The position numbers and the translations under genes are program-made. Under the pieces are notes generated by a model. It was not told the origin of the DNA. It did no database searches and saw only the letters and a program-made list of their open reading frames with translations. This document shows positions 1 to 64,000 of a stretch of 64,000 nt of DNA, piece by piece. Positions within the stretch are counted from its first letter, which is position 1; every line of letters begins with the position of its first letter. Source of the stretch: Clostridiaceae bacterium (GTDB taxonomy: Bacteria; Bacillota; Clostridia; CAYPLH01; DUMO01); contig DUMO01000045.1 of the NCBI GenBank assembly GCA_012839865.1, positions 1 through 64,000 of the forward strand. Direction: 5' to 3'.

Positions 1-1972
1 AAAAACCTTTTCAATGTCATTGAAAATATTAAGCTTCAATATATAGCTGAAAACACTTAAATCAATTGCTTTTTGGGCATATTCAAAGTCATTGTATCCG
101 GATAATATTACAAACTCGGTATCAGGGGATATCCTGCTGATATTTTTCAGAAGCTCCAAACCGCTTATACCCGGAAGCTTGATATCGGTCATTACCACAT
201 CCGGTCTTTTCTCTTTGAAAAGTTTCAGTGCACACTCACCGCTTTCAGCTTCTCCGATTACTTTAAAGCCCATGGATTCCCACTCTATGGTGTCCACTAA
301 TCCTAACTGCATTTCACTCTGCCCGGCATTTCGGAATCCAGAAACGGTTATTACCTGGTAATCATTCTTGCTGATGAGAAACTTGCTGCTGTCCGTTATT
401 GAATTGAGCAGGTCCAAAGCCGTTGAGAAAAAACCTTTTATACCTATTTCCAGAAAACCCAAGGTGGAACCTGTTTTAAGGTTATAGCCCGGCTGGGGTA
501 TGTATCTGATTCTCCAGAAAAGAATCATGTTTCGCCCGTTGTCAGAAACATTCCATGAATATATATCCATGTTCTTCAATACCTGCTCTGATTTTGAAAA
601 ATAATTATTGTTAATATCGCTGCTGGAATAGAAAAGTTCATAGTTTTTATCATAAAAATTCACATAGTTTATGTCTTTCATTGAAATGCCCTTGCTTAAT
701 AACACTTTGGACAAATAAAGACCCCATTCATTGGGGCTGGTTAAACTGCTGCCAATTTCCGCCCTGCCGGAATCAATTCTTGACAACATCCTTTTTTGAA
801 ATTCCAGATCAAGGGCTATGTATTTTGCAAAGGAAATGTAACTGTCTCCTATTTCTTCAATGTTTCTGCCTATCAATTGGGAAATATGCACTTTAGAGTT
901 TTTTGCCTCTTCTATCACTACGTCTCTGAAGGAAACGTATGAAACAATTATAATAAGCATTATCGGTATTATGCATAAGCAATAAAATACAAAAATGCCT
1001 GCTTTTAAATTGTACTTTTTATTGACTTTCTTAAAATCATCCAGTACTCCCAGATCAGAAAAGTCCTGAATTTCATCCATCACCTTTGCGAACCTGTGGA
1101 CCGGTTCAATTATCTTTTTTGACATGAAGACATATAAAATGCCCAGCGTCATGCAGCACAATATCCCTGTCACACTGATAATCAGTATGGGCCTTTTGTA
1201 TATGTCAAGTATCATGTCTATTTCCATAAACAATACATATTGGAATAATTCATTATTGGAATGATAGTATACCGTCATAAACCTTTGCCCGTCAATTTCA
1301 AAGGTTTTGTTATTTGAGCCAAGATTTTCTTCCTGATATTTTTGGACTATCAATTCATATTTTTCGCCCGAACGGTTCTTGTGGACCAGTTTGTTTTGCT
1401 TATTGTAGATACAGAAAAGGTTGTCATTGTACCCGATAATGTTGTCAAAATCTAGTATCCCTACTAAATATTCTCCCTTATTCAATGTCAGTATCAGCAT
1501 TTTATCTTCATGTATTCCATGGTTGATAAAATTGTCCGCCCCGTAAGATTGTATGAAAGATACAATGTTTGCTTTGTTTAAATCCTTTGAAATCGAGCTG
1601 TTAAGCCTTTTATTTATTGTGCTGTTGTTTTTTACGCTTACCCCGATTATAGATTTGTCTGTTATGAGATAAATCCCTTCAAATTGCTTTTCCGCGCTCA
1701 GTCTTGTCTGAAGAAACAGCTGCAGAAGTTCGGCTTGCATAATATTTTCATATGCACTTCCCGTATTCTCCAGCTGCTGCATATATTCATTAAATGTAAA
1801 GTCATTGGCCAGCACTTCAAGTTTTTGCTGCGCTTCACTTATCGAACTGTTGATTTTATTGTCAATAATTATTATTTCATCTTTTCTAGACTCAATAATT
1901 CTTGACAGCAAAACATTCTTTGAGAATATGTAACTAATAAACCCTGAGAGGCTTCCAAAAAGAAACAGGGCG
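1..1972 (-). pseudogene. Two-component sensor fused in frame to a receiver domain; both parts incomplete
   Basis: The minus-strand frame is open from about 2040 down to the left edge of the window. It reads as a membrane helix (about 1970-1900), an extracellular Cache-like region, a second helix near 1200-1120 (PILIISVTGILCC...), a short linker, a third helix near 1000-930, and a second Cache-like region. At about 330-310 it passes without a stop into a response-regulator receiver domain: the phospho-acceptor motif VVMTDIKLPG is near 200-165, the switch region ILSGYNDFEYA near 110-75 and the Lys near 35. The receiver lacks its first strand with the acidic pair that binds Mg2+, and the expected last helix, HAMP and kinase domains of the sensor are absent. 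No ATG, GTG or TTG lies in frame before the first helix. What I see is a chimera of a sensor kinase and its neighbouring AraC-type response regulator; that a deletion made it is inference. The 3' end is outside the window. Confidence 0.75.
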
Positions 1973-3818
1973 TGCCGTATCTGTTTTTCTTTTTTAAATA
2001 ATATGCAACTTCCCGATTCTTTACTTCCTGGGGGAACAAATCAAGCCCGAACAAATCATCCCATATCATGTTGTATTTCAGGCTCCAGGTATTTGCATCG
2101 GTAAAGGTCAGTTTGTAATGGTCATCCTCCCTGGCTTTCTCTTCCCATTTGGGAACCATGTTTTTTGCTTCCTGCAAGTATTGTGCAGCCGTATCGGTTT
2201 TGCCCAGCATATCGCAAAGGATGGAATAAGAAGCCAATCCCATAATTGTTTTTACAGAAAGGTTTGCATTATGGGCCAGATGGCCTGCAAAATCATCAGT
2301 GCACAATTGCATACCGGGGTCAAAACCATGTTTCAACAGGTAGTTTGCCCACTGTGAAAGAAGGTCCCAATTATCTCTGGCAAACCCGGCATCCTTTTCT
2401 GTAATGGCGAGTGCCGCAGCAATAATGAGCATGTTTCCGCATTCTTCTACAGGCATCTGTCCTTCAGGTTCATCCTCTTTGATTATTCCATATGTAAAAG
2501 TCTTCCCTGATTCAGTATCTTTTTCAGCCCAGCCCATTTTTACCCTGTAAACCTGTCCGTTCACTTTAGGATATTTTCCTGCATCATGGGGTGCAAATTC
2601 ATAAGGCCAGTCACCGCTATTTGCAAACTTGAAAATAGGCCTTAACATTCCTTTAACCAGCTCAGGATTATAAAGTAAAAACAACGGAATTGAAGGATAG
2701 CTTACATCGACGGTAGCTGCACAGCCGTTGCTGAAGCACTCCTTGGAAATGAAAAGGACCTCCCCGTTGGTGTCTGCAACAAGCTTGTGGGCGGCAATGG
2801 CCTGCCTGTATGCCAGCGAAATAATATCGGCATATTTTTCTCCGCCGGCGGAAATTGCCTCTTTAATGAGATTGTTGCCGAAAATATTGCATTTTTCCTT
2901 TATGTCTTCATATTCCCGGATGGCATTTTCCAGCATGCTCTCAAAGCTCTGCCCGTTTCTTCTCCAGTATGCGCATAAAGGCTTGTTAAAATATTCAATT
3001 GAATATATGTCATCATAAGCCAGTATTATAAAATCTTTTGAAACAGCATTCTCCCTGACATCCAGGTCAATTGTACATGCCAGTACAGGAGTATCATCAT
3101 ACACATCCCGGGGCTTTCTGTTGTCGTCACATGTATTTATGCATCCTTTTTGGGCAAATTCAGTTCTTATTTTACAGCTGTTTATATATCCCTGCTTGTT
3201 TTCACCGGGCAGAACCAGATGCAAATAACCCCAGTCGATGCATAAATCATCTCCGCATCTTGCAAGTATGTTTGCCCTGTTTACACCCATTACCAGTGAC
3301 AGGGTACTGTCATTTATCTGCTTTCTCTCCCAAACCACTCTCTGTTCAGGTTGGTTCGGATCACTAACGCACCATTCACCTGTTACATCCAAATAGAGCT
3401 TTAAATCGTGAGGTTTTCCGTCAACAGAGCTGGCTGCAAAAGTTACATAAGTAACCGGACGGGACATAATGTCAAGGTCGTCCATTAAAAGAGGATTTGT
3501 AAAATCAACCTCAAGCCTTACCCCGCCTCCCTCAAATGCATATGTAGTGGATAAAGGTTTGACGGAAAGGCTTTTCTGCTCCATGCCCTGTATTTCTTTT
3601 CTGGCAAAGTAGAAAGGATGTATTGACATGTTTAGCTGGGTTAATCCTGCAAACCTCCAGGCTGTGCCATCAATCATTGCCAGTCCTGTAAGGGAATGCG
3701 GTTTGCCGGTCCAATGCCTTGTATAGTCATCGTATAAATTGTCTGCACAAGACCATACGCTAAAATATGGGTCAACAGTAACCAATGGTACTGCCGGCGG
3801 CCTTAATCCGGTTTTCAT
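1872..3818 (-). CDS. DUF4965 / glutaminase A-like six-hairpin glycosidase-type protein, C-terminally truncated
   Basis: The 648-residue product begins with the conserved start of the DUF5127/DUF4965 family (RPPAVPLVTVDPYFSVW, then RHWTGKPHSLTG) and has the family's central alpha-helical domain (SYPSIPLFLLYNPEL; AGKYPKVNGQ; EECGNMLII; DDFAGHLAHNANLSVK; NTWSLKYNMIWDDLFGLDLF). These are cytoplasmic or secreted enzymes of glutamine or glycan metabolism; here there is no signal peptide, so a cytoplasmic glycan role is likely. The start has a GGAGG box 8 bases upstream. The family-like sequence stops at YYLKKKNRYGTP (near 1972); the last 35 or so residues are an out-of-frame reading of the sensor gene that follows. 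The usual C-terminal 100 or more residues (YG-PLDSR... onward) are missing. It is probably inactive if the join is real. Confidence 0.8.
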   Translation of the reverse strand: MKTGLRPPAVPLVTVDPYFSVWSCADNLYDDYTRHWTGKPHSLTGLAMIDGTAWRFAGLTQLNMSIHPFYFARKEIQGMEQKSLSVKPLSTTYAFEGGGVRLEVDFTNPLLMDDLDIMSRPVTYVTFAASSVDGKPHDLKLYLDVTGEWCVSDPNQPEQRVVWERKQINDSTLSLVMGVNRANILARCGDDLCIDWGYLHLVLPGENKQGYINSCKIRTEFAQKGCINTCDDNRKPRDVYDDTPVLACTIDLDVRENAVSKDFIILAYDDIYSIEYFNKPLCAYWRRNGQSFESMLENAIREYEDIKEKCNIFGNNLIKEAISAGGEKYADIISLAYRQAIAAHKLVADTNGEVLFISKECFSNGCAATVDVSYPSIPLFLLYNPELVKGMLRPIFKFANSGDWPYEFAPHDAGKYPKVNGQVYRVKMGWAEKDTESGKTFTYGIIKEDEPEGQMPVEECGNMLIIAAALAITEKDAGFARDNWDLLSQWANYLLKHGFDPGMQLCTDDFAGHLAHNANLSVKTIMGLASYSILCDMLGKTDTAAQYLQEAKNMVPKWEEKAREDDHYKLTFTDANTWSLKYNMIWDDLFGLDLFPQEVKNREVAYYLKKKNRYGTPCFFLEASQGLLVTYSQRMFCCQELLSLEKMK

Positions 3819-4039
3819 TTTTCATTCCTCCAGAATAATTCATATTTTTATTTAACTCTAAAGTTATTGTTTTAACTCATAATAATATTATATTTGGTAG
3901 TTTTGCATATGTCAATGGATGCAAGGATGGTCATGGTTCAAATGTTTTGAAATGATACTGCTGTATTGGAACTGATTAACCATAAATCCGCAGCCGGGAC
4001 GAACCTGACGATAACCTGGAAGATTTCAGTAGAAAAAAA

Positions 4040-4068
4040 TTGACTTTTTAACTTGCAGGTTATATAAT
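4040..4068 (+). promoter_or_regulatory. Sigma-A promoter for the ArsR-type regulator
   Basis: TTGACT (4040-4045) and TATAAT (4063-4068) are separated by exactly 17 bases. Transcription would start near 4075 and give a leader of about 170 bases before the ATG at 4246. The rest of the gap 3819-4245 shows nothing else I can name. Confidence 0.75.
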
Positions 4069-4245
4069 TCCATATAATAAATGTCTTTTGAACATGCTTT
4101 GATTATTCTTGCTGCAACTGCCTTTTACATTGACTTTATGCCTTTTTTTGATTATCAGGAAAAAAAACAAAAGTTGAACAGTTTGGTCCATGGAATTTAA
4201 AATTCGGCAATGCGCCGGCAAGCAGATTTATAAAGGAGATTGGCT

Positions 4246-5151
4246 ATGAAAGTAACCATAAATGAAAAAAGTATCGAGTTGTTTGGGTGCCTTTCCTCTA
4301 TTACACGAATAAAAATCATAGAGCTTTTAAGCAAAAAGCCGAGAAACATCAGCGAACTTTCAGATTTGCTCGGTGTTTCTTCAGCCATTGTCACCCGTCA
4401 TATATCTTTAATGGAAAAGGTTGGCCTGATAACGACAGAAAATCTTCCGGGCAAGCGTGGTCTTCAAAAAATTTGCTCGTTAAAGGAAAAGGAAATCAAT
4501 CTTATAATTGAGAATGCCGCAAAACCTGAGCATAGTCAAAAAGTTTCGATTCCTGTAGGACAATATGTGGCTTATGATGTCCATCCTGTATGCGGATTGG
4601 TTTCAAAAACAGGCCCTATCGGGCTTCATGATGACCCAAGGTACTTCAGCGACCCCAAGCATGTAGATGCAGCCCTTATCTGGTTCCAGCACGGATGGGT
4701 TGAATACAGGATACCAAGCTATGTTATAACCAAGCGCGCCCTGCGCTCAATAGGCATCTCTCTGGAAATGTGTTCTGAATACCCGAAATACAATGAAAAT
4801 TGGCCTTCAGACATACATTTTTATTTGAATGGAGTGCTTCTGGGCGTCTGGACCAGTCCCGGCGATTTTGGCGAAAAAAAAGGGCTTTATACTCCCGAAT
4901 GGTGGAAAGGAAGAACAGAGTACGGCCTTCACAAGACAATAACCGTAACCAATGAGGGTACCATGCTTGACGGTACTCATCTGTCTGACGTAAAAATAAA
5001 AGACCTTGATATAGCTCATGGTAAAGATATTTTTTTCAGGATACACGTTCCACAAGATGCATACCATTGCGGAGGAATAAATATTTTCGGCAAAGGTTTC
5101 GGAAATTACGACCAGGATATTGAGGTAATAGTGGAGTATGATGAAGATTAA
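4246..5151 (+). CDS. ArsR-type winged-helix transcriptional regulator with a large C-terminal ligand domain
   Basis: Residues 10-90 form a winged helix (LSSITRIKIIELLSKKPRNISELSDLLGVSSAIVTRHISLMEKVGLI, read in two parts) of the ArsR/MarR kind. Residues 100-300 form an all-beta, aromatic-rich domain (VGQYVAYDVHPVCGLV; GLHDDPRYFSDP; WFQHGWVEYRIPSY; IHFYLNGVLLGVWTSPGDFG) that I know from regulators next to sugar-uptake or glycosidase genes in Clostridia and Paenibacilli; its ligand is unknown to me. I chose ATG 4246 because AAAGGAG at 4232-4238 is 7-8 bases upstream; the in-frame TTG at 4240 almost touches that box. It is divergent from the DUF4965 gene, which makes that gene a likely target. 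The role as a sugar-responsive regulator is inference. Confidence 0.8.
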   Translation: MKVTINEKSIELFGCLSSITRIKIIELLSKKPRNISELSDLLGVSSAIVTRHISLMEKVGLITTENLPGKRGLQKICSLKEKEINLIIENAAKPEHSQKVSIPVGQYVAYDVHPVCGLVSKTGPIGLHDDPRYFSDPKHVDAALIWFQHGWVEYRIPSYVITKRALRSIGISLEMCSEYPKYNENWPSDIHFYLNGVLLGVWTSPGDFGEKKGLYTPEWWKGRTEYGLHKTITVTNEGTMLDGTHLSDVKIKDLDIAHGKDIFFRIHVPQDAYHCGGINIFGKGFGNYDQDIEVIVEYDED

Positions 5152-5173
5152 TTGTTGGGATTCAGGAAGATAT

Positions 5174-5222
5174 AAAAAAAAGGGAGAGCATATTGTACAT
5201 ATAAAGTGTGCTCTCCCTTTTG
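5174..5222. terminator. Bidirectional terminator between the ArsR-type gene and purD
   Basis: AAAGGGAGAGCA (5179-5190) pairs with TGCTCTCCCTTT (5209-5220). An A-run precedes and a short T-run follows, so it can serve both converging transcripts. Confidence 0.85.
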
Positions 5223-5257
5223 CTTTCAATGTTTTTCAAGGTAATTCCTGATAATGC

Positions 5258-6523
5258 TCACAGTCCCTTTTTTCCTATGTCTTTTCTGTAATGCATGTCT
5301 GTAAAGCTGATTTTTCCTATTCCCTTATATGCCCTGTCTATTGCCTGTGCCATGTCCGGACCAAGTGCAGTAACGCCGAGTACACGGCCGCCGTTGGTGT
5401 AGTATTTGCCGTCTTTTGATGCGGTGCCTGCATGAAAGACCATGATGTCAGTCTCGTTGGCAAGGTCCTCAATTCCTTTTATCTCGTATCCTTTTTCAAA
5501 TTTTTCCGGATATCCGCCTGAAGCAGCCACTACACACACTGCTGCCTTATTCTCCCACTCAACCTTAATTTCATCAAGTCTTTCATCTATCACAGCTTCA
5601 AATATATCAACCAGATCATTTTTCAAAAGTGGCAGAACAACCTGGGTTTCAGGGTCTCCAAATCTGGAATTGTATTCAATTACCTTGACACCATCACCTG
5701 TCAGGATAAGGCCAAAATACAAAACTCCTTTAAACTTTCTGCCTTCCTTGTTCAATGCTGCAATAGTAGGTTCATAAATGTTTTTCATGCAGTAGTCCGC
5801 AACTTCAGGGGTGTAGAGCTTGCTTGGGGCAAAAGTGCCCATTCCGCCTGTGTTAAGGCCCACATCATTATCAAAAACCGTTTTATGGTCCTGGGAACCA
5901 ACCATGGGCACAATGGTCTTGCCGTCAGTAAAGGCAAGAACTGTTACTTCGACACCGGTCAGGCATTCTTCGATTACCACTTTGTCTCCTGAACTCCCAA
6001 AAACCTTTCGAACCATGATATCATTAACAGCAGATGCAGCCACGTCAAAACCCTGGGCAAAAATTGCTCCCTTCCCCCGGGCCAGTCCGTCAGCCTTGAC
6101 ATAAAGAGGATATTCCTGGTGCTTTAGGTATTCAATTGCATGGTCATAGTTATCAAAAGCTTCATATCTGGCTGTAGGTATCCCGTACTTCTTCATGAAA
6201 TTCTTTGAAAAAGCCTTGCTGTATTCTATAATGGCAGCATTCTTGTTCGGGCCAAAGGCTCTGATTCCTGCAGCTTCAAGGGCATCAACCATACCCGCTG
6301 CCAGGGGATCATCCGGACCTACCACCACCAGATCTATTTTATTAGTTGTTGAAAACTCAACAATTCCATCAATATCTGTATCTTTTATCGGTACGCATTC
6401 CGCTTGTTGTGAAATGCCACCGTTTCCGGGAGCGCAGTAAATTTTTTCCACGCGGGGGCTTTGTGCAATTTTCCAGACCAGTGTATGCTCCCGTCCGCCT
6501 CCGCCGACTACCAGTACCTTCAT
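5258..6523 (-). CDS. purD: Phosphoribosylamine-glycine ligase (GAR synthetase)
   Basis: This enzyme joins glycine to phosphoribosylamine with ATP, the second step of purine synthesis. The 421-residue product begins MKVLVVGGGGREH, the hallmark of PurD, followed by the ATP-grasp fold (GLARGKGA, EECLTGVEVTVLAF, GGMGTFAPS, EYNSRFGDPETQ). The length is normal for the family. I use ATG 6523 rather than the in-frame codon 14 residues upstream, because AGGAGG lies 8 bases before 6523. It is the last gene of a purE-F-M-N-D run. A gap of 112 bases separates it from purN, where many Firmicutes carry purH. Confidence 0.97.
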   Translation of the reverse strand: MKVLVVGGGGREHTLVWKIAQSPRVEKIYCAPGNGGISQQAECVPIKDTDIDGIVEFSTTNKIDLVVVGPDDPLAAGMVDALEAAGIRAFGPNKNAAIIEYSKAFSKNFMKKYGIPTARYEAFDNYDHAIEYLKHQEYPLYVKADGLARGKGAIFAQGFDVAASAVNDIMVRKVFGSSGDKVVIEECLTGVEVTVLAFTDGKTIVPMVGSQDHKTVFDNDVGLNTGGMGTFAPSKLYTPEVADYCMKNIYEPTIAALNKEGRKFKGVLYFGLILTGDGVKVIEYNSRFGDPETQVVLPLLKNDLVDIFEAVIDERLDEIKVEWENKAAVCVVAASGGYPEKFEKGYEIKGIEDLANETDIMVFHAGTASKDGKYYTNGGRVLGVTALGPDMAQAIDRAYKGIGKISFTDMHYRKDIGKKGL

Positions 6524-6635
6524 ATAATAATCCTCCTGAAAGTCTTGACAAGTATTTCCCTTCATCAGGTCAAATGCAATGGCTTATAGGATTGGTGATA
6601 TCAAAGCGTTCATGTACATACTGTTTACAAGCATT

Positions 6636-7262
6636 TCAACTCAGTATCCTCACTCTTCTTCCTTCTATCACCAGTTTATTTTCTGAAAAGAGTTTTATGG
6701 CTTCAGGCAAAATTTTGTGTTCGCATTCCTCCATTACACGCTTCTGCAGGGTTTCAGGGGTGTCATCCTCCCTTATCTCTATTGCCTTTTGAAGTACAAT
6801 AGGTCCCGCATCAGCCTCAAGTTCCACAAAATGCACCGTTGCTCCGGTTACTTTCACACCGTACTCAAGGGCTTTTATGTGGGGAGTAAGTCCATAGTAC
6901 CCCTTGCCGCAAAAGGAAGGTATTAAGGCAGGGTGTACGTTCAAAATCCTGTTTTTATATTTATCGCTGAACTTTTGGCCCAGGATGGTAAGAAAACCAG
7001 CCATGACGACCAGTTCCACCTTGTGGGTTTCAAAGCATTGGATTATTGCACTGTCATAATCATCCAGGGAGGAATATTCCTTCCTGGGAATGCACACAGC
7101 AGGCAAATTGTGTTTTTTGGCTCTTTCAAGAGCATAGGCACTCTGTTTGCTTGAAACAACAATTGCAATACGGCAGTCCTTCAGATAGCCGTCCTCTATT
7201 CTGTCTATAATTGCCTGAAGGTTTGTCCCCCCTCCTGAAACCAGCACCCCTATATTCAGCAT
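6636..7262 (-). CDS. purN: Phosphoribosylglycinamide formyltransferase (GAR transformylase)
   Basis: The product transfers a formyl group from 10-formyl-tetrahydrofolate to GAR, the third step of purine synthesis. It begins [20 protein letters not shown] and carries the folate and catalytic motifs [10 protein letters not shown] and GATVHFV; the Asp of the catalytic triad is in EADAGPIV. At 208 residues it has the usual length. Its ATG overlaps the stop of purM by 7 bases (ATGCTGA), so the two are translationally coupled. Confidence 0.97.
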
Positions 7263-8278
7263 ATGTCAACTCCTGAGTCACCTTTGATTATTTCTCCGAT
7301 AATGTATGCGTTGTTTCCGCCTTTCTCAAGGTAATCCACCACACTTTGGGCTATTTCGGCATCCACCGCAAGAACCATTCCAATACCCATGTTGAATGTA
7401 TTAAACATATTTTTCTCGGAAACCTTTCCTGCCTCCTGCAGTAATTTAAAAATCGGCGGAACTGGCCATGATCCTTTGTTGATTTTTACCCTTAAGCCTT
7501 CAGGAACCATCCTTGGAATATTCTCAATAAACCCTCCGCCGGTTATATTTGCAATGCCTTTTAAATAATACCTGTTTTTTAAATCCAGTATTGTTTTCAC
7601 ATATATTTTTGTTGGCTTTAAAAGTTCGGTGCCAAGATCGCTGCCAAATTCCCCCACATATTCGGATAATCTTTCACGTGTAGGATTCAGGACCTTTCTT
7701 ACCAGGGAATAGCCGTTGCTATGTAGTCCTGAGGATGCAATGCCAACCAGCAGGTCCCCCTCTTTAATTGTGCTTCCATTAATAATTTCGCTTTTTTCAA
7801 CAATACCTACAGCAAAACCTGCTATGTCATATTCATCCGTTGAATAAAATCCCGGCATTTCAGCCGTCTCACCGCCAATTAAAGCACAACCGGCCTCCAG
7901 GCAGCCATTTGCCACTCCCTTGACTATTTCTGCAACCTTTTCAGGCTCATTTTTGCCGACTGCCACATAGTCAAGGAAAAACAACGGTTCGGCACCGCTG
8001 CATACTATATCGTTTACACACATTGCAACACAGTCAATACCCACCGTATCATGCTTGTTCATTAAAAACGCAATCTTCAGCTTGGTTCCCACTCCGTCTG
8101 TTCCTGAAACCAGAACCGGTTCCTTGTACTTAGCCTTGTCAAGGGCAAACAAGCCTCCAAATCCTCCTATGTCCGTGAGCACCTCAGGTCTGAAGGTCTT
8201 TTTAACATGCTCCCTCATAAGCTTTACAGACTTATACCCTGCCTCTACATCCACGCCGGCATCTTTATACGATGTCAT
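7256..8278 (-). CDS. purM: Phosphoribosylformylglycinamidine cyclo-ligase (AIR synthetase)
   Basis: It closes the imidazole ring of AIR with ATP, the fifth step of the pathway. The 340 residues cover the whole PurM family: [11 protein letters not shown] at the N-terminus, [10 protein letters not shown] for ATP binding, GGETAEMPG, and [13 protein letters not shown] in the second domain. GAGGAGG precedes the ATG by 7 bases and lies inside the end of purF, 12 bases away, so expression is part of the same transcript. Confidence 0.97.
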
Positions 8279-8290
8279 GCTGCTTCCTCC

Positions 8291-9745
8291 TCATTTATTA
8301 TCAAACTCATTTTCATTTTTAGGTATTTCAATAGGATACTTCCCGTTGAAACATCCGGTACAAAAGCCGAATGCAGAGCCTATCGGAGTCTTCAGCAAAC
8401 CTTCAAGGCTCAAATATGCAAGAGAGTCGGTGCCTATCATTTCATTTATTTCACTTACTGAACGCTCCGCAGCTACAAGTTCCTTGCCTGAAGAAACATC
8501 AACACCAAAATAGCATGGGTATCTAAACGGTGGAGAGCTTATCCTCAGGTGAACTTCCTTTGCACCTGCATTCTTAAGCATCTGCACAATTCTTCTTGTG
8601 GTAGTTCCTCTTACAATTGAATCATCTATCATGACTATTCTTTTGCCTTCAATTTCATCACGGATGACATTATATTTTATTTTCGCCCCAACTTCTCTTA
8701 ATGCCTGATTGGGCTGTATAAAGGTTCTTCCCACATATTTGTTTTTTAATAGGCCATAGCCAAAGGGTATTCCGCTTTCCCTTGAAAAACCTATGGCAGC
8801 ATCCGTTCCCCCGTCAGGCACGCCAATTACCAGGTCCGCATCCACCGGGTGTTCAATAGCCAGCCTTCTTCCGGCTTCTATTCTTGCGCGATGTACGCTT
8901 ACACCATCTATTACACTGTCCGGCCTTGCAAAATAAATATATTCGAATATGCAAAGCTTTGATTCTACCGGTACCTCAGTCTGTATTGACTGTAAACCGT
9001 CTCTGCTTATCACGACAATTTCGCCGGGGTTCACATTCCGTACAAATTCTCCTCCAATGGCATCTATTGCACATGACTCGGATGCCAAAATAAAAGAGTT
9101 GTCCAGCTTTCCAATACATAAAGGTCTGATACCATGCGGGTCTCTTATACCAATAACTTTATTGGTTGTTAAAACTACAATGGCATAAGAGCCTTGTATA
9201 TCATTCATCATTTTTTGTATTGCTTCTTCAGTACTTGAGCTGGTTACCCTGTACCTGGAGATAAGGTTTACCATTAATTCAGTATCGCTGGTGGATTGAA
9301 ATATTGCGCCATTTTCCTCCAGTTTGCTTCTAAGCTCGGCTGCATTAACTATACTGCCGTTATGTGCAAGAGCCAATTGTCCTCTTTTATACTTTACAAC
9401 CACCGGCTGCAAGTTCTCTCTTTTACCTGCGCCGCTGGCTGAATAGCGTACATGCCCTATTGCCATCTGACCTTTTAAATGTTCAAGCATAACATTGTCG
9501 AAAACTTCAGAAGCAAGTCCCATGTCCTTGTGGTAAACTATTGTGCCATTATCATTGACGGCAATACCGACACTTTCCTGGCCCCGGTGCTGCAAGGCAT
9601 AGAGGCTGTAGTATGTCAAACCGGAAACGTCATGGTTGTCCCGGCTGAAAAGTGCAAAAACACCACATTCCTCATGGAGTTTATCATCATCAATACCTGT
9701 ATTGTAAACATCGCTAAAACTGTATTTTCTATCCATAATAATCAT
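8291..9745 (-). CDS. purF: Amidophosphoribosyltransferase
   Basis: This is the committed step of purine synthesis, making phosphoribosylamine from PRPP and glutamine. The product has a 26-residue propeptide ending ...KLHEE before the catalytic Cys27 of CGVFALF, so it is of the processed, iron-sulfur type found in Bacillus. It then has the glutaminase motifs (LQHRGQES, GHVRYSASG, AHNGSI) and the PRPP-binding loop VMIDDSIVRGTT. C-terminal cysteines (FCTGCFNG) fit the [4Fe-4S] ligands. The ATG at 9745 follows AAGGGAG by 8 bases. Confidence 0.97.
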   Translation of the reverse strand: MIIMDRKYSFSDVYNTGIDDDKLHEECGVFALFSRDNHDVSGLTYYSLYALQHRGQESVGIAVNDNGTIVYHKDMGLASEVFDNVMLEHLKGQMAIGHVRYSASGAGKRENLQPVVVKYKRGQLALAHNGSIVNAAELRSKLEENGAIFQSTSDTELMVNLISRYRVTSSSTEEAIQKMMNDIQGSYAIVVLTTNKVIGIRDPHGIRPLCIGKLDNSFILASESCAIDAIGGEFVRNVNPGEIVVISRDGLQSIQTEVPVESKLCIFEYIYFARPDSVIDGVSVHRARIEAGRRLAIEHPVDADLVIGVPDGGTDAAIGFSRESGIPFGYGLLKNKYVGRTFIQPNQALREVGAKIKYNVIRDEIEGKRIVMIDDSIVRGTTTRRIVQMLKNAGAKEVHLRISSPPFRYPCYFGVDVSSGKELVAAERSVSEINEMIGTDSLAYLSLEGLLKTPIGSAFGFCTGCFNGKYPIEIPKNENEFDNK

Positions 9746-9896
9746 AAAAATAACTCCCTTATTAAAAAATACCCTTTTATTATACTACACCAGGTTTTAT
9801 TTTCAACAGGAAAATGCTTTTGTTTTTAAACATCAGTTTACTGTTATGGTACGGCCAAGGCATCCTTAATTGCCGCTTGATGAACATCAGCCGGTA

Positions 9897-9961
9897 CTGA
9901 TCCGGGGATCAGCGGCAGGAAGCACCGACCCCCTGCTTTGTCCAAAAGAACCGTCCCCCTG
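9897..9961. repeat. Intergenic hairpin plus two 16-base GC-rich near-repeats
   Basis: The 217-base gap between purF and purE holds a palindrome CTGATCCGGGGATCAG (9897-9912) and two related 16-mers, AAGCACCGACCCCCTG (9920-9935) and AAGAACCGTCCCCCTG (9946-9961), 26 bases apart. The second ends against the stop codon of purE. The motif CAGGGGGACGGTTCTT on the minus strand resembles a short interspersed repeat I have seen in several Clostridia; its copy number here cannot be judged from one window. Its base composition is much richer in GC than the surroundings. Confidence 0.55.
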
Positions 9962-9962
9962 G

Positions 9963-10469
9963 TCACCCCTGTTTCAGTTTCTGCTGAAGGGCTGCATTTT
10001 TCTCTTCCACTTTTCTTGCCAGTTGCTCTTTGTAATCCCTCATTTTAGCCTTAAGCTCAGGATAGCCTGCGGATAAAATCTGTATTGCCAAAAGAGCAGC
10101 GTTTTCCGCACCGTTGATTGCTACAGTTGCAACAGGCACTCCGGAAGGCATCTGCACTATTGAAAGCAGAGAATCCAAACCGTCCATGGTGGATGATTTT
10201 ATCGGGATGCCTATTACCGGAAGTATGGTATATGCTGCAAGGACTCCCGGAAGATGTGCTGCTTTCCCGGCAGCGGCAATTATTACACCAAATCCGTTGC
10301 TTTCAGCTTCCTTTGCAAATTGGGCCGCTTTATCAGGTGTCCTGTGGGCTGAGCAAACCAGGACTTCTGTTTCAACTTTAAAATCCTTTAAAATATTTAA
10401 GCAATTTTCCACTATCGGAAAGTCTGAATCACTTCCCATTACAATGGCCACTTTGGGCTTATTGTTCAT
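9963..10469 (-). CDS. purE: N5-carboxyaminoimidazole ribonucleotide mutase
   Basis: PurE converts N5-CAIR to CAIR. The 168-residue product has the class I motifs GSDSDFPIV at residues 13-21, [18 protein letters not shown] and the octamer-forming tail. No purK is adjacent, so either purK is elsewhere or the protein is used differently; the sequence alone cannot tell. AAAGGA lies about 10 bases before the ATG. The gene begins 36 bases after the VWA gene, on the same strand, and may be read from the same message. Confidence 0.95.
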
Positions 10470-10505
10470 ATTGCATCAATCCTTTCAAAATGTTTTTAGG
10501 TTTTA

Positions 10506-12884
10506 TCACATGGTAAGTTTAATATAACTCTTTGCCAAAAGTTGCGGCAACTCCGTTATTTTCCGCATTACTACATATCTTTTTACAGGAAACATCAATT
10601 CCAGTTCGCTTAAGGAGTTGTTCTCGGTGGACAGGCAGAAAACAACTATACCGTTTCTTTTTGCTTCAATACAAGCCATTCTTACATCATGCTGGGCATA
10701 TAGCCTATCTGATGTATATCCGTCAGTGTCCTGGGGCTTTCCGTCGGTAATTATTATCATCAGTTTCCTTTCACTGTCCAGCTGCTTAAGCTTGTTTGTT
10801 GTATGCCTGATAGCAGCTCCGATTCTTGTGGAGCCGTTGGGGTGGCATCCTAAAAGCCTTTTTTGCTGCACTTCCTTCCAATCCTCATCAAATTCCTTAA
10901 ATATATAATAGGAACATTTTCCTCTTCCGCCGCCCGTAAATCCGAAAATCCCAAACCTGTCATCCAGCTCCAAAAGGCCCTCCGCAAGCAGAAATGCGGC
11001 AGATTTTTCAATTTCCAATACTTTGCTGTCCTCAACGCTGTCTGCCGTTGAGCCACTGACATCTATTAGCAAGGCTGTTGCAATATCCCTTTCATCTTTG
11101 AATTTTTTGCAGTATATCCTTTCTTCAGGACAAAAACCCGCCTTTTTTTCTACAAGATAGTTAATCAGCCTGTTCAACTGCATTTCGTCTCCTGCAGTCA
11201 TATTATTTCTGGTTCTCAACAAGTCGGGCTTAAGCCTTTCAAAAACCTGGCGTATCTCTTTAGTCTGTTTTTTATCAGGCACCGGGTTCATGCTGAAGTG
11301 AGGCGATTCCATGTAAAAATCTCTAATCTCCTGAACACAGCACCACTCATGGAGATAATCCTGTGTATCATTATTCCATTCATCATAAAGGAATCCTTCC
11401 TGATTGCCACAAGTCTCACTTCCTTCAGTGAGCTCCTTTTGAAAATCCGAATCAGCAAGTTGGATTTTACCCTTATGATCATCACTTTCCTCGAAACCGC
11501 TCCTGCCGCTTTTACCATCTTTGGCGTTATCAAGCCTCCTTGCCTCATCCAGCGGGGGGCCCGGTCTTACCCGGAAGCTGTAATCCGAATAGAAGGACAG
11601 TATTCCTCCATACACATTAAGGTTGACAACGCAGTCCTGGAAAACATCGTAAAAGTTGTCGAGGACCTTTGGCAAATTATCGGCAACATCATAAAAGCTT
11701 GTGCAGGAAAAAGCAATTTCCTTCACTGTTTCGGTGAACTCATTTATCAGGACCGTAAGCTTTTTATCCATACAAAAGGTATAATCTTCACACAGCAGCC
11801 TGTATAAAATCATATGGAAAAGGGAAACCCTTCGCAAAGCAAGATTTTTCTCTTTCTCATAATCAATCATTCTGCCTATAATCCTTTTAGCGCCAGGAAA
11901 AACCTTGCAGGCTGATGAGAGGATTCTGTAAACATCAATAATATAAAACAATTCCTGTGAAATAAAGTCAGCACCCACTCCCCTGGCCTTCAAAAAATAC
12001 CCGGAGGATTCAAAACCCGCCAGCCCGTGAGCTGTCGGAAAACCATTGAAAAGATGCGCAAAGGCATTTATATAGACTGAAGCAAGGTACCACTCCCTGT
12101 TTAGTTTCACGCTGTCAAACATCATGATATCAACCGGTAAATAGAGACCGTTGAACAGGCAGACCGTGGCCGAACCCTTTATTGTCAATTCTTCGGTATC
12201 CAACTCTGATATTTCAAAAATTGAGCCTTCGAATCCGCAAATTCCTTTAAACAAGCGGACAAGCCTTTCCCTTATCTCCTTCTGGCTGCACTTTTTGCTG
12301 ATAATGTCAATCGCCTTTTTTGATGACGCAAGCTCAAGCCTGAAAAATTTCTCTGCTTCTTTAGGCTTGTGGGAAAACATGCGAATTCCCTCGTCTGCAA
12401 ATTCCTTAACTTTCTCCACGGAAACAGCATCTTTGATTTTTTGGTACCCCTCCAGAAAAGCAAGGGCGCATTCTGCTCCAATGCTTTCTTCCACAAGATG
12501 CATGACATTTATAATGAAACGCATTTCAGATGGATTGGCAACCTCAATGCTTCTGTTCCATAACTCAAAATACCGGATTGCAAAATATAGTTTGGTATTT
12601 AAAAGTTTCAGTCCAAAACCTGCCCAGCTCTCCAAAAGGTCCGGTACGGATAAAATCCACGACAATTTTCCCTCCAGTGCCTGAAGAAAAGCGTCGGCTG
12701 CGTGATCGGTGCCAAAATCCTTCCCCACCAATTCCATGTAAGCTCTGTCAAAGGCCAAAAAAGCCCGGTTTTCGTAAGAGGTGTCCAACTGGCCGCTCTG
12801 TTCAATCCTCCCTAAGGCTTCGGCAAACTTTTCTCTATAACCCCATGCAACATTTTTTAATCTCGAGTTCCAACTGGTATGCAT
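10506..12884 (-). CDS. VWA-domain protein of the CbbO/NorD type
   Basis: The 792-residue product has a long helical N-terminal part without recognised motifs, an acidic linker (about residues 440-520), and a C-terminal von Willebrand factor A domain. The metal-ion-dependent adhesion site is intact: DVSGSTADS, a Thr in GSTRIGAA, and IIITDGKPQD. Proteins of this type work with a CbbQ/NorQ AAA+ ATPase to remodel or load metal cofactors into a target enzyme. The partner is the next gene upstream, 16 bases away. The client is unknown here: there is no Rubisco, nitric oxide reductase or gas-vesicle gene in the window, and the downstream neighbour is purE. That it helps a purine enzyme would be speculation. 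Confidence 0.85.
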   Translation of the reverse strand: MHTSWNSRLKNVAWGYREKFAEALGRIEQSGQLDTSYENRAFLAFDRAYMELVGKDFGTDHAADAFLQALEGKLSWILSVPDLLESWAGFGLKLLNTKLYFAIRYFELWNRSIEVANPSEMRFIINVMHLVEESIGAECALAFLEGYQKIKDAVSVEKVKEFADEGIRMFSHKPKEAEKFFRLELASSKKAIDIISKKCSQKEIRERLVRLFKGICGFEGSIFEISELDTEELTIKGSATVCLFNGLYLPVDIMMFDSVKLNREWYLASVYINAFAHLFNGFPTAHGLAGFESSGYFLKARGVGADFISQELFYIIDVYRILSSACKVFPGAKRIIGRMIDYEKEKNLALRRVSLFHMILYRLLCEDYTFCMDKKLTVLINEFTETVKEIAFSCTSFYDVADNLPKVLDNFYDVFQDCVVNLNVYGGILSFYSDYSFRVRPGPPLDEARRLDNAKDGKSGRSGFEESDDHKGKIQLADSDFQKELTEGSETCGNQEGFLYDEWNNDTQDYLHEWCCVQEIRDFYMESPHFSMNPVPDKKQTKEIRQVFERLKPDLLRTRNNMTAGDEMQLNRLINYLVEKKAGFCPEERIYCKKFKDERDIATALLIDVSGSTADSVEDSKVLEIEKSAAFLLAEGLLELDDRFGIFGFTGGGRGKCSYYIFKEFDEDWKEVQQKRLLGCHPNGSTRIGAAIRHTTNKLKQLDSERKLMIIITDGKPQDTDGYTSDRLYAQHDVRMACIEAKRNGIVVFCLSTENNSLSELELMFPVKRYVVMRKITELPQLLAKSYIKLTM

Positions 12885-12900
12885 TTTTGCTCCTGATTCT

Positions 12901-13734
12901 TTATTGTAATTTTTCTTCCTCGAAAAACATTCTTATTATATCTTCAATGGAATTCATGACTTCCGGATCATCTGTCAAGGTCCGGGTAACAGCGGTCTTT
13001 AAGGCAAGCCATGGCGAAAGACCTCCTTTTATCAGTCTTCCTGCATACACCAGCAGTCTGGTGCTTGCCCCTTCAATCAAACCATATCCCTGCAGATTTC
13101 TTATTTTTTCCCCCAGCATTGCAAGGGTTTCGCACATTTCCTCCGGCAGCCGGGTTTCAGATTCAATTATTTTTTTCTCCACCTCAACAGAGGGATGGTT
13201 GAAAATAATGCTCGAGAACCTTTGCTTTGTGCTTTCCTTCAGATTTTTCCTTATGCTCTGGTCCCCTGGATTGAAAGATAAAACCAGCATAAAATCGGGA
13301 TGGGCTTTTAAAACCTCCCCAGTCCTGTCAAGGTACAATATCCTCCTGTCGTCGGTGAGAGAATGTATCAGAACCGTAGTGTCGTTTCTTGCTTCCACAA
13401 TCTCATCCAGGTAGCATATACCTCCATGTCTTACTGCCAGGGTAAGAGGCCCGTCCTGCCAGACAGTCTCCTCCCCCTTTAAAAGATATCTTCCCACAAG
13501 ATCCGAGGATGTCAAATCTTCATGGCAGGATACCGTAATCAAAGGTTGGTTGAGCTTATATGCCATATGCTGCAAAAACCTTGTCTTTCCGCATCCTGTA
13601 GGGCCTTTGATAATAAGAGGAATCCTCTGTCTCCATGCGCTAAGGAATATTTCCTCCTCATTGTCCTGGCTTATATAATTTGGTTTTTCTTTAATCCTGT
13701 ATTCGTTAATCACAGTATTTTTTTCGTTTTTCAT
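12901..13734 (-). CDS. MoxR-type AAA+ ATPase of the CbbQ/NirQ/NorQ family
   Basis: The 277-residue product has a Walker A GPTGCGKT, a Walker B ICYLDEI, sensor motifs LVLSFNPG and KQRFSS, and the small C-terminal lid typical of CbbQ. It should act with the VWA protein encoded immediately downstream as a chaperone pair that activates a client enzyme. I chose the ATG at 13734, preceded by AGGGGGA; the in-frame TTG five codons upstream overlaps that box. It is the first gene of a minus-strand run that continues into purE. The 226-base gap upstream has no riboswitch I can support. Confidence 0.9.
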   Translation of the reverse strand: MKNEKNTVINEYRIKEKPNYISQDNEEEIFLSAWRQRIPLIIKGPTGCGKTRFLQHMAYKLNQPLITVSCHEDLTSSDLVGRYLLKGEETVWQDGPLTLAVRHGGICYLDEIVEARNDTTVLIHSLTDDRRILYLDRTGEVLKAHPDFMLVLSFNPGDQSIRKNLKESTKQRFSSIIFNHPSVEVEKKIIESETRLPEEMCETLAMLGEKIRNLQGYGLIEGASTRLLVYAGRLIKGGLSPWLALKTAVTRTLTDDPEVMNSIEDIIRMFFEEEKLQ

Positions 13735-13960
13735 GTGTTCCCCCTGCAACTTTTATGCCATAAATATTAGCGTTATACTTCATACGCAAAATGAGTTAAT
13801 ATACATTTTACCATAATCAAAGCATGAATAACTATTACGGAAGTAAAAAAACTTGACAAGAGGGCACTAGATGTTTTACAGAAATTTATATTAAACAATT
13901 ACGCATGGCCGACATTGCCAAGAACAGCAAACCGTGTAAAAGAAATGTATGCAATATGTT

Positions 13961-14434
13961 TCACATATTAGCTTCCGCAAATTTTTCATACTCTTTCAGG
14001 ACATGGGGGTTGGTTTCAAAAAAATTATTCAAAAGGTCAATTTTGGCCAGCGTATCTGCGCTGATATTGTGTTCAATCAACTCGGTTTCTTTCAGCAGAT
14101 TTTCAGTTATACCTATGCTTCTTAGGAATCTTTCAATGACATTATGCCTGAACAAAAGAAATTCTCCATACTTTTTGCCGCTTTCTGTAAGGGAAATGAT
14201 TCCGTACTTCTGATATTCCAAAAGCTTGAGTTCGGCAAGCTTCTGGACCATTTTGGTTGCAGAGGAAGGCTTTACATTTAAAAGCTCCGCCAGGGCATTA
14301 ATACGCATATACCCTTTTTCACCGGCGTTTCTGTAAATCATTTCAAGATAGTCTTCCATGGCGGAAGTCAAAATTTTATCTTCCTGTTTCAGCAATTGAT
14401 ATCCACGTACAGTGTAAAATTCATTATTATTCAT
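13961..14434 (-). CDS. DtxR/MntR-family metal-dependent repressor
   Basis: The 157-residue product has the DtxR-type winged helix in residues 20-90 (AMEDYLEMIYR, then MRINALAELLNVKPSSATKMVQKLAELKLL in two parts) and a metal-binding dimerisation domain with His and Glu residues (RHNVIERFL, ELIEHNIS). There is no SH3-like third domain, so it is the short MntR/IdeR-like form. It is transcribed away from feoA across a 171-base gap, which suggests that it controls Fe2+ uptake. Whether Fe2+ or Mn2+ is the signal cannot be read from the sequence. Confidence 0.88.
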   Translation of the reverse strand: MNNNEFYTVRGYQLLKQEDKILTSAMEDYLEMIYRNAGEKGYMRINALAELLNVKPSSATKMVQKLAELKLLEYQKYGIISLTESGKKYGEFLLFRHNVIERFLRSIGITENLLKETELIEHNISADTLAKIDLLNNFFETNPHVLKEYEKFAEANM

Positions 14435-14544
14435 TTTAAAATATCCTTCCCGGCAACGTTAAAATTCTGGTTGCCGCATTGTCATTCTAAATATATTCGT
14501 AACACTATCATTCTATGTAACATATATTAGTCTTGAGAAAATAA

Positions 14545-14561
14545 TTTAGGCGCAGCTTAAA
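14545..14561. promoter_or_regulatory. Candidate operator for the DtxR-type repressor upstream of feoA
   Basis: TTTAGGC (14545-14551) and GCTTAAA (14555-14561) form an imperfect inverted repeat around a 3-base centre, 45 bases before feoA. The AT-rich form with GC near the centre fits DtxR-family sites in general. No second copy was found, so this is a candidate only. Confidence 0.35.
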
Positions 14562-14605
14562 AAGATAATATAACCCTTTGACATAATCAGGCCGGAGGTC
14601 ATGCC

Positions 14606-14848
14606 ATGAATAATCAATATATTCCTTTAAACAGTCTTCCCATAGGGAAAAAAGCAAGAGTGAAAGCCCTTGTGTCCGACGGAAACTTACGCAGGAGAAT
14701 GCTGGACTTTGGGCTTATTTCAGACACACTGGTTGAAGCGCTGCAAAAAAGTCCCTCAGGTGACCCTGTAGCATATCATATTCGAGGAGCGGTTATTGCA
14801 CTTCGTTCTGAAGAAGCCAGCCAGATTATAGTGGAACCAACTTATTAA
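14606..14848 (+). CDS. feoA: FeoA-like protein of the ferrous iron uptake system
   Basis: The 80-residue product is a single SH3-like FeoA domain (PLNSLPIGKKARVKAL ... RRRMLDFGLISDTLVEAL ... YHIRGAVIALRSEEA). FeoA is a small cytoplasmic partner of FeoB. A GGAGG-type box (GCCGGAGGTC) precedes the ATG. feoB starts 13 bases after its stop, so the pair forms an operon. There is no feoC. Confidence 0.93.
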   Translation: MNNQYIPLNSLPIGKKARVKALVSDGNLRRRMLDFGLISDTLVEALQKSPSGDPVAYHIRGAVIALRSEEASQIIVEPTY

Positions 14849-14861
14849 GGAGTTTCTTGTC

Positions 14862-17024
14862 ATGGGTCTTACAAAACAATCTACAGGCACAGGCGTTTTG
14901 GACAGTGTACTTCGTATTGAACACAATATTCCCGGAAGCAAGGTAATTGCTCTGGCCGGGAATCCTAATGTAGGTAAAAGCACAGTTTTCAACAGCCTTA
15001 CCGGGTTGAATCAACATACCGGCAACTGGCCGGGAAAAACAGTTGCCAGCGCCCAGGGTAAAATTAAACATAAAGGAATTTCCTTCACCATGGTTGACAT
15101 ACCGGGTACATATTCTCTTATGGCAAACTCTGCAGAAGAAGAGGTTGCCAGGGATTTCATATGTTTCGGGAAACCCGGTGCAATCGTTATTGTTACAGAT
15201 GCCACATGCCTGGAACGCAACATGAACCTGGTTCTTCAAACACTGGAAATCAGCGACAGGGTTGTTATCTGTGTCAATCTTATTGATGAAGCCCAAAGAA
15301 AGAAAATTTCAATTGATTATAAAGAACTTTCAAAGGAGCTTGGGGTACCGGTAATTCCTACCAATGCCCGAAGCAATTACGGACTTGATAAACTGATGGA
15401 TGCAGTTTACGATATTGCCATCGGCGAACCTGGTACCAGGCCTGTTTCCATAACATACGACGATGAAATTGAGACGGCAATAAAAATACTGAGTCCCAGG
15501 ATTTCCGAGCTTGCCGGCGGCAGTCTCAACGCCCGCTGGGTTGCCCTGAAGTTAATTGAAGGGGATGCCTCCCTTTTAAAATCTCTTAATGAATATCTTG
15601 GTCTGGACATAACAAAAGATGAAGCCCTTTTGGAGCTTCTTGACACTGTAAAGGAAAAAATATTCAATAATATGGACCCGGGCTTGCTAAGAGACAGGAT
15701 GGTATCAGGATTGGTGCATATGGCAGAGAGAATTTGCAAACGCACAGTACATTTTCAGGATGCACATTATGACAACATGGACAGAAAAATCGACCGCATA
15801 TTGACTTCCCGCGTCCTTGGTATACCAATTATGATCGGGCTTCTGGCATTTATTTTCTGGCTTACAATAACAGCAGCAAATGTTCCTTCAGAAATAATTG
15901 CCTCATTCCTTTTCCGGATTGAAGAACACCTGACTGCTTTTTTCATCCGTCAGGGGCTTCCCGGCTGGGTCCATGGAGTGCTTGTCCTGGGCATCTACAG
16001 AACGGTGGCGTGGGTTGTATCAGTCATGCTTCCCCCAATGGCAATATTCTTTCCATTTTTTACGCTGCTTGAAGACCTTGGGTATTTGCCCAGAATAGCT
16101 TTCAACCTTGATAATTTTTTCAAAAAGGCATGTGCCCATGGCAAACAGGCACTGACCATGTGCATGGGTTTCGGTTGCAATGCCGCCGGTGTGATAGGAT
16201 GCAGAATCATTGACTCCCCAAGGGAACGGCTGATTGCAACTCTAACAAACAATTTTGTGCCTTGCAACGGGCGTTTTCCAACCCTTATAGCGATTATTGC
16301 CATGTTCTTTGCCAAATCACACCTTGGAGCTCTGCAGCCTGTTGTTTCAACCTTGCTTTTAACCGGGATTGTTGTGTTGGGTATTGCTATAACATTGTTT
16401 ATATCAAAAATACTTTCAAAAACCATATTAAAAGGCATTCCTTCATCCTTTGCCCTGGAACTTCCTCCCTACAGGAAACCTCAGATAGGCAGGATTATTA
16501 TAAGATCCATTCTTGACAGAACAGTCTTTGTACTTGGCCGTGCTGTTATGGTAGCTGCACCGGCGGGTCTTATAATCTGGGTAATGGCCAATATTAATAT
16601 CGGCGGTTATAGTATTCTGGCTTATTGCACAAGTTTTCTTGATCCCTTTGCCACGTTAATCGGACTGGACGGAAGCATTCTGATGGCTTTCATACTTGGC
16701 TTTCCGGCAAATGAAATAGTAATCCCGATTGTTATCATGAGTTACATGTCTTCGGGAAGCATACATGAACTTGGCAGTCTGATTGAGTTGAAAGAACTTT
16801 TGGTCTCCAACGGCTGGACGTGGGTGACGGCAATATGCGTCATGATTTTCTCATTAATGCACTGGCCTTGCGGCACCACCTTGTGGACAATAAGAAAAGA
16901 AACCCAAAGCTGGAAATGGACAATAGCATCTTTCCTTATCCCAACCCTGACGGGCATTATTATATGTTTTGTCGTGGCAGGCACTGCCCGCCTGTTGGGG
17001 CTTGGAGGTTTTCAGGGCTTATAG
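14862..17024 (+). CDS. feoB: Ferrous iron transporter FeoB
   Basis: FeoB carries Fe2+ across the cytoplasmic membrane. The N-terminal GTPase domain starts near residue 27 with G1 GNPNVGKS, then G3 DIPGTYSL, G4 VNLIDEA (NLID in place of the more common NMxD) and G5 TNARSNYG. The membrane part (about residues 320-710) has the two gate regions with conserved cysteines and prolines, LPRIAFNLD and GFGCNAAGVIGCR, and the later NEIVIPIV. At 720 residues it is of normal length for the short clostridial form. It follows feoA in the same operon and faces the DtxR-type regulator gene. Confidence 0.95.
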   Translation: MGLTKQSTGTGVLDSVLRIEHNIPGSKVIALAGNPNVGKSTVFNSLTGLNQHTGNWPGKTVASAQGKIKHKGISFTMVDIPGTYSLMANSAEEEVARDFICFGKPGAIVIVTDATCLERNMNLVLQTLEISDRVVICVNLIDEAQRKKISIDYKELSKELGVPVIPTNARSNYGLDKLMDAVYDIAIGEPGTRPVSITYDDEIETAIKILSPRISELAGGSLNARWVALKLIEGDASLLKSLNEYLGLDITKDEALLELLDTVKEKIFNNMDPGLLRDRMVSGLVHMAERICKRTVHFQDAHYDNMDRKIDRILTSRVLGIPIMIGLLAFIFWLTITAANVPSEIIASFLFRIEEHLTAFFIRQGLPGWVHGVLVLGIYRTVAWVVSVMLPPMAIFFPFFTLLEDLGYLPRIAFNLDNFFKKACAHGKQALTMCMGFGCNAAGVIGCRIIDSPRERLIATLTNNFVPCNGRFPTLIAIIAMFFAKSHLGALQPVVSTLLLTGIVVLGIAITLFISKILSKTILKGIPSSFALELPPYRKPQIGRIIIRSILDRTVFVLGRAVMVAAPAGLIIWVMANINIGGYSILAYCTSFLDPFATLIGLDGSILMAFILGFPANEIVIPIVIMSYMSSGSIHELGSLIELKELLVSNGWTWVTAICVMIFSLMHWPCGTTLWTIRKETQSWKWTIASFLIPTLTGIIICFVVAGTARLLGLGGFQGL

Positions 17025-17051
17025 TTGACATGGCTGATTAAAGAACAATAA

Positions 17052-17498
17052 CCTCAAATAACCGCATTTGCAAGGATAAACTCAACTGGTATCTATGAAT
17101 TGTGCACAGAAGAACAGGGCAAAGGCATCAACCCCGAATACGGACTGGAAGTGTGGCAGACTTTGTTGATAAATAGCGTGATACCCAAAAAAGAGTATGT
17201 TGATTTTGCTCTGAATCATATTAACTGGATATTGGGAATAAATCCGAGAAATCTTTGTATGATGAAAGGAATAGGTACCAACAACCCAAGAATAAGACCG
17301 GGCGGCACCCTTGACGGATGCATTTGCCATGGTATTATAGCAGATCATGAGTTTGACAGGCCATGGCTTGGCATCTGGATGGATGATAAACTGGACTGGC
17401 ACAAAGATTACATTGCCGGTTATAAAATCTGGGCTCAGGGAGAAGCACTTATAAGGGGCACCTCCTGTTTCATGATGGGATTATCCTTGCTGAAATAG
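17052..17498 (+). pseudogene. C-terminal fragment of a GH9-like six-hairpin glycosidase
   Basis: This frame opens just after a stop at 17049 and has no ATG with a ribosome-binding site before its first family-like residues; the best start is TTG 17100. The about 140 residues resemble the last helices of GH9-like or related (alpha/alpha)6 glycosidases: VDFALNHINWILGINPRNLCMM, read as FALNHINWILGINP, then GTNNPRIRPGG, and AGYKIWAQGEALIRGTS. The catalytic domain upstream is absent, replaced by feoB 27 bases away. I interpret it as a remnant of a deleted gene. The exact family is uncertain. Confidence 0.6.
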
Positions 17499-17557
17499 CT
17501 GTATAATGCTGTTTTGAAAAAATTACATAAAAATATTATAAAAAAATTGGTAATCTA

Positions 17558-17586
17558 TTGACATGTGACAAAATGTCTACTATAAT
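17558..17586 (+). promoter_or_regulatory. Consensus sigma-A promoter for the small RNA gene
   Basis: TTGACA (17558-17563) and TATAAT (17581-17586) match the consensus exactly with a 17-base spacer. Transcription should start near 17593. Confidence 0.85.
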
Positions 17587-17592
17587 AAGACT

Positions 17593-17737
17593 GTGGCTAA
17601 ACGTAACAAATGATCGCAAAATGCGATTATGGCTTGGTGTTGGTGTTGGTGTTAATGTGCACCGAGTGTTGGTGCAAGTACTGGTTCTTTTTATACAGTA
17701 CTATGAAATAGGCAGTATTTGACTGCCTCTTTTTTTT
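17593..17737 (+). ncRNA. Free-standing structured small RNA of about 145 bases
   Basis: A perfect promoter lies directly upstream and a Rho-independent terminator ends the unit: AGGCAGT (17710-17716), loop, ACTGCCT (17722-17728), then a T-run to 17737. Between them I can pair three hairpins: a 9-bp stem at 17610-17618/17622-17630 with an AAA loop, TGCACC/GGTGCA at 17658-17663/17671-17676, and AGTACTG/CAGTACT at 17677-17683/17696-17702. A TTGGTG repeat (three copies and a part, about 17634-17654) lies in the single-stranded stretch between the first two. No open frame with a ribosome-binding site fits inside. It is not 6S RNA, tmRNA, SRP RNA or RNase P by any feature I can see. The terminator ends 10 bases from the stop of the convergent AraC gene. 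Confidence 0.75.
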
Positions 17738-17746
17738 GGGCAAAAA

Positions 17747-20194
17747 TCAACGCTTCCGGCTATAATACAATCCCACGCTGTTTTTTTTCACCGAACTATC
17801 CATGCTTTTTTCACATTTGCATTTTTCCCTGTATCTTTTCGGTGTACATCCAAACATCATTTTAAACCTGCTGATAAAATACTGGGGAGTGGAATACCCC
17901 ATAATATCCGAAATTTCCTCCACTTTCAGGTCCGTATTTAACAGCAGGTTCCGGCAATGGTTAAGTTTAAGGTTGGTAAGATAATCTATAAACTTTACTC
18001 CCGTCTCGTTCTTAAAAACCCTGCTCAGATATTTGTAATTGATTCCCAGCTCATTGGCAACATACTCCAGTGAAAGCTGATTGTTCTGGATATTTTCTTC
18101 AATGAACTCCTGAATTTTCATAACCAGTTCCCTGCTGTCGCAAGATGTGCTTTCAATCCTTTTAAAGGCTTGGCAAATAACTTCTTTCATCCATACTTCA
18201 AATTCCAATATATTGCTTGTATTTAAAAAGCCCTTATCCAGACTCATCTCTTCTCCAACCTGAGTGCAGATAAAATCTTCAACAATCGAAACGCAGTTAG
18301 CTAAAGTATTATATATCTGCTGGTAACTGTAGTCTCCCCCGCGAAGGGCCTGCACCAGTCCTTCCAGGTCACTTTTGCTTCTGTCGTAATCCAGGCTCCT
18401 GAGTGAATTGCATAGGTTGTTCAAAAGCAGCTTGTTGGAGAAAGAACGCTTTTCTTCAAGGCTTATAATATCCGTAAAGGTATAAAGGGTTTTTTCAGGA
18501 AAAACATAACTGTAATTCAGCCCGCTGAGAGCTATTTTATATGAAGTATTCATATGCACAAGATTGGTGTCTGTCTTGCCAAAGGAAATATATTTCAATA
18601 TGACCATACTTTCCGGAGACTCTTTGTTTGTGGTCTCCAAAAATCTGTACCCAAGCTGATGCAGATTTTCCACCGTAAAATCAAAATTGAAAAGCACCGC
18701 AATAATGTTGTCCTTTTCGTAAAAAAGGCATTTTGACTGGGGTGTTGTAAATACTTCATCAAGTTTGGAACATATATTAAGTTTCTCATACTCATAAGTG
18801 ACAACATTCTGGGTATCTTTAAGCTTTTCAAGCTTTATGGCGGCGGCACAGAAAAAGTTATATGGAAAGGTTATGTCCAACACCTTCATCCTGGCTCTTA
18901 TTTCTTCCAATTCCGGCGGGGTATCTGAAAAAAGTGAGCTCAGAAAGTTCATTTTCAGCGTAGGAAACACTTTTTTCAACTCCTGCTCCTTTTTCAGCAT
19001 TATGCTCTCCATGTTGTTTATCGTTCCACTGATTAATGAATATTCATTATGCTCCTTGACTTTATGGAAGTATGGGCTCCTTAAACAATAATCAACAATA
19101 GATTTAATAGGTTTGGCTAGCTGCTTTGTTTCGGCAAATGATACAATGAGTCCTATCAGTACTGAAATCAACGCCACCAGTATAGTTGCCTTAAGTATAT
19201 AATCAGATACGGATGAAATTGCTTCCATAGGTGTTACCGAAACATACATCCAATTGCTGTATGACGACGGTTCATATGATACAACAAAGGGGATGCCCTC
19301 CACCCTGGTTATAAAGTAACCGGATTTTTTACGATTTTCCGTCAATTCTTTATCATACTGCAGCTCATTAATATTCTGACCAATCAGCGTGTGGTCGGTA
19401 TGAGAGATTATTGTTCCGTCTTCATTAAAAATAAATACGCTCCCCAAATCCTCCGGCATGCTTTGATCCAAAAAACTTTTGAAAATGTCTCCGCTCACCG
19501 TAACAACTACCGCACATCTAACACTTCTGTTGTATCCATAATTCACTCTTACAGCATGTATTATTGTTTCAGGATATTTGTTGTACAAAACATCAGAATA
19601 TTGGATTCCAAGGTTTTTGCCGTAATCAAAAAACAGAAGCATATTATCTTCGTCTACAGGTTCACTTTGGGATGCCTTTAAAACAATATTGTAATAATGG
19701 CTGAGATCCTGTTGAGATTCAAGATCCCGGTAAAGGGAATGCCGTATATAATCAGTGGAAATCAAAAGGTTGCTGTTTGAATAGTAAATTGAAAGTGAAT
19801 AAACAAGCGGATTTAAAACACTCATACTGGACAGGTATTTTGATACTTCCATTGTCTCCGGAAGTATATGCTCCAATGGCTCATTGAAATACCGGTAAAG
19901 ATAATAATTGCTGTTAACGTCATGCATTACTTTTAATGAAAAATCCCGTACCGTATCAATCAGCGCTAAATCTATACTTCTCCTGTATTGATTCAGGAGT
20001 TTGTTGTTTGAAGATATTATGCGGTCGGTCAGGTATTGTTCAACAATTTTATATGATAAAAGTCCCATAACAAATGTGCAGATAATAATTATCGATATAA
20101 AAGAAAACAGCAAAGAAGGTTCAAATGTTGAACAGTGTTTTTTAAGCCTGATTATGTATGAATGCAACAAATCTTTCAACTTATACAACCCCAT
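17747..20194 (-). CDS. Membrane-anchored AraC-type transcriptional regulator with extracellular sensor domain
   Basis: The 815-residue product has a membrane helix at about residues 27-50 (LLFSFISIIIICTFVMGLL), a long extracellular Cache-like domain, a second helix at about 330-355 (ILVALISVLIGLIVSF), a cytoplasmic linker, and a C-terminal AraC/XylS double helix-turn-helix (LSLEYVANELGINYKYLSRVFKNE and ISDIMGYSTPQYFISRFKMMFGCTPKRYR in parts). There is no kinase domain, so it is a one-component sensor. In Clostridia and Paenibacilli such proteins are encoded next to LplABC-type importers without their own ATPase and control them. Here it is divergent from exactly that gene set. The ligand is likely an extracellular sugar, by inference. 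Confidence 0.9.
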   Translation of the reverse strand: MGLYKLKDLLHSYIIRLKKHCSTFEPSLLFSFISIIIICTFVMGLLSYKIVEQYLTDRIISSNNKLLNQYRRSIDLALIDTVRDFSLKVMHDVNSNYYLYRYFNEPLEHILPETMEVSKYLSSMSVLNPLVYSLSIYYSNSNLLISTDYIRHSLYRDLESQQDLSHYYNIVLKASQSEPVDEDNMLLFFDYGKNLGIQYSDVLYNKYPETIIHAVRVNYGYNRSVRCAVVVTVSGDIFKSFLDQSMPEDLGSVFIFNEDGTIISHTDHTLIGQNINELQYDKELTENRKKSGYFITRVEGIPFVVSYEPSSYSNWMYVSVTPMEAISSVSDYILKATILVALISVLIGLIVSFAETKQLAKPIKSIVDYCLRSPYFHKVKEHNEYSLISGTINNMESIMLKKEQELKKVFPTLKMNFLSSLFSDTPPELEEIRARMKVLDITFPYNFFCAAAIKLEKLKDTQNVVTYEYEKLNICSKLDEVFTTPQSKCLFYEKDNIIAVLFNFDFTVENLHQLGYRFLETTNKESPESMVILKYISFGKTDTNLVHMNTSYKIALSGLNYSYVFPEKTLYTFTDIISLEEKRSFSNKLLLNNLCNSLRSLDYDRSKSDLEGLVQALRGGDYSYQQIYNTLANCVSIVEDFICTQVGEEMSLDKGFLNTSNILEFEVWMKEVICQAFKRIESTSCDSRELVMKIQEFIEENIQNNQLSLEYVANELGINYKYLSRVFKNETGVKFIDYLTNLKLNHCRNLLLNTDLKVEEISDIMGYSTPQYFISRFKMMFGCTPKRYREKCKCEKSMDSSVKKNSVGLYYSRKR

Positions 20195-20553
20195 CCCCCC
20201 GGTACAAATATCATATCATCAGCAGTATCACTTCTTACATGTTAAGACCAAGACCCATGTGAAAAATAAATTTTTTCTTCGACGGTATTTATTGCATTCC
20301 AAATATTAGAGTATAATATATAATATATTACATCCAGGTTCTATCATTTTAAAAGAATATTTTTCTTCTGTCCGAATTTAATTATAGCATAAATTTCGGA
20401 AATATTTAAAAATAATAATGATTAAAATCCATGATAAGTTCCAAAATTGTTATATCGGAATTATTGTTATTTTTTACCCCTTTCCCTATAAAACCCGCTT
20501 GTAGGGCAGCTTTTAGATAAAAATTACAATATTTTCGCTTGAATTTATCAACA

Positions 20554-20582
20554 TTGTAATAACAGAATCGTCAGAATATAAT
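20554..20582 (+). promoter_or_regulatory. Promoter of the sugar importer operon
   Basis: TTGTAA (20554-20559), 17 bases, TATAAT (20577-20582). A start near 20589 leaves a leader of about 80 bases. The rest of the gap 20195-20553 is very AT-rich and must hold the promoter of the divergent regulator, for which I see no convincing -35/-10 pair. Confidence 0.65.
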
Positions 20583-20598
20583 TTTGCTTGCAACAATA

Positions 20599-20616
20599 AA
20601 GATGTGCGCACATCTT
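20599..20616. promoter_or_regulatory. 18-bp perfect palindrome in the leader of the importer operon
   Basis: AAGATGTGC (20599-20607) is followed directly by its reverse complement GCACATCTT (20608-20616). It lies at about +10 to +27 from the predicted start and is followed by a run of seven T after six bases. It could be a repressor operator or a leader hairpin with weak terminator character. Confidence 0.55.
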
Positions 20617-20668
20617 ACATATTTTTTTATCTATTGCTTAACCACAAAAAAAGAGGAGGTACATTTTA

Positions 20669-22312
20669 ATGAAGAGAAAAATTCTAATGCTGGTTACTTT
20701 GTTACTTTCAATCGCAATGGTTTTCTCTGCATGTGTTGTACAGGAAGGTTCGAAAGGCGGAACAGATCAAAATGGTACAGGCGATGTGGTAAAAGCGCCG
20801 GATAAACTTAGAATATTCTATGTAACTCAAGGCGCAACAGTTCCTGAGGATTTTGACTACCAAAACAACACTATTTTGAACTTGATTGCTAAAGCAGCAA
20901 ATGTAGAAATAGTAGAAGCAATTGTTCCACCATGGTCCGATATCGTAACGAAATATAACTTAATGATGTCTTCAGGCAACATTTGTGACGTAGTTCATTA
21001 CAACGGGCCGCAAACAATCAATAATGACGGTAAAAACGGAGCGTTTTTGGATTTGACAAGCGTCATTAATAATTCAGCAATTATTAAAGAACGCTACTCC
21101 AATTTTTTGGAACAATTAAAAGCAGAAGATGGGAAGATTTACGCTTTGCGTGCGCTACCTGCTGACGGCGACATAAACATGTGCTTCTATTTCAGATGGG
21201 ACGTGCTCCAGGATCTGGGCTACACAGAAGCTACAATTCCTGACACTCTTGATGAATGGATTGAAGCAATGAGAAAACTGAAACAAAAATATCCTGATGC
21301 AATTCCATATACCTCCATGGACAACTTACACTGGTCTGAGTTCGTATTCAGCTGCTATGGAATTACCGGACGCGGAACTGCATGGCAGGAATATTTCGGA
21401 AAGGCAATCCATTCCTTTGAGCATCCGTTGATTAAAGATGCCCTGAGCACTTACAAGATGATGCTTGATGAAGGTCTGATGGATCCTGAATTCATAACAA
21501 GCAAGAGAGCGGATTTTGACGCAAAGAGATGGAACAAGAAAGTATTGATCAACCAGCAGAACCTCGGTGCGGCAATGGTATTCGCAAGCCGTTATATGTC
21601 CAATAACATTCCGGAAGCAAGAACAGTTCCGGGCATATGGCCTTTTGTTGACGATCCGAGAGTAGACCCTGCCTCAATATATGAAGGAATTCTTCCTGTT
21701 GGCAACTCCGTTGTTGCAATTGCATCTACCAGCAAGGTTAAGGATGCTGCAATAAGATTTGTTGAAGAAATGCTTTCTGAAGAAACCCAGACATATATTA
21801 CCTGGGGTATTGAAGGCGTTGACTACGAAGTTGTCAATGGCGAAAAACAGCAAATCCTGGATGACGGTTCGGGTACACAAAACTTCACCCAGGCCAAGAG
21901 TTTGTACAACTGGCTGTTTGCCGTCAACACACGCATGAATATTGAAAAATCCTTCAAGGCTACATTGAACGCCATTAAGAATGCAAATCCCGGGATCACA
22001 CAGGCAGAGCTTGACGAGTATTCAAGAATCAGTTGGAAATACTTCAATAAAGCACTCGAAATCAACAACTCCTATCCCACTTACGTGCTGAATAAGTTCA
22101 TCACGCTTAATGATGATACCGCTGCAAGAGCAACAGAAGCTGCAAATGAAGCTCTTATCATAGTTACAAAAGCTATGAGAGGCGACATTTCTCTTGATGA
22201 ATTTGATGTACAGGCTGCCAATTTCCTTGAGAAGTATAAGTTCATCACTGAAGAGTACAACCAAAAACTGCCTGCCGCATATAAGCTGGTAGGAAGGGAA
22301 TATGGCAAATAA
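20669..22312 (+). CDS. Extracellular sugar-binding lipoprotein of an ABC importer (LplA/YtcQ type)
   Basis: The 547-residue product has a lipoprotein signal peptide with lipobox VFSAC (lipidated Cys22). The mature part is of the long LplA/YtcQ solute-binding type (EYFGKAIHSFEHPLIKDALSTYKMMLDEGLMDPEF in parts; later GTQNFTQAKSLYNWLF). Proteins of this class bind oligosaccharides or uronides and deliver them to two permeases encoded downstream. AGGAGG at about 20654-20660 precedes the ATG. Codon use is more purine-rich and regular than that of its neighbours, consistent with high expression. The substrate is not evident. Confidence 0.9.
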   Translation: MKRKILMLVTLLLSIAMVFSACVVQEGSKGGTDQNGTGDVVKAPDKLRIFYVTQGATVPEDFDYQNNTILNLIAKAANVEIVEAIVPPWSDIVTKYNLMMSSGNICDVVHYNGPQTINNDGKNGAFLDLTSVINNSAIIKERYSNFLEQLKAEDGKIYALRALPADGDINMCFYFRWDVLQDLGYTEATIPDTLDEWIEAMRKLKQKYPDAIPYTSMDNLHWSEFVFSCYGITGRGTAWQEYFGKAIHSFEHPLIKDALSTYKMMLDEGLMDPEFITSKRADFDAKRWNKKVLINQQNLGAAMVFASRYMSNNIPEARTVPGIWPFVDDPRVDPASIYEGILPVGNSVVAIASTSKVKDAAIRFVEEMLSEETQTYITWGIEGVDYEVVNGEKQQILDDGSGTQNFTQAKSLYNWLFAVNTRMNIEKSFKATLNAIKNANPGITQAELDEYSRISWKYFNKALEINNSYPTYVLNKFITLNDDTAARATEAANEALIIVTKAMRGDISLDEFDVQAANFLEKYKFITEEYNQKLPAAYKLVGREYGK

Positions 22313-22461
22313 TTAACCGGCACCACACTTTCTTTTCCCTGAAGGTTGCATTCCTTGCGGCCTTCAGGGAATATATAATTAGAAGAAACAGATATTCATT
22401 TTCATGCATATTATTACCAGATTATTTTATACATATAAGCTGGTAGCAGGGGGTAACTAAT

Positions 22462-23403
22462 TTGGCCAGAAAAAACGACATACTGATTGAATTAAATGAA
22501 AAACGCGGATTTAAAAAAAGCAGGGACTTACCAATTTATATGCTACTGCTTCCAGGTATGCTTCTACTTTTTGTATTCCATTACATACCTCTTTTCGGGG
22601 TAGCCATAGCTTTTCAGAATTTTATTCCCTTTAAGGGTGTCCTCGGAAGTCAATGGGTTGGACTTAAAAATTTTGAGTACTTTCTTAAAGATCAAAACTT
22701 TTGGAGAGTAATGAAAAATACACTGGAAATAAATTTATTGGAGATTGTTTTCGGGTTTCCCTTTCCTATTATTTTTGCTCTTTTGCTAAATGAGTTATGG
22801 TCAAGCAAGTTTAAAAAGACTGTACAAACAATTAGCTATTTACCTCATTTTATTTCCTGGGTTATAGCAGCCGGAATTTTCAGGTCAATACTTTCACCAA
22901 GTTCCGGTATTATAAATGTATTTTTGAAAAATGTTTTGGGAATGCAACCAATTCACTTTCTTTCAATTGCAGGTTATTTCAGACCGATATTAATTATTGC
23001 GGGAATTTGGAAAGGTTTTGGAATGAATGCCGTATATTATCTTGCTGCTCTTTCTTCAATAGATGCACAGCTATATGAAGCAGCAAAAATTGACGGAGCT
23101 GGCAAGTGGCGTCAAACCTGGCATATCACTTTACCGGGTTTAAAGAATATAACCATAGTACTGTTGGTACTGCAAGTAGGTTCTTTGGTCACAATCGGCT
23201 TTGAGCGGATTTTCCTGTTATACAACCCCCTCGTTTATGAAGTGGGTGATGTTATCAGCACGTATACTTACAGGCTTGGAATTGAGCAAGTAAGGTTTTC
23301 ACTTACTTCAGCCATCGGGCTTACTCAATCTGTTGTCAATTTCATTCTTGTGTATTCAACCAATCGACTGGCAAAAGCAGTAGCCGGCTGGTCACTGTGG
23401 TAA
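22462..23403 (+). CDS. Sugar ABC transporter permease (LplB/YtcP-partner type)
   Basis: The 313-residue product has six predicted membrane helices and the permease coupling motif LYEAAKIDGAGKWRQTWHITLPG (read as EAAKIDGAGKWRQ). It pairs with the next permease. The start is TTG 22462, supported by AGGGGG at 22448-22453 with 8 bases between. The 150-base gap after the binding-protein gene contains a possible hairpin (TTCCCTGAAGG...CCTTCAGGGAA, 22336-22369), which could lower expression of the permeases relative to the binding protein. Confidence 0.9.
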   Translation: MARKNDILIELNEKRGFKKSRDLPIYMLLLPGMLLLFVFHYIPLFGVAIAFQNFIPFKGVLGSQWVGLKNFEYFLKDQNFWRVMKNTLEINLLEIVFGFPFPIIFALLLNELWSSKFKKTVQTISYLPHFISWVIAAGIFRSILSPSSGIINVFLKNVLGMQPIHFLSIAGYFRPILIIAGIWKGFGMNAVYYLAALSSIDAQLYEAAKIDGAGKWRQTWHITLPGLKNITIVLLVLQVGSLVTIGFERIFLLYNPLVYEVGDVISTYTYRLGIEQVRFSLTSAIGLTQSVVNFILVYSTNRLAKAVAGWSLW

Positions 23404-23418
23404 TAGGAGGTGTGGCTA

Positions 23419-24306
23419 ATGATTAGGAAAAGCACCGGTGAAAAAATCTTCCAGGTTGTTAATATAATGTTCATGTTGATGATAATTGCAGCTATTCTTT
23501 TCCCTCTATTGCATATTTTCAGCATATCCGTAAGCGAAAGTTCTGCGGTTACAACCCTTAAGGTAGGCTTGCTGCCGATAGGATTTAACCTTGTCGCATA
23601 TAAAAAAATAATCGGTACTAATCTGTTCCAGCGCTCCTTGTTTAATACCGTACTGGTTACATTCGTCGGGACAGTTCTATCGGTTATTGTTATTACCATG
23701 CTGGCTTACGCATTATCCAGAAGGTATTTTTTCGGGAAAAAGTTTGTAACATACTATTTGGTAATTACAATGTATTTTTCAGGAGGCTTGATACCCACAT
23801 ACATTTTAATAACCAATTATTTAAATCTTGAGAATACTTACCTTGCATATATATTGCCTTCACTTGTAAGTGTTTTTTATGTAATTGTTGTTAAGAGCCA
23901 GATAGAAGCAGTACCGTCTGATTTGGTTGATTCAGGCGCTATAGACGGTGCCGGCGAATTCAGAATATTATTCAATATCATAATTCCTGTAATTACGCCG
24001 ACAATAGCTGCAGTAAGCATGTTTCTTGCCCTGGGACGCTGGAACATGTGGTTTCCTGTTCTCCTGTATGCATCCAAGAAAACCATGTGGACTCTTCAAT
24101 ATTATCTCAGGAGTATAGTTTTTGAAAAGTCTCTTATTGAACAAACGGTATTGACAGCAGGAGAAAACATAGAAGCAGACATAATACCACCACAAAATTA
24201 TCAAATGGCATCTATCATTGTAGTAGCCCTGCCTGTTGTGTGTATATACCCTTTCATCCAGAAATACTTTGTAAAAGGTATACTTGCAGGCAGCGTAAAA
24301 GGCTGA
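23419..24306 (+). CDS. Sugar ABC transporter permease (LplC/YtcP type)
   Basis: The 295-residue product has six membrane helices and the coupling motif VDSGAIDGAGEFRILFNIIIP (DSGAIDGAGE). AGGAGG at 23405-23410 sets the ATG at 23419; the in-frame GTG at 23410 is inside that box. It begins 15 bases after the first permease. No ATPase gene follows, as is usual for this family, which borrows a shared MsmX-type ATPase encoded elsewhere. Confidence 0.92.
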   Translation: MIRKSTGEKIFQVVNIMFMLMIIAAILFPLLHIFSISVSESSAVTTLKVGLLPIGFNLVAYKKIIGTNLFQRSLFNTVLVTFVGTVLSVIVITMLAYALSRRYFFGKKFVTYYLVITMYFSGGLIPTYILITNYLNLENTYLAYILPSLVSVFYVIVVKSQIEAVPSDLVDSGAIDGAGEFRILFNIIIPVITPTIAAVSMFLALGRWNMWFPVLLYASKKTMWTLQYYLRSIVFEKSLIEQTVLTAGENIEADIIPPQNYQMASIIVVALPVVCIYPFIQKYFVKGILAGSVKG

Positions 24307-24310
24307 AAAT

Positions 24311-24407
24311 CGGGGTACCGGCCTTCACCCTGTTCCGGTATGGTTATTTCAGTTTTTCAACTGAGATAACTATACCGGGATAAACTTTCAGGTACCCCGT
24401 TTTTTTA
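24311..24407 (+). terminator. Long nested terminator after the importer operon
   Basis: An outer stem CGGGGTACC (24311-24319) / GGTACCCCG (24391-24399) encloses an inner hairpin with CCGGTAT...ATACCGG at its base (24335-24378). Seven T follow directly from 24400. The 90-base arrangement is larger than a usual terminator. Confidence 0.85.
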
Positions 24408-24464
24408 TTTAATCTCTCTGTTTTAGAAACGAAGGAAAAATCCAGGCAATAAAAACCATTTACT

Positions 24465-25814
24465 TTACGACAGCCGGTTTTCGATAACCTTCACCAGTTC
24501 CTCTGCTTTTTCTGAAATATAGTCAATATTGCTGCCCTCAATCATGACTCTTATCAAAGGTTCGGTACCCGAAGGCCTTATCAGTACTCTGCCCTTGTTT
24601 GAAAATTCAGCCTCCAATTCTTTGCACACTCTTGCGATAACTTCATCTTCAAGGTATTTATGTTTTTTTTCATTGCTTACCTTTGCGTTTCTTATCACCT
24701 GGGGCAAAATCTGTACAATTGAAGAAAGCTCCGATAATTTTCTTCCGGTGAGTTTCAAAATCCTCAAAAGCTGCAGTGCCGTCAATATTCCGTCCCCTGT
24801 CGTATTGTGCTCAAGCAGAATGATATGCCCCGACTGCTCTCCTCCAATCACATATCCGTTCTCAAGCATTTCTTCAAGAACATACCTGTCACCCACCTTG
24901 GTCCTGACAAGCTTTATATTGTTCTCTTTGGTAAAAATCTCAAATCCCATGTTGCTCATGACAGTAGCAACTATGGTATCCCCGGCAAGCCTTCCCGCCT
25001 TTTTAAGGTCCAGGCCGATAACAGCCATTATTTTATCTCCATCGACTATTTCACCATTCTCATCAACAGCAAGCACTCTATCGGCATCTCCGTCAAATGC
25101 TATTCCTATGTCGGCTCCAACTGCCCTGACTTTTTCGCAAAGGCTTTCCAGGTGCAAAGAACCACATTCCTTATTAATATTCAGTCCATCAGGTGTGTCA
25201 TTTATGACCGTTACATCCGCCCCCAATTCAAGAAAAGTGCGGGGAGCAGCTTTATATGCTGCGCCATTGGCACAGTCAACCATTATTTTAATACCTTTCA
25301 AATCAACATCAATTGTACTTTTCAAAAAATCAACATAATCCTCCAGTGTTGTGTTCATAATACTGCTGGTTCCAACACCTTCACCAACAGGTACCGGAAG
25401 CCCTTCCACCCCGGATTTGACAATCATTTCAATTCTGTCTTCCAGTTCATCTGAAAGCTTGTATCCTTTACTGTTGAAAAACTTTATACCGTTAAATTCA
25501 AAAGGATTGTGGGAAGCAGATATAACCACCCCGGCATCTGCATTATACTTTCTTACAAGATAAGCAACCGCCGGTGTGGGAATAACGCCAAGAATAATAG
25601 CCTCCGCTCCTACCGAGCATATTCCTGAAACAAGAGCTGCTTCAAGCATGGAGCCTGAAATCCTTGTATCCTTTCCCACCAGGATACGAGGTGTATGCCT
25701 GGTTTCATTGGTTAAAACATAAGCCCCGGCCTTGCCCAGTTTGAAGGCAAGCTCAGCAGTAAGCTCCTTATTTGCAATTCCTCTTACTCCATCAGTTCCA
25801 AATAGTCTAGCCAA
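24465..25814 (-). CDS. glmM: Phosphoglucosamine mutase
   Basis: GlmM converts glucosamine-6-phosphate to glucosamine-1-phosphate for UDP-GlcNAc and peptidoglycan. The 449-residue product begins [14 protein letters not shown]; the phosphoserine loop is VISASHNP with Ser101; the metal loop is DGDADR; the sugar-binding loop is GGEQSGHI; and the phosphate loop is [12 protein letters not shown]. The start is TTG, with GGAGGG 7 bases upstream. It ends the cdaA-cdaR-glmM order conserved in Firmicutes, where GlmM also binds and restrains CdaA. Confidence 0.97.
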
Positions 25815-25990
25815 ATATGACCCTCCAATTACTCTTAAAAATATTTTTTTAAGTTTCCACTTTGCTGTTTATAAAAAATGCCTTAATGCCAGGCATCCAT
25901 TTTTTCAGTCAAAACAAAACTTAATCCCAATGTCTGATGCCATAGGCCTTCGGCTGAGTTTTTGCAATCAAGCCAACGGAACCTGATTCA

Positions 25991-27307
25991 TCACCGGCTG
26001 AAAAACCCGGCATCCACGGAGTCATTTTCATCATCTGTTTCCCCGCCGGCCGTTGGATTTTCATTATTTTCATTGCTCTCATTTCCTTCAGTGTCTTCCG
26101 AACTTGCAATCCTGTTTATCTCTACCGTTACCGTATACTCGCCGTCAATCATCAGTTGGTCGGGAACATATAAAGCAAGGGGCACCTCATGAACTCCCTC
26201 TTCCAGGTAATTAACACTTATTGAAGGTATTACTGAAGTCAGATTGAACGCAGCATCCTTGCTTTTACCAACCAACTTAACCGATACATCCGGCGTTATT
26301 ATATTATATGTATACTCCAGTTTCCTGCCGTAAATTCTGATCTGGTCTTTCAAAATACTGTACTCCCTTTCAGGCAGTTTTTCAATTATTACAGAAAGCG
26401 CAATCTCGGTATTTTGATCATATAAGGTCACGCCCTCGGGTAGTTGAAGGCCGACAGTCGCATTGACACTTTCAAATTGACCTTCAATATTGTAAGGCAC
26501 CGTGCTTATTTCACCAAGCTCCTTCAAAGCATCCGAAGGACCTTGAACAAACACTTTTTCAGGTGCAACCTTTTTATCCTCCACAGAATAATACTTCATA
26601 GGTTCACCCTCAACCACGGGTTTTACGGCAACTTCCTTTGCAATCTCCAGATTGGCGCTTGCATTTATGTTGAATTTAGTGGCATATCCGATTAATTCTT
26701 CATTATTGGCATTATAAAAACGGCAATTTACCAAGGTTGAAATATTTTCATGAAGATCCTCATAGTACAGAGGTGCAACAACTGAGCTTATGGCGTTTAC
26801 CTCAGGCTCAAGCCCTACAATCTCCACTATGTCGGGGGTCAAAAAGGATTTTGTAATTATGTAACCTCTTCGGACCGTACCTTCCGGCATTAACTTCACT
26901 TGAAATGTCTTTTTGATTATATCCTTGATATTAACTTTAACCGATTTATAATTTGTACCAATTATGTAAACTCCATTGTTTTCATTGATAATATGTACCG
27001 AAAGCTCATATTCGCCTGCTCTTTTAATATCAGAGAAGTCGATGATGGCTTTAAAGTCTGCTCCGGATATTTCATTTATAGCATCTTTCCTTCCCTGTAT
27101 TGCAACATTAACATATTGCGGTATGCTGGTATTGTACAAGCCAAGGCTTTTTTGGGACAGCTCATTGTAGTTTTCCTGGCTTAAGGGCACTACAACCGTT
27201 TTGGTGCCCAGGGGATTCCTGCTGTTTAACGCTACAAACCACAACAAAATTGCAAATATTACAGAAAGTATTTTTGTAACAATGCTTGAACTCAAATACT
27301 TGTTCAT
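25991..27307 (-). CDS. cdaR: CdaR (YbbR-domain regulator of the diadenylate cyclase)
   Basis: The 438-residue product has one N-terminal membrane helix (IVTKILSVIFAILLWFVAL) followed by four YbbR repeats on the outside (for example VVPLSQENYNELSQ, VKVNIKDIIKKTFQVKLMPEG, VFVQGPSDALKELGEI). The tail is rich in Asn, Glu and Gly. CdaR sits on the outer face of the membrane and modulates CdaA. Its ATG overlaps the cdaA stop in ATGA, indicating coupled translation. Confidence 0.93.
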   Translation of the reverse strand: MNKYLSSSIVTKILSVIFAILLWFVALNSRNPLGTKTVVVPLSQENYNELSQKSLGLYNTSIPQYVNVAIQGRKDAINEISGADFKAIIDFSDIKRAGEYELSVHIINENNGVYIIGTNYKSVKVNIKDIIKKTFQVKLMPEGTVRRGYIITKSFLTPDIVEIVGLEPEVNAISSVVAPLYYEDLHENISTLVNCRFYNANNEELIGYATKFNINASANLEIAKEVAVKPVVEGEPMKYYSVEDKKVAPEKVFVQGPSDALKELGEISTVPYNIEGQFESVNATVGLQLPEGVTLYDQNTEIALSVIIEKLPEREYSILKDQIRIYGRKLEYTYNIITPDVSVKLVGKSKDAAFNLTSVIPSISVNYLEEGVHEVPLALYVPDQLMIDGEYTVTVEINRIASSEDTEGNESNENNENPTAGGETDDENDSVDAGFFSR

Positions 27308-28185
27308 TTATTTTTCACCTTCCACAGTGAGGACAATTTCATCTGAGTATCCTTTTTGATTATAAGGTTTTTATTTAATGCCTTTCGTAAAGTATCCTGT
27401 GTGAGGTTTCTGGTAAGACCCCCGTTCAAGGCAAAGGAAATTTTGCCGGATTCCTCGGAAACCACTATTACAATCGCATCTGAGACCTCGGTAATACCAA
27501 GGGCGGCTCTGTGTCTTGTCCCCAACTCTTTACTTAAATTCGGGTTGTCCGTAAGAGGTAAAAAACAGGAAGTTGCTTTAATCCTGTTATCTCTTATTAC
27601 AACCGCACCATCGTGCAGGGGCGTATTGGGAGAAAAAATATTTATCAGAAGTTCCGAGGTGACATTGGCGTCAATTTCAATACCTGAATTTATTATTTCT
27701 CCTATCTTGGTCTCACGCTCAATAACAATCAAAGCCCCCACATAGTTGCTCGCCATGTGAAAACATGCTTTAACAAGCTCTTCAATCATTGTGGTTGTCT
27801 GTATGATCTTGCTTTCTTCATCAAAGCTGAAGAAGTCCTTGAACTTGCTCCTTCCGATCTTCTCAAGCCCTCTCCTGAGCTCAGGCTGAAAAATGACAAC
27901 AAGTGCAAATCCAACGATTTGTATAGAATTGGTAAGTATGTACTCTATTGTTCTTAAACCAAGCAACTCTGATAAATACCTGGCGGCAATAATAACGAAA
28001 ATCCCTTTAATCAACTGAACAGCACGGGTTTCTCTTACAAGCTGTATCAGCTTGTATATTACATATGATACAATACTTATATCGACAATTATTTGCAGAA
28101 TGCTCAACGGGCCATCAATTGCCAAAAAATCTCTAATCAGTCTGAAAAAATTAGATATATTAAATTCCTTAAGAGTATCCAGCAA
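27304..28185 (-). CDS. cdaA: Diadenylate cyclase CdaA (c-di-AMP synthase)
   Basis: CdaA makes c-di-AMP from two ATP, a signal for potassium and cell-wall control. The 293-residue product has three N-terminal membrane helices and a DAC domain with the catalytic motifs LHDGAVVI and GTRHRAALGI, both intact. The start is TTG at 28185, preceded by GGTGAGG; no ATG fits better. It is the first gene of the operon with cdaR and glmM. Confidence 0.96.
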   Translation of the reverse strand: MLDTLKEFNISNFFRLIRDFLAIDGPLSILQIIVDISIVSYVIYKLIQLVRETRAVQLIKGIFVIIAARYLSELLGLRTIEYILTNSIQIVGFALVVIFQPELRRGLEKIGRSKFKDFFSFDEESKIIQTTTMIEELVKACFHMASNYVGALIVIERETKIGEIINSGIEIDANVTSELLINIFSPNTPLHDGAVVIRDNRIKATSCFLPLTDNPNLSKELGTRHRAALGITEVSDAIVIVVSEESGKISFALNGGLTRNLTQDTLRKALNKNLIIKKDTQMKLSSLWKVKNK

Positions 28186-28294
28186 ACAACCTCACCCTTT
28201 GGCAAATAACGATATTATGAGTATTGCACTATGATTGCTCCGGAGGGTAGTCCGACTTTTCCACAGTTAACCATATTGTCAATATCACACTAAA

Positions 28295-28323
28295 ATTATA
28301 ACCTTTTTTCTTAATAATTGTAA
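28295..28323 (-). promoter_or_regulatory. Promoter of the cdaA-cdaR-glmM operon
   Basis: Read on the minus strand, TTACAA (28323-28318), 17 bases, TATAAT (28300-28295). The leader is about 100 bases. The rest of the 338-base gap 28186-28523 shows no further signal to me. Confidence 0.6.
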
Positions 28324-28523
28324 GGTATATTTAAATTATTTAATTTAATTATAATATTTCTCATTTCAAGCTTCCGTTAGATGCATTGAACGCTATTCAT
28401 TAAATATACGCAAAGCTTTAAAAAAAATAACAATTAACTTTATTTTTATTTCAAAAAATAATGCTGCACAATAGCAGCAATATACTTACATTTGCAAACC
28501 TTTGCATCCGCGCCGGTTCAAAC

Positions 28524-29393
28524 TTACCGGACGTTTCCCAGATAAACATGTTTCAAATACTCCCTGGCTTTGTCTCTTGCCTTATAAAGGGTTTCCACCG
28601 GGGTCGGCATTTTATTCTGCATTTTATAGTTGGGAAAAAACCTTGAAAGATGTAAAGGGATTTCAGGTGATATGGAAGCTATCCATTTCGCCAGGCTCTC
28701 TATTTCTTCCATCGAGTCGTTCAATTCCGGTACAATTAGTGTAGTAATTTCCACATGACAGCTTTGAACTGCCATGGCAACGGTTTTTTTGACATTTTCC
28801 AGATCCGCGCCACATACTTTCTTGTAAAAAGCCTCTGTATATGCCTTTACATCAATATTCATGGCATCTATACAGGGTAAAATGTCCCGAAGAGGTTCCG
28901 GGCTTATGTAGCCATTGGTAACCAGCACATTGACAAGCCCCCTGGAATGGATTATCCTGGCTGTTTCATAAACATGTTCATACCAAATGGAAGGCTCGTT
29001 GTAAGTATACGCAAGGCCTATGTTTCCATTTTCTTTAAGTTCGGCCGCCTTGTCTGCCAACTGCATAGGCATCATTTCATAAACATCCGGTGTGCTGTGA
29101 GCAATACCCCAGTTCTGACAGAATGAGCATTTCAGATTGCATCCGAAAGTCCCTGCCGATAGAATAATGCTTCCCGGATTAAACCTGTTTAAAGGCTTTT
29201 TCTCAATCGGATCCAAAGCCAATGCTGTAATTTTTCCATAATTAAGCGAATAGAGCCGCCCGTCCAAATTTTTCCGTGCCCGGCAGATTCCCAGACCTCC
29301 GGGTTTTATAATACAATTGTGAGGGCATAAAAAGCAACGGACTTTGGAGTTTTCAATTTTTTCAAAGTACATGGCTTCCTTTAACCCGGTCAA
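28524..29393 (-). CDS. amrS: AmmeMemoRadiSam system radical SAM enzyme
   Basis: The 289-residue product has an N-terminal cysteine cluster (CFLCPHNC ... GIC) and the radical-SAM motif CNLKCSFC near residue 84, followed by TYNEPSIWYEH and NIDVKAYTEAFYKKV. It belongs to the family that is always found with Memo-like and AMMECR1-like proteins; the reaction is not established. The start is TTG 29393 behind GAGGGTGAT; an ATG seven codons downstream, after AAGGA, is possible. It follows the Memo/AMMECR1 gene by 141 bases on the same strand. Confidence 0.9.
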   Translation of the reverse strand: MTGLKEAMYFEKIENSKVRCFLCPHNCIIKPGGLGICRARKNLDGRLYSLNYGKITALALDPIEKKPLNRFNPGSIILSAGTFGCNLKCSFCQNWGIAHSTPDVYEMMPMQLADKAAELKENGNIGLAYTYNEPSIWYEHVYETARIIHSRGLVNVLVTNGYISPEPLRDILPCIDAMNIDVKAYTEAFYKKVCGADLENVKKTVAMAVQSCHVEITTLIVPELNDSMEEIESLAKWIASISPEIPLHLSRFFPNYKMQNKMPTPVETLYKARDKAREYLKHVYLGNVR

Positions 29394-29534
29394 TATATCA
29401 CCCTCTTAAACTTTCAGGAAGTTGTGCAGCGTTTTGAATTAACAGTTATTTTATGCCCATTCTTTCAAAATTTCAGAAAGCTTTTGCAACATCACTGTTC
29501 ACATATGTTCAGGAGTAACCTATATTCCTCTGGT

Positions 29535-30944
29535 CTACTTGTACCTTTTCACTTCAAACCTTTCCATGGTGAAGTCTTCATCAGGGTTTATCCCTGCCTT
29601 TTGCAGTGCTATTGAAACCTGCTGTGCAGGTGTGTCAACACCCTCAAGGTCAGGAAGCAGCAAGCCGGATCTGTAACCTTTCCTGACAATCACACCAAAC
29701 CTTTTTACGTCCAGCTCCTCCATACTGCTGATAGGTTCAGGATCTGACAGCACATCAACACTGTACACCAAAGAGTCAAGTTCGCTGCCACTTACCGGCT
29801 CAAACCTGGGATCCTGGGTACCGGCACTGATTGCATTATAAATAATTTCTTCTGCAATGTTTTTTCTTGTTGGCACAATTGTTCCAATACATCCTCTCAG
29901 ATGGCCATTCTTTTTAATGGATACAAAAACACCTGCCCTTTTTTGAAGCATTTCTTCCGGAAATTCACCGTAAAGTTTCAGTGTCCTTCCCTCCCTGACA
30001 TACGACTCGAGACTCTGCCTGGCAAGTCTGACATGCGGGCTTTCATTATTTCTGATCCTGTTTATTCTTTCGGCATTCTTCTTTTCAACAATGTTCAGTA
30101 TCTTTCTTGAACCATCTTCTTCCCCGACTTCGATACGTGCAACTGCATATCCGATTCCGTAGGGACCTTCGTAGGAATAAACCTCAGGTTTTAGGCTCAT
30201 CCCGTCTAAGGTTCCATACATAATAAGGATGGACCGTAAACCGCATTCTCCGGCACTTTCGCAAAAATCCTCATCAAGCTCCAGCAGTCTTTCAACATCC
30301 GAATCAGATACACTTTTCACCAGCAAATCATCGAATATCTTTCCATCCCTGCTGTACCCGTAAGCAGTATCATGGCTCAACCTGTGGGAGAGGTCTCCGC
30401 TGGCCAGAATTACAACTCTTTCGCCGCTTTCACGAACTGCTTCACCAATCAGGGTGCCAAATTTATAAAGCTTTAAAAAAGGCATCCATGCGATCGCCAT
30501 ATGTATTATTTTAAAGCCGGTCAGCTCTTCATTTACAAAATAAAGGGGAACAATTGCCCCATGGTCAAGCTCACCGCTGTATCCGTAACGCCGTAAGATA
30601 CGTCCTGTATGGTCCTGCCATTCAATATCGTTTTCATCAGCCTTTTGCAAGACTTTTCCGGCAAGGCTCAAGTTGTTTTTAAACTTCATTCTGACATTTG
30701 GCGCATGAAATTTCTTAAGATCACCTTCCAGAAATTCCGACCGGGATACATAAACATAATCCCGCATGACAGGTCCGTGAGGTGTAATTACAATTATGGT
30801 ATCCGGATTGTCTTTCTTTATTTCCTTTGCAGCTATTCGCATTGCATCTATGGTTTTTTGGGCTTCCTTTTCATTCCCTCTGCCTACTTCAGGAACGATA
30901 ATCGGAGGGTGAGGGAATATATAAGCACTTATTATTTTTCCCAT
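29535..30944 (-). CDS. AmmeMemoRadiSam proteins B and A fused (Memo-like dioxygenase fold + AMMECR1)
   Basis: The 469-residue product is a fusion. Residues 1-260 are of the LigB/Memo class III dioxygenase-like fold (ISAYIFPHPPIIVPEVG, VITPHGPVMRD, LDHGAIVPLYF, LASGDLSHRLS). Residues 290-469 are AMMECR1 (HVRLARQSLESYV, GVFVSIKKNGHLRGCIGT, DPRFEPVS). In most genomes these are separate genes. I place the start at ATG 30944, after GTAGGTG; an in-frame TTG 11 codons upstream has no ribosome-binding site and overlaps the small gene before it. Function unknown beyond membership of the AmmeMemoRadiSam set. Confidence 0.9.
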   Translation of the reverse strand: MGKIISAYIFPHPPIIVPEVGRGNEKEAQKTIDAMRIAAKEIKKDNPDTIIVITPHGPVMRDYVYVSRSEFLEGDLKKFHAPNVRMKFKNNLSLAGKVLQKADENDIEWQDHTGRILRRYGYSGELDHGAIVPLYFVNEELTGFKIIHMAIAWMPFLKLYKFGTLIGEAVRESGERVVILASGDLSHRLSHDTAYGYSRDGKIFDDLLVKSVSDSDVERLLELDEDFCESAGECGLRSILIMYGTLDGMSLKPEVYSYEGPYGIGYAVARIEVGEEDGSRKILNIVEKKNAERINRIRNNESPHVRLARQSLESYVREGRTLKLYGEFPEEMLQKRAGVFVSIKKNGHLRGCIGTIVPTRKNIAEEIIYNAISAGTQDPRFEPVSGSELDSLVYSVDVLSDPEPISSMEELDVKRFGVIVRKGYRSGLLLPDLEGVDTPAQQVSIALQKAGINPDEDFTMERFEVKRYK

Positions 30945-30951
30945 ATCACAC

Positions 30952-31050
30952 CTACTTTCCGAATACTGAATATCCAAACGAAATAATATAGGTCATCATA
31001 AAGGCCACCAATGTAATTATGGCAACCCATTTCACTAGTTGTTTTTTCAT
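30952..31050 (-). CDS. 32-residue single-pass membrane peptide
   Basis: A minus-strand frame from ATG 31050 to TAG 30954-30952 encodes 32 residues: a basic start MKKQLVKW, a hydrophobic stretch of about 20 residues (VAIITLVAFMMTYIISFGY) and a short tail SVFGK. GGGTGAT lies just upstream of the ATG. The stop is 7 bases before the ATG of the Memo/AMMECR1 fusion, and the GTAGGTG box of that gene overlaps the end of this one, so translation should be coupled. The form recalls very small clostridial membrane proteins such as DUF4044, but I cannot assign it. The tight coupling is the main support. Confidence 0.6.
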   Translation of the reverse strand: MKKQLVKWVAIITLVAFMMTYIISFGYSVFGK

Positions 31051-31373
31051 AGTATCACCCATGCATACGTTAAATATTTGTTTATATGATAAAACTTTCA
31101 AATTTCCTTTTGTTATGACTAAAGCTTAGGGCAGCAGTTCTTACCTGCATCCTGCCGCTATTTTGCAATAATTTTTCAATTCTATTTTATCGTATTATTT
31201 TTAAATTTCAAATTATTATTTAAGCAAGTTGCATGTTATTGCCAGAATTGTGGAAATAATTTCAATAAAAATTCTTTTGCTCTTAGCAGGAATTAAAATT
31301 TATATGTAGAATATATATAAAAAATGAATAATAAATTTAGGCATTCCTACCAAGTTAAATGACCTGTCTCTTG
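31051..31373. other. Intergenic region with a possible promoter for the micropeptide-AmmeMemo operon
   Basis: The sequence is strongly AT-rich. On the minus strand TTGAAA, 16 bases, TAAAAT (about 31210-31183) is a plausible promoter. A GC-rich imperfect hairpin (about 31125-31155) lies in the presumed leader. I see no gene. Confidence 0.4.
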
Positions 31374-31374
31374 G

Positions 31375-31420
31375 TAAAACCCTGGAGGATAACATTCACC
31401 TCTGTTATCCTTCTGGGTTT
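31375..31420. terminator. Terminator after the UvrD-like gene
   Basis: The stem AAACCC-GG-AGGATAAC / GTTATCCT-C-GGGTTT spans 31376-31420 with a 10-base loop. T-runs of four to six on either strand make it potentially bidirectional. Confidence 0.8.
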
Positions 31421-31427
31421 TTTCATT

Positions 31428-33515
31428 TTAAGCCTCAATTAAACTTTTTTCAACACAAAATTTCAAATCAAGAACTCTCCTGTCTCCCTCAAAATCTACT
31501 CTCACGAGCACCTTTCCGTCTTTTTCGGCTATTTTTTCAAGCACCTTGCCAAAACCATGTTTTTTATGATAAATCAATTTTCCTTTTTCAATTTTGGCAC
31601 ATGTTCTTTTGAACAAGCAGTCTGTTATTTCATCAATAAACTGTGACCTTATGGTCTTGCTTCCGGCAACATGCAGAGGTGTAACAAAACACACTGTTTC
31701 CTTTGCTCTTGTCATACCCACAAAAAACAGCCTTCTTTCCTCTTCCATCAATGAATCGATACCATTGTCCGCATATTCAATGCTTTGAAGGTTTGGAAAT
31801 TCTCCGTCATACAGATCGATTATATATACATGGTCATACTCAAGTCCCTTTGACCCGTGAACTGTTGAAAGGGTAACTGGTGCCCTTGTGTCATGTGTTC
31901 CATTTGCAAAAAGCTCTTTCAGAAATGTAATTCTGGGCAAAAACGAATCAATTGTCTTAAAATCCGCAGCTATGCTTTTCAATATGCTAAATATGCTTTG
32001 AACGTAGCCAAAGGAACCGCCTGACCTTTCACACTGCCTTTTGGCATTTAACAAAAACCTGAAATTTTCATCTATGTATTCTAATGCCGCCTCCGGGCTC
32101 ATTTTGGCTATTTTCCCTATTTTTTTCTGCAGTTTTTTTATGCTTTTCTTTTGGTCTGCATCCAATTCTCCAAACTTCAACATTCTATCAAGAATACTTC
32201 CGCCATCTCTTTTTGCTGCCGACTCAATCATTTTTTCTGTTATATGACTGTCCAGTTTATGGGCAAGTCTCACAAAAGAAGCATCATCCCATGCGACTGA
32301 AAAGTTCAGTAAAGCTAAAATATCAAGCAAAAACCAATGGTTGAAAAAGAAATTGTCTTTCCCCTGCAGGTTGAAGCCGACGCCATTGCGTTCAAGCATT
32401 TCTGCAGCCAAAATTGCTGAAATGTTGTTGCGGTACAGCACCCCTATGGTTTTCCTGCCCCTGTTGTCCTGCGCAAGCAAACACCTTACTTCATCGGTTA
32501 TAAACCGGGCCTCTTCCTTTTCGTTCCTAACCTCAACAATGTAAGGGTCGGTTTTATATTCATTTGTGGTTCTGTGCTTTTTTTCATACCGCCTTTTGTT
32601 TGCCCTGATAAAATTGCTGCTGAACTCCACAATGTTGCCTGTGGAGCGGTAATTATGCTCTAAAAGGTATATGGCCGGATCTTTATAATTCTTTCCGAAA
32701 TCGAGTATGTATTCAGGTTCCGAGCCACGGAAAGCATATATTGCCTGGTCGTCATCCGCAACAATAAACAGGTTGTTCAAAGGCTCCGCCAGTAATTTTA
32801 CAATTTCAAACTGAATTTTTGACAAATCCTGGCCCTCATCAACCTGAATATATGTATACCGGCTCCTGTAGTTATCAAGCAGCCTGGGGTAATTTCGCAA
32901 TACAGCCAGGGCATAGACAAGCATATCATCAAAATCCAGCAACCTGTTTTCTTTTTTAAATTTTTCATATTCCGAATATATGGCTGAGAAATTTTTTATC
33001 TTTGAATTATAATTTGTTACATCCGGAATTGCCCTGTTCTTTACCAGACAAATTTCATTTACAATATCAGAAAGCCCATCCTCTGTCACAGGTCTGCCAT
33101 TTATTCGGTGGTACAAATTTTTCAGGATGTCACTTTTCATTTTTTTCCTGTCTGTGTCTTCAATCAATTCCAGCCTGATGCCTTTATAATCCTGATACCA
33201 CCTGACAATGGAATAGGAAAAGGCATGCAAAGTAGCAAACCTGATTTTGCAATCACAATAGCTTCGAAATATTGTGTTGAACCTTTGTTCCATTTCATAA
33301 GCCGCAGCCCTGTTAAAGGTAAGGGATATAATATTTCGGGGATTGATGCCTTTTTCAATCACCAGTCTTGCCAGGCGGCAGATAATAACCGTAGTTTTTC
33401 CCGAACCGGGTCCTGCGAGAACCAGGGCAGGCCCATTCTCATGTTCAACAGCCAGTCTTTGCTGCTCATTCAATCTTATGCAAATATTATTGCATACCTG
33501 CTCAAAATATTCCAT
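31428..33515 (-). CDS. UvrD/Rep-family ATP-dependent DNA helicase
   Basis: The 695-residue product is a superfamily 1 helicase: Walker A AGPGSGKTT near residue 36, motif Ia SLTFNRAAAYEM, motif II VDEGQD (Gly where PcrA has Tyr), motif III DDDQAIYAFRGSEP, motif IV EHNYRST, motif V TVHGSKGLEYDHVYI and motif VI FVGMTRAKE. Its C-terminal region has a PcrA-like KHGFGKVL tail. It is shorter than true PcrA and diverges from the second copy at 35-37 kb, so it is a paralogue of unknown role, perhaps in repair. The start at 33515 has CGGAGA 8 bases upstream; the longer frame to 33545 does not. Confidence 0.93.
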   Translation of the reverse strand: MEYFEQVCNNICIRLNEQQRLAVEHENGPALVLAGPGSGKTTVIICRLARLVIEKGINPRNIISLTFNRAAAYEMEQRFNTIFRSYCDCKIRFATLHAFSYSIVRWYQDYKGIRLELIEDTDRKKMKSDILKNLYHRINGRPVTEDGLSDIVNEICLVKNRAIPDVTNYNSKIKNFSAIYSEYEKFKKENRLLDFDDMLVYALAVLRNYPRLLDNYRSRYTYIQVDEGQDLSKIQFEIVKLLAEPLNNLFIVADDDQAIYAFRGSEPEYILDFGKNYKDPAIYLLEHNYRSTGNIVEFSSNFIRANKRRYEKKHRTTNEYKTDPYIVEVRNEKEEARFITDEVRCLLAQDNRGRKTIGVLYRNNISAILAAEMLERNGVGFNLQGKDNFFFNHWFLLDILALLNFSVAWDDASFVRLAHKLDSHITEKMIESAAKRDGGSILDRMLKFGELDADQKKSIKKLQKKIGKIAKMSPEAALEYIDENFRFLLNAKRQCERSGGSFGYVQSIFSILKSIAADFKTIDSFLPRITFLKELFANGTHDTRAPVTLSTVHGSKGLEYDHVYIIDLYDGEFPNLQSIEYADNGIDSLMEEERRLFFVGMTRAKETVCFVTPLHVAGSKTIRSQFIDEITDCLFKRTCAKIEKGKLIYHKKHGFGKVLEKIAEKDGKVLVRVDFEGDRRVLDLKFCVEKSLIEA

Positions 33516-33696
33516 TATTTGTTCTCCGGAGTTTATTATTACCAATTGCTATTTTATAACAAGAAAAGCAAGTATTCAAGAATCTCATTCTTCCTTCAGC
33601 GAACCGTCGGTTTTCTCAAAACTTGTAATTGTTCTGCATACATTCTATTTCAACTGTGTTTTGTAAACCATCAGAAACTCAAGAAGAAATTGAATC

Positions 33697-33725
33697 TTGA
33701 CTTTGATATGGCCATGTGTTAATAT
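33697..33725 (+). promoter_or_regulatory. Promoter of the tRNA-Leu gene
   Basis: TTGACT (33697-33702), 17 bases, TAATAT (33720-33725). The predicted start is about 7 bases before the mature tRNA 5' end. Confidence 0.75.
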
Positions 33726-33739
33726 ATTTCAGCACACTT

Positions 33740-33824
<85 letters not shown>

Positions 33825-33827
33825 CAT

Positions 33828-33878
33828 AAGAACGCTAATATTGATACGATAAGTGTCAACATCAGCGTTCTTTTTTTT
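33828..33878 (+). terminator. Terminator of the tRNA-Leu gene
   Basis: AAGAACGCT (33828-33836) pairs with AGCGTTCTT (33864-33872), with further pairs inside, and a run of eight T ends at 33878. Confidence 0.88.
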
Positions 33879-33943
33879 GCGTATGCTGGGAATTTCAATC
33901 AAAACTATTTATTTATTATAATATAGAAGTATTACAGATTTAT

Positions 33944-33986
33944 ATAATGACAGTTTTATTGTCATTGACAACTTAACTGTCATTAT
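33944..33986. promoter_or_regulatory. 43-bp interrupted palindrome made of TGACA half-sites
   Basis: Outer arms ATAATGACAGTT (33944-33955) and AACTGTCATTAT (33975-33986) are exact reverse complements. Inner arms TTGTCA (33959-33964) and TGACAA (33966-33971) share the same centre, base 33965. This gives four TGACA/TGTCA half-sites symmetrically placed about 260 bases before the nitroreductase gene. The rest of the gap 33879-34239 holds nothing else I can name. Confidence 0.6.
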
Positions 33987-34239
33987 GCAGAATTATTGCT
34001 TTATACGATATACACCTTAAGTTCATAAATTCGTTGCTTGCAAAAACAGCTTTAAATGCTCCTGAAATAATTCTAATATTTTGAACTTCAAATTCATTGC
34101 TTTTACCTTGTATGCATATGTATATTTTGTTAAAATTCAGTTAGCGGAAGTATTATGCCGGCATAATTCTTTAATTTGGCTAATTAACAATTGCATTTTT
34201 TATTATATTCTGCCGGTATTCAAAAGGAGGTATATATCC

Positions 34240-34755
34240 ATGACTGTCATATCTGCCATTGAAAACAGAAGAAGCATCAGAAAATATACTTCACAGGAAG
34301 TTGAGGATGAGAAGCTGAATAAAGTCCTTGAAGCTGCAAGGCTTTCACCGTCAGCCCGAAACCTTCAAAACTGGAAATTTATCGTTGTACGGGATCCCGA
34401 AAAGATATCGGAGCTTGGCAAGGCTGCAGGCTCATCGGGATTTATTGCCCAGGCCCCTGTAATAATTGCAGCATGCGGCACCGACCCTGAAGGTATAATG
34501 AGATGCGGTCAACACCGGCATACGGTTGACTTGTCCATCGCCACGGCATATATTATTCTTGCCGCTTATGAGCAGGGACTGGGAACTTGCTGGATTGGCG
34601 GGTTTGATGAGAAGATGGTGAAAGAAATATTAAACGTGCCGGACAATGTAAGAGTGGTGGCTATAACTCCCCTGGGCTATCCTGATGAAAGCCCTGCTCC
34701 GAGGCCAAGAAAAAAATTAGAAGACATTGTCTGCTTTGAAACCTACAAGCCATAA
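34240..34755 (+). CDS. Nitroreductase-family flavoprotein
   Basis: The 171-residue product is a compact FMN-binding nitroreductase fold: VISAIENRRSIRKYTSQEV at the N-terminus (Arg residues bind the FMN phosphate), ARLSPSARNLQNWKF, and the C-terminal LGYPDESPAPRPRK. It may reduce nitroaromatics, quinones or another NAD(P)H-dependent substrate; the true substrate is unknown. AAAGGAGG at 34223-34230 fixes the ATG at 34240; the longer frame upstream is not coding-like. It is a single-gene unit. Confidence 0.92.
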   Translation: MTVISAIENRRSIRKYTSQEVEDEKLNKVLEAARLSPSARNLQNWKFIVVRDPEKISELGKAAGSSGFIAQAPVIIAACGTDPEGIMRCGQHRHTVDLSIATAYIILAAYEQGLGTCWIGGFDEKMVKEILNVPDNVRVVAITPLGYPDESPAPRPRKKLEDIVCFETYKP

Positions 34756-34778
34756 ACTGTTGATGGAATAGGTATTTT

Positions 34779-34820
34779 AAGGTGCCGGTGGCAAATCTCT
34801 TACAAACAATCCGGCACCTT
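34779..34820 (+). terminator. Hairpin after the nitroreductase gene
   Basis: AAGGTGCCGG (34779-34788) and CCGGCACCTT (34811-34820) are exact reverse complements around a 22-base loop. There is no T-run, so termination would be weak or the hairpin protects the 3' end. Confidence 0.5.
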
Positions 34821-34854
34821 GAGCCCGAATAAACATCTAAAAAAACTGTGTATA

Positions 34855-35016
34855 GTCAGCAATACCTGCCCGGTGGAAGTGGTTTGGGAAAAGCCCGGGA
34901 GGTCAAGATAAGCCTTCATTCCAGTGACTAAAGTCATGGGCTTTCGGCTAAGCTCTTGTAACAGGCAGTAATGCCTGTCAATACGAAGCTCACCATTAAG
35001 TGGCGGCTTGGTTCAC
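34855..35016 (+). ncRNA. Solo omega-RNA-like element (HEARO / IscB-TnpB associated RNA), no nuclease gene
   Basis: This GC-rich stretch between the nitroreductase gene and pcrA has no coding frame but dense structure: CCCGG (34869-34873) with CCGGG (34895-34899); TGACT-AA-AGTCA (34925-34936) followed by GGGCTTTCGGCTAAGC; a perfect 7-bp stem ACAGGCA/TGCCTGT with a GTAA tetraloop (34961-34978); and a closing segment GAAGCTCACCATTAAGTGG...GGTTCAC (34985-35016). The GACTAAAGTC-GGGCTTTCGGC block and the GAAGC-hairpin-GTTCAC end are what I know from the ends and guide RNAs of IS200/IS605, TnpB and IscB elements and from the HEARO RNA. No IscB or TnpB gene is next to it, so it would be a solo or remnant copy. 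The left boundary is not certain. The assignment rests on remembered motifs, not on a covariance search. Confidence 0.55.
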
Positions 35017-37178
35017 AGTTTCACGAGGTTGGCATATTTGGCCATCAGCCTTTTCATCCCTGACTTTCTGAACTGTATTTCAACTTTAAAGTCGTCCTCT
35101 ACTTCTTCAATAGATACAATTATTCCAACGCCAAATTTTCTGTGGACCACCATGTCACCTTCACAAAAATCAAAATTCGGCTTTTCATTTTTTGTCTGTT
35201 TTATAAATCCGTTTGCTGCAAATCCGCCTGTAAAAACACTACCTTTTGAAGACGTTCTGTTTGCATCCTCCAGAAGCATGCTGTCAACTTCTTCTTTAAA
35301 TCTGGAAACCAGATTAAATGAGGTACTGCCAAACAATGTCCTGCTTTTTGCATTGACAAGGTACAGCAATTCCTTTGCACGGGTGATTCCTACATAGCAT
35401 AATCTCCGTTCTTCTTCCAGCTGGGTTTCATAAGCTACCGACCTGTAGCTTGGGAAAACGCCTTCCTCCATACCGGTAATAAAAACCACCGGAAATTCAA
35501 GGCCTTTTGCGCTATGCAGCGTCATCAGCACTACACTGTCCTCCTTGTCGGAAAAACCGTCAATATCAGAAACCAGTGAAATCTGTGCCAGGAAATCCTC
35601 CAGACCTCCCGAATTTTCCTGTGCTTCAAATTCCAAAGCAACCGATATGAGCTCTTTTATGTTTTCAATTCTTGAGTTTGCTTCAATCGTGTCTTCCTTT
35701 TCCAGTTCGGATAATAGTCCTGATACCTCAATGACTCTTCCGATAAGTTCCGACACCGGTATTTGATCCTTCATGCCTGTAAACTCTTCTATCATATTGC
35801 AAAAAGAATCGAGTTTGGAACTTGCCCTTTGCAGTTCGGGATAGAGATTTGATGACCTTATGACATTATATATGCTGTCCTCATTTATTGACGCAATTTC
35901 TTCGGCTCTTTCCAGAGTAGTGGAGCCAATGCCCCTTCTGGGCGTATTTATTATTCTTTTAAGGCTGATAGTATCACCGGGATTTTGTATTACCCTGAGG
36001 TACGCAAGTACATCCTTTATCTCTTTCCTGTCATAGAACCGTAAACCGCCTACTATCTTATAGGGAATTCCCTCCCTGATAAATGTATCCTCAATAACAC
36101 GGGATTGTGCATTCATACGGTAAAGCACAGCAAAGTCCCTGTAATTTTTCCCCTTGCTGCAAAGATGTTTGATTTCACTTGCAACAAATACTGCCTCGGC
36201 GTGTTCATTGTCTCCCTCAAAGCTCTTTATTTTTTCCCCCTCGATATTTTGCGTCCATAGTTTCTTATCCTTACGCTCTTTATTGTTCCTGATAACACTG
36301 TAGGCCGCCTTCAAAATTGTTTGCGTGGAACGGTAGTTTTGCTCCAGCTTGATTACCCTGCAGTCTTTGAATTCCTTCTCAAAGTCCAGTATATTTCTTA
36401 TATTGGCTCCTCTGAAAAGATAGATGGACTGGTCGTCGTCCCCTACAACGCAAATATTGCGGTGCTTCTGGGCTAAAAGGCTGACAAGGTGGTACTGGGC
36501 TGTATTTGTATCCTGATATTCATCCACCATTATGTAACGGAATTGGTTCTGGAAAAGCTGAAGCACATCATTGTTTTCAATAAAAAGCTTAATTGTATAA
36601 AAAAGAATATCATCAAAATCCAGAGCATTGTTAAGGCGCAATTTTTTCTGGTATAAAGCATATATTTCGCCCATAACTCTCGACCGGAAATCTGATTCAT
36701 TCATCTTCATGTATCTGTCTGGCTCAATTAATTCATCCTTTGCCCTGGATATTGCATTGAGGACTGCTTTTGGATCATAAAGGCGCTCATTAACATTGAT
36801 CTCTTTCATACAGTCCTGAATGAGTGTTTTCTGGTCGGCAGAATCATATATAACAAAATTACGTTTGAACCCGATTCTATCAATATGGCGTCTCAGTATC
36901 CTGACGCATGCTGAATGAAAAGTGCTTATCCACATGTCTTTTGCTGTTTCGCCAAGTATCCCCTCAACTCTTTCCTTCATCTCATTTGCTGCCTTGTTGG
37001 TAAAAGTAATGGCAAGTATCCTTCCGGGATTAACGTTTTTTTCTTTGATTAGATATGCAATCCTGTGGGTAAGTACTCTTGTTTTGCCGGATCCGGCTCC
37101 TGCCAGTATCAAAAGAGGCCCCTCCGTATGCATTACTGCTTCTTTCTGCTCTTTATTCAAACCCTTCAGTAAGTCCAT
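35013..37178 (-). CDS. pcrA: ATP-dependent DNA helicase PcrA
   Basis: The 721-residue product is a full-length PcrA/UvrD helicase: Walker A LAGAGSGKTR near residue 32, TFTNKAANEMKERV, motif II VDEYQDTN, motif III DDDQSIYLFRGA, EQNYRST, LMTLHSAKGLEFPVVF, and VGITRAKE. The C-terminal Tudor-like tail (GDMVVHRKFGVGIIV ... LMAKYANLVKL), which binds RNA polymerase in Bacillus, is present. ATG 37178 has a GGAGAG box; the longer frame upstream is not supported. The stop codon TGA lies within the terminal GTTCAC of the omega-RNA-like element, so that element abuts or replaces the original gene end. Confidence 0.96.
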   Translation of the reverse strand: MDLLKGLNKEQKEAVMHTEGPLLILAGAGSGKTRVLTHRIAYLIKEKNVNPGRILAITFTNKAANEMKERVEGILGETAKDMWISTFHSACVRILRRHIDRIGFKRNFVIYDSADQKTLIQDCMKEINVNERLYDPKAVLNAISRAKDELIEPDRYMKMNESDFRSRVMGEIYALYQKKLRLNNALDFDDILFYTIKLFIENNDVLQLFQNQFRYIMVDEYQDTNTAQYHLVSLLAQKHRNICVVGDDDQSIYLFRGANIRNILDFEKEFKDCRVIKLEQNYRSTQTILKAAYSVIRNNKERKDKKLWTQNIEGEKIKSFEGDNEHAEAVFVASEIKHLCSKGKNYRDFAVLYRMNAQSRVIEDTFIREGIPYKIVGGLRFYDRKEIKDVLAYLRVIQNPGDTISLKRIINTPRRGIGSTTLERAEEIASINEDSIYNVIRSSNLYPELQRASSKLDSFCNMIEEFTGMKDQIPVSELIGRVIEVSGLLSELEKEDTIEANSRIENIKELISVALEFEAQENSGGLEDFLAQISLVSDIDGFSDKEDSVVLMTLHSAKGLEFPVVFITGMEEGVFPSYRSVAYETQLEEERRLCYVGITRAKELLYLVNAKSRTLFGSTSFNLVSRFKEEVDSMLLEDANRTSSKGSVFTGGFAANGFIKQTKNEKPNFDFCEGDMVVHRKFGVGIIVSIEEVEDDFKVEIQFRKSGMKRLMAKYANLVKL

Positions 37179-37251
37179 TTTTCTCTCCTGTTTTTCTATA
37201 CTTATTTTAAAATTATACAGCAGAACATTAGTTCTTACAAGTGACAATTTA

Positions 37252-37278
37252 AACGGTGCAGTTTAATGCTGCACCGTT
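37252..37278. terminator. Hairpin downstream of hpf
   Basis: AACGGTGCAG (37252-37261) and CTGCACCGTT (37269-37278) pair over 10 bp with a 7-base loop. T-rich bases follow on the minus strand, so it probably ends the hpf transcript before pcrA. Confidence 0.7.
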
Positions 37279-37361
37279 ATATTATAATCAATTCCATATA
37301 ACTTGTCTTGCCTATAATTTTAAATTACCGGATATGGAATCTGTCACAAAACTGCATATTT

Positions 37362-37901
37362 TTAAAATTCAGGCTCAATCAGCCCATAATCACCGTCTTT
37401 CCTTTTATATACAACATTCACTTCGTTTGTTTGGGCATTTGAAAATACGAAAAACGAGTGTCCCAAAAGATTCATTTGGAGTATTGCTTCTTCAACAGCC
37501 ATTGGCTTTATTGCAAATTTCTTGGTCTTTACAATTTTGAAATCAGTAACTTCTTCCTGAAGTTTATCAGCCTCATCCTTTAATGCATTTTCAAACTTAA
37601 AGGCGTTCTTATGCAGGCTTTTTGCCAGGCGGGTTTTATACTTTCCAAGCTGCCTCTCAAGTATGTCCACCACCTTGTCAATGCATGCATACATATCGTC
37701 GCCTGATTCTTCAGCCCTTAAAACAGCACCGTTAAAATAAATGGTCACCTCAAGAATGTGCCTGTTTCTCTGGACGCTCATCCTTACTTGTGCATCAGCA
37801 TCAGGCTTGAAGAATTTGCTGAGCTTGCCCAGCTTCTTCTCAATACGCTCTTTAAGAGCTTCTGTAACTTCAAAATTTCTGCCGCTGATATTGATTTTCA
37901 T
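37362..37901 (-). CDS. hpf: Long-form ribosome hibernation promoting factor
   Basis: The 179-residue product has the N-terminal ribosome-binding domain (MKINISGRNFEVTEALKERIEKKL in parts; VTIYFNGAVLRAEESGDDMYACID) and, after a linker, the C-terminal dimerisation domain (IVKTKKFAIKPMAVEEAILQMNLLGHSFFVF in parts). The long form makes 100S ribosome dimers in Firmicutes in stationary phase. AAAGGAG lies 8 bases before the ATG. It is a single-gene unit. Confidence 0.96.
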   Translation of the reverse strand: MKINISGRNFEVTEALKERIEKKLGKLSKFFKPDADAQVRMSVQRNRHILEVTIYFNGAVLRAEESGDDMYACIDKVVDILERQLGKYKTRLAKSLHKNAFKFENALKDEADKLQEEVTDFKIVKTKKFAIKPMAVEEAILQMNLLGHSFFVFSNAQTNEVNVVYKRKDGDYGLIEPEF

Positions 37902-38158
37902 AAATCCCAGCTCCTTTCTATTTTTTAAGGAATTAATAGAGCCATAAATCTATAGTAAATAACATGAAGCCTTTTTTCGGTTATCAAATCTTTAAATTAC
38001 TTTTTTTAATCTTCAGCTTGTACTTACCTTTATAAATTATTACCCAATATTTCTATAGTTCAACACAGTTTCCTATATTTATTTTATAATAGCCGGTATT
38101 AAACTTCAACTCACAGGTGTTTTAATTCACAAAACGGGTGTTTTGTGCACATAAATCC

Positions 38159-38219
38159 TGTGGATAATGTGCATAATTCTGTGAATAATTAGATTTCGGC
38201 TGTTTCAGGCTGTGGATAA
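38159..38219. promoter_or_regulatory. Cluster of four DnaA-box-like 9-mers
   Basis: TGTGGATAA occurs at 38159-38167 and 38211-38219, with TGTGCATAA at 38168-38176 and TGTGAATAA at 38180-38188, all in one orientation. The two exact boxes match the DnaA consensus (TTATCCACA on the other strand). The starts at 38159, 38180 and 38211 are 21 and 31 bases apart, about two and three helix turns. The cluster is in the 353-base gap between fur and hpf; the rest of the gap is AT-rich with no gene. Confidence 0.6.
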
Positions 38220-38254
38220 TAATCCCCGGCAGGATTTTATGTAAATTACCCATA

Positions 38255-38704
38255 TTAGTCTCCTTCGTGCCTGGTCTTGCATTTGCTGCAATAGCCATAA
38301 AATTTCACCCTGTGATCAACTATTTGAAAATCATACTCTGTACTAAGCTGATTCTCAAGATTTTCAAGAAGGTCCTCCTCTACACTTGTGACAGAGCCGC
38401 AACCCATACATATGAGATGATGGTGCCTGTGGTCTTCATCGTCACTTAGCTCATACCTGTTGAATCCGTCATCAAAATTAAGCTTGTTTACAATACCAAG
38501 TTTCACGAACAATAAAAGAGTACGGTAGACTGTGGCAAGTCCTATGTCCGGGAAAGACTCCTTAACCTTTCTGTAAATTTCCTCAGTGCTCAAGTGGGAA
38601 GCGCTGTTCTCTGAAATGGCGTCAATTACTGCCTGCCTTTGAGGAGTAATTTTATTGCCGTTTTCTCTTAATTGCCTTATCAAATTCTCCTTAATATCTG
38701 ACAT
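38255..38704 (-). CDS. Fur-family metal-responsive repressor
   Basis: The 149-residue product has the Fur winged helix (KITPQRQAVIDAI, LSTEEIYRKVKE, GLATVYRTLLLFVKLGIV) and a dimer domain with the HHHLICMGCG and CSKCK zinc ligands. It may be Fur, PerR or Zur; the residues that would separate these are not decisive to me. ATG 38704 follows GAGGT by 6 bases, and the 21-residue extension upstream is not coding-like. Confidence 0.92.
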   Translation of the reverse strand: MSDIKENLIRQLRENGNKITPQRQAVIDAISENSASHLSTEEIYRKVKESFPDIGLATVYRTLLLFVKLGIVNKLNFDDGFNRYELSDDEDHRHHHLICMGCGSVTSVEEDLLENLENQLSTEYDFQIVDHRVKFYGYCSKCKTRHEGD

Positions 38705-38887
38705 ATAAAATACCTCAAAGAAAATAAGTTTATATTTATAGTATAGCAAATGGTAAAATTCTTTCAATAAATATATAACTTTAATCGTAAATATATTTTT
38801 ACCGCTCAGACATATTATTTTATAAACCCTCAGATCTCATACGGTCAATTACAGTCAAACCGGCAGTTAAAGTAAAAATTTCCGGCA

Positions 38888-38926
38888 GAAAAAAAAGGCA
38901 TGGTAAACTCAGTTTAAAATGCCTTT
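38888..38926 (-). terminator. Terminator of the M15 peptidase gene
   Basis: On the minus strand AAAGGCAT (38926-38919) pairs with ATGCCTTT (38901-38894), with TAAACT/AGTTTA nested inside, followed by a run of T down to 38888. Confidence 0.85.
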
Positions 38927-38963
38927 AAGTCCCGGGATTCAGCCAGGCTGAAGGAAAATTGTT

Positions 38964-39644
38964 TTATGGATTGACAACAGTCGGTGTCCGGCCGATTCCT
39001 CTTGCCGCTCTGGTAAGTGCTGTCCAGGTGGCACACCCTGCTATCCCATCCGGGCTTAATCCTCTGGATCTTTGAAAGTTTATCAGTGCTCTCTGGGTAC
39101 CCCCGCCAAATATGCCATCCAGTCCTGAGCCGGTGTATCCAAGGGCATTAAGGGCATCTTGAAGGACAAGAACATATTGATTGACTGATCCCCGTCTTAC
39201 CAATGGATACCCGGCAGGACAAGCAGGAGGACCCAACCTCCGGTCTACATGCACCCAGGTCGGAGTAAGGTAAGCCGGCTCAACATAAACCCAAACTCCT
39301 AATCTGGACGCAAGGTTTCTCAGCTCATTTCTTTCTTCAGGCGTGGCAGTTTGTGCCAAATCCAGGGCAACTCCCGCATAATGCTGTGACTGATACCCAT
39401 GGCCTCCCTCCCAAATGCGTTTGAATGCAAAGCCTACGTAAATGTTTCGTCCCCAGGCATTTCGCGTTGCATTCCAGGCTTCCATTGTTCTCACATCGGT
39501 CCATAACACACTTGAATCGGAGCTGCCGCGAAACTCACGTACCAGTAGGGTCCTGCCGGTGCTATAGGGCATAGGATCGCTCTCCGCCTGCTGGTATATT
39601 TCCATATTGTTTGAATAGTTGTTATATACAAGAATTGTTGCCAT
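38964..39644 (-). CDS. M15-type D-Ala-D-Ala carboxypeptidase-like protein with C-terminal peptidoglycan-binding domain
   Basis: The 226-residue product has, in residues 50-140, the zinc-peptidase signatures SQHYAGVALDLA (His and Asp ligands) and TPTWVHVDRR (third ligand), as in VanY/M15 peptidases. Residues 150-215 form a PG_binding_1 domain (NQYVLVLQDALNALGY, GIFGGGTQRALINFQ, LSPDGIAG). There is no signal peptide, which suggests action in the spore or release by lysis; a sporulation role is inference. GGAGG lies 9 bases before the ATG. Confidence 0.87.
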   Translation of the reverse strand: MATILVYNNYSNNMEIYQQAESDPMPYSTGRTLLVREFRGSSDSSVLWTDVRTMEAWNATRNAWGRNIYVGFAFKRIWEGGHGYQSQHYAGVALDLAQTATPEERNELRNLASRLGVWVYVEPAYLTPTWVHVDRRLGPPACPAGYPLVRRGSVNQYVLVLQDALNALGYTGSGLDGIFGGGTQRALINFQRSRGLSPDGIAGCATWTALTRAARGIGRTPTVVNP

Positions 39645-39812
39645 ATAAAAACCTCCATTTACATAAATGATTACAGTTCATTATATGAAAATGGAGGCAA
39701 ATCGTGTGTTTTGTCAAATTTCAAACCGGTATCCGTTTTATTGTCTTTTAACAAACCAAAGCAAAATATTGTTGAATGTTGTGTCGCATATCTTTTTCAA
39801 GGCTTTTGACCA

Positions 39813-40859
39813 TTAATATGCCGAATCAAAGCCTTCCAGTATCTGAACATCATATTGGCCGCTGCCAAGAGCTTCATTTATCATGTCCTGAAATTTGCTG
39901 GCTTTATAATATTGTTCAACTATTTCCCTGTTTGCCTCAAAAGTGTTGTCTATACTATCCAGTTTCATTACATGAAAACCATAATAAGTCCGTATTAATC
40001 CTGTATCACCTGGCTGATGGGAAAAGGTCCAGTCTTCAAACTCTTGAATAAATTGCCCATACATGACTTCATACATTCCGCCATAATCTTTCGAGCCATC
40101 ATCTTCACTATATTCCTGGGCAAGGGTGGCTATATCCTCTCCCGCATTTACCCTGTTCAGCAAATCCTGTGCCTGCTTCTGTTTTTCCGCAACAGTTTCG
40201 TCATCGGCGTCTTCTGCGCATTTTATAAGGATATGCCTTACCACTGCCTTGTCAAACATTTCCCTGTTATATTCGTAATAGGAAGTCAATTCCTCTTCCG
40301 TTGCAGGAATTTCAGGGACTTTGGCATCCATATACTTTCTGGCAGTTACTATCTCTTTATATATTCTCTCAGCTTTTCTCATGCTGACACCATAGTAGGT
40401 TTTGACATATTCTGAAAGGCTTACGCCCTTCCTTTGTGCCTCTTCCTTCAAGGAATCCCTGAAGGTTTTCCATTCTTCATTAAGAGTCTTTCTGTCAACT
40501 TTGAATCTTTCCTCATCAGCTTTCAAAAGCAGCATTTCGACCTGGGCGGCTTCTGACAATGCCTGGTTTTTCAACGTATCCATGAGGGAGCCATAACCAC
40601 TGTCTTTATATAAATAGCTATTAACATCCTCGTAAGGACTTTTATTTTTTAAAGCTTCCTGAACGTATTGAGTCAGGTAATAATTGAACTCGTATCCGTC
40701 AATAACTCTCTTGCCAATTTTTGCTACATCCTTGGGTATCGCCATTCTTATAAACATATAAACTATAGCCAGGACAATGATTGATGCAAAAACATAAAAT
40801 GTTTTTACACCGGAATCCACCTTTGGTTTTGTTTTTTGTTTATTGTCTTTTTTCGCCAT
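39813..40859 (-). CDS. Membrane-anchored parvulin-type peptidyl-prolyl isomerase
   Basis: The 348-residue product has a basic N-terminus, one membrane helix (TFYVFASIIVLAIVYMFI), a SurA_N-like helical segment, and a rotamase domain near residues 205-300 (VRHILIKCAED, AQEYSEDDGSKDYGGMYEVMYGQFIQEFEDWTF in parts, YYGFHVMKL). It should help fold exported proteins on the outer face of the membrane, like PrsA, but it is anchored by a helix and not by a lipid. GGGGTGATT precedes the ATG. Confidence 0.9.
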   Translation of the reverse strand: MAKKDNKQKTKPKVDSGVKTFYVFASIIVLAIVYMFIRMAIPKDVAKIGKRVIDGYEFNYYLTQYVQEALKNKSPYEDVNSYLYKDSGYGSLMDTLKNQALSEAAQVEMLLLKADEERFKVDRKTLNEEWKTFRDSLKEEAQRKGVSLSEYVKTYYGVSMRKAERIYKEIVTARKYMDAKVPEIPATEEELTSYYEYNREMFDKAVVRHILIKCAEDADDETVAEKQKQAQDLLNRVNAGEDIATLAQEYSEDDGSKDYGGMYEVMYGQFIQEFEDWTFSHQPGDTGLIRTYYGFHVMKLDSIDNTFEANREIVEQYYKASKFQDMINEALGSGQYDVQILEGFDSAY

Positions 40860-41172
40860 ACAATCACCCCACCAGTTTTTTGTTAGTCTTATTATGATGC
40901 TAATTTTTCAAAATAACCTGTATAAGTAAAACCGGAGTATTTTCCCCTCTTTTTGCAATCAGACTTCAAACTGATTTTATAAATAAAAGCCAGTATTTAT
41001 CTTACCATATATCATTAAACACTGCCATATTTAAATTGGTCAAGTTCAAAATTTCATCCAAATTTCATTTTATGGTTCCAAACAGGTTATAGAATACATC
41101 ACAAAAGGACATTTAATTCAAATAAAGCCATTTTGTATCCAATATGCTATTTGTTTCCACGCATATCCATCA
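40860..41172. other. Intergenic region between the foldase and GreA-like genes
   Basis: The stretch is AT-rich with no frame that looks coding on either strand and no hairpin with a T-run. It should contain the promoter of the minus-strand foldase gene, which I cannot place. Confidence 0.4.
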
Positions 41173-41241
41173 TTGACATCCATTTACATTTGTGCTAATA
41201 TATATTTAGAGTTATTTCACAGGCTGTTACAAAGAGCCTGT
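41173..41241 (+). promoter_or_regulatory. Promoter and 5' hairpin of the GreA-like gene
   Basis: TTGACA (41173-41178), 17 bases, TAATAT (41196-41201). Just after the predicted start, ACAGGCT (41219-41225) pairs with AGCCTGT (41235-41241), which places a hairpin at the very 5' end of the message. Confidence 0.75.
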
Positions 41242-41272
41242 CATTTGAAAACATTGGAAAAAGGAGATGGAA

Positions 41273-41728
41273 ATGCATAAAGAGAACTTGATGTCTGATT
41301 TATCATACTTTCTTTCAGAACATATAAGGGAGATTGAAAATATTAAGGAATCTCTGCTTAATGGTTACTACAGCAACAACACGATAGAAAGCATGAATGT
41401 TGAAAACTTTTTTAAAGATTATATAAATACGGTTAATGCCTACTTAAATTCGTCAAAAGTCTGCTCCGGCAACAGCAACTGCCCCTTTGTAATAATCAAG
41501 AGTACGGTTGAGGTGCAGGACATGGATGATATGGATACATACCTGTATCACATCGTCCCTCCATATCATGAAGGTGCAAATCATGATGCGGACTATGCCT
41601 CATGCTTGTCTCCATTGGGAAGAGCATTGCTTTTTAAAAGTATCAACCAGAAGGTACAGGTGGAAACGCCTGCCGGAGTGTTGCGTTATATTATCAGAAA
41701 AATAACCGTTCCTGAACTGTCGACTTAA
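41273..41728 (+). CDS. Small protein with a GreA/GreB-type C-terminal domain
   Basis: The 151-residue product ends with the FKBP-like domain of Gre factors (CLSPLGRALLFKSINQKVQVETPAG, read as CLSPLGRALL and VQVETPAGVLRY). The N-terminal 90 residues are helical and acidic but do not show the two-helix coiled coil with the catalytic acidic tip of true GreA. It may bind RNA polymerase near the secondary channel and compete with GreA, by analogy with other Gre-like proteins. ATG 41273 has AAGGAG about 7 bases upstream; the ATG at 41267 touches that box. Confidence 0.75.
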   Translation: MHKENLMSDLSYFLSEHIREIENIKESLLNGYYSNNTIESMNVENFFKDYINTVNAYLNSSKVCSGNSNCPFVIIKSTVEVQDMDDMDTYLYHIVPPYHEGANHDADYASCLSPLGRALLFKSINQKVQVETPAGVLRYIIRKITVPELST

Positions 41729-41784
41729 AATGGCCATCCTGAAATTTTCGAATTCCTTCGGAAATTTTTTTGTAAACATACACC

Positions 41785-42006
41785 CTATAAATCCATTCCA
41801 TTCAGTATATCTCTTAATGCCTTAAGCTGTTCACCGGTCATGGTTACACCTTTACTCATCTTGTCATGTTCAGGAGACCATTCTCGAATATCATACTTTG
41901 CCTCCCGGTCATTCCAGCTTACAAGATTAAGCTCCATCGTCCATCCTTTTGCTGATTCTGACAATACTCCAAAGTTCCTGATTATTTCAAACTTGACTTC
42001 AGCCAT
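41785..42006 (-). CDS. PC4/YdbC-family ssDNA-binding protein
   Basis: The 73-residue product (AEVKFEIIRNFGVLSESAKGW, LNLVSWNDREAKYDIREWSP, GVTMTGEQLKALRDIL) is a full YdbC/PC4-like domain. Such proteins bind single-stranded DNA as dimers; their role in bacteria is not settled. ATG 42006 has GGAGGAATAAGG upstream; the longer frame is not supported. The gap to the TetR gene contains TCGCTGG/CCAGCGA arms (about 42147-42182). Confidence 0.9.
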   Translation of the reverse strand: MAEVKFEIIRNFGVLSESAKGWTMELNLVSWNDREAKYDIREWSPEHDKMSKGVTMTGEQLKALRDILNGMDL

Positions 42007-42213
42007 TATCCTTATTCCTCCCTCACTAATCAAAAACATTATTCTAATTATACAATATTCCCTGATAAATTCCATACATTTTTCTTGCTGCCTTATACGT
42101 CTTTATTATGTTACAGCTTGTATGCATTTTCACAGGGGCAATTTCGCTGGAATTGCAATACGGTAGCTTCCTGCCAGCGAGGAAAAGACGGATTTGATAT
42201 GAGTTATTTTATA

Positions 42214-42810
42214 CTATACTCTCTTTTTGGGCTGCAGTGTTTTATATGAGGAGGTTATCCCCAGGGTAAGTTTCATTACCATTTCCGCCATGTAACGGGC
42301 TGACTTTTTCATACCGTCATTCAGCCATTTTTGAACAAGTCCGACACACCCGGTTATAAAAAACGAATAAATACATTCTGCATCTTCCTTGGTAATATTG
42401 TTGTTGTCGGTCAGTTCATTGACTATTCTGTCATAGACCAGCATCATGACCTTTTTCTGAAAATTCAGGTCCCCCCGCTCGTTTAACAGCAATCTGCACA
42501 GTTTTCCGTTTTGTTTTATATATTCAAAAATTTCCTCCACCAAAGAAACATCGTCTCTGCTGTTGTCTGCTTTATACAATGCTTCTATATAGTCGCTGAC
42601 ATTATTCAAAAGTTCGTCTTCTATTTTCCTCAAGAGGTCATATTGGTCGTTATAGTGGGAATAAAAGGTGGCGCGATTTATATCTGCATCATCACAAATT
42701 TCTTTGATGGTTATCTTTGAAATATCCTTTTTTTCCAAAAGGTTTATCAAGCTCTCTTTTAGCACCATCCTGGTGTATTTTGCCCGTCTGTCCAATTTGT
42801 CGCTTTTCAT
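42214..42810 (-). CDS. TetR-family transcriptional repressor
   Basis: The 198-residue product has the TetR helix-turn-helix at residues 15-60 (LKESLINLLEKKDISKITIKEICDDADINRATFYSHY in parts) and a helical ligand domain of the TetR_C_7-like kind (FFITGCVGLVQKWLNDGM). It is divergent from the MMPL-type exporter and very likely controls it. AGGG-containing box GGAGGG precedes the ATG. Confidence 0.93.
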   Translation of the reverse strand: MKSDKLDRRAKYTRMVLKESLINLLEKKDISKITIKEICDDADINRATFYSHYNDQYDLLRKIEDELLNNVSDYIEALYKADNSRDDVSLVEEIFEYIKQNGKLCRLLLNERGDLNFQKKVMMLVYDRIVNELTDNNNITKEDAECIYSFFITGCVGLVQKWLNDGMKKSARYMAEMVMKLTLGITSSYKTLQPKKRV

Positions 42811-42868
42811 GCAATCCCTCCAGTTTTGTTAAATCTGATAAATTTCATGCATTCTGAACAATATATGT

Positions 42869-42879
42869 TTAGTAACTAA
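42869..42879. promoter_or_regulatory. Candidate TetR operator
   Basis: TTAGT-A-ACTAA is an 11-bp palindrome in the 171-base gap between the TetR-type gene and the exporter. The position suits control of both, but only one clear copy is present. Confidence 0.4.
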
Positions 42880-42981
42880 CATTTAAAAAATATCTGTCTG
42901 TTGTATTCCACCCACAATGCAATTAAACTATATATGTGTAATATTGTCAACACTGTGTTCAGCAAATAAGGAGGGAACTAC

Positions 42982-45036
42982 GTGGAAAAATTTGCGCAAG
43001 GGGCACTTAATCATAGAAAAGGCATTATTGCAGTGTTTTTGATTTCCGTTATGCTTTGCATTTTTCTTTCAACAAGAGTTTCGGTCAACTATGACATGGT
43101 GGATTATCTCCCTGAAGACGCGCAGTCAACAACTGCAATCGAATTAATGGAGGAATTTGGAGGTGAAATACCAAATGCAAGGATAATGCTGACAAATGTG
43201 TCCATATACGAAGTACTGGAGTACAAGGAAAAAATTAAAGCAATAGACGGGGTGACATCGGTTACCTGGCTGGATGACATAATCGGTCTTGAAACACTGA
43301 AATCAGTACCTCTTGAATTCATGGACAAGCCGATGCTTGAAAGCTACTATAAAGACAATAATGCTTTGTTATCGGTATCCATCAAAGGCGGAAAAGAAAT
43401 AATCACCATGAGTGCCATTTACGAACTTATCGGCGGGAACAATGCCGCTTCCGGTGAAGCTGTCAGTGCAGCAGAAACGCAGGCAATGTCGGTTTCAGAA
43501 GCGGGAAAGGCTTTGGCTATATTACTTCCGATAATTATTATCATTTTGATTATATCAACCGATTCGTGGATAGAGCCTTTGTTGTTCTTATTCAGCATAG
43601 GCGTGGCAATAGCGATTAATATGGGAACAAATATAATTTTTGGCGAGATATCCTTTATAACCAATACGGTGAGTCCCATCCTGCAACTTGCGGTTTCACT
43701 GGATTATGCAATTTTCCTTCTTCACAGTTTCAATGAACACCGCAAAACCAATGAACCCCGGTCTGCGATGCTGCTGGCTATGAAGGAAGCTTTTTCAACA
43801 ATTGCCGCCAGTGCTGCCACAACCGTAATAGGTTTTTCAGCCCTGATATTCATGCGTTTCAGTATTGGGGCGGATCTGGGGCTTAATCTTTTGAAGGGTG
43901 TTACCCTCAGCTTTATTTCAGTTATTGTTTTCTTACCTGCCATTACTTTATTGTCGTACAATATTATTGATAAAACCAGACATCGAAGATTAATGCCTGA
44001 GTTCAAAAAATCCGGCAAGTGGCTGATGAAGGTCAGGATGCCGTTTTTGTTAATTGCCCTCCTGATTGTGGTACCGGCATATCTTGCTCAATCCAACACT
44101 CAGTTTGTATATGGCACTGAAAGTATTGCCAGTGCATCACGGGTCGGAAAAGATACTGCATTTATAAAAGAGCATTTTGGAAATGAAAATATTTTGGTCT
44201 TGCTGGTTCCCAAAGAAGACCCGGGCAAAGAGCTTCAGCTTTGCAGTGACCTTGCAGATATTTCTCATGTAACTGATGTTGTGTCTTTTGTTACATCAGT
44301 TGGCTCTTCAATACCACACGAGTTTGTCCCGGCGGAAGCTCTGGAACAATTTTACTCGGATAATTATGCACGGATAATCCTTTACACAGATACAGACAAG
44401 GAAGGCCCGGAGGCCTTTGATACTGTACAGGCCGTTTTGAATACTGCATCGGAGCATTATGACACATATTACCTTGCAGGAGAAAGTGCAACGCTTTACG
44501 ATATGAAAAACGTTGTTTCAGTTGACAACAGACGTATTAACCTCATTGCAATAGCAGGAATACTGCTTACACTTCTTGTTACGTTTCGTTCCCTGGTCCT
44601 GCCCCTGTTTTTACTGTTTACGATTGAAACAGCCATCTGGATTAACCTTTCAATTCCGTATTTTATCGGAAAGCCCTTGAGTTTTGTGGGATTTTTGATT
44701 ATCAGTACAGTGCAGTTGGGGGCAACAGTGGACTATGCCATTTTGATTACAAATACCTATTTGCGAAACAGGATGGCTCTTCCTAGAAAAGAAGCCATGT
44801 CAGAGACCCTGGGCAACAATCTGATATCGGTACTTATATCCGCCGGGATTCTCTCAACTGCAGGATTTGCTCTTGCATATACATCCAGCAACCCTGTTAT
44901 ATCAGACCTTGGTTTGCTCCTTGGCCGGGGAACGCTGTTGTCCCTTGCCATGGTAGTCTTTGTCCTTCCGGCATTACTTGTGCTGTTTGACGGAGTAATC
45001 CAAAAAACTACCTTTAAAAATAATGTGAGCAATTAA
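42982..45036 (+). CDS. RND-superfamily MMPL-type transporter
   Basis: The 684-residue product has twelve predicted membrane helices in two halves, each following one extracellular loop. The typical D-Y pair of MMPL proton relay appears in both halves (SLDYAIFLLHSF near residue 240 and ATVDYAILITNTY near 585). It starts with GTG, with AAGGAGG 8 bases upstream. The next gene follows after 19 bases. Exporters of this kind in Firmicutes move lipids or hydrophobic drugs; the substrate here is unknown. Confidence 0.92.
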   Translation: MEKFAQGALNHRKGIIAVFLISVMLCIFLSTRVSVNYDMVDYLPEDAQSTTAIELMEEFGGEIPNARIMLTNVSIYEVLEYKEKIKAIDGVTSVTWLDDIIGLETLKSVPLEFMDKPMLESYYKDNNALLSVSIKGGKEIITMSAIYELIGGNNAASGEAVSAAETQAMSVSEAGKALAILLPIIIIILIISTDSWIEPLLFLFSIGVAIAINMGTNIIFGEISFITNTVSPILQLAVSLDYAIFLLHSFNEHRKTNEPRSAMLLAMKEAFSTIAASAATTVIGFSALIFMRFSIGADLGLNLLKGVTLSFISVIVFLPAITLLSYNIIDKTRHRRLMPEFKKSGKWLMKVRMPFLLIALLIVVPAYLAQSNTQFVYGTESIASASRVGKDTAFIKEHFGNENILVLLVPKEDPGKELQLCSDLADISHVTDVVSFVTSVGSSIPHEFVPAEALEQFYSDNYARIILYTDTDKEGPEAFDTVQAVLNTASEHYDTYYLAGESATLYDMKNVVSVDNRRINLIAIAGILLTLLVTFRSLVLPLFLLFTIETAIWINLSIPYFIGKPLSFVGFLIISTVQLGATVDYAILITNTYLRNRMALPRKEAMSETLGNNLISVLISAGILSTAGFALAYTSSNPVISDLGLLLGRGTLLSLAMVVFVLPALLVLFDGVIQKTTFKNNVSN

Positions 45037-45055
45037 TTATAGGAGTGTGGTTAAA

Positions 45056-46639
45056 ATGAAAAAGTTTCTATCGGTTGCTTTAACAGCCATATTATTATTT
45101 GGATTATTCAATACTGCTTATTCGACAGGCAGCCTTCAACCTCAGGACAATCCTGCCAATCCTCCCGAAGATGCCTTCCCTTCTCAAAAAGAGGAAGTCG
45201 TATATGGCATACTTAATCTGGACGGCAGCGTAGACAGCATTTATGTGGTCAATATATTCAATGGCGGCAACATTATCGATTATGGCAATTATTCTGAGGT
45301 GCGGAACCTGACAACTGCTGAAAAGATAAATGTTGAGGGGGATAAAATATCAATAAGCACGGAAGCTGACAAGTTTTACTATCAGGGGACTCTTGAAAAA
45401 AAGGAATTGCCCTGGGACATTTCCATTAAATATTTCCTTGACGAAAAGGAAATACCCGGAACTGAGGTTGCAGGAAAAAGCGGGCGGTTGAAAATAGCTA
45501 TTTCAATCAATCCCAACATTAATGTCAACAGCATTTTTTTCAACAATTATGCCCTGCAAGTTGCAGTCACCCTTGACAGCAGGCTCTGTTCCAATATAGA
45601 ACCTGGTAATGCCACCGTTGCGGAGGCAGGAGGGAAAAAGCAACTCACCTATACATGCCTTCCCGGCAACAGTGTTGATATCATCCTGGCAGCAGACATC
45701 CATGACTTCGAAATGGAACCGGTAAGCATCAATGGCATCAAGCTTTCCATGGATATACCCGTTGACAGTGATGAGCTTTCAGTGGAAATTTCAAAACTCA
45801 CCGATGCCATAGGAGCTCTTGATGATGGTGCCGGAGAATTGCTGGGGGGCCTTAACCGGTATTCAGAGGGTATGCAAAAATATGTTGACGGCTTGAAGGC
45901 TTTCAGGGAGGGACTTGGCCAATTGTCCGACGGTGCCGGTAAGCTTAATGAAGGAGCCACTGCCCTGGAAAAAGGCTTATCCATGCTGACAGAACAAAAC
46001 AGTGCCCTGGTTAGCGGTGCGTTGGCCATACAGCAAGCCACTTTTGATTCCATCAACAAGGCACTGGGCAGCCTGGGTTTGGAGCTTCCCCCATTGACCC
46101 CGGAAAATTACAGTGAGATTCTGGATAAGATACCACACCTGGCAGCTGTTAAAAATCAGCTTGACGGTGTCGTTCAATTTGCACAGGGATTGAAAAGTTA
46201 CACGGAAGGTGTTGCACAGCTTAGAAATGGAGCTTCGGAGTTGGCAAAAGGAACAGCTGAATTCAGCTCTTCCTCTTCTGTAATTATCTATTCGGCAAAT
46301 GAATTGTATAATGCCGGAGCACAATTGAATATGGCTGCAAAAGAGCTGCAAAAAGGACTTGATGAATACAAGAAGGGTACAAAGGAACTGAGGGACGGAA
46401 CAAGCAATATGAGTGAAGAGATAAGCAGCAAGATCAGCGAACTTGTAGGAAGAATTACCGGCGGCCAAAGCAAAGCAGTGTCCTTTGTATCGGAAAAAAA
46501 CACAAATGTCACGGCTGTACAGTTTGTCCTGAAAACAGGCTCCATAAAAGTGCCTGAAGCCCCAAAATCAGCTGCCGGCGAAACCATGGAGCTGACCCTT
46601 TGGCAAAAACTGCTGAAATTATTCAGCTTTGATTCATAA
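45056..46639 (+). CDS. Secreted protein with X-X-X-Leu-X-X-Gly heptad repeats, partner of the MMPL transporter
   Basis: The 527-residue product has a signal peptide (FLSVALTAILLFGLFNTAYS), a beta-rich region to about residue 240, and then two blocks of the heptad repeat (LDDGAGELLGGLNRYSEGM, KYVDGLKAFREGLGQLSDGAGKLNEGA, read in parts; later LRNGASELAKGTAEF and ELQKGLDEYKKGTKEL) of the YhgE/Pip family. There is no cluster of C-terminal helices as in YhgE. It is encoded with the TetR and MMPL genes and may extend the transporter outside the membrane. ATG 45056 has AGGAG 10 bases upstream. Confidence 0.85.
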   Translation: MKKFLSVALTAILLFGLFNTAYSTGSLQPQDNPANPPEDAFPSQKEEVVYGILNLDGSVDSIYVVNIFNGGNIIDYGNYSEVRNLTTAEKINVEGDKISISTEADKFYYQGTLEKKELPWDISIKYFLDEKEIPGTEVAGKSGRLKIAISINPNINVNSIFFNNYALQVAVTLDSRLCSNIEPGNATVAEAGGKKQLTYTCLPGNSVDIILAADIHDFEMEPVSINGIKLSMDIPVDSDELSVEISKLTDAIGALDDGAGELLGGLNRYSEGMQKYVDGLKAFREGLGQLSDGAGKLNEGATALEKGLSMLTEQNSALVSGALAIQQATFDSINKALGSLGLELPPLTPENYSEILDKIPHLAAVKNQLDGVVQFAQGLKSYTEGVAQLRNGASELAKGTAEFSSSSSVIIYSANELYNAGAQLNMAAKELQKGLDEYKKGTKELRDGTSNMSEEISSKISELVGRITGGQSKAVSFVSEKNTNVTAVQFVLKTGSIKVPEAPKSAAGETMELTLWQKLLKLFSFDS

Positions 46640-46821
46640 TACAGGTTTTCTAATCATAAACATTATTGCAATATGCTCTAAAATTAAATGTCCAGCAGGT
46701 TAATTCTGCCGGGAAACAGTTAAATACGCAATGTGTACAGGCTGCACAACAGCCTGCATGTTGCTGTCCGGAATAAGTTGGATATGGAATTCCCTCTTCT
46801 TTTCATAAACATTGCCTTAAG

Positions 46822-46857
46822 CAAAACAGGTACATTAAAATTATGTACCTGTTTTTG
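46822..46857. terminator. Bidirectional terminator
   Basis: AAACAGGTACA (46824-46834) pairs with TGTACCTGTTT (46844-46854) and short T-runs lie on both sides. It serves the MMPL operon on the plus strand and possibly the small minus-strand frame that follows. Confidence 0.8.
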
Positions 46858-46881
46858 CTCAAATGTTTTTCAATGCCTTCA

Positions 46882-47004
46882 CTATGCTTTTATTTTGAAT
46901 TGTCTCTCAAGCATAGAGGATACTTTTGGGAAACCATCCGCCAGAATTCGCACTGCATCATCATCAATATTATAATTTTTCAGCTCTTTTTTAAAATTCT
47001 TCAT
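46882..47004 (-). CDS. Possible 40-residue acidic/basic small protein
   Basis: A minus-strand frame from ATG 47004 encodes MKNFKKELKNYNIDDDAV, then RILADGFPKVSSMLERQFKIKA. The helical, charged composition and third-base pattern look like real protein, and a terminator lies 25 bases beyond its stop. An in-frame ATG nine codons upstream is possible. There is no good ribosome-binding site, so it may be a remnant. I do not recognise it. The rest of the gap 46640-47098 shows nothing else. Confidence 0.35.
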   Translation of the reverse strand: MKNFKKELKNYNIDDDAVRILADGFPKVSSMLERQFKIKA

Positions 47005-47098
47005 GCAAATACTTCTTCTGAACAACAACATGCAGTATATCGCAGGTAATACAAACAGTACAATAGAAAGAAGCTTAAGCAGGATATGGCATTATCTA

Positions 47099-47845
47099 TC
47101 AATTAACCGTTTGAAATTTAAATATTGTAACCTTCCTTTTGCCATGGGAGAAGTAGTCCATCCTTTTATACAAGCCGGATTTAACCTTCTGCTTCTTGTC
47201 AGACACTACTGCAACTATGGAATGCGAAGGAATAGCGTGGTATAAGCTTTCCAGGAAAAGTTCCGCATGGTTGGAACCTGAACTTTCATCAGACCAATTC
47301 GTGATTCTTCCATATGGTATATCAGTAATTACAACATCAACCGTATCAAGCCTTCCGGCTTGTTCACCAAGGTTCAAGGCATTGGCACAAAAACAATCCA
47401 ACTCCATATCCCCCTTTCTGGATTCAACCGTTCTCGTAAGCCTTATGGCACTGTCCAAAGCGTTCTTGTGAGATTCTTTCTTGTATTCCTTCAGCAACTT
47501 CTCAATTTGTTCAATTCTCTGTTTAATACCTTGAGCATTTAAAAGGTTCAGGTTGCGCATTGCCAGGCAAACCATCTGATTATCAATATCCGATGCGACA
47601 ATTCTTTTAATATCCCGGCCATGCAAAAATCCTAATACTGTAAGAAGATAACCTCCCCCGCAAAAAGGGTCGTACAATGTATAAGGCCCGTTAACACCAC
47701 TACTTGCCAGTGCAGCCTTGCATCTTTCAAAAATTTCACTTCCGAGTCTTGCCGGAAAAGGGGCGGTTCCAGGCATGTTATACAATACCCGCCCGCTTGC
47801 ATAATCTTCATAATTCAACTGTTGGGTTGCATAGATGTAATGCAT
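47099..47845 (-). CDS. AviRa-like rRNA methyltransferase
   Basis: The 248-residue product has a class I SAM-dependent methyltransferase fold: the glycine-rich SAM loop YDPFCGGGYLLTVLGFLHG at about residue 57, the acidic ASDIDNQMV, and a catalytic-type DIPYG at about 178. The preceding PFPARLGSEIFERC and the LAMRNLNLL segment match what I know of AviRa, the 23S rRNA guanine methyltransferase that protects the producer of avilamycin. It may modify rRNA here as housekeeping or give orthosomycin tolerance. AAGGAG precedes the ATG. It is a single-gene unit. Confidence 0.78.
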   Translation of the reverse strand: MHYIYATQQLNYEDYASGRVLYNMPGTAPFPARLGSEIFERCKAALASSGVNGPYTLYDPFCGGGYLLTVLGFLHGRDIKRIVASDIDNQMVCLAMRNLNLLNAQGIKQRIEQIEKLLKEYKKESHKNALDSAIRLTRTVESRKGDMELDCFCANALNLGEQAGRLDTVDVVITDIPYGRITNWSDESSGSNHAELFLESLYHAIPSHSIVAVVSDKKQKVKSGLYKRMDYFSHGKRKVTIFKFQTVN

Positions 47846-48011
47846 CAGGCTATCTCCTTTTTATTCCAGTGCAATAAGATACTTTCTGTTAATTATTATA
47901 CATAAGCTGTTTATTATGCACAATAAGTCTAAAAGTTGCTTTAATACTCACGTTTATAATCGTCCCGGGGCCAAATTCCCATGTTAATACTCACTTGCAA
48001 AATATTACTCA

Positions 48012-48039
48012 TTGAAAATATTATGTAAACTAATATAAT
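48012..48039 (+). promoter_or_regulatory. Promoter of the secreted coiled-coil protein gene
   Basis: TTGAAA (48012-48017), 16 bases, TATAAT (48034-48039). Just upstream, TTAATACTCAC occurs twice (47940-47950 and 47983-47993). Confidence 0.6.
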
Positions 48040-48073
48040 ATTCTCGAATACTTTTGCTGAAAGAGGAGATTCT

Positions 48074-48523
48074 ATGAGAAAAATAATAATAACCGGAGTA
48101 ATCATACTGGCTTTATTGTTGGGAAGCATACAAGTTTTTGCAGCATCTGTGTTAGACTCGGATATAATAAGCTTGATCCGGACATCCATCACTTCAATTG
48201 CCGATTACTATAATTCCATTTTAAGCGGCGAAACAGAAAATCTCAATGAACAATATAAAACCAAAATCAGTCAATATATAGACAGCGTAGCTGATTTGAT
48301 TAAAAACAAAATTGAAGAGCACAGGAATAATGAGCTTGAACGGGCAAACCAGGAGCTGAACAGCTATTTTGAAAACATGACGGATGAGGCTGACGGTATA
48401 ATAAATGCTGAACTGGAAAATGCCAAGGCAGAACTAACTCAGAGTATAGATAAAGATATCGAGAAAATTAAAAAGGACATGGCAAAGGAAATCGAAAAGC
48501 AGATCAAGGAAAAGTTAAAGTAA
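48074..48523 (+). CDS. Small secreted coiled-coil protein of unknown function
   Basis: The 149-residue product has a signal peptide (KIIITGVIILALLLGSIQVFAA) and otherwise a continuous, highly charged helix (residues 60-149) with heptad patterns (IEEHRNNELERANQELN; IDKDIEKIKKDMAKEIEKQ). AGAGGAG precedes the ATG by 6 bases. I do not recognise a family. Its length and the single helix would suit a cell-wall spacer or adhesin-like role, but that is a guess. Confidence 0.75.
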   Translation: MRKIIITGVIILALLLGSIQVFAASVLDSDIISLIRTSITSIADYYNSILSGETENLNEQYKTKISQYIDSVADLIKNKIEEHRNNELERANQELNSYFENMTDEADGIINAELENAKAELTQSIDKDIEKIKKDMAKEIEKQIKEKLK

Positions 48524-48716
48524 ATGTAAGCTATATGCTGCTTTAAATTTAATGAAAACACTCTAAAAGGGTGTTAGCCGTTATCTGTAAGCTAATGTTT
48601 AATCTATGCAATGGTCCGTATACAAAATCACCTCTGATTAATAGACAACATATAATATTATGCAGACTTTTCAAGTATACCTTAATGTTATCCGGCTTTG
48701 TACCTGCCGTTTAATT

Positions 48717-49565
48717 TCAATCATTCTGCTCTTCCACCATTTCCTCAAACATTTTAGCCACAGGGTCAAGCCAGTTTCCGTCAAAGAGTTCGATCATTCC
48801 CTTGTCACAGGCGGCTGACAACTTAGGATCAATGGGTATTCTTCCAAGAACCTTTAAATTATGCTTTTCTGCAATTTCTTCTATATGGCTGTCGCCGAAT
48901 ATCTTATACTCCTTGCCATTGTCGGGGCATTTGAAATAAGACATGTTTTCCACAAGTCCGATAATGGGAATATTCATCATTTCAGCCATCTTCACCGCTT
49001 TGGATACTATCATGGACACCAGTTCCTGGGGAGAGGTGACAACTATGATTCCATCAACCGCTATGGATTGAAATACGGTAAGAGGAACATCACCTGTACC
49101 GGGCGGCATGTCGATGAACATGAAATCCACATCACACCAGACTACATCGGTCCAGAATTGCTTGATTAGACCTGCAATCATCGGTCCTCTCCAGACCACC
49201 GGGTCAGTATCCTTTTCCAGAAGCAGATTAATTGACATGACTTCTATACCGGTTTTAGTTTTTACAGGCAGCAAACCAAATTCACTTCCGGCAGCTTTTC
49301 CTTTTAAACCAAAGGCTTTGGGAATAGAGGGTCCCGTAACATCCGCATCAAGAATTGCAGTGCGATACCCCAACCTGTTCATGGTTACCGCAAGCATTGA
49401 AGTAACCATTGACTTGCCCACTCCACCTTTTCCGCTGACAATGCCAATGACCTTCTTTACACTGCTCATCTTATTGAGTTCCTCGGAAAAATCAGTTTTT
49501 TGCGTTTCCCTTTCAGCGCAGTTTTCCGAGCAATTGCTGCAACTTTTATTACATTTTTCACTCAT
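48717..49565 (-). CDS. Mrp/NBP35-type iron-sulfur cluster carrier ATPase
   Basis: The 282-residue product has a cysteine-rich N-terminal tail (CNKSCSNCSENC) and a P-loop ATPase domain with the deviant Walker A GKGGVGKS, LDADVTGPS, and MPPGTGDVPL. The conserved CxxC near the C-terminus of many homologues is present only as a single Cys (YFKCPDNGKEY). It should carry or help assemble Fe-S clusters, perhaps for the hydrogenase. ATG 49565 has AAAGGAG upstream; the longer frame is not supported. Confidence 0.92.
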   Translation of the reverse strand: MSEKCNKSCSNCSENCAERETQKTDFSEELNKMSSVKKVIGIVSGKGGVGKSMVTSMLAVTMNRLGYRTAILDADVTGPSIPKAFGLKGKAAGSEFGLLPVKTKTGIEVMSINLLLEKDTDPVVWRGPMIAGLIKQFWTDVVWCDVDFMFIDMPPGTGDVPLTVFQSIAVDGIIVVTSPQELVSMIVSKAVKMAEMMNIPIIGLVENMSYFKCPDNGKEYKIFGDSHIEEIAEKHNLKVLGRIPIDPKLSAACDKGMIELFDGNWLDPVAKMFEEMVEEQND

Positions 49566-49826
49566 ATTTATTTCTCCTTTTATATACCGCACCGTTTTGT
49601 TACGGCAGCGGCAAATAGTACTTTGATGACAACAATTATCTATCGAATGTGGAATCATTAATAAATCCGCATTACCCTATTTAAAATATACCCACACCGG
49701 AAGCAATTATAAGCAACTAATTTTCATGTGTCAATAACTACTGTCTGAAATACTATTTTTTTATTGTAATATTTCTCCTGTTAATGTAAAATAATTTTGA
49801 ATATTTTCGTCTACGGAGGGTTATAT

Positions 49827-50819
49827 ATGGGAAAATCATCGACTATAATCGGCGGTGCACTGCCAAATATCCCCTGGGAGGATAAACCGGCAGGCTGCAG
49901 GGAAGTTATATGGCGTTCCGAGAAAAATCCAATTATATTAAGAGATGCCATTCCTTCATCAAACAGCATTTTCAACAGTGCTGTTGTACCATATAAAGGA
50001 AAGTATGCAGGTGTATTCCGCTGTGATAATAAAAGCAGGCTCCAGCAAATTCATGCAGGTTTCAGCGAAGACGGCATTACCTGGAAAATCAATGACGAAC
50101 GGATTTCATTCATATGTGATGATGCTGAAGTCGGCCGTTTTGAATATGCATATGATCCCAGGGTATGCTGGATTGAGGACAGATATTACGTCACCTGGTG
50201 CAATGGATATCATAGCTATCCGACAATCGGCATGGCCTATACATATGACTTTGAAAAGTTTTATCAGATGGAAAACGCATTTCTCCCCTTCAATAGAAAC
50301 GGAGTATTGTTCCCAAGGAAAATCAAAGGAAAGTATGCGATGCTGAGCCGGCCAAGTGACAACGGTCATACTCCTTTTGGTGATATATACTACAGTGAAA
50401 GCCCGGATCTTATACACTGGGGGCGCCACAGACATGTAATGTCTCCCCTGGAGCCCTGGGAAAGGACTAAAATAGGCGCAGGCCCAATACCTATCGAAAC
50501 TACAGAAGGATGGCTGTTGTTCTACCACGGTGTACTCACATCATGTAATGGATTTGTATACAGTTTCGGCGCAGCATTGCTGGATATTGATGAACCCTGG
50601 AAGGTATTGTACAGGACCAGGCCTTATCTTCTTTCTCCGCAAAAACTTTATGAATGTGTAGGCGACGTTCCAAATGTTGTGTTCCCCTGCGCAGCCCTGC
50701 ATGATGCTCCGACAGGGAGGATTGCAATATATTACGGAGGAGCGGATACGGTAATCTGCCTTGCCTATACCCGGGTGGATGAACTGATTGAATTTATTAA
50801 AGCAAATTCATCAGTGTGA
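49827..50819 (+). CDS. GH130-family glycoside phosphorylase
   Basis: The 330-residue product is a five-bladed beta-propeller of family GH130, which cleaves beta-mannosides with phosphate. Signatures include [19 protein letters not shown] at residues 47-66, [18 protein letters not shown] in the centre, [14 protein letters not shown] and [19 protein letters not shown]. It lacks a signal peptide, so it acts on imported oligosaccharides. GGAGG lies 8 bases before ATG 49827. It could use mannobiose or Man-GlcNAc; the subfamily is not determined here. Confidence 0.9.
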
Positions 50820-50886
50820 AATAGTACTGGATACCAACCTCAGGCTCCTGTGACAAGAAATATTTTATGAAGATATTGAAAGTAAA

Positions 50887-50928
50887 ACGGGGGATTTTCA
50901 AATCCCCCGTTTAATGTGTTTTTTTAGT
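50887..50928. terminator. Terminator between the GH130 gene and purC
   Basis: ACGGGGGATTT (50887-50897) pairs with AAATCCCCCGT (50900-50910) and is followed by T-rich bases on the plus strand and preceded by A-rich bases, so it suits both converging genes. Confidence 0.85.
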
Positions 50929-50970
50929 TCAACATCATTGCCTTGCCAGGCGATAAGGTTAACATCCTGG

Positions 50971-51654
50971 TTAGCCCAGTATTATCTTTTCCAGTTCCAA
51001 AGGCTCGATAAATTCACCATTTCGAAAGACACGCATGTTTCCTCCTGAAATTTCATCTATCAGGGCGACATGATTGTCTTCACCAACTCTGCCAAACTCA
51101 AACTTGATATCATAAAGCTCCAGTCCTTTAGATGCAAGTTCATCTTTTACAATTTGCCCTATTTTTTTTGTCAAATCCACTAAAACCTTGTATTCTTCCC
51201 TGGTCATGATTCCGAGCATGTCAAGGGCATCTTCGGTAATCAAAGGATCATTTCTTGCATCATCCTTCAATGTTACTTCAACATAGCCGTTCAAGGTCTG
51301 GCCTTCTTTGCAGTATGTTCCATAGCGCCTGAAAAAACTTCCGACGGCTCGATATCTTATAATGACTTCAACTCCCTTGCCAAAGAGCTTTGCAGGCCTG
51401 ACAGTCATTGTCTGCTGATCAATATCAGCGCTTATATAGTGGGTAGGGATTCCTGCCTTGTTTATCTTTTCGAAAAAGTAGCAAGTCAACCTTAAACCGG
51501 CTTTTCCCGCTCCTTCAATTGTTAGCCCCACTGTATTGGCTCCCGGATCAAACACTCCATCCGTGCCTGTAACGTCATCCTTAAACTTTAATAAGTAATT
51601 TCCATCTTCTTTCAAGTAAACATCCTTGGTTTTTCCGGTGTAAATTTTCTTCAT
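50971..51654 (-). CDS. purC: SAICAR synthetase
   Basis: PurC joins aspartate to CAIR with ATP. The 227-residue product starts [14 protein letters not shown] and has [40 protein letters not shown] and [11 protein letters not shown]. It belongs to the short clostridial type. The gene stands apart from the purE-F-M-N-D run. AAAGGAG precedes the ATG by 7 bases. Confidence 0.96.
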
Positions 51655-51883
51655 ACCTTTTACTCCTTTATGATAAATAGTTATTAATTTAATGATGATT
51701 TATACAAATCATGCATAAAACAGACTCTGCCGTTTCATGAATTCCCTGACCGTGAAAGAGTATCAAGCTTAATCTTCACTCAAAAATTATACTATTATAC
51801 AATTGTATTGTATATAGTTTTTTTACTGTTTTTAATTATTCTGAATAAACATATTGTTGCTTTTCCGGCATCCAGGGAGATTA

Positions 51884-52183
51884 TTATTCATTTGTCGATG
51901 CTTCCCTTAGTTTATGCAAAATTTCATGGTACTCCCTGTCGAGGGCTTCCAGATCATCCTGCTTTGACGGCGCTGATAATTTTCCAATTATCTCGGAAAG
52001 CCTGTTTTGCAAAACAATCTTCTGTGCCTGGGCTTCTGCTTTGCTAATATCCTTCAGGGTTCTGCTCCTTTGCATATAATCAGAATAATTTCCTGAAAAC
52101 AGTTTTAATATATGCAGAACAACATCAAATGGCTTTGTTTTGCTACTGGATTTGCTTCGAAAATATCCCTGTTCTGCATACAT
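51884..52183 (-). CDS. Small helical protein encoded behind an AraC regulator, unknown function
   Basis: The 99-residue product is basic at the N-terminus and helical and charged after residue 45 (LKDISKAEAQAQKIVLQNRL; LEALDREYHEILHKLREA). The ATG lies only 4 bases after the stop of the AraC gene, so the two are coupled. I do not recognise a family; a coiled-coil dimer is plausible. Confidence 0.6.
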   Translation of the reverse strand: MYAEQGYFRSKSSSKTKPFDVVLHILKLFSGNYSDYMQRSRTLKDISKAEAQAQKIVLQNRLSEIIGKLSAPSKQDDLEALDREYHEILHKLREASTNE

Positions 52184-52187
52184 CTCA

Positions 52188-52997
52188 TTAAACTGTGTTA
52201 ATTGTGTTCATTGTGTTCATTTCCCTGTATTTTTTGGGTGTAGTACCGGTATATTTTAAAAACAGGCGGTTGAAGGTTCTTATTGAATTGAACCCGGTGC
52301 TGTAAGCTATATCAGTAATGCTCCTGTCCTCACTGATAAGAAGCCTGCAGGCTTTGGATATTCTAAGAGTTCCTATGTACTCTGTAAAACTCATTCGAAG
52401 TTTTTCCGAAAAAAGGCGCGAAATATGATATCTGCTAATATGCAGGGCTTTTGATACTTTTTCGAGATTTATATCCCTGGTGTAATTTTCGGAACAATAA
52501 TTCAATAGTGCCAGAACAGTATTGGAATCCGGTGATTTCGAATCTTTAAACTCCATCATCCGGAACAGTTCAGAGAGCAATATCAAAAAATATCCTTTTA
52601 TACATATGTGATATAAAGGTCCTTTCTGCATGTTGATTTCAACTATACTTTCAGCAATTGAAAGCAACTTGCCGTTTATTAGAGCATTTTTTATAATCGG
52701 CGAAACAGGAATCTTGCCTGAAAACACATTTTGGAACTCAGGACATAGTTCCGGCGGGAAGATACTTATAAAATATCTCTCAGTATCAATTTTTTGATAT
52801 TGATGTATTTGATTGGGGAAGATAATAAAAGCATCTCCCGCATTGGCAATATATTCATTTGAATCAACAATCAGCCTGGTCCTGCCTTCCAGCATTAATA
52901 CCAGTTCGATATGATTATGGAGATGCGCACCAAAGGCCAGGCTTTTTCCAAAATATGCATATATAGATGAAGCCTTGTTCTCATAAAAAAACTTCAT
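52188..52997 (-). CDS. AraC-family regulator with N-terminal cupin domain
   Basis: The 269-residue product has a cupin-like sugar-binding domain in residues 15-90 (HLHNHIELVLMLEGRTRLIV, ANAGDAFIIFPNQIHQY) and a C-terminal AraC double helix-turn-helix (NLEKVSKALHISRYHISRLF; ITDIAYSTGFNSIRTFNRLF). It is divergent from the sugar isomerase-like gene across about 300 bases and may control it. Confidence 0.92.
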   Translation of the reverse strand: MKFFYENKASSIYAYFGKSLAFGAHLHNHIELVLMLEGRTRLIVDSNEYIANAGDAFIIFPNQIHQYQKIDTERYFISIFPPELCPEFQNVFSGKIPVSPIIKNALINGKLLSIAESIVEINMQKGPLYHICIKGYFLILLSELFRMMEFKDSKSPDSNTVLALLNYCSENYTRDINLEKVSKALHISRYHISRLFSEKLRMSFTEYIGTLRISKACRLLISEDRSITDIAYSTGFNSIRTFNRLFLKYTGTTPKKYREMNTMNTINTV

Positions 52998-53303
52998 ACA
53001 AGTTTAGAGTTCAATTAATTTTGTCTTAAAGCCGTGAACTCCATAGCACCTGCCTTCCTGAAATATTAGCTTTCTGAAGCTATGCTTATGAAAAAAACAG
53101 CAATATTTGTCTTGATTTTGTTTCTTTTTAACTTGTATCGTAACACTATATGACTTAAAATGCAATTGTAAACATGGGTTTTCAGCAATTTTCGCAAACT
53201 GCTTTTATACATGCAGAATACATACAGTAAAGCCTTTTCACAAGCATGGAAAGCAAAAGCCAAAGGAAGTTTTTCCGGAATATTAAGATGGGAGGAATCA
53301 GTC
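52998..53303. other. Divergent intergenic region between the AraC and isomerase-like genes
   Basis: GAGTTCA (about 53006-53012) and TGAACTC (about 53034-53040) form exact inverted arms close to the AraC start and could be an operator. No promoter pair is convincing. The frame that runs into the isomerase gene from 53211 is not preceded by a ribosome-binding site. Confidence 0.35.
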
Positions 53304-54122
53304 ATGAAATTTCCAATTGCACTACAGGTATATTCTGTCAGGGACGTATTAGAAAAGGATTTTTTCGGAACACTGCACAAGGTAAAGGAGCTTGGCTACG
53401 ATGGGGTTGAGTTTGCGGGCCTTTACGGGAACAAGCCTCAGGAAATCGGCAAATTTTTAAAAAGTATCGGACTCATCCCATTATCGGCACATGTACCTTT
53501 TGTCGACCTCATTGCCGACCCGAAGAAAGTTGTCAGTGAATATGCTGAAATTGGCTGCAGCTACATAGCAATACCATACCTTACACCTGAATATCGTCCA
53601 AATGCTGAAAAATTCAATGAAGTTATCAAAGGTGCGGAGATCATTGGCAAGGCTGCCTCAGAAGCAGGTTTAACACTACTGTACCACAACCATGATTTTG
53701 AATTTGACAAGATAAACGGCAAGTATGCATTGGATGTTTTGTATGAAAGTGTACCTTGTGAGCTTTTAAAAACTCAGATTGATACATGTTGGGTAAATGT
53801 CGGCGGAGAAAATCCGGCAGATTATATAAGAAAGTATTCCGGCCGCGCTCCTGTTGTCCATTTGAAGGACTTCGTCATGCCCGGGAGGAAACCTGCAAAA
53901 ATGTATAATCTCATAGGAATTGATGAAGATAAAAATGACACTGAAACTACAGCCTTTGAATTCCGTCCTTTAGGGCATGGTGTGCAAAACTTCCCTGAAA
54001 TTTTAAAAGCATGTGAGGATGCAGGCACACAATGGGTTGTTGTTGAGCAGGACAAACCGTCCATGGGCAAAACTTCAATGGAGTGTGCAAAAATCAGTAT
54101 TGATTATTTAAAAAATCTTTAA
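53304..54122 (+). CDS. Sugar phosphate isomerase/epimerase-like TIM-barrel protein
   Basis: The 272-residue product is of the AP endonuclease 2-type TIM barrel (IolE/xylose isomerase-like): ALQVYSVRDVLEKDFFGTL, GYDGVEFAG, LLYHNHDFEF, TQIDTCWVNVGGENPADYI, VVHLKDF and WVVVEQDKP. The His, Asp and Glu of the usual metal site are present. It likely isomerises or dehydrates a sugar or cyclitol. GGGAGG lies 8 bases before ATG 53304. Confidence 0.88.
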   Translation: MKFPIALQVYSVRDVLEKDFFGTLHKVKELGYDGVEFAGLYGNKPQEIGKFLKSIGLIPLSAHVPFVDLIADPKKVVSEYAEIGCSYIAIPYLTPEYRPNAEKFNEVIKGAEIIGKAASEAGLTLLYHNHDFEFDKINGKYALDVLYESVPCELLKTQIDTCWVNVGGENPADYIRKYSGRAPVVHLKDFVMPGRKPAKMYNLIGIDEDKNDTETTAFEFRPLGHGVQNFPEILKACEDAGTQWVVVEQDKPSMGKTSMECAKISIDYLKNL

Positions 54123-54156
54123 TAATTCGCTTGTTACCACACCTTTTATCATACAA

Positions 54157-54186
54157 CCCCTGCTGCAAAAGGCAGGGGCTTCTTCT
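54157..54186 (+). terminator. Terminator after the isomerase-like gene
   Basis: CCCCTGC (54157-54163) pairs with GCAGGGG (54172-54178), followed by a T-rich tract with interspersed C. Confidence 0.75.
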
Positions 54187-55246
54187 ATTTTATACTTCGC
54201 AAACCTGATTTCATAGCCAGCATCCTGAGGAACGAATTATACATAAACGGTGATTTTAAATTTTTCCAAAGTATATTAAGCTTAATATTACTCATCTTCT
54301 CTTTATATCTTTCCAGAAATCCATCTATTCCTTCATTGAGGCTCTGGGCCAGGTATAAGGAACTTTTTAAGGCATAGCTTATTCCCTCAGCTGAACTTGG
54401 ACTAATTGCACCTGCCGCTTCTCCAATTAACGCAATGTTATCTTTACCGGTATATAATTGCTTTGTTTTCCTGGTTCTATAAATATATGCACCTTCAGTT
54501 TTGATTTTATCATTAAAATTAAAACCCAACTGTGCCAGCTTTCGCTTTAACAAATCATACTTTTCTCTTGCATGAGCTCCGGGCTTGAGAGCTGATCCGA
54601 GTATCAGATAATTATCCTTCGGAATTATCCAGGAGTAAAAATCACTTATTTCCTCATCAAAGATTGCCGTATAATATGGCATAAGATCTGAATATTCAAA
54701 CCATTCCTGGATTGCAATATACTTTTCAGGACTGTTTGCATTCCCGCTAATGCATTTTCTTATAAGAGAAGATGCACCATCGGCACCTATTATGACTCTC
54801 GCCCTTGCAAGGATTTCTTGCCTGTTGTTGGTATATTTAACTTCATATCCTCCAGGTATTTTTGACAGACCCTTAAAAACAGAATTCAATTTTATTTCAA
54901 TACTGTCCGGCAATTTAGAAACCAGCCATCTGTCAAATCTATCTCTATCCATGTTGAAATAGAATCTCTGGTACAGCCTTTCCAGATTATTGGTGAGGTC
55001 AATTGTTCTTACCGCAAAAAGCTGTGGATCAACCAGAATATCCTTGGGTATTCCCAATCCGAGCCTGGCAATTATCTTTTGTGCATCCGGCGCCAATAAA
55101 CCGCCGCAGCACTTGCTGATGCAATGTCCGGAATTCTCTTTTCCCAAATCCCGTTTTTCGATTAAAAGAATCTTATATTTATCTCCAATAAGCCGTGCAA
55201 GGTTGGCACCAGCCGGTCCTGCCCCGACAATTACAATATCATACAT
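54185..55246 (-). CDS. Geranylgeranyl reductase-family FAD-dependent oxidoreductase
   Basis: The 353-residue product starts YDIVIVGAGPAGANLARLIG, an FAD-binding Rossmann motif, and has the later IIGADGASSLIRK and NIALIGEAAGAISPSSAEGISYAL flavin-binding segments of the GGR/PHBH superfamily. In anaerobes this group reduces prenyl chains or other lipids; the substrate is unknown. The CxxxxC pattern GHCISKCCGG near residue 45 is typical of the group. ATG 55246 has GAGGTG 8 bases upstream. Confidence 0.88.
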   Translation of the reverse strand: MYDIVIVGAGPAGANLARLIGDKYKILLIEKRDLGKENSGHCISKCCGGLLAPDAQKIIARLGLGIPKDILVDPQLFAVRTIDLTNNLERLYQRFYFNMDRDRFDRWLVSKLPDSIEIKLNSVFKGLSKIPGGYEVKYTNNRQEILARARVIIGADGASSLIRKCISGNANSPEKYIAIQEWFEYSDLMPYYTAIFDEEISDFYSWIIPKDNYLILGSALKPGAHAREKYDLLKRKLAQLGFNFNDKIKTEGAYIYRTRKTKQLYTGKDNIALIGEAAGAISPSSAEGISYALKSSLYLAQSLNEGIDGFLERYKEKMSNIKLNILWKNLKSPFMYNSFLRMLAMKSGLRSIK

Positions 55247-55378
55247 AAATACACCTCGCAGATACAACTGCTTTTATACTATACCATACCTTAAGCGGTT
55301 TCCATCATTTCCTCTGCATAATAACTCACGAACCCCTGAAAAACCTTAAACAAGGCAGGGCATTTCTCTTGCCGTTCA

Positions 55379-56425
55379 TTACTCCAGTAAAATATCACCG
55401 GCAGTAATAATACTATTGTATTGAAACAATTCGGCCTTAATGCATCGTGTATCTGCCGGAACAGGTTCTTCAATGATACAAGCCTTCAGTTGCAAACCCA
55501 AAACACCAAAAGGTTTGTCGGGGCGACATATAAATCCTGTAGCAGTGGCACTGTTTCCTCTTGCAGGTTTGGAATCAAGATACCTTTCAGTATAAAAATT
55601 AAGTGAAATACCTTCCTCGCATTCATACTCGATAACAGGCAAATACATTCCTCTGGGGCAAATTTGTGAAAAATTCCTGATAATATTTGCTTTGGCTTTA
55701 TCAAATTCCTCCGGAGCCATTTTCTCTTTTATTTCTGGATTACTGAAGGTTTTTTCAATTTCTTCCCACATATCCAATAAGTACACCCGGTTTATCTGCA
55801 CCCAGTGCTTTTCGCCGGTTTTAGAATTGCTGAACCATATTTTTTCGGGATATTCACCGTTAATGGTTAAATCGACCGGCTGCTCCACAAGATTGGCAGT
55901 ACTGCAAGGTCCGATATTAAAACGTATCGGAGGATTATCTCCGAAAGCCGGTATTTCTGAGTAATCTCCAACAAGCTCCATGCTGGTGAGAAACAGTTTG
56001 TCAATGCTTTGATAATCAATGCCTTCAGGCTTCCAGCCTTTACGCAAAAATTCAGAGAGCAGCAACACGCATTCAAAATCCTGCACACTGAGTCTTTTGG
56101 TTTCAGAACTTTGGCTTTCAAACTTTTCAGTTCCTATACATACGCTTCTGGTCCACTGAAAAGGACTTCTTGCATCATTCCTTAGCCTGGCACACAATAT
56201 TGCACGGTTATTATCAGGTATATCTTCATAATCCAATTCTGTTTCCTCTTCCTCATTACTTTGGTGAAACACCTCATCATACTGAAGAACAAGAAGCCGC
56301 AATTCCCTGCCATAACGAACCACACCCATTACATGGCAGATAACTCCGTCCACTTCTGTATTCTTTCCGATTACTTTGATTTCTTCAATGAGTGATAATA
56401 AATGATTCAAATGCCGTATATTCAT
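55379..56425 (-). CDS. Unrecognised 348-residue cytoplasmic protein
   Basis: I do not recognise this family. The product is acidic with no signal peptide or membrane helix. It has an N-terminal beta-rich region (VDGVICHVMGVVRYGRELRLLVLQY), a central segment with TMELVGD-like TSMELVGDYSEIPAFGDNPPI, and a C-terminal part with the cysteine-bearing YLPVIEYECEEGISLNFYT and a proline-rich CRPDKPFGVLGLQL. The start at 56425 has GGAGG upstream with about 6 bases between. It is a single-gene unit with no pathway context. Confidence 0.75.
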   Translation of the reverse strand: MNIRHLNHLLSLIEEIKVIGKNTEVDGVICHVMGVVRYGRELRLLVLQYDEVFHQSNEEEETELDYEDIPDNNRAILCARLRNDARSPFQWTRSVCIGTEKFESQSSETKRLSVQDFECVLLLSEFLRKGWKPEGIDYQSIDKLFLTSMELVGDYSEIPAFGDNPPIRFNIGPCSTANLVEQPVDLTINGEYPEKIWFSNSKTGEKHWVQINRVYLLDMWEEIEKTFSNPEIKEKMAPEEFDKAKANIIRNFSQICPRGMYLPVIEYECEEGISLNFYTERYLDSKPARGNSATATGFICRPDKPFGVLGLQLKACIIEEPVPADTRCIKAELFQYNSIITAGDILLE

Positions 56426-56700
56426 AAAATCCTCCGTAAAATGCATGTCAATGCTTCCCCTGTCAAAACAAAAGCAATAACTTTAATAAGCTTTCATAAG
56501 TACATTATGCCAAACCTTCAGGGTTAATGTCCATATATCATTTCATTATTCCTATTTCATAAACAATCAGCTCTACTACGGTCTGCAGTCAGGTCCGCAT
56601 CCGATCCACATTTATGGACTATTGGCAGGAATTGTGATATTATAAAAAGTAAATAATAATGAATAGGTGCTTTTGATGGGCTTTTTGGTTTTAGATAAAA

Positions 56701-57006
56701 ATGAACGAGAAAAAAATTTCCCAACAAGCTGCAGAAAAGGCAATAAAAGCTTTTTTATACTCAAAGGGCGCAGATTTTGTGTGGGGGCACTCGGTTGTTG
56801 AATCATGTGTCTCCGCTGCGGAGTATGACAAAAATTTTGTGAACCTGAAAAGTACAGCTGCATCCCTGGATAAGTACTATATTCCTACAAGATACCCGGA
56901 CGGATTGCCGGGTGGGATCCCCTATGAGGCTTATGACAGGGATGATGCTAAGATGGCCCTTGATAAATCGAAAAAAATTATTGAGTATGTAAAAAGCGCT
57001 ATATAG
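56701..57006 (+). pseudogene. HEPN-domain protein lacking its N-terminus
   Basis: The 101-residue frame begins almost at the conserved SQQAAEKAIKAFLY segment of HEPN proteins (PF05168-like), which in complete members is preceded by about 30 residues that form the first helix. GHSVVESC and the C-terminal DDAKMALDKSKKIIEYV follow. A stop lies three codons upstream of the ATG and there is no ribosome-binding site, so the N-terminus is lost. HEPN proteins usually pair with a nucleotidyltransferase of the MNT type, and none is present. Confidence 0.65.
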
Positions 57007-57022
57007 CAAAGGATGAAATAAA

Positions 57023-57700
57023 ATGGAAAGACAAAAAACAGTTTTAAAGATAATAGATACCGGACTTATAGCAACAATTCGAACTGATAATGCCGAAACA
57101 GCCGAGAGGATTGCATATGCCTGTTTTGAGGGTGGAGTAACCGCCCTTGAGATTACCTTCAACGTTCCCGGAGTACAAAATATTATATACAAACTTACCT
57201 CCAAATTCGGTTCGGAAGGCAATATAATAGGCGCAGGGACGGTTCTCGACCCTGAAACCGCCAGAATTGCCATACTGTCAGGCGCCCGGTTTATAGTTGC
57301 TCCAAGCCTTAATGCGGAAACAATAAAGCTTTGCAACAGGTACCAGGTGCCATGCATCCCTGGTGCCATGTCGGTTAAGGAAGTTATTGAATGCATGGAA
57401 GCCGGAGCAGATTTAATCAAGATCTTTCCCGGTGAGGTTTGCGGACCAAAAATAATAAAGGCAATTCACGGTCCCCTGCCATATGCCCCGCTAATACCCT
57501 TCGGAGGAGTCACAACGGATAATGTTGCCGAATGGATCAAAGCAGGTGCCATGGCAGTGGGGGTTGGCAGCAGTTTGATAAAGGGAGCTGAAACCGGGGA
57601 CTATAATGCTATCACTTTAACTGCGCGGGAATTTATAAAAAGGATTAAAGAAGCACGGGAGACTGGAAGCCCAAAATCAGGTTCAAATCACATTAATTGA
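57023..57700 (+). CDS. eda: Bifunctional KDPG/KHG aldolase
   Basis: The 225-residue product cleaves 2-keto-3-deoxy-6-phosphogluconate (or 4-hydroxy-2-oxoglutarate). It is a TIM barrel with TGLIATIRTDN, the general-base GGVTALEITF, GAGTVLDPETA, the Schiff-base lysine in DLIKIFPGE, and IPFGGVTTDNV. It follows the HEPN fragment by 16 bases. The ATG lies after AAAGGATG, which gives an adequate ribosome-binding site. No other Entner-Doudoroff or uronate gene is in the window, so it may serve uronate breakdown elsewhere. Confidence 0.93.
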   Translation: MERQKTVLKIIDTGLIATIRTDNAETAERIAYACFEGGVTALEITFNVPGVQNIIYKLTSKFGSEGNIIGAGTVLDPETARIAILSGARFIVAPSLNAETIKLCNRYQVPCIPGAMSVKEVIECMEAGADLIKIFPGEVCGPKIIKAIHGPLPYAPLIPFGGVTTDNVAEWIKAGAMAVGVGSSLIKGAETGDYNAITLTAREFIKRIKEARETGSPKSGSNHIN

Positions 57701-57734
57701 TGTAAATTGATACGCCTGGGCAGAATAAAGCGTG

Positions 57735-57793
57735 CTTGCTGCTTCAACAATCTGAATTAAAGCCACGCTTGCTGCTTCAGCGATCCAAATCAA
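57735..57793. repeat. Two imperfect direct repeats with a CTTGCTGCTTCA core
   Basis: CTTGCTGCTTCA occurs at 57735-57746 and 57768-57779, 33 bases apart, each followed by a related A/T-rich dozen bases. It lies between the eda gene and the hydrogenase terminator. The meaning is unknown. Confidence 0.5.
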
Positions 57794-57876
57794 CTTTTCC
57801 GATTCTTCCCAATTCCCATCGGGCAGTGATTCACATCATGATTATTATGGAGTACATGATAATTCCCTTATATTAA

Positions 57877-57908
57877 CAAAGCCGATTCGTTTGTTCGAAT
57901 CGGCTTTG
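57877..57908 (-). terminator. Terminator of the hydrogenase operon
   Basis: CAAAGCCGATTCG (57877-57889) and CGAATCGGCTTTG (57896-57908) are perfect reverse complements around six bases, 46 bases beyond the stop of the HydA-type gene. T-rich bases follow on the minus strand. Confidence 0.8.
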
Positions 57909-57954
57909 GGGTGTCTGATGCTCCTATTTGGAGAATGGAGCGAGGTGCTGGCAA

Positions 57955-59709
57955 TTATTTAGTTTCGGGATAGTTATCTCTTGCATGATAATGTGTATGC
58001 AACAGTTCATGAGCCTTTTCACTACCCGGTTTTTCAAAATACTCGTTGTACATTTTCTTAACAGCCGGATTCTCATGAGACTTTCTTACATGCATGCTTC
58101 TGTCTTCGTCGTAAATAGCTTTTGCTCTCTCACTTCTAAGGTCAATCCAGCTTCTAACTTCGGAAGGTTGTATCGGTTGTCCTCCGCCGTTTACACAACC
58201 GCCCGGACAAGCCATGATTTCTACGAAGTGATATTGCTCTCCGGCTTTAATTCTTTCAAGAAGCTTTCTTGCATTGCCCAGTCCATGAGCAACTGCGGCT
58301 TTCAGTGTAAGAGCGCCGATTCTTATAGAAGCTTCTTTTACTCCCTTGGTACCTCTAACTTCGTTATATTCAATGCTGTCATCAGGTACTTTCTTACCTG
58401 TAATCAACTCTGTTGCGGTTCTTAAAGCAGCTTCCATAACACCGCCTGTAGCTCCGAAAATAACGCCTGCGCCTGAAGCCTCTCCCATCGGGTCATCAAA
58501 ATATCTCTCAGGCAGATTGTTGAAATCAATTGCAGCTTCACGAATCATTCTTGCCAGTTCTCTGGTTGTTAATACTACATCCACATCGGGATAACCGGTG
58601 GATGACAGTTCAGGTCTTTGTGCCTCGAATTTCTTGGCTGTGCAAGGCATTATTGATACCACAAATATCTTGGAGGGATCAATACCCTCTTTTTCAGCAT
58701 AATAGGATTTCAAAACCGCTCCAAACATTTCATGAGGCGATTTGCATGTTGAAAGGTTGTCTAAAAACTCCGGATAATTATGTTCGCAGAATTTTATCCA
58801 ACCAGGGCTGCAGGATGTAATAAGCGGAAGCTTTCCTCCGTTTTTAATCCTGTCAATAAGCTCGTTTACTTCCTCCATGATAGTCAGGTCTGCTGCTGTA
58901 TCAGTGTCAAACACCTTTTTGAATCCAAGACGGCGGAGAGCTGCTACCATTTTGCTTGTAACCCTTGAACCTATAGGCATTCCAAATTCTTCACCAAGAG
59001 CAACTCTTACTGCAGGAGCCGTCTGCACGATAACATACTTGTCATTATCAGCCAGAGCCTGCCATACCTTGTCTGTATCATCCTTTTCTCTTAAAGCACC
59101 CACAGGACAAACAGTGATACACTGTCCGCACATTGTACACGGTACTTCATTGAGAGATTTATTGAATGCGGATGAAACAATTGTTTTAAATCCTCTTTCA
59201 GTAGTGTCGATAACTCCTACTTCCTGGACATTCTTGCACATGCTTACACAACGTCTGCAAAGAACGCACTTGTTAGGATCCCTAACAATGGAAGGGGAAA
59301 AATCGTCAAGGGGCAACTTATAAGTTTCACCATCAAAATGGATATCATTAATATTCAATTCTTCTGCCAGCTTTTGAAGCTCACAGGTTCTGCTTCTGGT
59401 ACAAGTCAGGCACTTTCTGTCATGGTTTGACAGTATGAGCTCAAGGGTAACCCTTCTGGATTCTCTGACAGCAGGAGTCTGGGTGTATATTTCAAGACCC
59501 TCGGATACCGGATATACGCAAGCAGCCTGAAGACTTTTAGCTCCTTTTATTTCAACAACGCACATTCTGCAAGCTCCAATTTCATTGATGCCTTTCAGGT
59601 AGCAAAGAGTCGGGATTTTAATGTTTGCATACTTAGCTGCTTCCAAAACCGTATAATTTTTTGGAACTCTGATTTTTCTAGTATCGATAGTTATATTTAC
59701 CATTTCCAT
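57955..59709 (-). CDS. hndD: [FeFe]-hydrogenase catalytic subunit of an NAD(P)-linked hydrogenase
   Basis: This subunit makes or uses H2. The 584-residue product has, in order, a [2Fe-2S] domain (Cys36, 47, 50, 64), a His-Cys3 [4Fe-4S] site (His96, Cys100, 103, 109), two ferredoxin-type [4Fe-4S] clusters (Cys148-158 and Cys191-201), and the H-cluster domain with all three signatures: TSCSPGWI (Cys300), MPCTAKK (Cys355) and ACPGGCVNGGG (Cys501, Cys505). All ligands are intact. The C-terminal HxH-rich tail is typical. It is the last gene of the five-gene operon and is 20 bases from hndC. Confidence 0.97.
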   Translation of the reverse strand: MEMVNITIDTRKIRVPKNYTVLEAAKYANIKIPTLCYLKGINEIGACRMCVVEIKGAKSLQAACVYPVSEGLEIYTQTPAVRESRRVTLELILSNHDRKCLTCTRSRTCELQKLAEELNINDIHFDGETYKLPLDDFSPSIVRDPNKCVLCRRCVSMCKNVQEVGVIDTTERGFKTIVSSAFNKSLNEVPCTMCGQCITVCPVGALREKDDTDKVWQALADNDKYVIVQTAPAVRVALGEEFGMPIGSRVTSKMVAALRRLGFKKVFDTDTAADLTIMEEVNELIDRIKNGGKLPLITSCSPGWIKFCEHNYPEFLDNLSTCKSPHEMFGAVLKSYYAEKEGIDPSKIFVVSIMPCTAKKFEAQRPELSSTGYPDVDVVLTTRELARMIREAAIDFNNLPERYFDDPMGEASGAGVIFGATGGVMEAALRTATELITGKKVPDDSIEYNEVRGTKGVKEASIRIGALTLKAAVAHGLGNARKLLERIKAGEQYHFVEIMACPGGCVNGGGQPIQPSEVRSWIDLRSERAKAIYDEDRSMHVRKSHENPAVKKMYNEYFEKPGSEKAHELLHTHYHARDNYPETK

Positions 59710-59729
59710 AATTTCTCACTCCCCTTCCT

Positions 59730-61526
59730 TTATACGTTCTTATATATGGCCTTGAACGGACATTTTTCCATACAAGTGCCACACTTGATACACTTATCCT
59801 GATCAATCTTATATGGTTTCTTCTTCTCACCTGTAATACAGCCAATAGGACAGTTCCTTGCGCAGATTCCGCAACTCTTGCAGGCATCCTCATGAATAAC
59901 ATACCTGGTAATGGATTTGCACACTCCTGCAGGACATGTCTTATCATTAACATGGGCAAGATACTCATCCTTGAAGTATCTTAAAGTGCTAAGCACGGGG
60001 TTTGGAGCAGTCTGTCCAAGTCCGCAAAGAGCAGAAGCCTTTATATTCTTTGCTAAAACCTCAAGCTTTTCTATATCCTCAAGTGTTCCTTTTCCGTCAG
60101 TTATCTTGTTCAGAATTTCAAGCATTCTTTTTGTGCCGATACGGCAAGGCGGACATTTACCGCAGGATTCATCAACCGTGAATTCCAGGAAGAATTTTGC
60201 TATATCAACCATACAGGTATCCTGATCCATTACGATCATACCACCGGAACCCATCATGGCACCAAGCTGTGTAAGTGAGTCATAATCGATTGGCGTGTCA
60301 ATGCATTCAGCCGGCACACAACCACCTGACGGTCCTCCCATCTGAACAGCTTTAAAATTCTTACCTCCCGGTATTCCTCCACCGATGTCGTAAATTACTT
60401 CTCTTAAAGTTGTACCCATCGGAATTTCAACCAGACCGGTGTTATTGATCTTGCCGCCAAGAGCAAATACTTTTGTACCTTTGCTTCTTTCAGTTCCGAC
60501 AGATGCAAACCATTCAGGACCGTTCAATATAATTTGCGGAATGTTTGCGTATGTCTCAACGTTATTGAGCAATGTGGGTTTCTGCCACAATCCCTGGTTT
60601 GCAGGGAATGGCGGTCTTGGCCTTGGTTCTCCCCTCTTGCCTTCAATTGATGTCATAAGTGCAGTTTCCTCACCGCATACAAATGCGCCGGCTCCAAGTC
60701 TTAACTCCAGGTCAAAATCAAAGCCTGTCCCAAATATATTTTTACCCAGCAGCCCAAGTTCCTTGGCCTGGCCGATGGCAATATTAAGTCTTCTTACAGC
60801 TATCGGATATTCAGCCCTTACATAAATGTAGCCCTGGTTTGAGCCAATTGCATAACCTGCAATTGCCATTGCCTCAATTACCGCGTGGGGATCGCCCTCC
60901 AGAATGCTTCTGTCCATAAATGCACCCGGATCGCCTTCATCAGCGTTGCAGCAAACATATTTCTGGTCACCCTGTGCACGGGCGGTAAATTCCCATTTCA
61001 ACCCGGTCGGGAAACCTCCGCCGCCTCTTCCCCTCAGTCCTGAGCGCTTGATTATGTCTATTACTTCTCCGGGCTTCATTTCAGTAAGTACTTTACCCAG
61101 AGCCCTATAGCCGTCACATGCAATATACTCGTTTATTTCCTCAGGATTAATCACACCACAGTTCTTTAAAACAACCCTGTGTTGTTTCTGGAAGAACTCA
61201 ACCCCTTCAATGGATACTCTGGACTCTTCCTCCTGACGTGCTTCAATGAGCAGCCTTTTTACAATTCTTCCTTTAACAAGGTGTTCTTCGACTATTTCCC
61301 TGATGTCTTCAACCTTTACCATTGTATACATACAGCCCTCTGGATAAATAACCACTATCGGGCCCTTTTCACAAAAGCCAAAACATCCTGTTTTAACGAT
61401 CTTAACTTCGTTTTCCAGATTGTTTTTTTTCAACTGCTTCTCAAACTCCTCGGTTAATACCGTAGAGCCTGAAGCCGTACAACCTGTACCTCCGCATATA
61501 AGTACGTGAGATCTGAAAATTTGCAT
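59730..61526 (-). CDS. hndC: NuoF-like FMN/NAD(P)-binding subunit of the hydrogenase
   Basis: The 598-residue product begins with a thioredoxin-like [2Fe-2S] domain (CGGTGC ... TGCFGFC), then the NuoF core with the FMN/NADH-binding loop GLRGRGGGGFPTGLKW near residue 170, the CGKCPPCRIGT cluster near 480, and two C-terminal [4Fe-4S] motifs (CKSCGICARNC, CIKCGTCMEKC). It passes electrons between NAD(P)H, ferredoxin and the hydrogenase subunit, and complexes of this architecture can bifurcate. ATG 61526 has a GGGGGGAG box upstream; the longer frame is not supported. Confidence 0.96.
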   Translation of the reverse strand: MQIFRSHVLICGGTGCTASGSTVLTEEFEKQLKKNNLENEVKIVKTGCFGFCEKGPIVVIYPEGCMYTMVKVEDIREIVEEHLVKGRIVKRLLIEARQEEESRVSIEGVEFFQKQHRVVLKNCGVINPEEINEYIACDGYRALGKVLTEMKPGEVIDIIKRSGLRGRGGGGFPTGLKWEFTARAQGDQKYVCCNADEGDPGAFMDRSILEGDPHAVIEAMAIAGYAIGSNQGYIYVRAEYPIAVRRLNIAIGQAKELGLLGKNIFGTGFDFDLELRLGAGAFVCGEETALMTSIEGKRGEPRPRPPFPANQGLWQKPTLLNNVETYANIPQIILNGPEWFASVGTERSKGTKVFALGGKINNTGLVEIPMGTTLREVIYDIGGGIPGGKNFKAVQMGGPSGGCVPAECIDTPIDYDSLTQLGAMMGSGGMIVMDQDTCMVDIAKFFLEFTVDESCGKCPPCRIGTKRMLEILNKITDGKGTLEDIEKLEVLAKNIKASALCGLGQTAPNPVLSTLRYFKDEYLAHVNDKTCPAGVCKSITRYVIHEDACKSCGICARNCPIGCITGEKKKPYKIDQDKCIKCGTCMEKCPFKAIYKNV

Positions 61527-61539
61527 TGGTCTCCCCCCT

Positions 61540-61914
61540 TTAATTCTTCGATTCAAACTGTCCTATTGTGTACTCAATAACCGGCTTGCCGTTTACTATG
61601 TGTTCAGCAACAATACGTCTTACTTTTTCAGATGTCAACTTGACATAAGTAAATCTCTTACCGTTTGTATCAATAATTTCAGCCATGGGTTCCAGTCTGC
61701 AAACACCCATGCAACCAGTCATGGTAACAACAACATTATCTATGTTTCTCTTTTTCAGTTCTTCCATAAAAGCATTCATAACAGGTCTTGCACCTGCTGC
61801 TATTCCGCATGTTGCCATTCCGACAACAACTCTCATACCGTCTTTATTTTTTCTCAAATTTATCTGTTCCTGAGCCTTATTTCTTATGGCTTCAAGTTCA
61901 GCCAGTGATTTCAT
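61540..61914 (-). CDS. hndB: Thioredoxin-like [2Fe-2S] ferredoxin subunit of the hydrogenase
   Basis: The 124-residue product has the four cysteines of a thioredoxin-like [2Fe-2S] ferredoxin, though only three are visible in close motifs (ATCGIAAGA; TGCMGVC). It is the usual HndB-like small subunit. It overlaps the end of the preceding ATPase gene by 17 bases, so translation is coupled. Confidence 0.92.
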   Translation of the reverse strand: MKSLAELEAIRNKAQEQINLRKNKDGMRVVVGMATCGIAAGARPVMNAFMEELKKRNIDNVVVTMTGCMGVCRLEPMAEIIDTNGKRFTYVKLTSEKVRRIVAEHIVNGKPVIEYTIGQFESKN

Positions 61915-62461
61915 TCAAAACACCTCCAAACATTTTGTTAACATTTTCATTTACGAACTCCTTGATCCAGGTTATTACCTCGTAATTATCCAGCGGCACA
62001 TCACCCAGCTGTCTCTTTACTTCAAAGGAATTAAACACGAATTTTTCTTCTCCGGCGGTAATAACCAGTTCAATCTCAACCTCAGGTGTCATCATTACTA
62101 GGCATGAAACTGTTTCACCTACATCTCCAAGGGGTGGGCGGTCTATATTGTCTATAGCAAAGGTTGCCAGTATTTCTGTTCCCTTCCCTTTTTCGGACTT
62201 TATGTGCATCATTCCGCCTGATCTTTCGCAAGATGCCTTGAACAACGGTATGCCAAGCCCCACCTTTCGGGTATTTCGGCTTGTGAAAAACGGATCTGTA
62301 ATCATATGAAGTATATCTTTTTCAATCCCTTTTCCATTATCCTTTATCAATATTTCAAGCTTTCCACCGTTGTCAGCCTTAAGGCTTATCTCCACCCTGG
62401 ACGCTTCAGCTGCCAGGGAATTTTGCACTATATCCAGAAGATGCAGAGAAATATCTTTCAT
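61898..62461 (-). CDS. Orphan histidine kinase-type ATPase within the hydrogenase operon
   Basis: The 187-residue product is a HATPase_c domain: N box HLLDIVQNSLAAEASRVEI, G1 DNGKGI, a G2-type GLGIPLFKASCE and a C-terminal extension of about 65 residues. There is no phospho-acceptor His helix, so it is not a full sensor kinase. It lies between hndA and hndB in a pattern conserved in Clostridia and related thermophiles. Its role is not established to my knowledge; it could act as a nucleotide-dependent regulator or an anti-sigma-type switch protein. Confidence 0.9.
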   Translation of the reverse strand: MKDISLHLLDIVQNSLAAEASRVEISLKADNGGKLEILIKDNGKGIEKDILHMITDPFFTSRNTRKVGLGIPLFKASCERSGGMMHIKSEKGKGTEILATFAIDNIDRPPLGDVGETVSCLVMMTPEVEIELVITAGEEKFVFNSFEVKRQLGDVPLDNYEVITWIKEFVNENVNKMFGGVLNEITG

Positions 62462-62464
62462 ATG

Positions 62465-62962
62465 TTATTTGTCCTTATACTTGTTTATAATATCCTCAAC
62501 ATCATCCACTGTCAGCCTGCCGTATACATCCTCATTTATCATTACAACAGGTGCCAATCCGCAAGCGCCTACGCACCTGCATGCTTCAAGAGAAAATTTT
62601 CCGTCCCCGGTAACTTCACCTACGTTGATTCCGAGTTTCTCTTTCAGTTTGTCTAGTATCTGTCCGGAACCTTTAACATAGCATGCAGTTCCAAGGCAAA
62701 CCTGGATTTTGTACTTTCCCTTCGGTTGCAATGAAAACTGTGTGTAAAAAGTAATTACACCATAGATTTCAGTCAGCGGAACATTAAGTCCCTCAGAAAT
62801 TTTCTTCTGTACCTCCATAGGCAAATAGCCAAACAGTTCCTGTGCCTCATGCAAAACCGGAATGAGAGCGCCTTTTTCATTGCGGTGTTTGTTAATAATT
62901 TCATCCAGTTTGTCCATTCTCTCGTCCTTCATTGTTGCACAACAGCAGCATTTTTCACTCAT
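62465..62962 (-). CDS. hndA: NuoE-like [2Fe-2S] subunit of the hydrogenase
   Basis: The 165-residue product matches the 24-kDa NuoE/HndA family: a helical N-terminal domain (GALIPVLHEAQELFGYLP, VQKKISEGLNVPLTEIYGVITFYTQF in parts) and a thioredoxin-like [2Fe-2S] domain with CLGTACYVKG and CRCVGACGLAP. It starts with a short cysteine-rich run (KCCCCAT). It is the first gene of the hydrogenase operon, and AGGGGTGATC precedes the ATG. Confidence 0.95.
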   Translation of the reverse strand: MSEKCCCCATMKDERMDKLDEIINKHRNEKGALIPVLHEAQELFGYLPMEVQKKISEGLNVPLTEIYGVITFYTQFSLQPKGKYKIQVCLGTACYVKGSGQILDKLKEKLGINVGEVTGDGKFSLEACRCVGACGLAPVVMINEDVYGRLTVDDVEDIINKYKDK

Positions 62963-63007
62963 TCAGATCACCCCTAATCCAAATTTATTACTACCTATTT
63001 TGATGCT

Positions 63008-63067
63008 TTGTTAACAACTTAACGTTTAACGTTAATATTATAACGATGTCTGTTAATATTGTAACAA
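63008..63067 (-). promoter_or_regulatory. Hydrogenase operon promoter with two Rex-type operators
   Basis: On the minus strand TTACAA (63064-63059), 16 bases, TATAAT (63042-63037) form a promoter with a start near 63030. TTGTTAACAACTTAACGT at 63008-63025 and CTGTTAATATTGTAACAA at 63050-63067 each match the Rex consensus (TTGTTAA, 4 bases, TTAACAA) at 12 of 14 defined positions. One covers the start region, the other the -35 box. Rex is the NADH/NAD+-sensing repressor of fermentation genes, so H2 production here should follow redox state. TTAACG is repeated between the sites. The remainder of the gap 62963-63280 is very AT-rich and otherwise empty. Confidence 0.75.
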
Positions 63068-63280
63068 TTACAATGTCATTATAACAGATAGGAATACAAA
63101 ATTCAATAGCATTTAGATAAAATATTATGTACTTGAAAATTTAGAATCCCTTGAAATATAAGCGTTTGAAGGAACAGGATGCGTTTATTGTATACAAAAA
63201 AATTTTAACAAATTATTTAAATTTTTTTTGCTAAATTGCACTATTGGGAATCTCATTCCTTTAAAAATATTTTTAGCTAA

Positions 63281-63994
63281 TCACAATTCCAGCATTCTTT
63301 TGATTATATTTTTTGCATCATTTCTGACAACCGTAAGATAAGTTTCCCTTTCAAGCATATCTCCCAGTTCATGGGCATCTGAACTTTTTATAAATTTGTA
63401 ATTTACAAGACCGGGATTGGAAGACACAAATTCATTCAAAGAGGTGAAGCGTGACAGCTCAAGCCATTTAAATCCCAAACCCTCAGGTATCGCACCGAGA
63501 TTTGACAAAACACTGTAAGAGGATCTGTCAACATGAGCAGGAATAACGATACCACCAAGTTTCCCAACATGAAATACCGCGTTCTCAACACTAAGTCCTG
63601 AAGCTGTAAGAAGCAGCTGGTTGTTAATGCCGGTTATGTTGTCCCATTCATCCATAATAATCTGCCTTCCAAAAACATCTTCCCTGTTTTCAATGTCGGG
63701 AAGCCTGGAACGTACAATTTCATTAAATTCCATGCAGGATTGATATTCAGGAAAAAGACATATAAGATGCACCTCTTCTGCTGTCTCAAGTTCCATTCCC
63801 GGAATTACTGTTATTCCAAGTTTTTCCCCGCATTTCATTATAGAGGCGCAGTTTTCAGAGGAGTTGTGATCGGTGATGGCAACAGCATCAAGACCTTTAA
63901 GCCTTGCCATATTTATTATATTATTTGGCGTCATATCTTCTGATGCACAGGGTGACAATGCACTGTGTATATGAAGGTCAACGGCAATTTTCAT
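63281..63994 (-). CDS. PHP-domain phosphoesterase
   Basis: The 237-residue product has the metal-binding motifs of the PHP family: DLHIHSALSPC at residues 6-16, AITDHNSS near 40, GMELE near 65, PAHVDR near 155 and SSDAHELG near 216. It could be a nucleic acid- or nucleotide-directed phosphoesterase; no DNA polymerase or histidinol-phosphatase context is present. It lies upstream of hndA on the same strand, a neighbourhood seen in related Clostridia. The ATG is 6 bases from the window edge, so the upstream context is not visible. Confidence 0.85.
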   Translation of the reverse strand: MKIAVDLHIHSALSPCASEDMTPNNIINMARLKGLDAVAITDHNSSENCASIMKCGEKLGITVIPGMELETAEEVHLICLFPEYQSCMEFNEIVRSRLPDIENREDVFGRQIIMDEWDNITGINNQLLLTASGLSVENAVFHVGKLGGIVIPAHVDRSSYSVLSNLGAIPEGLGFKWLELSRFTSLNEFVSSNPGLVNYKFIKSSDAHELGDMLERETYLTVVRNDAKNIIKRMLEL

Positions 63995-64000
63995 GTCTAT

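Follow-up and report, generated by a model that had tools for sequence, protein, structure and literature searches.

The small RNAs closest in design to the locus described here are the trans-acting RNAs encoded between genes in Firmicutes, which it resembles in length, housekeeping promoter, hairpins, U-tract terminator and the lack of an open reading frame (ORF) with a ribosome site. The LhrC family of Listeria offers a second point of reference: its UCCC motif pairs with AG-rich Shine-Dalgarno regions and, as in the RNA predicted here, a short molecule carries several copies of one short motif, which in LhrC lie in loops or single-stranded parts (PMC8079631). A third is DapZ (RF02551), alike in terminator hairpin and U-tract; the locus scores 18.1 bits against a gathering score of 56, and we rejected membership because this is far too low and little beyond the terminator is matched.

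We studied the locus within a window of 64,000 nucleotides, the whole stretch of Clostridiaceae DNA that was analysed. It is probably a real, lineage-specific small RNA gene of an ordinary kind, as far as its sequence can tell. Its features and those of the flanking genes are given below by position, strand and basis.

17100-17498, plus strand: C-terminal remnant of a GH9 glycosidase (Pfam just below cut-off; solved endoglucanases, E 2e-7)
17515-17549, plus strand: UP-element-like A/T-rich tracts adjoining the -35 box on its upstream side (putative, from sequence)
17558-17586, plus strand: exact sigma-70/A promoter, TTGACA-17-TATAAT (motif scan)
17593-17737, plus strand: predicted transcript of ~145 nt (start placed from the -10 spacing, end from the U-tract)
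17610-17630, plus strand: hairpin 1, 9-pair stem and 3-nt loop (folding, z -5.3)
17610-17711, plus strand: 33-codon open frame, probably not translated (ORF list, Shine-Dalgarno check, relatives search)
17633-17676, plus strand: repeat domain, alternative hairpins formed by one CACC and four GGUG (folding)
17634-17653, plus strand: TTGGTG tandem repeat, 3.3 perfect copies, partly paired (repeat search, folding)
17677-17702, plus strand: hairpin 3, 7-pair stem AGTACTG/CAGTACT and 12-nt U-rich loop (folding, z -3.5)
17710-17737, plus strand: intrinsic terminator, 7-pair stem AGGCAGT/ACTGCCT, then CTTTTTTTT (sequence, terminator scan)
17747-20194, minus strand: AraC-type regulator of 815 residues, with a Cache domain below the Pfam cut-off (profile match)

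The promoter matches the sigma-70/A consensus at 12 of 12 positions. Exact copies number three in the window, against 0.11 expected, and because each of the other two precedes an ORF start by 48-69 nt, the exact motif appears to mark real promoters here. A promoter matching at 11 or more positions with a strong terminator at a distance of 50-300 nt is rarer still: the two strands of the window together hold one such pair, and none arose on the single strand scanned in 40 simulated first-order Markov sequences of 64 kb. The full-length body folds better than its shuffles (z = -2.9 and -3.35 in two computations), hairpins 1 and 3 are each more stable than all shuffles, and the repeat domain between them is beaten by only 4 of 300. 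Given the rare promoter-terminator pair, the folding of the body and the hairpins that outdo their shuffles, we regard 17558-17737 as very likely to be a real transcription unit. A short non-coding body between its own promoter and terminator is the arrangement of an autonomous bacterial small RNA gene.

Such a stand-alone gene had been proposed in an earlier, sequence-only reading, and its anatomy bears this out well. The consensus promoter is exact, the strong terminator is present with its stem and U-tract, the roughly 145-base body folds as described and holds no frame with a Shine-Dalgarno sequence, and the statement that no named RNA class fits agrees with a search of 4,227 Rfam families, none of which reaches its gathering cut-off. 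TTGACAT-8-ATGTCTA, an inverted repeat within the promoter, was considered as an operator and discarded: an equally good one occurs in 27% of random sequences, and the window has no second copy. Motifs common to the unit and the regions upstream of feoA or of the AraC and transporter genes occurred at chance level only.

The same reading had described the TTGGTG repeat as single-stranded. The repeat is there, but it is unpaired only part of the time, since the domain has a single CACC (17660-17663) for which four GGUG copies, one of them outside the tandem array at 17671-17674, are possible partners. The competing registers join 17633-17639 to 17660-17666, or GCACC at 17659-17663 to GGUGC from 17671. 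Pairing of CACC with the first repeat copy gives the minimum-energy fold at 37 °C; the 3' GGUGC is its partner instead at 55-60 °C or when the terminator is left out. The unpaired probability per 5 nt across the repeat is ~0.3-0.7 at 37 °C. A two-layer G-quadruplex built from the GG copies was not preferred in a folding model that allows quadruplexes. At a rate of roughly one per 10 kb, tandem repeats of equal score are frequent enough in the window for the array to be unremarkable in itself.

Nor did the roles suggested for the repeat find backing. As a multi-copy pairing site for messages it should have an excess of targets; the genome has 24 sites complementary to two copies with at most one mismatch (two belong to the locus itself), whereas the reversed pattern gives 26. 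Of 20 sites examined, 15 lie inside or opposite ORFs of at least 60 codons. The sole exact complementary site outside the locus, AACACCAACACC (L042), was rejected as an exposed target: it is part of a hairpin stem that lies between ORFs. Among the start regions of 47 genes in the window the best pairing was with the purD upstream region, at -30.1 kcal/mol, an energy reached by 0.9% of random windows and, with 47 genes tested, about what chance would give. The suggestion of a protein-binding site gained no support. Separately, CACC-rich repeats occur inside long ORFs at L063/L064 (G000 C72:4872-4916), L056 (C41:109219-109236), L061/L062 (C70:6677-6724) and L046 (C6:61281), and possibly encode Pro/Thr-rich linkers of secreted enzymes.

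Our preferred reading, held tentatively, is an autonomous unit whose product is a regulatory small RNA, lineage-specific and acting on messages through base-pairing. A strong housekeeping promoter would give a structured RNA of ~145 nt ending at the intrinsic terminator; contact with messages would be made by the G/U-rich central part, which is partly exposed, and by the U-rich loop in hairpin 3. The promoter, terminator, stable hairpins, absence of a frame with a ribosome site, of an Rfam family and of detectable relatives are read from the DNA; transcription, exact ends and any pairing are the parts that we infer. Its main rivals are transcription without function and an antisense action on the 3' untranslated region (UTR) of the AraC gene.

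Upstream on the plus strand stand feoA, feoB (ending at 17024) and the GH9 remnant, in that order. Positions 17025-17498, directly 3' of feoB, hold the C-terminal end of the glycosidase without its front part, in a frame that is still open; no second copy of the sequence was found in the source genome, and the gene was probably truncated or partly deleted recently. On the other side the AraC gene converges on the unit, its stop codon ~10 nt from the RNA 3' end, and behind it lie a solute-binding protein gene and two permease genes. The sequence-only reading was correct on both flanks, with the reservation that 'sugar-sensing', its epithet for the AraC gene, comes only from those adjacent uptake genes. 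At 24465-28185, glmM-, YbbR/CdaR- and CdaA-like genes are adjacent, named from the starts of their translations only.

Protein comparison with GTDB contigs gave one relative of the AraC protein (L022, 62% identity), in a metagenome-assembled genome labelled Clostridiaceae (G060), the nearest relative found at 61-65% protein identity. In G060 an unrelated gene comes after AraC, and the promoter-hairpin-terminator unit is absent; feoB (61%) precedes a gene that, judged by its translation, is glycogen-synthase-like, and glmM (65%) is found at another place, so all three genes are kept but separately. Neither at these three loci nor in the whole G060 genome was there a credible DNA or covariance match. 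A distant AraC relative (L068, 35%) has its own strong hairpin 3' of the gene and no such unit. Conservation of the hairpins where the flanking genes persist, as the sequence-only reading would require, is therefore not seen in G060 or beside L068; because synteny is broken there, the absence lowers the claim without refuting it.

Broader searches agreed. By DNA similarity, 59 class relatives, phages and plasmids yielded only chance-level pieces and the source genome only the element itself; a 33-base exact pattern had no match in viral contigs. A covariance scan of 391 class genomes, with a model of one sequence and its given hairpins that would miss diverged relatives, gave a best match outside the element of E 6.7e-4 per genome. 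We rejected such weak matches as homologues: the terminator and U-tracts align, and the other hairpins break or get skipped. The proposed covariance search thus returned only terminator-like chance matches in the 390 other class genomes. By either method no homologue was found in these 390, G060, phages or plasmids, a limited test in that the source genome is the sole member of its order in the set, and with none found in any search, neither covariation nor any mark of selection can be seen.

The rival that survives best, itself unlikely, is a unit with little or no function, its promoter and terminator juxtaposed when a rearrangement truncated the GH9 gene, and its RNA without a selected role. 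The unit does adjoin a gene remnant, has no relatives in any searched genome and lies in a rearranged neighbourhood, as the separation of feoB, AraC and glmM in G060 indicates. Against it, the promoter is still exact, with its A/T-rich upstream element, and the hairpins are intact, where decay would be expected in the absence of selection.

An improbable second rival is a cis-acting antisense RNA to the 3' UTR of the AraC mRNA, affecting its stability or 3' end. The AraC stop codon lies close to the RNA 3' end, and no good minus-strand terminator for AraC precedes 17613; the sole such site nearby, formed by hairpin 1 on the minus strand (17627-17613), is weak, so the AraC mRNA is probably antisense to the RNA, with a predicted overlap of ~130 nt. 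Overlap of convergent transcripts is nonetheless common and often without effect, and no such unit stands beside the two AraC relatives.

Readthrough from the other side would suit a 3'-UTR element of the feoAB/GH9-remnant transcript, comparable to 3'-UTR-embedded small RNAs with their own promoter, a reading that we consider quite improbable and in which the RNA would also be produced as the tail of that mRNA. The terminator of the unit is the first plus-strand terminator-like site 3' of feoB, none lying between 17024 and 17710, so transcripts of feoAB and the GH9 remnant may end there; yet the exact promoter of the unit makes readthrough unnecessary, and termination after feoB could be Rho-dependent. 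'Free-standing', the earlier description, calls for a reservation, as transcription from either side probably extends across the unit, that of feoAB and the GH9 remnant in sense and that of AraC in antisense.

That the RNA is a messenger encoding a hydrophobic peptide of 33 residues, in the style of type I toxin-antitoxin systems, is very improbable. The frame stops just before the terminator and its start codon sits within the stem of hairpin 1, but neither ATG of the body has a detectable Shine-Dalgarno sequence, unlike feoA and the solute-binding protein gene with 6-7 bases each; credible relatives were absent from the 390 other class genomes and plasmids, no antitoxin RNA promoter was identified, and the GU-rich stretch, having no stops, leaves a second frame open as well. 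That the one CACC switches among four GGUG copies, message pairing at one moving the others from free to paired or back, and so defines a new small RNA class, is barely credible.

Set against known systems, the base-pairing small RNA that we prefer has no sequence relation to LhrC: 17593-17737 contains no UCCC, and the UUGGUG copies are not complementary to Shine-Dalgarno sequences, stand in tandem and are partly paired. It differs from the trans-acting RNAs of Firmicutes in being known from sequence alone and having no conserved relatives found. If transcribed, it would add to the lineage-specific small RNAs, in this case at a sugar-uptake locus of a Clostridia lineage that has received little study; it would open no long-standing question, and its main value would be as an example of such RNAs arising beside rearranged genes.
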